36,652 bases of DNA, taken from positions 1 through 36,652 of the forward strand of contig JAJZEE010000030.1 of the NCBI GenBank assembly GCA_021805735.1. Reading direction: 5' to 3'. How positions within the stretch are numbered: position 1 is the stretch's first letter; each line of letters starts with the position of its first letter. Below the pieces are notes generated by a model that was given only the letters and a program-made list of their open reading frames with translations, searched no databases and was not told where the DNA came from. Made by a program: the position numbers and the translations under genes. Source of the DNA: Bacillota bacterium (lineage in GTDB: Bacteria; Bacillota; Bacilli; Alicyclobacillales; SLC66). Below are positions 1 through 36,652 of this stretch, one piece after another.

Positions 1-41
1 GACAACATAAGATAGGGGAAAACCTGGAGGGACTGTTCGTC

Positions 42-1514
42 ATGCCTTCCGTCTCACTCTGTATGATTGTCCGCAATGAAGAATCCTCTCTGTCCGCTTG
101 CTTGAAGAGCGTTTCCGACGCAGTGGATGAAATCGTCATTGTTGACACCGGATCTACCGATCGAACCCTTGAAGTCGCCGGGCACTACGGCGCACGCTGT
201 TATTCTGTCGACTGGGAGCATGATTTCGCCAAAGCGCGCAATGTGAGCCTGAGTCATGCGACGAAGGATTTCATTCTTGTCCTGGACGCGGATGAACTGT
301 GGTTGCCTGAAAGTTCGTCGGCGCTTCGCCAGGCGCTTCTTGCGCACCCTGACGCGGGCGGTTTTTTTGTGCACGTTTGCAACCAAACCGACGCGGACGA
401 ACTGGAAGAAATCGAAGTATCGCTAAACGTTCGCCTCTTTCGCAATCAACCGGAATATCGTTTTTCAGGCGCATTGCACGAACAGATCGCCGAAACCATT
501 CTCACAGGCCCGAGAGCGGGTATCATCGTTGATTCGCAAGTCAAGATTTTGCACTTCGGTTATATGCAGCGCGCCGTAGAAGAAAAACAAAAGAAGCAAA
601 GAAACCTCGAGATTGCCCTTAGAGAGTTTGAAGCGCATCCGGGGGACGGCTTTCGCGCTTTTAACCTCGGAGTGGAGTACGTCCGCCTGAGAGACTGGGA
701 AAAAGCTATCGAAGCCTTCGAATGGGCCAATAACTGGCGCGCGCAAAAGGCCCTGTGGGTGCCGCGATTCTTCAAGATCTTCATTTCAGCGTTGATGCAA
801 TGCGGCAAATGGGAACATGCGCAGCGGATTCTGGACGACGGTCTGGACATGTTTCCAGACTATACGGACTTGCACTACCTGCAAGGGGTGGCCCATTATC
901 AGCGACAAGAATGGGTCTACGGGCTGCAGTGTTACGCGCGTTGCATTGAAATGGGCGATCCCCCGATTCCTCCGTACAGCGTGGAGAGGGGGATTTCCTC
1001 GTATCGAGCGTATTTTGCCATGGGACAGGTGTACCAGATCATTGGAAAAACCGCAGAAGCCGTCGTGGCCTATCGAGAAGCGTTTCAACTAAACCCGCAA
1101 TTTGCGCAGTCGTATTTACGCTTCGCCGCGCTTTTGCTAAAGGAGAGCGCGGCCTCCGACACCGTTGACTATTTGGCCATGATAGCGGAGTCCGCGGGAG
1201 AAGACAGCGCCGCTCTTGTCGGCATGGCGATGGCGACGGCCCATCACTTTACCCGTGCGCGAAAGCACCTGGAATCGGCGGCAAACCCGGAACGTGTGGC
1301 TGAACATCTCGCTCTCACCTACGCTTGCCTGGACGAACCTCAGAAATTGCGCGAGTTGTTCGCGCAGTATGATCGAGATGGCGCATTGCGGACGCGAATA
1401 CAGGGCTATTTGCTGGAACAGGGACTGCAGATCGTGCGAGACGGACTGGAGCGCTTTCCGGATTCGACTGTCTTGTTGGAAATCAAATCAGAATACGAGA
1501 AGTGGATATCATGA
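42..1514 (+). CDS. GT2 family glycosyltransferase with TPR repeats (paralog 1 of 3)
   Basis: Cytoplasmic GT-A fold glycosyltransferase of 490 aa that should transfer a nucleotide-activated sugar to an unknown acceptor. The N-terminus carries the CMIVRNEE opening of the SunS-like GT2/TPR group, the VDTGSTD nucleotide-binding loop (residues 35-41) and a DxD metal motif in LDADE (D82, D84). About residues 200-370 hold TPR-like helical pairs, which in this group help bind the acceptor protein. GGAGGG lies 10 bases before the ATG. The gene heads a five-gene plus-strand operon and its stop overlaps the next start (ATGA at 1511). The two following genes are clear paralogs. Family assignment is firm by motif; the sugar and the acceptor (flagellin, S-layer, spore coat or a peptide) cannot be read from the sequence. 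Confidence 0.88.
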   Translation: MPSVSLCMIVRNEESSLSACLKSVSDAVDEIVIVDTGSTDRTLEVAGHYGARCYSVDWEHDFAKARNVSLSHATKDFILVLDADELWLPESSSALRQALLAHPDAGGFFVHVCNQTDADELEEIEVSLNVRLFRNQPEYRFSGALHEQIAETILTGPRAGIIVDSQVKILHFGYMQRAVEEKQKKQRNLEIALREFEAHPGDGFRAFNLGVEYVRLRDWEKAIEAFEWANNWRAQKALWVPRFFKIFISALMQCGKWEHAQRILDDGLDMFPDYTDLHYLQGVAHYQRQEWVYGLQCYARCIEMGDPPIPPYSVERGISSYRAYFAMGQVYQIIGKTAEAVVAYREAFQLNPQFAQSYLRFAALLLKESAASDTVDYLAMIAESAGEDSAALVGMAMATAHHFTRARKHLESAANPERVAEHLALTYACLDEPQKLRELFAQYDRDGALRTRIQGYLLEQGLQIVRDGLERFPDSTVLLEIKSEYEKWIS

Positions 1515-2923
1515 ACACCTTAACCCTATGCATGATTGTTCGCAATGAAGCGGACGTGATCGAACGATGCCTCGGCAGCGTCGAGGGAATTGTCGACGAA
1601 ATGATCATCGTCGACACCGGATCGACGGACGATACCATAGCACTCTGCCAGTCTCTCGGCGCCACAGTGCTTCCCTGCGCCTGGCAGGAAGATTTTTCGA
1701 AAGCGCGCAATTATGCGCTTGAACAGGCGACGGGCGACTGGATTTTAGTACTGGACGCCGATGACGAAATCGACAGGAACGACGCGCGCCGGATTCGTCC
1801 CCTGATGGAAAACGATAAAGCGGACGTCTATCACTTCATTACCAAAAACCTGGTCGGAGACGCCGACAGTCCATCCGTACTCAATTACGCACAGTTGCGC
1901 ATGTTCCGCAATCGACCGACGTTCCGCTACGAAGGAGCGATTCACGAACAAATCGCGTCCGTCTCCCGTGTGGGCAGTCACCTTGTCTCTATCCACGTTA
2001 TCCATCGCGGCTATCTGGATGACGTGGTGGCAAAGAAACGAAAAATCGAACGCAACATCGGCATTCTTAAGCTGGAGATAGACCGCAACGGGCATGATCC
2101 TGCGCTGCAGTACTACATGGGCAACGAGTTGTTGCGGTCGAACCGTATGCGGGAGGCGCTGTCCTGTTACGCACAGGCGACAGAAGAGTTATCCCGGGTG
2201 GCGGCTCCCGCCTGTTGGCTTCCAGAGTTGCCCTCAAAACATGCGTTTTGCCTGTGGCATATGGGCGATCCTCAAGCAGCGCTGGACATTCTTGACAAAG
2301 CCCTGCAAAAAACGCCCGAATACACCGACTTACGACTGCTGATGGGCTGCATTTGGCTGGAACAACGCGCGTTCGACCAAGCCCGTCAGGCGTTCACAGC
2401 ATGCCTGGAGTTCGGTGAGACACCGGCGCATTTCCCTTCCCAAGTTGGCTCCGGATCGTTTTTGCCCTCGTTTTTCTTAGGCGTCATCAGCCTGGAGGAA
2501 CAAACTGTAGAAATCGCAACGGGCCATTTTCAGCATAGCATGAAGGTGAACCCGGATTACAAGCCGGCTGTGGCGCAACTGTGCCTGTGTCAATGGCTCA
2601 GCCGCGACTTCGCAGCGGCTCGTCAACTGCTGGACGAAGCGGCGGCCACGGTGGCCGATCCTGAATGGATTCGGTTCCTCATCCGTTTAAACGACGCCCT
2701 GATGACCAGAACAATGACCGCCGATCTCTATGAGGAGCGCCATCTGCCGAGCCTGTTTAACTGTTTGGCTGCTCTCGCCGGTTTCGGTCAAACCGCTCAC
2801 GTCGCAGAAATGGTGTTGCAGCTTCCGGATCGCCTGACTGAACGCTTTCGACAGGAAGCGTGGGGGTGCGAAACGCTGGCTGTATTTTGGAACAACGCGA
2901 TTCGTTGTTTGCAGGAGGCTTGA
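1511..2923 (+). CDS. GT2 family glycosyltransferase with TPR repeats (paralog 2 of 3)
   Basis: A 470 aa paralog of the preceding gene with the same architecture: CMIVRNEA at the N-terminus, VDTGSTDDT, a DxD motif in LDADDE, then a helical TPR-rich C-terminal half (for example around YMGNELLRSNRMREAL and NPDYKPAVAQL). I chose the ATG at 1511, which overlaps the previous stop as ATGA. A GTG nine bases upstream is in frame but sits inside the upstream gene without a better ribosome site. Conserved catalytic motifs suggest it is active. Tandem paralogs usually mean sequential sugar addition or different acceptors; that is inference. The C-terminal third has diverged most from paralog 1. Confidence 0.88.
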   Translation: MNTLTLCMIVRNEADVIERCLGSVEGIVDEMIIVDTGSTDDTIALCQSLGATVLPCAWQEDFSKARNYALEQATGDWILVLDADDEIDRNDARRIRPLMENDKADVYHFITKNLVGDADSPSVLNYAQLRMFRNRPTFRYEGAIHEQIASVSRVGSHLVSIHVIHRGYLDDVVAKKRKIERNIGILKLEIDRNGHDPALQYYMGNELLRSNRMREALSCYAQATEELSRVAAPACWLPELPSKHAFCLWHMGDPQAALDILDKALQKTPEYTDLRLLMGCIWLEQRAFDQARQAFTACLEFGETPAHFPSQVGSGSFLPSFFLGVISLEEQTVEIATGHFQHSMKVNPDYKPAVAQLCLCQWLSRDFAAARQLLDEAAATVADPEWIRFLIRLNDALMTRTMTADLYEERHLPSLFNCLAALAGFGQTAHVAEMVLQLPDRLTERFRQEAWGCETLAVFWNNAIRCLQEA

Positions 2924-2925
2924 CG

Positions 2926-3954
2926 ATGAGTTTACTGTCCGCCTGTCTGATCGTCCGGAACGAATCTGAGTTCCTGGCCAAATGCCTCGCAAGTGTGCGC
3001 CGGCTGACTGACGATATCATCGTCGTGGATACCGGATCCCGTGACGACACCCTTGCCATTGCCAGAGAATTCGGTTCGAGAGTCTATTCCCTCCCTTGGC
3101 GGGACGATTTCAGCGAGGCCCGCAACTGCGCACTGAGCCACGCTCGCGGCGATTGGACTCTCTGCCTGGATGCGGACGAACAGATTCGCCTATTGTGCAG
3201 TCGCGAAGAATTCGCGGCCTTCCTCATGACCACGCCCGCCCAGGCCCTGAAAGCCGTCATCCGCAGTTACGTCGGGGCTGTTGCGGACCCGGCCGCGGTC
3301 ATTCATGACGCCCGCATTGTCCTGTTCCGAACGGATCCTGCGATCCGCTTCAGGCGACGCGTGCACGAAGACATCACGGAAAGCCTGGCGCGCCGTTACG
3401 GCCAAGAGCTAAAATTTGCCGGGGCGCCGCTTGAGATTGAGCATTTCGGCTATCTGGACGACATGGTCCTGAGGCGCAAAAAACGACAGCGGAACATCCG
3501 TTTGTTGCAGTTGGATGTCCAAGAGAACGGTCCAACACCTTGGAACGATTATTGTTTGGGTACAGAATGGCTCGGTTGTGAACGATGGAGCGATGCTGCG
3601 CCCTTGTTCGCACGCGTCGTGAATTCCACATCGGACGCGCCATTTTGGGAACTGGCCGCGTATTCGCTCGCCTATTGTCACTTGCAATTGCGCCAATTCA
3701 ACGACTGCGCGCGCGTATGCGAACTCGCGATGAATCGAGACGGCGCGGATCTCTCGAATCAATTCTCCATCTTGCGGGCAACTGCGATTTGGCAGAACAA
3801 GCTGCTCCTCGCCGACGTACTCGACAGTGTACGGAACAAATCCGAACTGACGCGCCAAGATTATGAGGCGTGTTCGCGGCAATATTACTCGTTGCTCCGA
3901 CAGTTGCGGTCTCGAATAGGCCCGGACAGGGAAGAAAGCGGGGCGCCGTCATGA
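2926..3954 (+). CDS. GT2 family glycosyltransferase, short paralog 3 of 3
   Basis: A 342 aa glycosyltransferase, about 130 residues shorter than the two paralogs before it. It keeps CLIVRNES, VDTGSRDDT and the DxD motif in LDADE, plus the region around VHEDITESLARRYG that matches the HEQIA segment of its neighbours, but has only one or two TPR-like helix pairs. AGGAGG at 2913-2918 sits 7 bases before the ATG at 2926, which fixes the start; an earlier in-frame start at 2860 would lie inside the upstream gene. The start comes two bases after the previous stop and the stop overlaps the next start (ATGA at 3951). The shorter C-terminus suggests a different acceptor or a partner-dependent enzyme. 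Confidence 0.86.
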   Translation: MSLLSACLIVRNESEFLAKCLASVRRLTDDIIVVDTGSRDDTLAIAREFGSRVYSLPWRDDFSEARNCALSHARGDWTLCLDADEQIRLLCSREEFAAFLMTTPAQALKAVIRSYVGAVADPAAVIHDARIVLFRTDPAIRFRRRVHEDITESLARRYGQELKFAGAPLEIEHFGYLDDMVLRRKKRQRNIRLLQLDVQENGPTPWNDYCLGTEWLGCERWSDAAPLFARVVNSTSDAPFWELAAYSLAYCHLQLRQFNDCARVCELAMNRDGADLSNQFSILRATAIWQNKLLLADVLDSVRNKSELTRQDYEACSRQYYSLLRQLRSRIGPDREESGAPS

Positions 3955-4364
3955 CGCTCGGAAACATTCAGGATCTATTGTTCATTCGGTTGCAAACGAG
4001 CCTTCTGTGTCGGGAAGTACAGCATGAGGCCGACAAAACCTCGCTGATCGATTGGTTGTTTGAAATTGACCGTCGCATTCCATCCCCATTTTACATTGTA
4101 CACGAATGGTGTTGTTCGCTTGAGCAACCCCTGCGCTGCGTGGAAGAAATCCAGATTGTCGATCCGGATGGCGATGTGGAAGCTCATCTCCGTATGTCTT
4201 CCTTTCTGGTCGGGCACGAATTCTGGGACACCATCCGAAATTATTGGGAAATAACAAATTTCGTTCCGAGTCAAGCCGGAACTTATGAAATCCGCACCGC
4301 CCTCCTGAACGCCGACACCGACAATTGCCTGTATGAACAGACTGACCCATTGCGCATCATCTAA
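3951..4364 (+). CDS. Small conserved-looking protein of unknown function in glycosyltransferase operon
   Basis: A 137 aa soluble protein with no signal peptide or membrane segment. Its start overlaps the stop of the third glycosyltransferase as ATGA, so it is probably translated by coupling. The second half looks like beta strands (YIVHEWCCSLEQ, RCVEEIQIVDPDG, AHLRMSSFLVG) followed by an aromatic stretch HEFWDTIRNYWEITNF and a strand pair ending GTYEIRTALLN. This pattern recalls small beta-sandwich domains of the DUF6941 type, but the match is only an impression. I do not recognise a function. Its place between glycosyltransferases suggests an accessory or acceptor-binding role. Confidence 0.7.
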   Translation: MTLGNIQDLLFIRLQTSLLCREVQHEADKTSLIDWLFEIDRRIPSPFYIVHEWCCSLEQPLRCVEEIQIVDPDGDVEAHLRMSSFLVGHEFWDTIRNYWEITNFVPSQAGTYEIRTALLNADTDNCLYEQTDPLRII

Positions 4365-4419
4365 ACTGACATTTTACGACGGTTACCATGACCCAGCAAC
4401 CAAAATGGAGGAACGAAGA

Positions 4420-5829
4420 ATGAAGTCCGATCGCATCGATGTGCTGCAGCCGTTAACCAGCATCATCATTCCCACCTACAATCAATGGGAATATACCCGC
4501 CAGTGCATAGAAAGCATTCGCCGCTTCACCACCTGCCCTTATGAACTCATCATCGTCGACAACGGGTCCAGCGATGAAACGGTTGCGGCGCTGCGCGCCT
4601 ATGCAGAGGTGAAAGTCATTGAAAATCCAGCGAACTTCGGATTCCCCAAGGCGTGCAATCAAGGGATGGAAGCGGCGCAGGGAGCGCAGTTTGTCATCTT
4701 GAACAACGACGTGGTTGTCAGCCGCAACTGGCTCGATAATCTCTTGCTTTGCTTGCACAGCGACCCCAGTCACGGAGCGGTGGGCCCCATCTCAAATTAC
4801 GTCTCCGGCGTTCAACTTCATGCCGCATCTTACACGTCGATGGAAGAAATGCAGCAATTCGCGCGCGAACATAACCAGCCGAATCCATCCAGGTGGTTCT
4901 ACGCTCTACGGATTGTTGGATTCTGCATGTTGATCCGTCGAAGCATCTATGAGGAACTCGGTGGATTTGATGAAGATTTTGGCCAGGGTAATTTTGAAGA
5001 CGACGATTACTGCATGCGCATTCGACGAGCCGGATACCGCCTGGTTGTCGCGGCTGACACATTCGTCCATCACTACGGCAGCGTCAGTCAGCGAGCCAAC
5101 CCGAACTATGGCGACTTGTTGCAGGCGAATCTGCGACGGTTTCATTCGAAATGGGGGATAAACCCTCAGTATAGTCTGTGGATGCGAGAAGATCTCGCGG
5201 AGCTGGTTCCGCAAGACGCGGTTCGAGTACTGGATGTCGGATGTGCTTGCGGAGGGTTGGGACTAACGTTAAAGAATCGCGGCGTCAGCTATGTTGCGGG
5301 GATAGAATACGATGAAAGGGCGGCCATTGACGCGCGCACTGTACTCGACGAAGTGTGGATTGGAGACGCGACCGCGATGCGCCTGCCCCATTCCCCAGGT
5401 TGGTTTGACGCGCTGGTGTTCGCCGATGTTCTCGAGCATCTGATCGATCCAGTCGCCGCGCTCCGTCATTTAACCTCATATTTGAAACCAAACGGGTATG
5501 TCGTCGCGTCCATTCCGAACGTCGGCCATGCCAGCGTTGTTAAAGGGCTTCTGGAAGGGTGCTGGACGTATCAGGAGTCGGGCATTCTGGACAGGACCCA
5601 TGCGCGTTTCTTCACTCTACTGGAGATCGCCCGTCTGTTTGAAGAGGCGGGACTGCAACTCCAGTTCATCGGAATGGTTCAGGATACTACCCCAGACCTG
5701 GACACGTTCTGCGCGGAGTTGGAGCAGCTTGTCGCGAAGCTGGGTCTCTCGTCGTTTGGTCCATGTCTGAGCGATCGCTGCAAAACCGTACAATTCTATG
5801 TTCGTGGCGTAAAAGTCGCCCATATGTAG
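4420..5829 (+). CDS. GT2 glycosyltransferase-methyltransferase fusion
   Basis: A 469 aa two-domain enzyme. Residues 1-250 form a rhamnosyltransferase-like GT2 domain: SIIIPTYNQ, VDNGSSDET, the NND metal motif in LNNDVV, and the acidic GNFEDDDYCMR segment that usually holds the catalytic base. From about residue 265 a class I SAM methyltransferase follows, with motif I VLDVGCACGGLG, a later acidic strand in FADVLEHL, and IPNVGH. GGAGGA at 4407-4412 lies 7 bases before the ATG at 4420, so an earlier in-frame ATG at 4333 is unlikely. It closes the operon. The fusion suggests one protein adds and O-methylates a sugar, capping a chain; that is inferred from domain content. Confidence 0.88.
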   Translation: MKSDRIDVLQPLTSIIIPTYNQWEYTRQCIESIRRFTTCPYELIIVDNGSSDETVAALRAYAEVKVIENPANFGFPKACNQGMEAAQGAQFVILNNDVVVSRNWLDNLLLCLHSDPSHGAVGPISNYVSGVQLHAASYTSMEEMQQFAREHNQPNPSRWFYALRIVGFCMLIRRSIYEELGGFDEDFGQGNFEDDDYCMRIRRAGYRLVVAADTFVHHYGSVSQRANPNYGDLLQANLRRFHSKWGINPQYSLWMREDLAELVPQDAVRVLDVGCACGGLGLTLKNRGVSYVAGIEYDERAAIDARTVLDEVWIGDATAMRLPHSPGWFDALVFADVLEHLIDPVAALRHLTSYLKPNGYVVASIPNVGHASVVKGLLEGCWTYQESGILDRTHARFFTLLEIARLFEEAGLQLQFIGMVQDTTPDLDTFCAELEQLVAKLGLSSFGPCLSDRCKTVQFYVRGVKVAHM

Positions 5830-5879
5830 CTGCTTGCAAATCAAATGCGCAGGTGCTGACGGAGACGGGCTCAAATACT

Positions 5880-5904
5880 GGCTGAGGAGACTGTCGACTC
5901 AGCC
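5880..5904. terminator. Hairpin between convergent operons
   Basis: A perfect 7-bp stem GGCTGAG/CTCAGCC with an 11-base loop lies between the plus-strand glycosyltransferase operon and the minus-strand genes, overlapping the stop codon of the latter. Neither side has a clear T-run, so it is either a weak bidirectional terminator or a simple mRNA 3-prime stabiliser. Confidence 0.4.
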
Positions 5905-6345
5905 GCCCGAAGCCGAGGTCACGGTTTGGACGGACGGTCCAGAAGTCGTGGCGGGCGGAGGTGAAACAGTCATCGGGGGGGCTGAGACCGTCACGGTTGT
6001 GGCAGCGGGAATCGGTTGCGAGTGGTAGGCAGTCGGCGTCACATGCAGGCCAGATCTGGATCGACTCGCAAGCGTTTGCAGTTTTATCAGTTCAGCGTTA
6101 AGCGCGCCGATTGCCGCCGTGGTTTGGCGCAACTGCGTCTGCTCGCTCTGAATGACATGTTTTGTATAGCTGATCAGAGTGGCGTCTTGCTTCAGCTCCG
6201 TATCCCAATACGCCAGCAATTGCTGTGATTGGCCGTTTGATATACTGTGGGCCGCATCATGAGAAGCATTCGTCAGCAGGACATCTAAACTGGAACCTAA
6301 CATGACGACTCCCAAACCCAATCCAAGCAGATGATACCTGACCAT
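5899..6345 (-). CDS. Small membrane-anchored or secreted protein, unknown function
   Basis: A 148 aa protein with an N-terminal hydrophobic segment (YHLLGLGLGVVMLGSSLDVL) that serves as signal peptide or anchor. A predicted helical stretch (about residues 45-90, ending in LNAELIKLQTLASR) and a low-complexity Pro/Thr/Ser tail follow. The C-terminus PSVQTVTSASGG resembles the tail of the neighbouring gene (PSVHTVTKASG). GAGGGAGGG lies just before the ATG at 6345 and decides the start. It is the last gene of the minus-strand group containing the ferric-reductase-like membrane protein. I know no family for it. It may be a scaffold or electron-transfer partner outside the membrane, but no CxxCH, Cys pair or flavin-attachment motif is visible. 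Confidence 0.72.
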   Translation of the reverse strand: MVRYHLLGLGLGVVMLGSSLDVLLTNASHDAAHSISNGQSQQLLAYWDTELKQDATLISYTKHVIQSEQTQLRQTTAAIGALNAELIKLQTLASRSRSGLHVTPTAYHSQPIPAATTVTVSAPPMTVSPPPATTSGPSVQTVTSASGG

Positions 6346-6365
6346 CGCCGACCCTCCCTCTCGTA

Positions 6366-6848
6366 TCAATTATCGCCGGATCCACTGTCGCCGCCTGAAT
6401 CATCGTCTGAACTCGTTCCTGAAGCTTTCGTCACGGTATGCACCGACGGCTGCGCCGACTTTGAGACGGCTTCTCTTTGTATCACCTTTTGAGTCTCAAT
6501 CACTCGTTGCACTCGTGGCGCGTAGACTACTTGTGCGGGCTGACTTAAAGCGGACTCCACGGAGGAAGCTACGCTGTTGACGCGCAGGCTGAGTTGCTGC
6601 ATTTGCCTGGCTTCAGAAACACTGGCCGATTGTGTGCGCTGTAGTGTCGATTCGAGTTGTGAGAGTTCCAGACTTAACTCCGTCACTCGACTGCTTACGG
6701 CCTGCAACCTGTTCACATTCGAATCGGACAGTTGGCTGGAAGCCTGAACTGGAACCGGCGCCTGGAGGAGGGAGCGGTATACGACTCCCACGAAACCTGC
6801 GCTGACGACCAATGCGATCCATTTTTTATAGATCACGATAGAGCGCAC
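6366..6848 (-). CDS. Small membrane-anchored coiled-coil protein, unknown function
   Basis: A 160 aa protein with one N-terminal membrane segment (WIALVVSAGFVGVVYRSLL), a coiled-coil region of about residues 40-95 rich in Leu, Gln and Ser heptads (VTELSLELSQLESTLQRT), and a Val/Gln/Arg-rich stretch. The acidic Gly/Ser tail follows PSVHTVTKASG. The same short motif ends the downstream gene, so the two may share a partner or be diverged paralogs. It lies 18 bases downstream of the haem membrane protein and 20 bases before the next gene, consistent with one operon. No cofactor-binding motif is visible and the function is unknown. Confidence 0.72.
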   Translation of the reverse strand: MRSIVIYKKWIALVVSAGFVGVVYRSLLQAPVPVQASSQLSDSNVNRLQAVSSRVTELSLELSQLESTLQRTQSASVSEARQMQQLSLRVNSVASSVESALSQPAQVVYAPRVQRVIETQKVIQREAVSKSAQPSVHTVTKASGTSSDDDSGGDSGSGDN

Positions 6849-6866
6849 TCTCCTTTTCGGGGTGGT

Positions 6867-7553
6867 TTATTTGCTATTTTCAAGGGCGCCTGGACGTTGA
6901 ACCTGTTTTGTGGTCAACGATCTCCACGCGTAAGTCAGGATAACGGATATCGTGGACAACAAATACAGACCATGCAGGCTGGATGTATCGGTACCGCCCC
7001 AGATCCCGTGGAGGGTGACGCCCATCCAGCAAACTGTTGAAAGTCGGTGAATGCTTAGCCATCGAGTGCGAAAGGTCTTGCGCATGGTTGCGGTCAGCGC
7101 GATCAGAATCAGCAGATATAAAGAGAAACTCCCAATAATCATCGCAAGGGGATGGTACTTCGCTTGAATTGGGAATGGAAACTGGGCAAATCCCACGCCG
7201 GATTTGGGATCCAGCCCCGTGAATGTGAGATGCACGCTCAGCAGCGCAAAGAATACGGCCAACAGGGCCCGGTGCCACGGGAATAGCCAGCGCGACAGCT
7301 TCCAGTCCAGCTTGTTGGCAGGATGACTGAGCATCAACCCTGTCATAACCACCAAGGTGAGGGCGCCGTATGAGGAAAGAGCGGCGCTTCGGCTGACAAG
7401 CCACAGTCGCAGATGTCCCAAGGAGGACAGCTGTGCGACAAGCACAATGCTTAGAATCGCGAGCATCCATATCACAGTGAAGACGACGATCTGTCCCCAT
7501 ATGGAGCCCAAGGAGGAGCCTGATTTTGTTGCCGGTTTTCGCACAACTTCCAC
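6867..7553 (-). CDS. Ferric-reductase-like di-haem transmembrane protein
   Basis: A 228 aa integral membrane protein with about six helices, matching the ferric reductase-like transmembrane domain (MsrQ/YedZ and NOX cytochrome core) but without any attached FAD/NAD domain. Four histidines sit at typical spacing on two helices: H94 and H108, and H169 and H182 (contexts WHRALL, SVHLTF, SIHRLS, TLHGIW). In this family they ligate two b haems that carry electrons across the membrane. The annotated start is a GTG at 7553 with only a weak ribosome site, so the start is uncertain. It heads a group with two small anchored proteins and lies just downstream of ApbE on the same strand. Together these suggest a flavin-haem electron route to the outside. 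Confidence 0.83.
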   Translation of the reverse strand: MEVVRKPATKSGSSLGSIWGQIVVFTVIWMLAILSIVLVAQLSSLGHLRLWLVSRSAALSSYGALTLVVMTGLMLSHPANKLDWKLSRWLFPWHRALLAVFFALLSVHLTFTGLDPKSGVGFAQFPFPIQAKYHPLAMIIGSFSLYLLILIALTATMRKTFRTRWLSIHRLSTVCWMGVTLHGIWGGTDTSSLHGLYLLSTISVILTYAWRSLTTKQVQRPGALENSK

Positions 7554-7698
7554 ATCCTGTCTATGTTCTTATGGCGACATTGTACGATTCTGGTATCTAC
7601 TCAGGGGAGAACGTCATCTTGCCATATGTTTTTTTGTAAGTATACGTCCAGAACGGTTTGGGTATGGGGGTACCCTATCTTGAAAGTTCGACAAGCAG

Positions 7699-8667
7699 TC
7701 AGCCCAGGACTGTTGTGTTCATGGCGGGGTCCACCCACGAGAGGTAGGGGCGGAAAGCGTCAGTCACAAATAGGGATCGATTGCGGTTCACGATGAACAC
7801 ATGCGGGGGGCCTCCAAACGCGGCCTCGGCCGGGGGGAAGAATCCTTTTACAAACACAAATTTCGTCAGAACCTCCGCAAAGGCCGCGCTGGGCGCCATC
7901 GCGGTCACAGAATGAATCAGGGACGTCACAGGCTCCCCTGACCTTGGATCAATCAAATGATGGACTTTGCGTCCTTCCACTTCCCATGATTTTCGCCAGA
8001 CGGAACTCGTGCAGACGGATCGTTTCTCGCCGTGCAAGGACACCGCAGCCAGAATGCGATCTGGTTGAAACGGATTCTCAACGCCGATGCTCCATGGCTC
8101 TCCCGATTCCTGTGATCCCCTGAGGATCACGTCACCTCCAGCATTGACGATAAAGCCTGCCAGCAGCGGCTCCGGAATCCGCGAATCGATAAGGTCCGCC
8201 AAACAGTCCGCGGCGTACCCTTTCACGATGCCGCCCAAATCAATCGGCGCCGGCAGTTCGACCTGCCGCTCTCCGCGCCATATGAGCAACGGATCTTTCG
8301 CAGATCTTGCGGGTGTTTCTTGCAGCACCCCCTGAGGGAGCGGGGCGCCGGGATATCCCAATCGGTCCAGGTGACGTATGACGCGCGGGTCGAATGCCCC
8401 TGCCGTAATCCTGTGCGCCTTCTCTGCCAGATGGAGTACCTGTTGGAATCGACCGGACACTTCCACGGTCTGGCCGATCCGCGCGTTCAACCTTGTCAAT
8501 TCGCTGGTCGATTCGAAACGCGAAAAACGCTGTTCGATCGCTTGGGTCTCTTCTTCGAGATCGGATCGGAGTCGCTCTATGTCCAGTTCGTGAGCCGCCT
8601 CGGCGGAAACGTCAATGCGAATTGTGAAGGGCGAAGCCATCTTGCGAAAGGTCTGTTCTATTTTCAT
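7699..8667 (-). CDS. apbE: ApbE-family FAD:protein FMN transferase
   Basis: A 322 aa flavin transferase that moves FMN from FAD to a Ser or Thr of target proteins. Family motifs in order: AGAFDPRV (about 89-96), DLGGIVKGYAAD (143-154), VNAGGDVILRG (174-184), and HHLIDPRSGEP (236-246). The usual Asp of the late AD-A-LAT Mg-binding segment appears as Glu (AFAEVLTK, about 262-269), a point worth noting. No signal peptide or lipobox is visible, unlike many exported ApbE proteins. The ATG at 8667 follows GAGGAGGG at a slightly long spacing. No protein with a standard flavinylation motif (D-x-x-S/T-G-A-S/T) occurs in the window, so its target is either the local small proteins by an unusual site or encoded elsewhere. 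Confidence 0.88.
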   Translation of the reverse strand: MKIEQTFRKMASPFTIRIDVSAEAAHELDIERLRSDLEEETQAIEQRFSRFESTSELTRLNARIGQTVEVSGRFQQVLHLAEKAHRITAGAFDPRVIRHLDRLGYPGAPLPQGVLQETPARSAKDPLLIWRGERQVELPAPIDLGGIVKGYAADCLADLIDSRIPEPLLAGFIVNAGGDVILRGSQESGEPWSIGVENPFQPDRILAAVSLHGEKRSVCTSSVWRKSWEVEGRKVHHLIDPRSGEPVTSLIHSVTAMAPSAAFAEVLTKFVFVKGFFPPAEAAFGGPPHVFIVNRNRSLFVTDAFRPYLSWVDPAMNTTVLG

Positions 8668-8742
8668 GCGCCAGGAGAGCCCTCCTCGTATGCGATGACA
8701 TGGATTCCGCTAATCGGAGGCGTGGTGAGCGAGGCGATACCC

Positions 8743-9447
8743 TCAGTCCGGATCTCCCAGATAGGTCGGAGTGAGTTCTTCCTCGACGGCGCGCCCTGCC
8801 TGAAGGCGAAGTCGATATGCTTTACTGTTCGGGCGGGAACTCAGGACGGCGTGCAGGTCTGTTCCGATAAAGTGCAGACCGGCGCCGTCGTCGGCAGCGA
8901 GCCCATCACCGACCTCGCCTGACGTCAGCAAGCGATGAAAAGCGGGCCGTCGTTCCACCTCTCCGTCGTAGTGCGGGCAATGGCTGCCTGGTAGAAATCC
9001 GAGACATTCGATCGTCGCGAGTTGTGCGCCGTAAGAGTCCGTGAGGCCTTCTTGAAACCAGCAGAGGGCGCCTGCGCTCACGCCAGACAGCACGATGCCT
9101 CGATCCCAAGCGGTGCGCAAGATCCGATCTAATTTCCACTCGCGCCACAGGGCCAAGAGGTTTTTGGTGTTCCCGCCGCCCACGTATATCACGTGCTGTT
9201 CCAGTACGAAGCTCTCAAGATCGAGGGTGGGCGGACGAAACAGCGACAGATGGGCGGGTTCGCAGTCATGCTGTTCAAATGCTCGATAAAAGCGTTCGAT
9301 GTATCCCTCGGCGTCGCCGCTGGCCGTTCCAATAAAACAGACTTTGGGTCTCTTTTTGCCTGACTGTTTCAAGATATAACGGTCGAGCAGCGGATTGTCC
9401 GGTTCCATGGAGAATCCGCCGCCTCCGAGCGCGATGATCTGTTTCAT
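8743..9447 (-). CDS. pepE: Peptidase E (S51 family dipeptidase)
   Basis: A 234 aa cytoplasmic serine peptidase of the S51 family, which cleaves N-terminal aspartyl dipeptides or acts as a cyanophycinase relative. It has the IALGGGGF start, VCFIGTASGD, IYVGGGNTKNLL and the nucleophile elbow GVSAGALCWF with Ser124. GAGAGGAG lies 6 bases before the ATG at 9447 and decides the start over a longer frame beginning at 9495. The gene is upstream of and co-directional with apbE, with 75 bases between them, so co-transcription is possible though no functional link is obvious. Length and motifs are normal for the Bacilli form. Confidence 0.87.
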   Translation of the reverse strand: MKQIIALGGGGFSMEPDNPLLDRYILKQSGKKRPKVCFIGTASGDAEGYIERFYRAFEQHDCEPAHLSLFRPPTLDLESFVLEQHVIYVGGGNTKNLLALWREWKLDRILRTAWDRGIVLSGVSAGALCWFQEGLTDSYGAQLATIECLGFLPGSHCPHYDGEVERRPAFHRLLTSGEVGDGLAADDGAGLHFIGTDLHAVLSSRPNSKAYRLRLQAGRAVEEELTPTYLGDPD

Positions 9448-9769
9448 CAGGGCTCCTCTCTCGCCAGGTTTGGCGCAATCTGTCATTCGAATCATATCTA
9501 TCTTATCATTGAGGAGCGGGGCGTCGCCATTGGTCCGAATGAGGCAGATGGGTGGATTCGAAACTTTGAGTCATGGGCCTTGGGAAGAGTCTGACAAGAT
9601 CCGATTTCGTCAGACCGCAGAGTGGTCAAGAGCCGTACTGTCGATAGCAGATTGCGTTCGAAAAGTAGATTGGGTTGAAACATTCGTGAATTTTTTGTGT
9701 CCGACGAAGTTCGACACATTTCGCTCTTTGCATGCACCGTTCGAGCGAGTTTAATAGAAAGGGGGTGAC
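9448..9769. promoter_or_regulatory. Intergenic region with an inverted repeat, possible operator
   Basis: About 320 bases without a convincing gene. At 9696-9718 an imperfect palindrome TGTGTCCGAC-GAA-GTTCGACACA has 8 of 10 matching pairs and is preceded by a T-run. It could be an operator for the small downstream ORF or a weak minus-strand hairpin. I see no strong promoter here; the divergent pepE promoter must also lie in this region. Confidence 0.35.
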
Positions 9770-10006
9770 ATGGGGGAGGGGGAGAGTCGGAACGTGTATG
9801 TTGATATTGCCTTGCACTGGGCGATGAATTCATACTGTACGCGGTGTGGTCGCTATGTTTCAGCCGTGTGCGCGAGTTGCCCGGTCGAGGATTATCGTCA
9901 GCGAATCATAGTTCGGGTGACGAAACGCCGTCTGCGTCTGCGTGGGCGAGCGCCCGCGGTGTGTGGGGCACACCTGGCGGGCAGGAATCTGGAAGGCTTG
10001 CGCTAG
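9770..10006 (+). CDS. Small Cys-rich (possible zinc-ribbon) protein
   Basis: A possible 78 aa protein with two CxxC pairs (CTRCGRYV and CASCPVED, about residues 23-38), the layout of a small zinc ribbon, followed by a very basic Arg-rich stretch. The start is supported by a strong ribosome site, AAAGGGGGTG, four bases before the ATG. Against it, the C-terminal third reads like non-coding sequence and no family is recognised. It could also be the truncated front of a longer zinc-ribbon protein whose remainder was lost when the adjacent yjdF locus decayed. Confidence 0.42.
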   Translation: MGEGESRNVYVDIALHWAMNSYCTRCGRYVSAVCASCPVEDYRQRIIVRVTKRRLRLRGRAPAVCGAHLAGRNLEGLR

Positions 10007-10093
10007 TTATTTTTGCAGAAGATGACCGTGACAACATCGGTGACGCATGCAAGCACCAGGATAGACACACTTTGACGGGTGGCGGATTCCATG

Positions 10094-10118
10094 GGGAGGC
10101 CGCCATGGGCCGCCTCCC
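10094..10118. repeat. Strong GC-rich hairpin
   Basis: Arms GGGAGGC and GCCTCCC (7 bp) enclose a further 3-bp GCC/GGC stem after a mismatch. There is no T-run on either side, so it is not a standard terminator. It lies just beyond the end of the yjdF remnant on the minus strand and may be a leftover of its 3-prime end. Confidence 0.5.
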
Positions 10119-10144
10119 TTGTGAAGGAGAATTTGGCGTGAGGG

Positions 10145-10213
10145 GCGTAAGTCTCTTGCGCCTTTTGGTGGGTGCGGCCAAAATTGACCGTCATGAAAGA
10201 CAGTTAATTTCAT
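10145..10213 (-). pseudogene. yjdF: yjdF (DUF2992) remnant
   Basis: The ATG at 10213 with GGGAGGGG seven bases upstream begins MKLTVFHDGQFW, which I recognise as the conserved N-terminus of the YjdF/DUF2992 family (normally about 130-150 aa). After residue 12 the frame no longer resembles the family. A second frame about 20 bases on reads HQKAQE, similar to the STKAQEA segment near the family's C-terminal half. I infer an internal deletion plus frameshift. The intact leader and ribosome site upstream make this an orphaned expression unit. Confidence 0.72.
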
Positions 10214-10334
10214 ATCTGACCCCTCCCAGCTAGAGCGAGGAGCGACGGACATCCCGAGGGGCAAGGATACGGCACCGTGAGTCGCGGTGCATCAGGACTA
10301 CCAACCTGATCGTGATTTCACGCTCCCGAATGAC
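10214..10334 (-). promoter_or_regulatory. Structured leader, probable yjdF-type riboswitch
   Basis: This minus-strand leader precedes the yjdF remnant. It holds consecutive hairpins: CGTG/CACG, ATCAGG/CCTGAT with an 8-base loop, and GCACCG/CGGTGC with a 7-base loop. The ribosome site GAGGGG can pair with CCCCTC about 35 bases upstream, or its GGAG with a nearer CTCC, giving mutually exclusive folds as in translational riboswitches. In Bacillota, yjdF genes are commonly preceded by the yjdF RNA motif, which binds azaaromatic compounds; that is established knowledge. Assignment here rests on position and foldability. I cannot check the consensus. Confidence 0.6.
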
Positions 10335-10340
10335 TTTCCA

Positions 10341-10349
10341 ATCATACCA
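10341..10349 (-). promoter_or_regulatory. Extended -10 promoter for the yjdF leader
   Basis: On the minus strand TGGTATGAT forms an extended -10 (TGN plus TATGAT). It lies just after the GntR stop codon and about 7 bases before the predicted leader start. No good -35 is seen, as is usual for extended -10 promoters. It would give the leader its own transcript. Confidence 0.45.
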
Positions 10350-10355
10350 GATTGG

Positions 10356-11051
10356 TCATAGGCGAGGGCGCATAAGGACCGCGGCGACCTTGTCCAGGTG
10401 GTGGGACATGGTGTCTGTTGCCGTCTGGTAGTCATGATCCACGATGGCTTGGTACATGCGTCGGTGTTCTTCGAACAGCCGCGCTGCAGATTCGCGCTCA
10501 CTGTACAGCCAAAGTTTGCGAGTGTCGCGGATGGTCCGCGTCATGGCGACAGAAACGCTTTCCATCATCTGCTCCAGCAGGGGATTTTGCGTGGCGCGGG
10601 CGATGGCCAGGTGAAAGTTCACATCGTAGACTTGGCTCACTTCCTCGTTCCCGACCGAGTGTTGCATGTGCTGGACCACCCGGTCCAATTCGTCTACATT
10701 CGTCTCCGTTCGGAACTGCGTAGCTAAACCAATGCATCCCACTTCTACAATCTTGCGAACCTGCAGCAATTGCAACAGTTCGGTCGCATTTGACAAATAG
10801 GAACTCTGCGCAAGACCGAGATTGCGCGCCCGGTTGTCGGCAACGTAGGTGCCGTCGCCCTGCACGGATTCAATCATGCCCCTGGCCTTTAGCAGGCTGA
10901 GGGCTTCCCGCACGGTCGACCTCCCGACGCGGTACTGCCTGGCCAGGGTCTCGATCGGTTCGAGTTTGTTCCCCGGCTTAACGACACCGGAGACAATCAT
11001 CTGCATCAGTTCGTCCGCGACAATCTCGTAGTTTTTCCGGTTCAGTCCCAT
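10356..11051 (-). CDS. GntR family regulator, FadR/FCD subfamily
   Basis: A 231 aa regulator with an N-terminal winged helix (about residues 5-70, containing YRVGRSTVREALSLLKARGMI and GDGTYV) and an all-helical FCD ligand domain with the metal-binding Asp and His residues typical of the group (VYDVNFHLAIARA, EEHRRMYQAIVDHD, MSHHLDKV). I chose the ATG at 11051, preceded by TTGGAGG; an upstream ATG at 11114 lacks a ribosome site. It is divergent from glcD-glcF, the arrangement seen for GlcC- and LldR-type regulators of glycolate or lactate oxidation. It therefore probably responds to the same 2-hydroxy acid, with the palindrome at 11169-11181 as candidate operator. Confidence 0.86.
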   Translation of the reverse strand: MGLNRKNYEIVADELMQMIVSGVVKPGNKLEPIETLARQYRVGRSTVREALSLLKARGMIESVQGDGTYVADNRARNLGLAQSSYLSNATELLQLLQVRKIVEVGCIGLATQFRTETNVDELDRVVQHMQHSVGNEEVSQVYDVNFHLAIARATQNPLLEQMMESVSVAMTRTIRDTRKLWLYSERESAARLFEEHRRMYQAIVDHDYQTATDTMSHHLDKVAAVLMRPRL

Positions 11052-11168
11052 GCTGGCCTCCAATACCCTGTGGGCAGCGATCTCATGCGTTGTTCTCTCA
11101 TTATAGTGAATCATGAGAGGATCATTATTCTACACATTTTATCTCCTTCGTGATACATTGAAAATGGA

Positions 11169-11181
11169 GTCATCTGATGAC
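11169..11181. promoter_or_regulatory. Palindromic candidate GntR operator before glcD
   Basis: GTCATC-T-GATGAC is a perfect 13-bp palindrome 35 bases upstream of glcD, in the divergent GntR/glcD region. A TTGAAA at 11158-11163 could be the -35 element, which would put the palindrome between promoter boxes where binding would block polymerase. A second pair, CTCAT and ATGAG about 11099-11119, lies nearer the regulator. Confidence 0.5.
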
Positions 11182-11216
11182 CTGATTTATTTTCCCGAAG
11201 GAGTCGACAATCATAC

Positions 11217-12632
11217 ATGCTGACTGAGGATCTGCGTCAACAGTTCATTTCAGTAGTCGGTCAGAAGTGGTTCTTGGACAGCCCGAACGAATTGCATGCC
11301 TATTCGTACGATGCAACCCCTCTGCTGCAGTCCATTCCGGATGCCGTCATCGTTCCCGGTTCCGTGCAGGAAGTCGCCGCGGTTTTGCGAATGGCGAATG
11401 AACACCGGATTCCGGTCATTGCGCGCGGATCCGGAACGAATCTCGCCGGAGGGGCCATCCCGGTGCAAGGCGGGATTGTGCTCAACATGAATCGGTTCAA
11501 CCAAATTTACGAGATCGACGAGAAAAATCTGACAGCGACTCTGGGGCCGGGCGTGATCACCGCCGATTTGCACACAGCGGTCGAAGCGGTCGGCCTGTTT
11601 TATCCTCCCGATCCTGGGAGCATGCGCATTTCCACTGTCGGCGGCAATGTGGCGCAAGGCGCCGGCGGTATGCGCGGCCTGAAGTACGGCGTCACGAAAG
11701 ACTACGTCATGGGGCTGGAGTACGTTCTGCCAACAGGCGAAGTCCTGCGGTCCGGCGGGAAGAACGTCAAAGACGTCGCTGGCTATGACCTCACCCGATT
11801 GCTGGTCGGGTCGGAGGGAACGCTCGGGGTGATCACGGAGATCACTGTGAAACTGCTCCCGTTCCCGGCGACGAAGCGTACGCTGGTCGTCTACTGTCGC
11901 AATCTTGTGGACGCCGCGCGGATCGTCGAGAGAATCATCGCCGCCAGGATCATCCCCGCGACCATCGAATTCCTCGATCAAGCCACCATGAAGGTCGTGG
12001 ACGATTTCGCCAAGCTTGGCCTGCCGCTCGACATGGCCTCCATGCTTCTGATTGAACAAGACGGGGTCGAGGCGCAGGTCGTGCAAGACATCGAGAAGAT
12101 TGCGGACATTGCCCGGCAAACGGGCGCTGCGGAGGTGCGCATGGCCGCGACGATGGAGGAAGGAGCCAAACTGCTCGCCGCGCGCCGGTCCGCGCTGTCC
12201 GCCCTGTCCCGGCTTCGTCCCACCACCATCCTGGAGGACGCCACCGTGCCGCGCGCGAGGCTGGCGGAGATGGTGGAGGAGATCGAGCGGGTCGCCAGGA
12301 AGTACAATCTGCAGATTTGCACATTTGGCCACGCGGGCGACGGCAACCTGCACCCAACCTGTATGACCGACGAACGCGACCACGAAGAAATCGAACGGGT
12401 CGAGCGGGCCTTTGAGGAAATATTTCACGCAGCCATTCGCTTTGGCGGCACCATCACGGGCGAACACGGCGTAGGGATGGCAAAGTCCAGGTACCTGCAC
12501 CTGAAGGTGGGCGAGGGCGCGATTGAACTCATGGAGCGCTTGAAGGCTGCGTTTGATCCCAACAACATCCTGAACCCGGGCAAGGTGTTTGCAAAACGGG
12601 ATCGGCGGAGAATCGTGGTGAGACAATCATGA
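11217..12632 (+). CDS. glcD: Glycolate oxidase subunit GlcD (FAD-linked oxidase)
   Basis: A 471 aa FAD-dependent dehydrogenase that oxidises glycolate (or D-lactate or another 2-hydroxy acid) to the 2-oxo acid. The N-terminal VAO-type FAD domain shows PVIARGSGTNLAGGAI, DPGSMRISTVGGNVAQ and GSEGTLGVITE. The C-terminal domain shows FGHAGDGNLHP and TGEHGVGMAKSR. AAGGAG at 11198-11203 is 13 bases from the ATG, an unusually long gap, but no other in-frame start exists. The next gene overlaps as ATGA. As in many Bacilli only GlcD and GlcF are present, without GlcE. Divergent from a GntR regulator. Confidence 0.92.
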   Translation: MLTEDLRQQFISVVGQKWFLDSPNELHAYSYDATPLLQSIPDAVIVPGSVQEVAAVLRMANEHRIPVIARGSGTNLAGGAIPVQGGIVLNMNRFNQIYEIDEKNLTATLGPGVITADLHTAVEAVGLFYPPDPGSMRISTVGGNVAQGAGGMRGLKYGVTKDYVMGLEYVLPTGEVLRSGGKNVKDVAGYDLTRLLVGSEGTLGVITEITVKLLPFPATKRTLVVYCRNLVDAARIVERIIAARIIPATIEFLDQATMKVVDDFAKLGLPLDMASMLLIEQDGVEAQVVQDIEKIADIARQTGAAEVRMAATMEEGAKLLAARRSALSALSRLRPTTILEDATVPRARLAEMVEEIERVARKYNLQICTFGHAGDGNLHPTCMTDERDHEEIERVERAFEEIFHAAIRFGGTITGEHGVGMAKSRYLHLKVGEGAIELMERLKAAFDPNNILNPGKVFAKRDRRRIVVRQS

Positions 12633-14005
12633 CCACCAAGATTCCGGAACTCATGAACCTGACGGAGCGGGCGGGTTCCGAAACGCCGCATGCCGAAACG
12701 CCGCATACGCCTGTCGCCGCTGCCCGCGAGGCGCTGCTCGGCAAGTTTGACATGGATGAATTGCTAAACTGCATGCACTGCGGTTTCTGTTTGCCCACCT
12801 GTCCAACCTATCAGCAAACGGGTTTGGAGACGTACAGCCCTCGCGGTCGCATTGCTCTCATGAAAGGGGTCGCTGAAGAAAAACTCGCCATCGACGCGGA
12901 ATTCGAGAAAAACATGTACGCTTGCCTGGGGTGCCGAGCGTGTGAAACGGCGTGTCCATCCGGGATCGCGTACGGGCAATTGATAGAAACCGCCCGCGAG
13001 GTGGTGGAGGACAATAAGAAGCGTCAGGGCAAACGGTCTTTCACGAGGAAGATGATCTTTAAGAACGTGTTTCCGCACCCAAAACGTATCCGGGCTTTCG
13101 GAACCGCGTTGTGGGTCGCTCAGGCACTGGGTCTCCAAAAGGCGGCCAACAGGACTGGCTTGATGCGCATTCTGCCCAGGGAGATTGCGGAGATGCAGCA
13201 TGCGGTGGCGAGGATCGCGTCGCCGGTACAGCGAAAACAACGTTCGCCGATGTTGCCGTCGGAAAAGGAACCTATCCTGAAAATCGGTTTTTTCAAAGGG
13301 TGCATCATGGACGAAATGTTCTATGAAACGAACCAGGCCACGGCGCGGCTGCTCAGCAAGGCAGGCTGCGACGTCGTCTTTGTGGAGGATCAGGCGTGCT
13401 GTGGCGCCTTGCACGCGCACTCCGGAGAGAAGTCGGGCGCCGCGAATCTGGCAAAGCGAAACATCGAAGCGTTTGAGCGGGCGGGCGTCGACTTCGTCGT
13501 CAATAACGCTGGCGGATGCGGGGCAGCCTTGAAGGATTATGGCCACTGGTTCACCCATGATCCGGAATGGAGAGGCCGCGCTGACTCCTTCGTCGCAAAG
13601 GTGCGGGACGCCAATGAATTGCTGGTGGAACTGCCCCCGCTCACCTTTCACAAGCCGTTGAATGTGCGCGTCACCTACCAGGACTCGTGCCACTTGGCGC
13701 ATGGACAAGGCGTTCGCAACCAACCGCGCCAACTCATTCGGAGCATTCCGGGGGTGGACTTGGTGGAGATGAGCCATCCGGACAGTTGCTGTGGATCGGC
13801 CGGGATATACAACATCATGAACTTCGACATGTCCATGGACATCCTGGACGATAAGATGGAAGATGTGCAGCGAACGAAAGCTCACATGATTGTCACCGCC
13901 AATCCGGGGTGTCTGCTGCAGATGAGAGAGGGCATCATGCGGGCCGGTCTCCAGGGGCAAATGGAAGCCGTGCATATCATGGATCTCCTTGATCGGGCCC
14001 TGTAG
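12629..14005 (+). CDS. glcF: Glycolate oxidase iron-sulfur subunit GlcF
   Basis: A 458 aa electron-transfer partner of GlcD. Two 4Fe-4S clusters are bound at CMHCGFCLPTCP (about 48-59) and CLGCRACETACP (about 99-110). Two CCG domains follow, with DQACCGALHAHSG and DSCHLAHGQG...DSCCGSAGIYN as heterodisulfide-reductase-like Cys motifs. Electrons probably pass to the membrane quinone pool. The start is the ATG of an ATGA overlap with glcD, indicating translational coupling. Length and all Cys motifs are normal. Confidence 0.92.
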   Translation: MTTKIPELMNLTERAGSETPHAETPHTPVAAAREALLGKFDMDELLNCMHCGFCLPTCPTYQQTGLETYSPRGRIALMKGVAEEKLAIDAEFEKNMYACLGCRACETACPSGIAYGQLIETAREVVEDNKKRQGKRSFTRKMIFKNVFPHPKRIRAFGTALWVAQALGLQKAANRTGLMRILPREIAEMQHAVARIASPVQRKQRSPMLPSEKEPILKIGFFKGCIMDEMFYETNQATARLLSKAGCDVVFVEDQACCGALHAHSGEKSGAANLAKRNIEAFERAGVDFVVNNAGGCGAALKDYGHWFTHDPEWRGRADSFVAKVRDANELLVELPPLTFHKPLNVRVTYQDSCHLAHGQGVRNQPRQLIRSIPGVDLVEMSHPDSCCGSAGIYNIMNFDMSMDILDDKMEDVQRTKAHMIVTANPGCLLQMREGIMRAGLQGQMEAVHIMDLLDRAL

Positions 14006-14083
14006 GCTCCACATACCGCTTCGCGGCCCGTGGATTTGTATAACCGCTGTTCCCCTGATAACATATCTTTGGAGGCGGTTGCG

Positions 14084-15232
14084 GTGGGTATGCTCTTGGG
14101 GGTTTCGGCGCGCAGGGAGAGTCATGTCCTTCATATTCACACGCCCGAATCCTTTCTGCACTTTGATCGGACTGGCCGCTTTCTGCGGCGGATTTGGGCG
14201 GACCAAGTCATTCGGCGCGGATTGGACGGCCGGATGTTGCTAGTGAAGATCATCCGCCATGGAACGAAAACTTACCGCAACTATCGTGACCTGGAGGAAA
14301 CAGAAAAAGAGACGGCATTGACCGAGGCTTATCGCGAGGCCATCAACGTTTTGCATTCTCTTCATCCCGGCGATCCGTGGATTGAGACGCTGGAACACTG
14401 GTCCGCGGTCGCGTTGGCCGGCGACGAACAAGCATTTCAAAGAGTGTATTTGCCGATCAGCATTCTTCCCCCGGATCAGTACCACTCTTTAGTCATCCAG
14501 ATTACGCACGGGTGTTCATACAATGAGTGCCTATTCTGCGATTTTTACCGGGATCGCAAATTTCACATCAAGAGTATGGAGGAACTGCAAGGGCACATAC
14601 GGGACATCAAGGACTTCTTTGGGGAACGTCTGGCCGACCGTCATGGAATTTTTCTGGCTGACGGGAACGCCCTGATCATCCCGACGCAGAGGCTCTTGTC
14701 GATGCTTGACATAATGAAGATGGAATTTGCGTCCGTCGCGACTTCGTTCAGTACCTTTATGGACACGTTCAATCTAAAGCACAAATCTTCAGAAGAATTA
14801 AAGGCCATTTACCGTCGCGGCCTGACCAAAGTATACGTTGGGCTCGAAACTGGCTCTGACCGCTTGCGAGATTTTCTGCTGAAACCCGGAACCGCCGCAG
14901 AGGCCGCGACAGCCTTGATCCGCATGAAGGCAGCTGGGTTTGGGCTCGGTGTAATCCTTTTGCCGGGTGTTGGAGGGCGGGCATTCGCCGATGATCACTT
15001 GCAGGAGACGTTGGATTTATTGAAAGAGATTCCCCTCACGAAAGACGATGCGGTGTTTCTTTCGCCGTTTGTGGAGCCAAGCAACCCGGAATACGCTAGA
15101 AAGATCCGGGGTGGGGGCCTCGCGGCATTTTCGCAAGAGGAAATCGAAGCGGAAGTGTTCCGTTGGAAACAGCATCTTCGCGATTATGGGCCGAGAGTGA
15201 CTCTCTATCCAATAGAAGAACATTTATATTGA
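14084..15232 (+). CDS. Radical SAM protein with CX4CX2C cluster motif
   Basis: A protein of about 382 aa with a radical SAM core. The cluster motif CSYNECLFC (C144, C149, C152) has the CX4CX2C spacing seen in a COG1032-like group rather than the standard CX3CX2C. Downstream are LADGNALI, the KVYVGLETGSD strand and PGVGG. About 140 residues precede the core and resemble no domain I know. I chose the GTG at 14084 because GGAGG at 14071-14075 sits 8 bases before it; a GTG at 14030 has no ribosome site. Follows glcF by about 80 bases on the same strand, but a link to glycolate oxidation is not evident. The substrate is unknown. Confidence 0.83.
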   Translation: MGMLLGVSARRESHVLHIHTPESFLHFDRTGRFLRRIWADQVIRRGLDGRMLLVKIIRHGTKTYRNYRDLEETEKETALTEAYREAINVLHSLHPGDPWIETLEHWSAVALAGDEQAFQRVYLPISILPPDQYHSLVIQITHGCSYNECLFCDFYRDRKFHIKSMEELQGHIRDIKDFFGERLADRHGIFLADGNALIIPTQRLLSMLDIMKMEFASVATSFSTFMDTFNLKHKSSEELKAIYRRGLTKVYVGLETGSDRLRDFLLKPGTAAEAATALIRMKAAGFGLGVILLPGVGGRAFADDHLQETLDLLKEIPLTKDDAVFLSPFVEPSNPEYARKIRGGGLAAFSQEEIEAEVFRWKQHLRDYGPRVTLYPIEEHLY

Positions 15233-15718
<486 letters not shown>

Positions 15719-15817
15719 TGTTTCGAACGTAGTTCCCTTGAAAGACGGAACCGCCAACGAAACTATGTCAGAACCGCTGAAATTGCGTGCGATCTTCTCT
15801 CACAGCCCTTGTGCCCC

Positions 15818-15826
15818 TGCTATAAT
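15818..15826 (+). promoter_or_regulatory. Extended -10 promoter for the amidohydrolase-nitrilase operon
   Basis: TGCTATAAT is a consensus extended -10. It places the transcript start near 15833, directly before the AAGGGGG ribosome site at 15836-15842, so the message has a very short leader. This excludes in-frame starts farther upstream for the next gene. Confidence 0.62.
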
Positions 15827-15854
15827 ACGAGTCGTAAGGGGGCGAATCGCCATT

Positions 15855-17447
15855 TTGATCCTTTCAAACATAGACGGCTACGCGTTCGACTCAAACGGCG
15901 ATCGATTCGACGCCGTCGCGGTCGCAGATGGGCGCATCGTCGCGGTCGGAACTGCCGCAGACTTGTTTGACCGCTATCGACTGGCGCATCCTGAACGCCT
16001 GGACGGGCGTGGCGCGGTAGCATTGCCGGGATTCATCGATTCGCATCTGCATGTGTCGGGCGTAGCATCCACTCTCGCGGAACTCGATGTCGCGGATGCG
16101 CTCTCGATTGACGATCTCCTTGGCCGCATAGCGGCCTATGCGCGATCCCGCGAGCCGGGACAATGGATTGTCGGCGGTGGATTCGACGAAAACCGCTTTC
16201 CCGAACGCCGATTGCCCACTCTGGCAGAACTCGATCAAGCGACAGGCAATACGCCGCTCTTCTTGGCGCGGGTTTGCCGCCACGTTTATCTGGCGAACAG
16301 CGCCGCGTTTGCAGCCGCAGGCGTGGGTCGCGATACGCCCGATCCGATCGCTGGCTTTTTTAGCCGAGACGCGCGCGGAGAATGGACCGGGGCCGTTTAC
16401 GAACAGGCCGCGCTGCCGTTCTTGGCTGCCCTGCCGGATCGCTCCGACGAAGAGTGGATCGAGATTTTATCGAACGCCCTGTCGCAGCTCGCCCGTCTTG
16501 GAATCACAGAGATTCATTCGGATGACTGCCGCTATCTGGGCGGGTTTCTTCGCACAAGAGTCCTTCTGTCGCGCGCCCAGCAGAGAGTGCCCATCCGCAT
16601 TCACGAGCTGCTTTCTTTGGAGGATTGGCGGCAGGGGCGCCTGTCGCAAACGCCTTTGCCCACCAGATCAGACGACGGGCTGCTTACGTTTGGCGCCGTC
16701 AAACTATTTGCCGACGGTTCATTTGGCGGTCGAACCGCATGGCTGAAAGAACCGTACGTGGACGCGCCGCATACGGGACAACCGACATACACAAGAACGG
16801 AGCTTGGGCAGTTGGTGGAAGCGATTCACGCTGACGGATTCGCGGTCGCGATTCACGCCATTGGCGATGCGGCGCTTGACGCTGTGCTTGAGGCTTTGGA
16901 GGCCCATCCGCCCACCCCTGACGCGATTCTTCCCGATCGCATCGTACACGCCTCTCTCTTTAGTGAAGAGGCTGCGGCTCGCGCCGCAAAACTCGCGGTC
17001 GTCATAGACGTGCAACCGCGCTTCATCACGTCTGATCTGCCATGGCTCAGGGAACGAATCGGATCCCATCGAGTCAGACGCGCCTACCCCTTTCGATCGC
17101 TTCTGCAAGCGGGACTGAAGTTGGCGGGAGGGTCCGACGCGCCAGTGGAACCGGCGCCTCCACTGCTTGGCATGCACGCCGCCGCGACACGGCGCATCTT
17201 GGGGCAAACCGAGGTTTACGGCGGACACGAGAGCTTGACGATCGACCAGGCGATTCGGCTCTATACCAAAGACGGGGCGGTCGCGCGCGGGGGAGACAAG
17301 CGCACCCTCGAACCGGGATCTCCCGCGGACCTGGTGCTCCTTTCGAGAAACCCATTTGACTGCCTGGACGCGGACGAGTTGCTGAAGATCCAGATTGTCG
17401 GCACGGTCGTCGGCGGACGCCCGGTGTACTGGGCGGCGCGAGAATGA
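15855..17447 (+). CDS. Amidohydrolase, YtcJ-like (Amidohydro_3)
   Basis: A 530 aa metal-dependent hydrolase of the YtcJ/N-acyl-amide group in the amidohydrolase superfamily. It shows the metal HxH in GFIDSHLHVSG (H64, H66), VKLFADGSFGG (bridging Lys position), AIHAIGDAALD, RIVHASLF and the late metal Asp in GGSDAPVEP, followed by the DLVLLSRNP return strand. I chose a TTG at 15855, 12 bases after AAGGGGG and just after a strong extended -10; the open frame extends to 15615 but overlaps the VOC gene. Its stop overlaps the next start (ATGA at 17444). Probably cleaves an amide, carbamate or similar bond. The substrate is unknown. Confidence 0.86.
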   Translation: MILSNIDGYAFDSNGDRFDAVAVADGRIVAVGTAADLFDRYRLAHPERLDGRGAVALPGFIDSHLHVSGVASTLAELDVADALSIDDLLGRIAAYARSREPGQWIVGGGFDENRFPERRLPTLAELDQATGNTPLFLARVCRHVYLANSAAFAAAGVGRDTPDPIAGFFSRDARGEWTGAVYEQAALPFLAALPDRSDEEWIEILSNALSQLARLGITEIHSDDCRYLGGFLRTRVLLSRAQQRVPIRIHELLSLEDWRQGRLSQTPLPTRSDDGLLTFGAVKLFADGSFGGRTAWLKEPYVDAPHTGQPTYTRTELGQLVEAIHADGFAVAIHAIGDAALDAVLEALEAHPPTPDAILPDRIVHASLFSEEAAARAAKLAVVIDVQPRFITSDLPWLRERIGSHRVRRAYPFRSLLQAGLKLAGGSDAPVEPAPPLLGMHAAATRRILGQTEVYGGHESLTIDQAIRLYTKDGAVARGGDKRTLEPGSPADLVLLSRNPFDCLDADELLKIQIVGTVVGGRPVYWAARE

Positions 17448-18430
17448 ATCATCGAATCACCTTGCGCGCCCTGAACTGGCGCCCGGAGATCGACCCCAGT
17501 CCGCGCGCGCTGTTGGCAGATCTGGAGCATCGCTGTGGAGGCCGAGTCGACGCGAATGGGCTGTTCACCATGGCGAACGACTCAAACGATGGCGCCCCGA
17601 TCGCCGCAATCGTCCTGCCAGCCCACTTCTTCGGCTGCGCTGTCGCGGAAGTCCTGGGTCTGCAGCCGATTGATCACGCGGCCTTGCGGGCGGTGGCTGC
17701 AGCGCCTCGTTTCGCGTGGGAAGAGGCGCTCGACCTGTGCGCACAAGCGGCCCGACGAACGCGAAGCGTGCTCGTTCCCGGCACACACGTTCGCGCGTTC
17801 GGGAACTCGACCCGTCATGGCGCCTACGTCATTGCCCCAGATGGGTCCGTCCTGGCGCAGGTGTGGCAGACCCATCGATCCCGCAGCGAGGAGTGGCTCT
17901 TTGATGAGCGCGGCGACGAGTTGCCAATCTTCGAAACACCTGTCGGAAACATCGGCGTCATCGTCGGCAGGGACGCCTATTATCCAGAAACCGCGCGCAT
18001 GCTGGCGCTGCGCGGGGCGGATGTGATCCTGTCGCCGCAAGGGACGGCGGCCCCATTTAACCCGTGGCGGCAGCTGTCTGGCGTGTGGAAAGACGCGCAA
18101 CAGAACCAGATTTTCGCCGTTGAGGCGCATGTGCAAGGAACTATGTGGGGCCGATTCTTTGAAGGGCGTTCCGCCATTCTCGGCCCCTGCGAAATCACGC
18201 CAGATGGAAGCGGGTTTCTATCGGAACCGGGCGACGCGTTTTTGGAATCCGCGCCTTTGGAATCGACGCTTTCGGATAGCGAACCGCTGATACGGGAGGC
18301 GCAGGTGGGGCTACGCGAGCGCTCGCAGGCGCAGGCCGTCTTCTCCATTATTCCGCATTTGAATCCTGCGCTGTACAGAAATCAACCCTGGTGGCAAACG
18401 CCAGAGGGACCTGGGGGAAATCGGCCATGA
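17444..18430 (+). CDS. Nitrilase-superfamily pseudoenzyme lacking the Glu-Lys-Cys triad
   Basis: A 328 aa protein with the carbon-nitrogen hydrolase fold (VGNIGVIVGRDAYYPETARML aligns with the usual G-V-x-I-C-x-D-x-x-x-P-E block). All three catalytic positions appear changed: the Glu of the FPE loop is Ala60 (VLPAHFF), the Lys of the DKxHL loop is replaced near residue 143 (WQTHRSR), and the nucleophile Cys is Gly175. The scaffold is otherwise intact and full length, and both ends overlap neighbours by ATGA. It is therefore probably translated and kept, and I suggest a regulatory or structural partner of the active nitrilase next door. The alignment was made by eye. Confidence 0.8.
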   Translation: MNHRITLRALNWRPEIDPSPRALLADLEHRCGGRVDANGLFTMANDSNDGAPIAAIVLPAHFFGCAVAEVLGLQPIDHAALRAVAAAPRFAWEEALDLCAQAARRTRSVLVPGTHVRAFGNSTRHGAYVIAPDGSVLAQVWQTHRSRSEEWLFDERGDELPIFETPVGNIGVIVGRDAYYPETARMLALRGADVILSPQGTAAPFNPWRQLSGVWKDAQQNQIFAVEAHVQGTMWGRFFEGRSAILGPCEITPDGSGFLSEPGDAFLESAPLESTLSDSEPLIREAQVGLRERSQAQAVFSIIPHLNPALYRNQPWWQTPEGPGGNRP

Positions 18431-19662
18431 AAGCGTCCGCAAGCGTCCACGCGGCCGTCACGCGCGCAGCCTTGTCCACCCTGCTGTCCGCCGCGCGCGG
18501 CGCGGTCGCCTGGAAGACACGGCCAGCGGCCATCCGCGACGCCTTTGCGCGGCTGTCGCCCGGTGTCGCCGCGCGCGACAGCGACGCCAACCGCGTGCGG
18601 GTTGCCGCCGTGCAATGGCGAGCGACCCTCACGGCAACGGTCGCAGATTATGTCACGGAGATGGACGCGATCGTTCGCGAGAGCGCAACCCTCGGCGCAA
18701 CCGTCGTGGCCTTCCCGGAAAATAACGGCCTGGCCCTGCTCGGGCTCATCCCAGGAGCGAAACGGCTCGCGCGCGCCGCGCTTCCCCAACCGGGTAATAA
18801 AAACGCAGATAAACCTTCCGATCCGCCAGACTCTTCGCAAGAGGCTCGTTCTTCGCAGCCACCGGACTCTGGGCATGTGCCGGACTCCTTGCATCCACAG
18901 GACTCCCCACAAAAGAGCGCTGTGCTGTCGCCGATCGACGTATTTCGCATGATGAGTCCTTTTGTCGATCGCGTAGCGCGCGCCGTCTTTTCCGAGCTGG
19001 CCAAACGGCATCGAATGGTCATCATGGCAGGCAGTTTTCTAGTGACTGACGAGGAGGGGGGCGTTTGCAACACGGCCTATTCGTTTGACGAGACGGGTCG
19101 CTTGATGGGGACCCAGGACAAGCTGCATCTCGTTGATATGGAATCCACATGGGGACTGACTTCGGGACGAACGCTCGCAGCATTTCCCACATCCTTTGGA
19201 ACGCTCGCCGCTCCCGTGTGCATGGACGCGACGTATTTTGAAACCTTTCGAATATTGCTGTCGCTTGGCGTTGACATTGCCCTCTTGCCGATCGGAGACG
19301 CGGCGGAATACCGCGCTTTCTACGCGCTGCGAGGGATCTGGCCGCGCGTGCAGGAGAGTCCGATGTACGGAGTGAAGGCCGCCCTCGTCGGGGATCTGTT
19401 TGGGCAGACATTCACCGGCAAAGCGGGCGTGTTTGCTCCCATTGCCCTTACTCCAAAGCAGAACGGCGTGTTGGCCGAAGCTCTGACATATGATCGTTCG
19501 GAAATCGTGGCGGCTGATTTGGACATTCAGAGACTTCACATTTACCGAGAACAAGAGTGGGAGGACAACGACGTTCGGCCATCCCTCTACGAACGAGACT
19601 TGTCCGAATCATACGCGCGGCTGCGACTGGAAGCGGAACGGGCCAATCCCGGACAGCCGTGA
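18427..19662 (+). CDS. Carbon-nitrogen hydrolase (nitrilase superfamily), active-site intact
   Basis: A 411 aa nitrilase-fold hydrolase with the expected triad: Glu98 in AFPENNG, Lys232 in TQDKLHL and Cys265 in APVCMDATYFE. It is larger than the common 260-330 aa because of an N-terminal Ala/Arg-rich extension of about 55 residues and a Pro/Ser/Asp-rich insertion (about residues 122-165) with repeated PDS units, likely a flexible linker. The start is the ATG of the ATGA overlap at 18427. Co-expressed with an amidohydrolase and a catalytically dead homologue, it probably hydrolyses an amide or nitrile. The substrate is unknown. Confidence 0.86.
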   Translation: MKASASVHAAVTRAALSTLLSAARGAVAWKTRPAAIRDAFARLSPGVAARDSDANRVRVAAVQWRATLTATVADYVTEMDAIVRESATLGATVVAFPENNGLALLGLIPGAKRLARAALPQPGNKNADKPSDPPDSSQEARSSQPPDSGHVPDSLHPQDSPQKSAVLSPIDVFRMMSPFVDRVARAVFSELAKRHRMVIMAGSFLVTDEEGGVCNTAYSFDETGRLMGTQDKLHLVDMESTWGLTSGRTLAAFPTSFGTLAAPVCMDATYFETFRILLSLGVDIALLPIGDAAEYRAFYALRGIWPRVQESPMYGVKAALVGDLFGQTFTGKAGVFAPIALTPKQNGVLAEALTYDRSEIVAADLDIQRLHIYREQEWEDNDVRPSLYERDLSESYARLRLEAERANPGQP

Positions 19663-19840
19663 TGCTTGGTCTTGATCCATCGTGAGAAGTTCACTCCGGG
19701 TGTTTGCGCACAGTATGGGGAAACAGTGACGCGGGCAGCGGATTGTCTGAGGTGGTGGAGGGGCTGGGAACGGGTCTCAAGAGGGAGTCCTGCGCTGAAG
19801 ATCGCCATACGTATGGACATATCAATGTGAGGGATGAGAC

Positions 19841-20386
19841 TCAAGACAGCATCCGGTTCATCTCTTCCGATTGCACACCAAAATACTGTCGAAAGCCCGC
19901 CACGTCGATGCCTAGCTCTAAGAGGGCGACTCTGCCTGCAGTGGTCACGGTAAACTGCTTTTCCCCCATGGCCAGCCACTGTCGTTCCACCATTTTCTCC
20001 GTCATCGCGACACCCACTTCTCCTGCCAGATGGTCGTAACACGTACGGGCGCTGTGCAGAGCCTTCGTTTGAGCGGACTGTCGCAAGGAACGCACCTTCA
20101 CCGGTGGTGCGATCGTGATGAGCGATTCGAGCACATGTGCCACGTCTGCTGAGGCCAAACGAAAATATCGATGACGCCCGCGTGACAGCAAGGAAAGTAA
20201 GCCGCCGTCCACCAATTTGGCCAAATGAGTGCTGGCCGTTTGCGGAGTAATCCGGGCCTGACGGGCGAGTTCACCGGCCAAAAGGGTTTGCCCGCCAAGG
20301 AGCGCGAGCAGCATGGCCGATCGGGGCGGATCGGCGATCAGAGCGGCCATTTCGGCGATGTTAGGCGTGGTATTAATCGTAGTCAC
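19841..20386 (-). CDS. ArsR-type winged-helix regulator, possibly C-terminally short
   Basis: A 181 aa DNA-binding regulator. The N-terminal winged helix includes EMAALIADPPRSAMLLALL, ITPQTASTHLAKLVDGGLL and a beta wing ending RGRHRYFRL. The rest includes SARTCYDHLAGEVGV. Relatives I know continue for about 40 residues with a C-L-D-W...RR-H-L-A-G segment, which is absent here, so the gene may be truncated. The start is a GTG at 20386 but AGAGAG lies right against it; an ATT or other start nearby is possible. Divergent from a flavin reductase gene, its probable target, with palindrome CGAATGATTCG between them. Confidence 0.8.
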   Translation of the reverse strand: MTTINTTPNIAEMAALIADPPRSAMLLALLGGQTLLAGELARQARITPQTASTHLAKLVDGGLLSLLSRGRHRYFRLASADVAHVLESLITIAPPVKVRSLRQSAQTKALHSARTCYDHLAGEVGVAMTEKMVERQWLAMGEKQFTVTTAGRVALLELGIDVAGFRQYFGVQSEEMNRMLS

Positions 20387-20414
20387 CTCTCTTCGACCAT
20401 ACTTCGATGCTAGC

Positions 20415-20425
20415 CGAATGATTCG
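20415..20425. promoter_or_regulatory. Palindrome between ArsR regulator and flavin reductase
   Basis: CGAAT-G-ATTCG is an 11-bp perfect palindrome in the 90-base divergent region, a plausible ArsR-family operator. A TAGAAT hexamer near 20445 could be the -10 box for the reductase, but no clear -35 is seen. Confidence 0.4.
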
Positions 20426-20477
20426 TGAGTTACAATGGCAGAGTTAGAATAAGCACACCTGAAGGGGAGTCTGCATC

Positions 20478-21095
20478 CTGTCAAAAGCATCCAGCACGAC
20501 ACTTACACGTATCGTCAAGCCTAAAATCCTGTACTACGGCACACCAGTCGTTTTGCTGACCACCTTGAACGAAGACGGAACTTCCAACATCACGCCCATG
20601 TCGTCGGCGTGGGCTCTGGGTAATCGAGTGATTCTCGGACTGGGGGACGGCGGAAAGAGACTGGAAAACCTGAAACGTCACGGGGAATGCGTCATCAATC
20701 TCCCGGATCCCACCCTGTGGCGACAGGTGGAGGCGCTCGCGCCTTTAACCGGAAAGGATCCCGTACCCGACGCGAAGGTCCATCAATTTCGCTATGAAAA
20801 GGATAAGTTTGCTGCATCGGGATTGACCGCGTTCGCAGCGAAACATGTGCAGGCGGCATGTATCGCAGAGTGTCCGATTCAGATCGAAGGAAACGTCGTC
20901 GATATGCGACTGACCGGGGAGCCGGTTCGATTCGCAGTGGTGGAGGTCGAGGCGATCGCGGTGCACCCTCACGAATCGATGGTCATAGGGGAGTATCACA
21001 TTGATCCAGCCAAGTGGAGTCCGCTCATCTATAACTTTCGTCATTACTTCGGGCTCGGCTCAGAACTGGGGAAGACGTTTCGCGCCGAGGTGTAG
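20478..21095 (+). CDS. Flavin reductase-like FMN-binding split-barrel protein
   Basis: About 205 aa with the split-barrel fold of flavin reductases: ILYYGTPVVLLTTLNEDGTSN (residues 16-36, the opening strand), NITPMSSAW, LENLKRHGECVINLPD and the later GEYHIDPAKWSPL. It probably binds FMN and reduces it with NAD(P)H, or serves a partner oxygenase. The open frame begins after a stop at 20460 and holds no ATG, GTG or TTG before the first conserved strand; the best start is a CTG at 20478, 8 bases after AAGGGGAG. A later TTG at 20553 would remove the first strand of the fold. Divergent from an ArsR-type regulator. Confidence 0.78.
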   Translation: MSKASSTTLTRIVKPKILYYGTPVVLLTTLNEDGTSNITPMSSAWALGNRVILGLGDGGKRLENLKRHGECVINLPDPTLWRQVEALAPLTGKDPVPDAKVHQFRYEKDKFAASGLTAFAAKHVQAACIAECPIQIEGNVVDMRLTGEPVRFAVVEVEAIAVHPHESMVIGEYHIDPAKWSPLIYNFRHYFGLGSELGKTFRAEV

Positions 21096-21192
21096 TAGGG
21101 GATTGAGCTATCCCGCGAGAACCTGCGTGTCATCCATATGCTGCGAAATGAAGAGCTTGTCTGCAATAGGACGGGCTCTTTAAACGACCGAA

Positions 21193-21297
21193 TCAGTTCC
21201 AGATTTGCGGTCGCGCAATCCCCGCCATACGCAAATATGCAAATAACTGCCCGTTATGTACCGCCTCATGATAGGCAATGCGTGCAAGGAAGCCGCC
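21193..21297 (-). pseudogene. DinB-family C-terminal fragment
   Basis: The last 34 codons read as the end of a DinB four-helix-bundle protein: ARIAYHEAVHNGQLFAYLR with the conserved metal His in HEAVH, ending AGIARPQIWN. The remaining 120 or so residues are absent. It abuts an MFS fragment in the opposite direction, with the join near 21298-21307. Confidence 0.6.
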
Positions 21298-21307
21298 CGT
21301 GCCACAG

Positions 21308-21658
21308 GTGACCTGGGCGGTGACCGTGTACGCGATGGCGCTGATGTCGACGATGATGCTCTGGGAACGGTGGGCGGATCGCATCGGGCGGGTGTCAATC
21401 TTTTTGTGGGGACTTCTTCTCTTTGGTCTGTCGTCTGCCTTGTGCAGAGCGTCGTCATCGCTCACCCTTCTGATCGCAGCGCGCGCTGTACAAGGGCTCA
21501 GCGCTGCGATGGTACAGGCAACGGCCGCATCGCTTGTGACCACGGCCGTCGCGCCGGAGCGGCGCAATCTATCGCTGGGCGCCCTGGCGGTGTTTCAAGG
21601 CCTTGGACCGATCGCAGGGCCGAGCATCGGCGGCCTGGTCCTCGCGGTGATGTACTGA
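21308..21658 (+). pseudogene. MFS transporter fragment (DHA2-like, helices about 2-5)
   Basis: About 116 codons encode the middle of an MFS drug transporter: VTVYAMALMSTMMLW, motif A-like ADRIGRVSIFLWG, AARAVQGLSAAMVQA and GLGPIAGPSIGG. The first helix and everything after about helix 5 are absent, and no ribosome site precedes it. It is clearly a remnant, truncated on both sides. Confidence 0.68.
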
Positions 21659-21708
21659 CGTACAAGTTGCATGATCCACGTATTTGCGTGAATTCCGTTG
21701 TCTACCTC

Positions 21709-21739
21709 TTGAATATTATATATGAATGTAATATATTAC
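21709..21739 (+). promoter_or_regulatory. Sigma-A promoter with overlapping palindrome for GntR-EamA operon
   Basis: TTGAAT (21709-21714), 17-base spacer, TATATT (21732-21737). The -10 lies inside a perfect 12-bp palindrome, GTAATATATTAC (21728-21739), a likely operator for autoregulation by the GntR regulator just downstream. Confidence 0.68.
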
Positions 21740-21770
21740 TGTTACCAGAACGATTAGGAGAGGCCCCATA

Positions 21771-22436
21771 TTGCCAATTCCACAGAACTATTCACGGCCC
21801 GAACGTATGTCTGCAAAAGAGCGTGCGTTTCTTCAGATTCAAAGATGGATTGTCGATGGAACACTGCAGCCAGGTGAAAAATTGAGTGATGGAGATTTGG
21901 CGGAGGCTCTTGGGGTCAGCCGCACCCCCATCAGGGAGGCGCTTCAAACGCTTGAGATGCAGGGCTTCGTCGAGATGCACCGGGGTCGTGACACCAGGGT
22001 GACGACAATCACAAAAGACGATATCCATAAAATCTATCCTCCCCTGGCAGCCCTTCAATCCCTTGCGGCGGCGATGGCCGCCGGGTGCGCGACAGCGGAA
22101 TTCACCGAACGGCTGCGGACCACCAATGGAGAATTTGGGATGGCGCTCAAACGCAGAACGCCCTATCAGGCGATGGAACTCGATGAGGAGTTTCATAACG
22201 CCATCGTCGAACGTACGGAGAATCCGTACATTGCTTCTTTTACATCCCCCCTCCAACTGCATGTACGCCGTCTGAAATACGTGTTCTTTCACGATGTCAT
22301 GTTGTCGAACGAATCGGTCATCGAGCACGAGCAGATCATTACTGCCTTTGAACAGAAGGACCCGCAGCGGGCTGCGGAGGTCATGCGGCACAATTGGCTC
22401 AGGCCAATGGAGGAACTATCCAGGCGCCTGGAATAG
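21771..22436 (+). CDS. GntR family regulator, FadR/FCD subfamily
   Basis: A 221 aa regulator. The winged-helix domain covers about residues 12-75 (GEKLSDGDLAEALGVSRTPI, REALQTLEMQGFV, RGRDTRVTTI), followed by an FCD-type helical ligand domain (MELDEEFHNAIVE, EHEQIITAFEQKDPQRAAEVM). The start is a TTG at 21771 with AGGAGAGG 7 bases upstream. It is followed at 68 bases by two EamA transporters on the same strand and preceded by a promoter with a palindrome over the -10. It probably controls export of a small metabolite by those transporters; the ligand is unknown. Confidence 0.84.
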   Translation: MPIPQNYSRPERMSAKERAFLQIQRWIVDGTLQPGEKLSDGDLAEALGVSRTPIREALQTLEMQGFVEMHRGRDTRVTTITKDDIHKIYPPLAALQSLAAAMAAGCATAEFTERLRTTNGEFGMALKRRTPYQAMELDEEFHNAIVERTENPYIASFTSPLQLHVRRLKYVFFHDVMLSNESVIEHEQIITAFEQKDPQRAAEVMRHNWLRPMEELSRRLE

Positions 22437-22504
22437 TCTTTGGTGTTACCTGGGAGAGGCGGGCTGGTGTGGGGAAGACAGCAATAAGTTTTGGCGAGAG
22501 TGGG

Positions 22505-23416
22505 ATGTTGACTCGAACAGGTCGCATGAAGGGTGTTGTCATGGTGCTTGCCGCAGCCGTTCTTTGGGGGGTATCGGGAACGGCGGCTCAGGTGCTGTTT
22601 CAATACAATCAATTTAATCCGGGCTGGCTGGTCGCTGTTCGGATGATGGCATCCGGGTTGCTGTTGCTGCTGGCGGGTTCACTTCATTCCGGTCCGAAAC
22701 AGATTTTTCGCGTTTGGGTTCATCGCAAAGACGCATTCCGTCTGGTTCTGTTTAGCGTTCTTGGATTGCTCGGCGTTCAATACTCTTATTTTGCGTCGAT
22801 TGCAACGGGGAATGCCGCGACGGCTACCTTATTGCAATATTTGGGGCCGCTTTTCATCACCCTCTATCTGGCCGTCCGCTGGCGCCGTGTACCCAACATG
22901 TGGGAATCGTCGTCCGTCGTTCTTGCGCTGATCGGCACGGTTCTCCTGGTGACGGAGGGTAAGTGGCATGGACTCTCTGTGCCGGCGGCATCCGTCGTAT
23001 GGGGCCTATTGTCAGCGTTGACATTGGCGTTTTATACCCTGTACCCAAACGGACTGTTGCAACGATATGGCGCCACAGCGGTTGTCGGCTGGTCGATGAT
23101 CATTGGCGGTGTCAGTATGGCTTGCAAGAATCCGCCATGGGATTTTGTTGGGCACGGATCAACAGAGGCCTGGTTCTTGGTGGGGTTTGTCGTTGTATTC
23201 GGAACGTTGCTCGCCTTTTATCTTTATCTCACGAGTCTCCGATACATATCACCGTCGGAGACGAGCGTATTGGCTTGTGCCGAACCTCTGTCCGCAGCCA
23301 TTGTGGCGATCCTGTTTCTCCATGTGCACATGGGAACCATGGCTATGTTGGGCGGACTTTGCATCTTGGCTACGGTGATCATCCTGGCAGTCGAACGATC
23401 TTCGTACACTGCATAA
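22505..23416 (+). CDS. EamA (DMT) family transporter
   Basis: A 303 aa ten-helix drug/metabolite transporter with two EamA halves: MKGVVMVLAAAVLWGVSGTA at the start, LLQYLGPLFITLYL mid-way, and SPSETSVLACAEPLSAAIVA near the end. Such proteins export amino acids or other small molecules at the cytoplasmic membrane. The ATG at 22505 has only a weak GAGAG site; an ATG at 22526 fits the family start equally well. Sits between a GntR regulator and a second EamA gene, 24 bases before the latter. Confidence 0.84.
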   Translation: MLTRTGRMKGVVMVLAAAVLWGVSGTAAQVLFQYNQFNPGWLVAVRMMASGLLLLLAGSLHSGPKQIFRVWVHRKDAFRLVLFSVLGLLGVQYSYFASIATGNAATATLLQYLGPLFITLYLAVRWRRVPNMWESSSVVLALIGTVLLVTEGKWHGLSVPAASVVWGLLSALTLAFYTLYPNGLLQRYGATAVVGWSMIIGGVSMACKNPPWDFVGHGSTEAWFLVGFVVVFGTLLAFYLYLTSLRYISPSETSVLACAEPLSAAIVAILFLHVHMGTMAMLGGLCILATVIILAVERSSYTA

Positions 23417-23440
23417 TTCAATGAATGCAGGGGTGACCAA

Positions 23441-24388
23441 ATGGAGTATAGTTTTGAACGAACAGGTGTTGAGCCACTGAGCCCGACATGTCGCAGTGAG
23501 AATGCCTTCATTTCGTTCTATAAAAAAGTCTGGAATTCACGATGGACGGCTGACCTGGCCCTCCTGCTCGTTGCGCTCATCTGGGGAACGACCTACGCAG
23601 CTTCAAAGGATGTCGTGGCAACAGTTCCTGTCCTTCAGTTCCTCTTCATTCGATTCTCCCTGACGACAATGTTCATGCTGCCGCTGACGTTGGGTGCAAT
23701 TCGCAAGGCGGATCGCTCGACGTGGATAACAGGAGGCATCTTTGGGCTGTTTCTCTTCGCCATTTTTACACTGGAAACGTTCGGTGTGGCGTACACCTCG
23801 GCTGCTAACGCCGGGTTCATCATCAGCCTGTTTGCGGTGATGGTTCCGTTGATTGACAGCATCCTCTACCGCAGGCGGCCGAAGATGGGACTATTGGGCG
23901 CCGTGGTGTTATCCGTTCTTGGTACAGCTTTACTAACCATGCGCGGGAACCACATTCATATCAACATCGGGGATTTTCTGGTCCTTGGAGCAGCACTCTG
24001 CCGGGCGATACAAATGACATTCACCAAACGGCTGACGGACGGGAAGCCGATGGATTCTGGCGCGTTGACGACGATCCAACTCGGTGTCGTGGCTATCGGA
24101 TCCGGAGTTGTAAGTATCTTTCAGCATCCATCGCTTTCAGAACTTACACCTTCTTTTTGGATCATCACCGGATATCTGGCTGTCTTCGCCACGATGTTCG
24201 CATTCTTTGTCCAGCTCACCATGATTCGCCGCACTTCGCCGACGCGGGTGGCTGTACTCATGAGCAGTGAGCCTGTATTTGCGGCAGTCTGTTCGGTTTT
24301 ACTTCTCGGTGAACACCTATCCGTACTCGCTATGATTGGTGGGCTTTGTATCGTGGCAGGGATGCTTTGGGGGCGAAGAACTTCCTGA
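23441..24388 (+). CDS. EamA (DMT) family transporter, second copy
   Basis: A 315 aa ten-helix transporter of the same superfamily as the preceding gene but not a close duplicate. It has a cytoplasmic N-terminal extension of about 35 residues, then LALLLVALIWGTTYAASKD, TSAANAGFIISLFAVMVPL and RTSPTRVAVLMSSEPVFAAV. AGGGGTG lies before the ATG at 23441. The two could be separate exporters under one regulator or act as a pair. No substrate is evident. Confidence 0.84.
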   Translation: MEYSFERTGVEPLSPTCRSENAFISFYKKVWNSRWTADLALLLVALIWGTTYAASKDVVATVPVLQFLFIRFSLTTMFMLPLTLGAIRKADRSTWITGGIFGLFLFAIFTLETFGVAYTSAANAGFIISLFAVMVPLIDSILYRRRPKMGLLGAVVLSVLGTALLTMRGNHIHINIGDFLVLGAALCRAIQMTFTKRLTDGKPMDSGALTTIQLGVVAIGSGVVSIFQHPSLSELTPSFWIITGYLAVFATMFAFFVQLTMIRRTSPTRVAVLMSSEPVFAAVCSVLLLGEHLSVLAMIGGLCIVAGMLWGRRTS

Positions 24389-24439
24389 TGTTTTTTGCGA
24401 AACGCGGCTGTTCCGAAAAATCGCCGCAGGCGTATTTTC

Positions 24440-24634
24440 TAAGGTGGCCCCCCGGATCGGTACAGGTGTGAATTTCGTGTGCATGACGTGGACGCAGAGG
24501 ATGAACGACTGCGGGCCTTGGATGTGGAGTGGGTCAAGCCGTCGACGACACAAGAGTGGGGGAACCGATCGATCTATTTCCGCAATCCGGACGGGAATCT
24601 GCTCAACTTATATACGCGTGTGACCGGTGCGTGA
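24440..24634 (+). pseudogene. VOC/glyoxalase-family fragment with frameshift
   Basis: One frame gives GTGVNF. After a shift near 24470 another frame gives EFRVHDVDAEDERLRALDVE and then WGNRSIYFRNPDGNLLNLYTR, ending at TGA 24632-24634. This is the C-terminal half of a VOC protein; the N-terminal half is missing. It lies directly after the second EamA gene and next to the convergent MFS gene. Confidence 0.66.
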
Positions 24635-24638
24635 GCTG

Positions 24639-25895
24639 TCACAGGGCGTCTGGTTCGCTCCAGTTGCCACTTTCGGACGATGGAGCAGGTCTGTGAGATC
24701 TGGTTTTGGAGAACGCCAACCACAGGACAGCCGTGAAAACCAGTATGCACGTGCTTTCAAATAGCGAGCGCACACCCAGGTGCTCGAGGATCGCTCCGCC
24801 CAGAAGAGCGCCTGCAAAATCGCCTAAGAAGCGTAACCGAGCCGCGCCAAAGTAGGCTCCCTGGAGCGCGGGGTTGGACAGTTCCACAAGCCACGGAACG
24901 ATCAAAGTCAGGCTGAGCATTTCCCCAAAGGTGACGATAACCATGCCCATGAGATACGAGAGCAGGTCATGCGCGTTCCCGAAAGTCCAGTATCCGATGG
25001 CTGACAGAACGGCGCCTGAAGACATCGTCCATCGCTTCGGATAGCGCCTGATCCAGCGGGTAACGGGCCACTGCAAGGTGGCGATCAGCAATGTGTTTAG
25101 CCCGAGCATCCAGGCAAACCAGTGTGCGGCGAGACTTCCGTGCACAGCCAGAACCTGTGGGAGCGTCACATCGATCTGTGTGTAGCCGTAGTTCAGCATG
25201 CATGCAGCCAGGAGGCCGAAGAGAAAGGGTCGGTTGCCGGCGATGTCCCGATAGGCGGCTCTCATGGAAGAGGGTTCCATTGTGGTGTCGTTTGCCATCT
25301 GGTTGGGGAGTGAGCGCGTGAGGACGTACAAGAGGCAGGCGTAGAGCAAGTAGCCGCCGCCATTGATCAGGAACGACGCGGTTTGCCCGGAGTATCCGAG
25401 CCAGGCTCCTAGCAGGGGGCCGGCTCCGGCTGCAAGGTTGACCACTATGTAGCGAATCGAGAATACCTCACTCCGTCTGGAAACAGGCGTAACCTGGACA
25501 AGCAGCGACTGGTTGCTCGTCTCAAAGGAATTGCGAAAGGCGCCCACAGCCAGGACAACGCCGCCGATGAGCAGGGTTTGGTGCACGAACGGGATCATGG
25601 CGATCGACCCTGCGAGAGTCACCAATGACAGGAGCATGAGTCGCTTTTGCCCCAACAGATCTATGAGATACCCTGAGACCAGGCTCATGAAGGCCCCCAC
25701 GAGATAACTTGCCCCAAGGATGAACCCAATGAGCGATGCGGTGAGATGATCGTGTCTCAGCAGAAATAGCGAAAGAAAGGGAATAGCAGATTTATAGACG
25801 AGTTTTCCGAAGAGGGTGCCCGCCAGCAGCAACCATGTGAGGAGTGGGATGGATGTGGGGCGTTCGATAGTAGGTTTTGCCTGCTGATTACTCAA
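24639..25895 (-). CDS. MFS transporter
   Basis: A full-length 418 aa twelve-helix MFS permease. It has GASYLVGAFMSLVSGYLIDLL (helix 2 and motif A region), LLGQKRLML, and SNQSLLVQVTPVSRRSEVFS. The second half includes LQWPVTRWIRRYPKRWTM and ALQGAYFGAARLRFLGDFAG. It most resembles multidrug or sugar-efflux permeases. The start is a TTG at 25895 with AGGAG about 9 bases upstream. It is the only intact gene between two runs of fragments. Substrate unknown. Confidence 0.84.
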   Translation of the reverse strand: MSNQQAKPTIERPTSIPLLTWLLLAGTLFGKLVYKSAIPFLSLFLLRHDHLTASLIGFILGASYLVGAFMSLVSGYLIDLLGQKRLMLLSLVTLAGSIAMIPFVHQTLLIGGVVLAVGAFRNSFETSNQSLLVQVTPVSRRSEVFSIRYIVVNLAAGAGPLLGAWLGYSGQTASFLINGGGYLLYACLLYVLTRSLPNQMANDTTMEPSSMRAAYRDIAGNRPFLFGLLAACMLNYGYTQIDVTLPQVLAVHGSLAAHWFAWMLGLNTLLIATLQWPVTRWIRRYPKRWTMSSGAVLSAIGYWTFGNAHDLLSYLMGMVIVTFGEMLSLTLIVPWLVELSNPALQGAYFGAARLRFLGDFAGALLGGAILEHLGVRSLFESTCILVFTAVLWLAFSKTRSHRPAPSSESGNWSEPDAL

Positions 25896-25987
25896 TGGAA
25901 TCCGCTCCTGTCCGGACCGTCATTCAGATATACAGGTTTCACTGTACATGAGAAGACCGGGTAAGCGTTCACGAAAGTGAATCATTT

Positions 25988-26099
25988 GTGATGCATATTT
26001 TCGATTGCAAATCAGTTCAGATTGATCATGTCATCGTGTCACCGCACGGCATTTTTGTGGTCGAGACGAAGAACTTTGGAGGCATCCCGTATGGTGAGA
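25988..26099 (+). pseudogene. NERD-domain fragment
   Basis: About 35 codons match the core of the nuclease-related domain: VQIDHVIVSPHGIFVVETKN, including the conserved Asp and the Glu-x-Lys pair. Neither the preceding nor the following parts of the domain are present. The frame runs straight into an unrelated methyltransferase piece, so the open frame is an accidental chimera. Confidence 0.68.
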
Positions 26100-26109
26100 A
26101 GTCTGATGC

Positions 26110-26352
26110 CTGCCGAACACATAGTCGATATGCCGTATGCGCCTGCGGCCGTCTATGGGGCAATGCGCCTTATCCCGCTGCTTTGATGGCAAAAGACTAC
26201 TTTCGCCAAACCGGGGTTAAGGCCATACTGGTTCCCGGATGCGGATACGGTCGAAACAGTCTGTTTTTCGCATAGCACAGTTTTCGAGTAACTGCTTTTG
26301 ATGTGTCCAATGTCGCAGTTCACCTTGCCATGGAGATCGGTGCCAGATCACG
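26110..26352 (+). pseudogene. SAM methyltransferase fragment with frameshift
   Basis: In the same open frame as the NERD piece, WGNAPYPAALMAKDYFRQTG and ILVPGCGYGRNSLFFA give a class I methyltransferase N-terminus with motif I. A stop at about 26273 interrupts it, and another frame goes on with VTAFDVSNVAVHLAMEIGAR, the next two strands of the same fold. A one- or two-base frameshift therefore split the gene, and the C-terminal part is lost. Confidence 0.68.
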
Positions 26353-26706
26353 CCGTCTACGACCGGGTGGATGGTCGCCGCTTTCTCCTTGATATACGCG
26401 ATCGGTGCCCCGCAGTTGGGCGTGTGGTCGGATCGACTGGGGAAGAGGCGGATCATTGTGTATGGGTTACTCGGTTTTGCGGCGAGCAACGCACTGACGA
26501 GTGTGGCGCCGTCTTTTGCTATTCTCACGGTGAGTCGCCTATTGGCCGGTTACGCATTCTTTCCGGCCTTTCAGCTACGTTTGGCGAGGCGATTTCCTGA
26601 CAAACGGGCGTTCGCCATGGCTTGGAACAATACCGCGCTTAATACAGGGATCACTCTCGGTTCTCTCCTTGGTGGACGGGTGATGACCACGGTATTCAGG
26701 ATATGA
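26353..26706 (+). pseudogene. MFS transporter fragment (DHA1-like)
   Basis: About 116 codons from STTGWMVAAFSLIYAIGAP through motif A-like SDRLGKRRIIVYG, SRLLAGYAFFPAF and NTGITLGSLLGG cover roughly helices 2-5. Helix 1 and everything downstream are missing. It directly follows the methyltransferase fragment, so three truncated genes are joined within 720 bases. Confidence 0.68.
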
Positions 26707-26728
26707 GGCTTCGTGGATCATTCTGATA

Positions 26729-26737
26729 TGCTATGAT
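26729..26737 (+). promoter_or_regulatory. Extended -10 promoter
   Basis: TGCTATGAT is an extended -10 with TGN, 60 bases upstream of the MFS gene start. No good -35 is seen. Confidence 0.42.
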
Positions 26738-26796
26738 CGATTGAGAAGATTCTAGAAGCGTCGGCCCATAGCTCGGACGCGGTTTGGAGGCGCCTG

Positions 26797-28026
26797 GTGG
26801 GTGAGACGCGCGCAAACAGGTTGCGGCTTTGGACGTCCATACTCATCACAGGTGCGGGTGTCTCGAGCATCGGTGACTTTATCTATCTCGTGGCAATCAA
26901 TGTCTTTGTGTTGGATCAGACGCACTCTGCTGCTGCGGTGGCCGGGATGTGGGTGGCGTCGCGCGTGGCCTCCCTCTCGGTCGGACCCTGGGCCGGCAGT
27001 GGCTCTGACCGTTTTTCCCGTCGCAAACAACTTATCTTGATTGAGATCACGCGAGCTCTGCTGATTGGGGTCCTGCCCTTTTGCAGGGAGATTGCCGGGA
27101 TCTACGCGGACTTGTTTATGCTCGGCGTGTGCAGCACATTTTTCTCCAATGTGTTTCTTCCGTATCAAACATTGCTCATCCCACAGGAACAGCGAAAGCG
27201 CGTCAACGCGGTGATCAGCACACTGCGCTACAGCGCCTCTTTGACAGGTCCAGCCATAGCGGGTGTCCTGCTTCTGCATGGTGATGTGACGTTGCCGCTT
27301 TGGCTGGATGCCGGGAGCTTTCTGGTGTCGGGGGTATCCTTCATCCTGTTACCGCCTCTCGATCCGGAATCGACCGGGTCCCTCAGTTCGAATATGTGGC
27401 GCATGCTGCGACTGGATTGGTGGGACGCGGTCGCTTTTTTACGGCAGAACCGACTCTTTACAGGCGTCCTGATCCTCTATATCGCAATCGGCGTCCTCGG
27501 ATTGACTGCGGATTCGCAGGAAGTCGTATTCGCCAATCAGGCGCTGCATCTCGGACAGCTCGGTTACGGGTTGATGGTGACTGCGGCTGGCGTTGGTTTC
27601 GTCTCGGGTTCTTTGCTCTTGTCGTTGTTCGCAAAGCGCCTGCCTACGCACGGGCTTCTCGGCATCGGGACACTTGGCAGCGCGGCGGGGTACTTGCTTT
27701 ATAGTTTTGCGCACAACTTCTGGTGGGCGGTGGCGGGGCTGATCGTACTCGGGTTGTTTGGTTCTGCGGCCGGCGTCGGGTTTACGACGTACAGGCAACA
27801 CACGGTTCCCGTGTCTCATATGGGACGCCTCAACAATGTGATCGGTCCACCGCAGCAGTTACTGAGCATCATCCTTTTGCTCCTGGGTGGTTTCGTCGCC
27901 ACACGGTATGGTGTCCGCAGTCTCATGATCGGAATGACTGTGCCGATGTGCATAGCCGGGATGATCATGGCTGTGCTGGTCTTGCTGCCGCAAAATCGGA
28001 TGAAAGTATCCACCGTGGATGTGTGA
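26797..28026 (+). CDS. MFS transporter, MFS_3/EntS-like
   Basis: A 409 aa twelve-helix permease of the MFS_3 group (related to EntS-like siderophore exporters and macrolide efflux pumps). It has ITGAGVSSIGDFIYLVAINV at the start, GSGSDRFSRRKQLILIE (motif A), RVNAVISTLRYSASLTGPAI and TTYRQHTVPVSHMGRLNNV. The start is a GTG at 26797 with GGAGG 6 bases upstream. Followed at 64 bases by an MDR-type oxidoreductase and a broken monooxygenase, suggesting a small export or detoxification operon. Confidence 0.84.
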   Translation: MGETRANRLRLWTSILITGAGVSSIGDFIYLVAINVFVLDQTHSAAAVAGMWVASRVASLSVGPWAGSGSDRFSRRKQLILIEITRALLIGVLPFCREIAGIYADLFMLGVCSTFFSNVFLPYQTLLIPQEQRKRVNAVISTLRYSASLTGPAIAGVLLLHGDVTLPLWLDAGSFLVSGVSFILLPPLDPESTGSLSSNMWRMLRLDWWDAVAFLRQNRLFTGVLILYIAIGVLGLTADSQEVVFANQALHLGQLGYGLMVTAAGVGFVSGSLLLSLFAKRLPTHGLLGIGTLGSAAGYLLYSFAHNFWWAVAGLIVLGLFGSAAGVGFTTYRQHTVPVSHMGRLNNVIGPPQQLLSIILLLLGGFVATRYGVRSLMIGMTVPMCIAGMIMAVLVLLPQNRMKVSTVDV

Positions 28027-28090
28027 TGGAATGGGGGGGAGGGGCGTGCCTGAAGAATTCCGTGGGAAAATCGTGCTGGAGGGGGCGCCT

Positions 28091-29026
28091 GTGACATCGC
28101 GGTCCCTGCTCTTGGTCGGGCCTCGACAGTTGGTCTGGAGTGAGTCGGCCTTACCCGCTCTGGGGCCAGGAACTGTACTCGTGCAAACGATCGCGGGCGC
28201 CGTCAGCGTAGGGGCAGAGGTTCCGATCTACAGCGGAAGCGACAGGACTGCGTCGCCTGAGTACCCGCGACAGATGGGGTATGAGAGCTATGGTGAAGTC
28301 GTGGCCACAGGGGAGGGGGTGGATAGTGTCCGCATGGGCGACAAGGTGGTCGCATTTTATGGGCATCGGAACATTGCGGTGTGCCGACAGGAGTCTGTGA
28401 TTTCTGCTCCATCAGGCATTGATGAGGAGATGGCGCTGCTGACAATTTTGTCTTGCGATGCCGCCAAGGGTGTACTCAAGTTGAACCCGGACCGGGCGGA
28501 CCGAGTGGTCGTCACGGGGCTAGGCACGATGGGGCTGCTGACGGTTCATTTCCTGCGGACCTACATGGGCGTCCAGGAAATTCATGCGGTGGAACCGGAT
28601 GAGGAACGTGCGCGCATAGGTGCACAACTTGGGGTGACCCACTGCTTTCGCGACCGACCGCCTGCCTCTCACGCATACGACGCCGGATTCGAATGCTCGG
28701 GTCGAAATGCGGCCTTTGGGGTTTTGCAGGCGGCCATGAAAAAAGGGGGGCGCCTGTGTGTTTTGTCCGATGGCAATTATGACCCCTTTGTGCTTCACCC
28801 CTCTTTCTTCGCCCATGAACTGAAGATCGTAGGGTCCAGTGATGGCTGGAACTATCGGCGACACGCCGAGTGGTTTTTTGGAGAAGCCGAGAGCGCTCCT
28901 GCTCTTCGGATGTTATTTCAGCTGCGCATTCGTCCGCATGAACTCATTCCCTGCTTTGAGGAACTGCGGACGGGTCATCTTCATCCGCTCAAGATTCTGG
29001 TGACGTATGGAGGAGATCGAGAATGA
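28091..29026 (+). CDS. MDR-superfamily (zinc-type alcohol dehydrogenase-like) oxidoreductase
   Basis: A 311 aa medium-chain dehydrogenase with an N-terminal GroES-like domain (ALGPGTVLVQT, YESYGEVVATGEGV) and a Rossmann fold with GLGTMG. The usual catalytic zinc ligands (C-G-x-D near residue 40, and the structural Cys cluster) are not seen, so it is probably zinc-free. I chose a GTG at 28091 with GGAGG 8 bases upstream; an open frame extends to 28019 and would overlap the MFS gene. The stop overlaps the ATG of the following pseudogene (ATGA at 29023). NAD(P)H dependence is expected; the substrate is unknown. Confidence 0.82.
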   Translation: MTSRSLLLVGPRQLVWSESALPALGPGTVLVQTIAGAVSVGAEVPIYSGSDRTASPEYPRQMGYESYGEVVATGEGVDSVRMGDKVVAFYGHRNIAVCRQESVISAPSGIDEEMALLTILSCDAAKGVLKLNPDRADRVVVTGLGTMGLLTVHFLRTYMGVQEIHAVEPDEERARIGAQLGVTHCFRDRPPASHAYDAGFECSGRNAAFGVLQAAMKKGGRLCVLSDGNYDPFVLHPSFFAHELKIVGSSDGWNYRRHAEWFFGEAESAPALRMLFQLRIRPHELIPCFEELRTGHLHPLKILVTYGGDRE

Positions 29027-29145
29027 GTGACATCGCGCGAACGCCGCAGCCCCCGTAGTATGCGGTGATTTTCACGTCGGAGCGCACTGACGGAGACCAC
29101 GGATACGCTGAAATCGCGGAACGCATGATGCAGTTGGCCGCAGAG
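29023..29145 (+). pseudogene. Antibiotic biosynthesis monooxygenase-like (ABM) fragment
   Basis: The ATG overlaps the preceding stop and reads MSDIARTPQPP, then TAG at 29056-29058, then YAVIFTSERTDGDHGYAEI and AERMMQLAAE. Family members have a Tyr at the position of the TAG (PPYYAVIFTS-like), so one base change would make the nonsense codon. After about 29143 the sequence no longer resembles the family. Nonsense and truncation both break it. Confidence 0.68.
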
Positions 29146-29634
29146 TGGATCCTATACGCGAATTCTGTCTTGCTGGGTCTCTCAGGGTTGATCTTTTCTC
29201 CCTCGAGGCGGGCCGCGAACCCGCAGGTAGTGGCACAGGAAGATAGGGTAGACGTCGACGTCCTGGAATCGGTGGCGTCTGGTGTTCCAATTCAAGCATC
29301 GCGGCTTGAGAAAATATGCAACGATGCTTATATTTCTTCGCTGCGAAACTCTGCACTTCTGGACTGCGAAACACAACAGGCACCGATCGCCTATAATCGG
29401 TCTATGCACCATTTTGACCATAATATGGCATACGAGAGATAAAGGAAGCCTTATTAAACCCCTAAATATGGTATTTTATCACATGTTGGAACGCTTAAAA
29501 AATTCTTTAACGAGTACAGATTCAGTGCCTCAAAGCAAGGTTGTCAACAATATGGATCCTCCAACTTTACTCCTCCAGAAATTGCGCATGCTCGGGCTAC
29601 TTCCATCCTCTGTTGCGCTACATAGCGGGATAAC
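29146..29634. other. Long intergenic stretch with no recognised gene
   Basis: About 490 bases after the broken monooxygenase gene. Open frames exist on both strands (for example 29282-29644 plus) but none has a ribosome site, a family motif or convincing composition. A short frame whose last codons run into the terminator at 29635 could be a small peptide gene, but I see no start signal. AT-rich patches at 29440-29520 differ from the neighbours. Confidence 0.4.
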
Positions 29635-29659
29635 GGGCTGCTAGGAGCCCATTTTTCTT
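29635..29659 (+). terminator. Rho-independent terminator
   Basis: GGGCT/AGCCC (5 bp, 6-base loop) followed by ATTTTTCTT. The stem is short but the T-run is good. It would end transcripts of the MFS-MDR operon before the secreted protein gene. Confidence 0.58.
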
Positions 29660-29759
29660 ATGCCAAGACTTCATTTGATGGCCTCCCCGTCGCACGCTAA
29701 CCGGAATTGGAACCCTGCGATCGCCGTTCACGCTGCGCATTTTGGTGGAGAGTGACTCC

Positions 29760-29789
29760 TTGCCAATTGATAGTTCACTACGAGATAAT
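29760..29789 (+). promoter_or_regulatory. Sigma-A promoter for the beta-helix/SGNH gene
   Basis: TTGCCA (29760-29765), 18-base spacer, GATAAT (29784-29789), about 55 bases before the ATG. Confidence 0.55.
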
Positions 29790-29842
29790 GAGGATGGCTG
29801 TGGAACTATTATCCAAAGATCGTGGGAGAGGCGGAACAACGG

Positions 29843-32125
29843 ATGAAGTTTGGTAAGTTGGCGGCGGGAGCCGCGCTGTTGGTCATGCCGCTGTCGGGTT
29901 TGATGAGCGGCGCCAGCTACGCCCAGAGTACGGGTGTGGTTTATGTCAGCACCACTGGCAGCGACACAAGCGGCAACGGCACTTCAGGTCAACCGTATCG
30001 CACGATCAACCAGGCTGTGCAGTCGGCGGCTCCAGGAAGCGTCATCATGGTGGAACCCGGCACCTATACAGGAATGGTCACGGTGACTAAACCTGTAACG
30101 ATTCAATCGGATCCGGCAAACGGCGGCGGCGCGACATCAACAATCATCGACGCGACGGGACAAAACAACGGGATTTTCATCAACGGAGCGGCGGCGACAG
30201 GCACTGTCATTGAGGGTCTTACCATCGAGCACGCGAACAATCAGGCGGTCTTGGTTGACAATGCGAACGATGTCACGATCGCGAAAAACGATATTGTCGA
30301 CAATGGGCTGCAGCCCACGGTCGGCGTGCTGGAAAACAAACCGATCACACTTGTGGGTTCTTCCTATTCTGTGGTAGCCGGCAATACCGTGACAGGCAAC
30401 CAGGCTGGCGGCGGTATTGCGATCGCTGATAATGGCGCCGTCAACCCGGGCGTTGCGCAAAATGGCAATCCCGCACAGGGAGTCGCAGGCTTCGCAGACG
30501 CCAATCTGGTGATCGCCAACACGCTGTCTGGAAATGGGGGCGGTTCTGCGATTGCTGTCACTTCCTACAACGGAGGACAGGGAGCGGCCTATAATCAGGT
30601 CATCGGCAACACGATGACAAACAACGCTTCCGGCGTCATGGTGGCTGCTGAACCGACGTCCGCCAACAGTTCCGTCTCGGGAACGGTCATCAGTGGAAAC
30701 ACCATTCAACAGAGCGCCATGCCGGGCGTTATTGTCCAAACCCGCGGCGGTCAGTCCGGCGAAACAGTGACAGGCACCATCGTAACGGGAAATACGCTGT
30801 CAGGAAACGGCCCCTTGACCGAGGTGAGTCTTGCGCAACCTGCTGCCATTGTGGCAGTTTCCTCTGGCGTCGCTGACACCACGATCACAAACAACACCAT
30901 TTCCGCTGAGGCTTACGGAGTTTGGAACTCGGGAGCCGTCAATACTTCGGTGGCCAACAATCGGACTGATTCTACCGTAGTCACACCGGTCTACGGTGTT
31001 GCTTCACAGAGCGCTGGCGCGACCAATGGGAACATCTCCATTGTAGTCAACGGATCCGCGCTGCTGACCGTTCCGTCCATCGCTGACGGCAACCAGACTT
31101 TCATTCCCATCTGGTATGTGATGTCTGAACTCAAGTCGCTCGGCATGACCAGCGCATGGGCTAAGGGCGTCTGGAATTTGACATTGCCAACAGGCGTCAC
31201 GGTCAACACGTCAGCCATCCCGACGGGAACCAGCGGCAACATTGCAATAACAGCAAACGGCAACCTGTTGTTGCGGATGAATGGATTTGCAGCGCCAAAT
31301 CCACTCAACGGACAGATGACCACTTTTGCGCCGATCACCGATCTGTCGCAACTTCTTGCAGGGATGGGCATACAGAATCAGGTCAGCGCTGGCATGTGGA
31401 ACATTGTGATAGGCGGCTCGAGCAGCACAGGAACAACAACCACTCCTCCGGCGTCCAGCAACACAAAGTCGCTGGTGGCCCTCGGCGATTCCATCACGTT
31501 TGGCTTTGGTTTGGGCACGACCAATTTGCAACCGTCCCCGGAGGCGTTTCCGTATCTGATTGGCAAGGCCGGCAACCTCTCCGTGACCGACCTCGGCGTA
31601 CCGGGGCTGACTTCTTCCGGGCTTCTTACCGATCTTGCAACGACCTCTTTTCAGAAGGCTGTCAAGGGTGCTTCCGTCATCACACTGGATATCGGGAGCA
31701 ACGATCTGCTGCAACCCGCGACAAAAGATGGACTGTTCACCGGGCAGACGATTACACCGACGGAACTGGCGCAATTTGCGACTGTGGTGCAACAGTTTAC
31801 CACCAATCTCCAGACAACGCTACAGACCCTTGTCAAGCTAAATCCAACCGCGAAGATTGTGGTATACAACATTTACAATCCAGTTCCCAGTTCAGACACA
31901 ACGGCCCACGCTGTGGCGGATCAAGTCCTCAGCGCCATGAATGCAGCCATTGCACAGGAAGCGGGCGCATTCCACCTGCCAGTCGCGAACGCCTACAGCG
32001 CCTTCTCAGGCCATGTGTCACAGTACATTTTGACTGGCAATGTTCATCCAAACGCACAGGGGCAGGCGGTGTTGGCGAAAATCGGGGAGCAGGCGTTGAG
32101 CAGCGTTAGCGCTTCGACCAACTGA
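29843..32125 (+). CDS. Secreted beta-helix / stalk-domain / SGNH-hydrolase fusion protein
   Basis: A 760 aa exported protein. Residues 1-29 form a signal peptide with a likely cleavage after SGASYA. Residues 30-390 are a right-handed parallel beta-helix of the NosD/pectate-lyase type, with repeated N-T-I/V and GNT turns (VVAGNTVTGN, VIGNTMTNNASG, ISGNTIQQS). Residues 395-520 form a copper-amine-oxidase-N-like stalk domain (VVNGSALLTVP, FIPIWYVMSELKSLGM). After a Thr/Ser/Pro linker, residues 540-760 are a GDSL/SGNH hydrolase with GDSITFGFG (Ser), GVPGLTSSG (Gly), GSNDLL (Asn) and VHPNAQG (Asp-less His block with HP). I chose the ATG at 29843 after GGGAGAGG. It may bind and de-esterify a surface polysaccharide. 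It has its own promoter and terminator. Confidence 0.85.
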   Translation: MKFGKLAAGAALLVMPLSGLMSGASYAQSTGVVYVSTTGSDTSGNGTSGQPYRTINQAVQSAAPGSVIMVEPGTYTGMVTVTKPVTIQSDPANGGGATSTIIDATGQNNGIFINGAAATGTVIEGLTIEHANNQAVLVDNANDVTIAKNDIVDNGLQPTVGVLENKPITLVGSSYSVVAGNTVTGNQAGGGIAIADNGAVNPGVAQNGNPAQGVAGFADANLVIANTLSGNGGGSAIAVTSYNGGQGAAYNQVIGNTMTNNASGVMVAAEPTSANSSVSGTVISGNTIQQSAMPGVIVQTRGGQSGETVTGTIVTGNTLSGNGPLTEVSLAQPAAIVAVSSGVADTTITNNTISAEAYGVWNSGAVNTSVANNRTDSTVVTPVYGVASQSAGATNGNISIVVNGSALLTVPSIADGNQTFIPIWYVMSELKSLGMTSAWAKGVWNLTLPTGVTVNTSAIPTGTSGNIAITANGNLLLRMNGFAAPNPLNGQMTTFAPITDLSQLLAGMGIQNQVSAGMWNIVIGGSSSTGTTTTPPASSNTKSLVALGDSITFGFGLGTTNLQPSPEAFPYLIGKAGNLSVTDLGVPGLTSSGLLTDLATTSFQKAVKGASVITLDIGSNDLLQPATKDGLFTGQTITPTELAQFATVVQQFTTNLQTTLQTLVKLNPTAKIVVYNIYNPVPSSDTTAHAVADQVLSAMNAAIAQEAGAFHLPVANAYSAFSGHVSQYILTGNVHPNAQGQAVLAKIGEQALSSVSASTN

Positions 32126-32227
32126 CTCCTCTCTTCAGTACTCAACCAGGAGTCTGTCCGGCGTTATCCGTAAACTCACCCAATCTGGGATTTCAGGTGG
32201 AGTGAAAACGGCGCAGATTGTGTCTGT

Positions 32228-32281
32228 CAATCCAAAAGTTGCTCGCCCAGACGAATAAAGGGCGAGCATTTTTTTGGATTG
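32228..32281 (+). terminator. Strong terminator within a long inverted repeat
   Basis: An inner 8-bp stem GCTCGCCC/GGGCGAGC (32241-32267) is followed by ATTTTTTT. Outside it, CAATCCAAAA (32228-32237) pairs with TTTTGGATTG (32272-32281), separated by 3-4 unpaired bases, so the whole repeat is about 54 bases. It ends the secreted-protein transcript; the outer A-tract may also allow some function in the reverse direction. Confidence 0.75.
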
Positions 32282-32398
32282 GGGAGATTTCGCCAACAGG
32301 TCGATAGCTCCCGCGAGGAAGGGGAGCGTCTTTCCGGATGATGTACCCGTCGTCACACAGGGAGAATCACCACGGCAAAATGCCTCCATCGCCATGCT
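32269..32398 (-). pseudogene. DEAD/DEAH-box helicase fragment (Walker A)
   Basis: On the minus strand about 42 codons read AMEAFCRGDSPCVTTGTSSG then KTLPFLAGAIDLLAK, matching motif I and its flanks in YprA-like helicases (Walker A TGTSSGKT). A stop codon lies a few codons upstream and no other helicase motif is nearby. Its distal end runs into the long inverted repeat at 32228-32281. It is either a remnant or, less likely, chance. Confidence 0.48.
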
Positions 32399-32428
32399 TC
32401 CCCAACGGACTCACTACGGTTTCGTGGT

Positions 32429-32457
32429 TTGAAAAGATCTCCAGGATGGAATAATAT
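32429..32457 (+). promoter_or_regulatory. Sigma-A promoter for the Uma2 gene
   Basis: TTGAAA (32429-32434), 17-base spacer, TAATAT (32452-32457), about 30 bases before the TTG start. Confidence 0.65.
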
Positions 32458-32487
32458 CGGGTTAAGCATTCATTTGGAGGGATTGCC

Positions 32488-33069
32488 TTGAGCAAGCCAA
32501 TGGGCGACAAACGCTACACTTACGCCGATTATGTAACGTGGGCGGATGATGAGCGATGGGAATTGATCGACGGTGTTCCTTATATGATGACACCGGCGCC
32601 CATTATGGGCCATCAGGAGATTTCGATGAGACTCGGCGCAGAATTGCTCGTGCAATTACGGGGTAAGTTCTGTTTCCCCTATGCGGCCCCAACCGATGTG
32701 ACCTTTGAGGAGTCGAAAGATACGCCTACGGTGGTACAACCGGATTTATTCGTGCTTTGCGGCGATTATAAACGTGGGAAGCGTGTTGTCGATGTTCCCA
32801 CGCTGATTGTTGAAATATTGTCTCCGTCCACATCCGGCAAAGACGCCGTCACGAAACGGGCTTTGTATGAACGGGTGGGCGTGAAAGAATACTGGATCAT
32901 CGATGGAGCCAATGAAATTGTGGAGGTATGGCGACATAGTGGGGAGCGGTACGAACAACCGCAAAAATACGTGCGCGGTGATACGATTCAGTGCGGTGTG
33001 TTGCCGGATGTGAGAATCGAAGTGAATTTGATTTTTGGAGAACCAGGCGATGGTGAATCGGTCGAATGA
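32488..33069 (+). CDS. Uma2 family (DUF820) putative nuclease
   Basis: A 193 aa protein of the Uma2/DUF820 family, which has a PD-(D/E)xK nuclease fold. It shows YTYADYVTW and WELIDGVPYMM at the N-terminus, VQPDLFVLC (catalytic Asp), LIVEILSPSTSGKD (Glu and the S-P-S-T-x-x-x-D signature) and KRALYERVGVKEYWIID. The start is a TTG at 32488 with GGAGG 7 bases upstream and a good promoter before it. Uma2 proteins are abundant in cyanobacteria and some acidophilic Bacillota, often near mobile DNA. The biological role is not established. Confidence 0.88.
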   Translation: MSKPMGDKRYTYADYVTWADDERWELIDGVPYMMTPAPIMGHQEISMRLGAELLVQLRGKFCFPYAAPTDVTFEESKDTPTVVQPDLFVLCGDYKRGKRVVDVPTLIVEILSPSTSGKDAVTKRALYERVGVKEYWIIDGANEIVEVWRHSGERYEQPQKYVRGDTIQCGVLPDVRIEVNLIFGEPGDGESVE

Positions 33070-33156
33070 GGGACCGTTCAAGTTGGCCACGGGATACCTC
33101 GATCCGCGCTCCATCAGATCGGTGGCCAACACAAAATAGCCCAGTTCTCGTTCGCA

Positions 33157-34062
33157 CTAAGATCGTGCGCCGACAACCGCCCATGCCAAGTGGACATTTT
33201 CATTTGCATGATATACTTTCGTTGACCCGTTAAAGAAACGTTCCTGGATGTCGGCAGGACCTAAGTCTTCGTAGAGGTGAAATCCCAGTTTCTCGAGTTC
33301 TACCCTAAGACTCGACGGGTCGAAGGTCGTATTCATTGATTCTCCCATTCTTTGCAACTCTTTGCGGATTTCGCGTAGGCCTTCATCGGTCTCCGTATGG
33401 TAATCAAAAATAACCGAGCTGCCTGCGGGAGCCATTTGAGTAATCGACCGTAGTGTTTCGAATACGTCGTCGGGGGCCAAATACATTGTGACACCCAACA
33501 AACTGAAGAGACTTTTGACGCTCGGGTTATACGGTAATCCAAGAAGCGCTTCCGCCAGTCGTACCTTGCTAAGATCTGCGGGCACAAAATGCAGATTACG
33601 CGGGATTCTCCAATTCAAATCAGCCAATCTCTTGCGCTTAAATTCTTGTGTACCCGGCTGATCAACCTCAAATACGTGAATCTGTTTCAGCAAGTCCTTG
33701 TGTCGAAAGGCAAAGCTGTCCAGTCCCGCCCCAAGTATCACATATTGCCCGACGCCCTTGCTAATTTCCGACTTAAGATTGTCCTCTGTGTACCGTGATC
33801 GACTGATCACATTTGGAAGTCCCATTGTTTGCAGAATAGGTGACAGACTGACCTGATGTAGGGTAGTGGCATTTCCATCAGAATTTTGGCCTGTGCCTGC
33901 CACAGCAGTGGTCAAGCCTTGTTCAATGAGCCTGCGTCGCTCTTCCGGTATCAACTGGAGGGCGAGGGGATCGTTAAAAACTACGGGGGCATCGTGCGCG
34001 GAATGGTAGCCTCGAATAAAGGCGGTCATTATGGCAGTTATGCTTACATGATCTGATTTCAT
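33157..34062 (-). CDS. Class I SAM methyltransferase, leucine-carboxyl-methyltransferase (PPM) family
   Basis: A 301 aa methyltransferase of the LCM/PPM group (Pfam 04072-type). It has TAFIRGYHSAHDAPVVFNDP at the N-terminus, motif I in VILGAGLDSFAFR, the acidic HVFEVDQPGTQ, and FKRKRLADL. Such enzymes in bacteria often methylate carboxyls or hydroxyls of secondary metabolites. GGGAGGA 7 bases before the ATG at 34062 sets the start. A consensus-like promoter lies about 105 bases upstream in AT-rich DNA, which differs from its GC-richer neighbours and may mean transfer. Substrate unknown. Confidence 0.86.
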   Translation of the reverse strand: MKSDHVSITAIMTAFIRGYHSAHDAPVVFNDPLALQLIPEERRRLIEQGLTTAVAGTGQNSDGNATTLHQVSLSPILQTMGLPNVISRSRYTEDNLKSEISKGVGQYVILGAGLDSFAFRHKDLLKQIHVFEVDQPGTQEFKRKRLADLNWRIPRNLHFVPADLSKVRLAEALLGLPYNPSVKSLFSLLGVTMYLAPDDVFETLRSITQMAPAGSSVIFDYHTETDEGLREIRKELQRMGESMNTTFDPSSLRVELEKLGFHLYEDLGPADIQERFFNGSTKVYHANENVHLAWAVVGARS

Positions 34063-34163
34063 CTGGAATCCTCCCTTTGGAGCGTATCCCTTAGGCGTTC
34101 AAAAGGATAGTATGCAGAGAGAGTATACCAGACGCACAAATTCGTGCAATATCTTAATTTATA

Positions 34164-34192
34164 AACATATCACATATAACTTTTCTTGTCAA
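34164..34192 (-). promoter_or_regulatory. Sigma-A promoter for the PPM methyltransferase
   Basis: On the minus strand TTGACA (34192-34187), 17-base spacer, TATGTT (34169-34164). The -35 is consensus. The transcript would have a leader of about 95 bases, including an imperfect hairpin GTATGC/GTATAC near 34112-34127. Confidence 0.68.
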
Positions 34193-34471
34193 TGACTAAA
34201 AATGGCTTTCGTGTCGCGGTCGCAGTGACTCATAGTATGTTTGCTGAAAACATTCGTTCCGCCTGGTTCTCTTTGATCCGCCCCAACGCCATTGCCAGCG
34301 TCACGCACAGCGCCAACCGCCAAAGCGCCTTCATCTTTGCGCTGCTCCGGATCGGATGAGCGGGAATGGAGTCCTTTTTCCAAGCGCCAGAGAAATCCTA
34401 GCCTATCCGCCTGCCTGTTCCTGTAAGGTACTGGCGGATTCGCACCCGTTTCTTCAGGATGAAACAGAAGA
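34193..34471. other. Intergenic stretch without a recognised gene
   Basis: Together with the leader before it, about 400 bases separate two minus-strand genes. Short open frames on both strands show no family motif. An inverted repeat ATCCGCC (34405-34411) and GGCGGAT (34433-34439) has a 21-base loop and no T-run, so it is a poor terminator for the upstream phosphatase gene. Confidence 0.35.
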
Positions 34472-35098
34472 TTACTCGGTTAAACGTAAATGCTCCCGTG
34501 AGTTTTCGATCGTGAATATCCAGCGTTGACTTACGTACTCCAGCTTATGAATACTGGTCACTTCAGCTGGTAACAGTGGATTTTTGTTGCTCCACTGTAG
34601 TCCGTTCACGATGTGGTACACAATATTGATGACTCCGCCGTGTGTCACTACGCCGACATCGGAAACTGTTTGTCCAGAGAGCACAGCGGAAGACAGCTTC
34701 TCGAATGCAACCTTGATTCTCTCGTAGTTTTCTCTGGGACTTTCGCCGCCAGGATACTGATCGTCCATTCCCAGTGAATTGTAGAACAGTCCAGGGTAAA
34801 TCTGCAGCGCCTGTTCATTAGGCATTCCGGCAAGGACACCATTGTTTGTCTCACGCCACTCAGGTGAAAGCTCGATGGGAATGTTCAAGGTTCCAGAAAT
34901 CTCAACAGCGGTTTCTGCAGCCCGCCGCAGGTCACTGGAAATGAGTTGCGCAAAAACAAACTCGCTTCGATGATGAGCAAGGTAATTGGCTAGAGTGCGG
35001 GCTTGCCGAAATCCCTCTTCAATCATACCCCGCTGACTCCAACCGCCTCTAAAAGAATCATCATCTTTACCATGACGGAAAAAATAAATTGATGGCAA
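34472..35098 (-). CDS. Histidine phosphatase family protein
   Basis: A 208 aa phosphoglycerate-mutase-like phosphatase. It has the RHG motif (H9 is the phospho-acceptor), SSDLRRAAETA with the conserved Arg, WRETNNG, and the second catalytic His in VTHGGVIN. Substrate may be a sugar phosphate, nucleotide or metabolite phosphate. The start is a TTG with GGGAGG nine bases upstream. It lies downstream of a Nudix hydrolase (105-base gap) on the same strand; both act on phosphorylated small molecules, so they may form a housecleaning pair. Confidence 0.86.
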   Translation of the reverse strand: MPSIYFFRHGKDDDSFRGGWSQRGMIEEGFRQARTLANYLAHHRSEFVFAQLISSDLRRAAETAVEISGTLNIPIELSPEWRETNNGVLAGMPNEQALQIYPGLFYNSLGMDDQYPGGESPRENYERIKVAFEKLSSAVLSGQTVSDVGVVTHGGVINIVYHIVNGLQWSNKNPLLPAEVTSIHKLEYVSQRWIFTIENSREHLRLTE

Positions 35099-35203
35099 GA
35101 GATGTTTCCTCCCGTGACATGGGATTTACCTGTCTTATAGAGCAGTAGGGGTGCACAGTATCGGCTGCCCCTTGTGTCGAACCCGCCCTCGTTAACCCAA
35201 TTG

Positions 35204-35674
35204 CTAGAGCTTCTTCACAGATCGGCTTATCAACGTTTCGCCATCCCAAAGCTGGTAAATCTCGAATGTCCCTTCTTCAAAGAAAAGAGGGAAACGCGTC
35301 TTAAACCAATGCTGCATCGGAAGTTTCAACGCTTCACCTATCGGAACCCAAACCAACTCACCTTCGGGTGGATTTTCTAACAATTCGCCCTCAAACGTAG
35401 AGGTTATATAATTGAAAACCATACCTCTAACATTACGTTTTCGATCAACACATTCATCCAAACCCTTGTAGACAAGATTTTTGACACGCAACCCTGTTTC
35501 TTCCCATACCTCGCGAATCGCACCTTCCGTCAAACTCTCAGGGAAATCCACTTTTCCGCCAGCCCCAAGATAACCGGGAGACCCAAGTTTATCTGGTCTG
35601 TTCAGCAAAAGAACTTTATCTTCGTCTTGAACTAAGCACATAGTATACATTCTGACTTCCAGTGCGTCCGCCAT
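35204..35674 (-). CDS. Nudix hydrolase
   Basis: A 156 aa MutT-like hydrolase with a complete Nudix box (G40...E46...R54 E55...E58 E59...G61 in GX5EX7REUXEEXGU). The N-terminal strand is YTMCLVQDEDKVLLLNRP, as in 8-oxo-dGTP or dihydroneopterin-triphosphate type enzymes. The ATG at 35674 has GAGGGG about 10 bases upstream. It hydrolyses a nucleoside diphosphate linked to another group. Same strand as the flanking sulfotransferase and phosphatase. Confidence 0.87.
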   Translation of the reverse strand: MADALEVRMYTMCLVQDEDKVLLLNRPDKLGSPGYLGAGGKVDFPESLTEGAIREVWEETGLRVKNLVYKGLDECVDRKRNVRGMVFNYITSTFEGELLENPPEGELVWVPIGEALKLPMQHWFKTRFPLFFEEGTFEIYQLWDGETLISRSVKKL

Positions 35675-35747
35675 TGGAGTATGCCCCTCATCCCTTAAAG
35701 TCGCATTTGATCACCAAAAACCTGAACTGTTCTCCCCTATAGCTGAA

Positions 35748-36476
35748 CTACCACGCGGGGTTGATCCAGTCAGTTTGCCGTTCTTCTCGAAAGCGATGAA
35801 CCCACTCTTCCGAAACGTTGTCAGCGAGGCGATCAAGAACCGGAGGAGCAATACTGACGTTATCAGCAGGTATATTCAGGTAGTCCAACACCTGACGAAC
35901 AGTTTCCTCATAACCCAGGATGAAGTCTTCATAGACGATCGTCAAAGGAATGATGTTGTCTTCAGAAAAGAACGATTGCATGGCAGCTTCGCGCATGCTG
36001 CATTCCGCGAACAAGTGATTAATGGCGTCGAATGAATACTTGTCAGCGATGTCAGTATCTCCGGGTTTTTGTCCATATAGTCGATGCCACTCACCTGAAA
36101 CAATCGCCCGCCACCAAGACACAGCCAATCGCACCTTGTTTCGCCTGGTCATAAAGATATGTTTGCCTCCTGGAAACGCGGCTTCCCATACCTTTGGCCG
36201 AGACAAGTGCTCAGAAAGTTGAAACTCCATTCTGAATGTATCGATCCACTCGTTCAGCGCACGATGAGGTGAAAACTTGAGCCCGAATACTCCGTTGTCG
36301 GTTGTTCCACTGTTCCATATTTCCTGGATATCCTTTAACGATGTCGCGTCCGGTTTCCTATGATTCAGCCACTCCGTCGGTTTTCCCGCCACGCCAGTTG
36401 ATGAAAGAGCCTCGTACAATAGTGTACTGCCGGTACGTTGAGAAAACCAAATCGTGTAGCAACGTGTCGGTTTCAT
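35748..36476 (-). CDS. Stf0-like sulfotransferase
   Basis: A 242 aa sulfotransferase resembling Stf0 of mycobacteria (trehalose 2-sulfotransferase). It has the PAPS 5-prime phosphosulfate loop in FSQRTGSTLLYEAL (about residues 11-24), VFGLKFSPH, HIFMTRRNKVRLAVSWWRA (3-prime phosphate binding) and the late VYEDFILGYEETV. It transfers sulfate from PAPS to a hydroxyl of an unknown glycan or lipid. GGAGGAGGGAG lies before the ATG at 36476. Sulfotransferases of this group are uncommon in Bacillota, so horizontal transfer is plausible. Acceptor unknown. Confidence 0.84.
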   Translation of the reverse strand: MKPTRCYTIWFSQRTGSTLLYEALSSTGVAGKPTEWLNHRKPDATSLKDIQEIWNSGTTDNGVFGLKFSPHRALNEWIDTFRMEFQLSEHLSRPKVWEAAFPGGKHIFMTRRNKVRLAVSWWRAIVSGEWHRLYGQKPGDTDIADKYSFDAINHLFAECSMREAAMQSFFSEDNIIPLTIVYEDFILGYEETVRQVLDYLNIPADNVSIAPPVLDRLADNVSEEWVHRFREERQTDWINPAW

Positions 36477-36652
36477 ACGACTCCCTCCTCCTGCGCAAAA
36501 CTACAGCACACTCGCCATCAGAGCAGGCGGTTGCTACTCATCTGTGTGATCCAGATTTTTCACTCCGCTTTTATACGAAAATGGTTCTTGTTTTTTGCTC
36601 TGAAGGCGCAAAAAAGTACCTATCCACTCTTGGAACGATGGCCTTACATTTT
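36477..36652. other. Upstream region of the sulfotransferase gene, window edge
   Basis: No gene is seen in this 176-base end piece. On the minus strand a TATAAA near 36570 could be a -10 box for the sulfotransferase, without a clear -35. The stretch is AT-richer than the gene. Confidence 0.3.

Follow-up and report, generated by a model that had tools for sequence, protein, structure and literature searches.

Enzyme-pseudoenzyme pairs are known in folds other than that of the nitrilases. In trypanosomatids, dead paralogues termed prozymes are kept beside their active enzymes over evolution, and such a paralogue is reported to activate deoxyhypusine synthase approximately 3000-fold and another to activate AdoMet decarboxylase (PMC3663545, PMC5201418). 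The hallmark of the nitrilase superfamily is a Glu-Lys-Cys triad (PMC5500890), and its functional members are built on dimers (PMC4700190). In NitFhit and Lnt the nitrilase domain is fused to a functional partner, following the Rosetta-stone logic (PMC9913352, PMC5500890). Among the open-access papers that were searched, no description of nitrilase-superfamily pseudoenzymes or of enzyme-pseudoenzyme pairs in this superfamily was found. The gene pair described here resembles the prozyme systems in that a dead paralogue accompanies an active enzyme, but it has another fold, resides in a bacterial operon and includes natural fusions. The partner domains of NitFhit and Lnt have a different fold, whereas the fusions found here join one live nitrilase fold to a dead one.

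The window, meaning the whole stretch of 36,652 nucleotides analysed, contains two nitrilase-fold genes on the forward strand. Gene A (17444..18430, 328 aa) encodes a putative nitrilase-fold pseudoenzyme and gene B (18427..19662, 411 aa) a nitrilase-superfamily enzyme. The two genes share an ATGA start/stop overlap at 18427..18430 (+), which suggests translational coupling and which in the congener L026 reads GTGA. A second ATGA, at 17444-17447, joins an amidohydrolase ORF to gene A. Both products matched Pfam CN_hydrolase, A with 49.0 bits, above the cut-off, and B with 41.4 bits against a cut-off of 23.2, so that a preliminary description of two nitrilase-fold genes joined through ATGA was borne out by the coordinates and the domain matches alike. 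Neither protein reached the cut-off of any NCBIfam equivalog. Length-variable low-complexity stretches are present in both A and B, and in B such an insert occupies approximately residues 123-165 (18793..18921, +).

The catalytic positions were set in two ways, by aligning the homologues of A and B jointly and by aligning a profile of 32 A proteins to solved nitrilases over the full length. The nearest structure was 3ivz, to which the A profile aligned with E = 6.5e-31 (profile positions 6-279 against chain residues 1-253) and the B profile with E = 5.6e-27. The sites of the catalytic Glu, Lys and Cys are occupied by A60, Q142 and G175 in gene A and by E98, K232 and C265 in gene B. Both proteins retain the accessory second Glu (E149 in A, E239 in B), a point absent from the preliminary description. 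The triad reported for B in the preliminary description, Glu98, Lys232 and Cys265, was recovered by both alignments. For A, its Ala60, Gly175 and the absence of Lys also stood and the loss of the triad was confirmed with the 3ivz profile, but the Lys position, which had been placed near 143, is that of Q142 and not T143. Gene B thus has the CN_hydrolase fold together with the triad and the second Glu, whereas A has the fold across its full length and lacks the triad, and A is not classed as an enzyme of the nitrilase superfamily. An AlphaFold model of A, made from an input of three near-identical sequences, had a mean pLDDT of 34.5.

A phylum sample of 398 Bacillota genomes was searched with three aligned A proteins, which gave pairs of neighbouring matches in many genomes, and a second search with the profile of 32 A proteins agreed with the first; 80 matching loci were inspected and classified. 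Gene A followed by an adjacent B on the same strand was found in 68 of the 398 genomes, representing 36 families as counted from family labels, and two congeners of the window's genome brought the total to 70 loci. In 69/70 of these the Lys position of A was occupied by Gln, and Lys was found there in none (0/70). All three triad residues were missing from A in 56/70 loci and two in the other 14, so that at least two were lost in 70/70. Cys was kept at its standard place in nine A proteins and Glu in five, and two of the three residues were never kept together (0/70). That the same substitutions are repeated over 70 loci argues against chance as the source of the losses in A. Of the 69 loci with a readable B, 68 had its triad intact; the exception, L109, has Gly instead of Cys, and L097, whose B is broken by an assembly gap, was left out of the readable loci.

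The presence of A together with its partner was conserved except in genome G154, where A stands without B (L131:5831-6652), and probably in its congener G341, where a partial A lies at the contig start and no B follows downstream (L150:1-330). By eye, the gene after the solitary A in these genomes resembles an FMN-binding glutamate synthase-like protein. A further pair was observed in family f33 (L132, L134 and L139), consisting of an A-like protein with the K to Q change and then a second nitrilase-like protein; the latter also lacks a full triad, and both f33 proteins therefore look dead. Plasmid records gave ordinary or weak nitrilase matches only, and viral contigs gave one weak match to A and none to B. 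A class-level search around G091 covered three genomes.

A FastTree phylogeny of 171 sequences placed A (72/72) and B (68/68) in pure sister clades, with supports of 0.86 and 0.995, respectively. The split of A and B together from a small outgroup of 24 ordinary nitrilases had a support of 0.995, and three degenerate f33 proteins were placed inside the A and B group. Because the two pure clades are sisters and stand apart from the ordinary nitrilases, A and B likely arose from a nitrilase-superfamily gene by a single ancient tandem duplication, which would make A a dead paralogue of its active partner. Both proteins carry a G-x-W-x-x-V-Q motif that the ordinary nitrilases compared lack, and the residues G213/G303, W215/W305, Q219/Q309 and G257/G347 (A/B) likewise have no counterpart there, which fits a common origin. 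The patristic distances of A and B were correlated (r = 0.82, the maximum after shuffling being 0.17) and 38 of 65 splits were in common between the two trees, a correlation that would also result from shared inheritance of the operon alone. Median identity was 0.31 for the A proteins and 0.45 for the B proteins, showing that A evolves faster. Q142 and E227 are near-invariant and specific to A, and Asp177, Gln219 and Asn221 are further near-invariant, lineage-specific residues. Pairwise dN/dS of A within the genus was 0.26-0.36 (NG86) or 0.34-0.35 (YN00), values similar to those of B and the amidohydrolase, and gene A is under purifying selection.

In five loci from two families, A and B are fused in a single ORF of 734-834 aa; four of them (L084, L085, L090 and L091) come from a single genus of family f57 and the fifth, L107, from family f66. 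Such fusions denote proximity and not necessarily contact. The recurrence of A with B in 36 families, sometimes fused, suggests that A has been conserved as a pseudoenzyme linked with B, as a lasting partner rather than a decaying gene. The pseudoenzyme linked with B that the preliminary description had proposed accordingly gains from the constant order in 70 loci, the five fusions, the correlation of the two trees and the purifying selection. Both the dimeric architecture of nitrilase-superfamily enzymes and the dead activator paralogues of trypanosomatids favour a prozyme-like arrangement, and we give a probability of roughly 0.6 to A being a partner subunit of this kind that forms a heteromer with B. 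B would have retained the Glu-Lys-Cys chemistry, probably as an amidase. A would have lost it, with Lys almost always replaced by Gln and with small residues in most cases at the Glu and Cys positions, while keeping the scaffold and conserved residues of its own. Since the superfamily enzymes are dimer-based, a sister subunit could occupy one seat, and A would probably pair with B through the same dimer surface and might complete, stabilise or gate it.

The main rival to a heteromer is that A has gained its own role in the same pathway, as a ligand-binding sensor or in a non-nitrilase reaction, and forms no complex with B. We regard this as unlikely, yet it is the reading with most in its favour after the preferred one: Gln142, Asp177, Gln219, Asn221 and Glu227 are near-invariant in a lineage-specific way, G154 has an A but no B, as does G341, where A is a contig-end fragment, and the A-like gene of f33 is accompanied by another nitrilase-like gene, likewise degenerate. 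The fixed position of A directly before B, the overlaps and the fusions in two families speak against it and favour a joint function. It is quite improbable that neither protein is catalytic in practice and that the pair serves as a binding or scaffold module; the B of L109 without its Cys and the f33 pair without a full triad in both proteins point that way, but the triad of B is otherwise kept in every readable locus.

Two readings in which A is simply defective or misread are very improbable. Decay of A could account for its faster evolution relative to B and for one locus, L027, in which the body of the amidohydrolase and the first half of A are missing; in L027, however, B is frameshifted as well, and elsewhere the frames stay open across phylum-level divergence, with Gln142 retained in all loci but one. 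This phylum-wide conservation, taken with the dN/dS of 0.26-0.36, led us to reject A as a pseudogene. Equally poor is the prospect that A carries its catalytic residues at other places in the sequence. The A proteins that keep Cys or Glu do so at the standard place, in the nine and five cases noted above, but the full-length profile alignment to solved nitrilases sets the three positions clearly, and a catalytic Lys or two residues of the triad were found in none of the 70 A proteins; misalignment was ruled out on these grounds.

The genes beside the pair differ between lineages. An amidohydrolase was found there in only 3/70 loci, all in the window's genus, so that the amidohydrolase put forward in the preliminary description as a third step holds as an upstream gene in this genus and not elsewhere, where a GH125-like glycosidase and a sugar-type symporter are found instead. 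A GH125-like gene lies beside the pair in 38/70 loci, a sugar-type symporter (GPH or other MFS) in 22/70 and a PIG-L deacetylase in 9/70, these counts being lower bounds because the inspected stretches vary in length. The GH125-like proteins, encoded outside the window, are approximately 600-660 aa long (L096:7782-9716 and 37 other loci). When five were scanned, four passed the Pfam Glyco_hydro_125 cut-off of 23.4 with 58.9-81.2 bits over a partial domain, and that of L111 fell slightly under it with 22.2 bits. An NCBIfam scan of one member (L096) gave no match, and a search for a GH125-like orthologue in the window's genome gave only a weak match (E = 1.3e-11). In L098:3825-7550, a single open frame of 1242 codons combines B with the GH125-like protein; this sequence was trimmed for the joint A and B alignment.

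These neighbour genes suggest that in many relatives the substrate of B may be an amide-bearing glycoconjugate. A broader proposal, somewhat doubtful as a whole, would be a phylum-wide, obligate and previously undescribed complex of a live nitrilase with a dead Lys-to-Gln sister, acting with the GH125-like glycosidase and the symporter in an amide-glycoconjugate pathway. If true, an uncharacterised two-subunit nitrilase would be present in approximately one sixth of the sampled phylum genomes, and its conserved neighbours would point to an unknown pathway. The near-invariant Lys-to-Gln change makes the role of the dead subunit directly testable.

The amidohydrolase gene of the window (Amidohydro_3, 15852..17447, +, start approximate) ends in the ATGA overlap with A. 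No ATG is found near the start of the domain in its frame, which leaves the N-terminal boundary uncertain; the probable start lies within 15827-15870, a short distance downstream of a TATAAT box, and is ATT, TTG or, for L026, CTG. Directly upstream, at 15799..15826 (+), a promoter-like site matches the consensus only (CTCACA-16-TATAAT, with TG before the -10).

The same three genes, amidohydrolase, A and B, were found in the congeners JA1.bin52 and DX2.bin20, both MAGs. Within the order the pair is limited to three species, all of the window's genus, and it was therefore likely transferred into the genus. The JA1.bin52 bin contains a second copy as a fourth locus (L027, 2529-4521), in which most of the amidohydrolase is missing. 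Its gene A has lost the first 136 residues, the amidohydrolase start being joined in frame to A residue 137, and its gene B has a frameshift near the N-terminus that puts the body in another frame than the start. As B is affected too, the whole locus and not A alone would be decaying; L027 looks decayed or misassembled, its sequence coming from a draft assembly in which an error is possible. We noticed that low-complexity stretches in L027 (2955-3118 and 3684-3768) were expanded as tandem repeats of 15, 45 and 36 bases.
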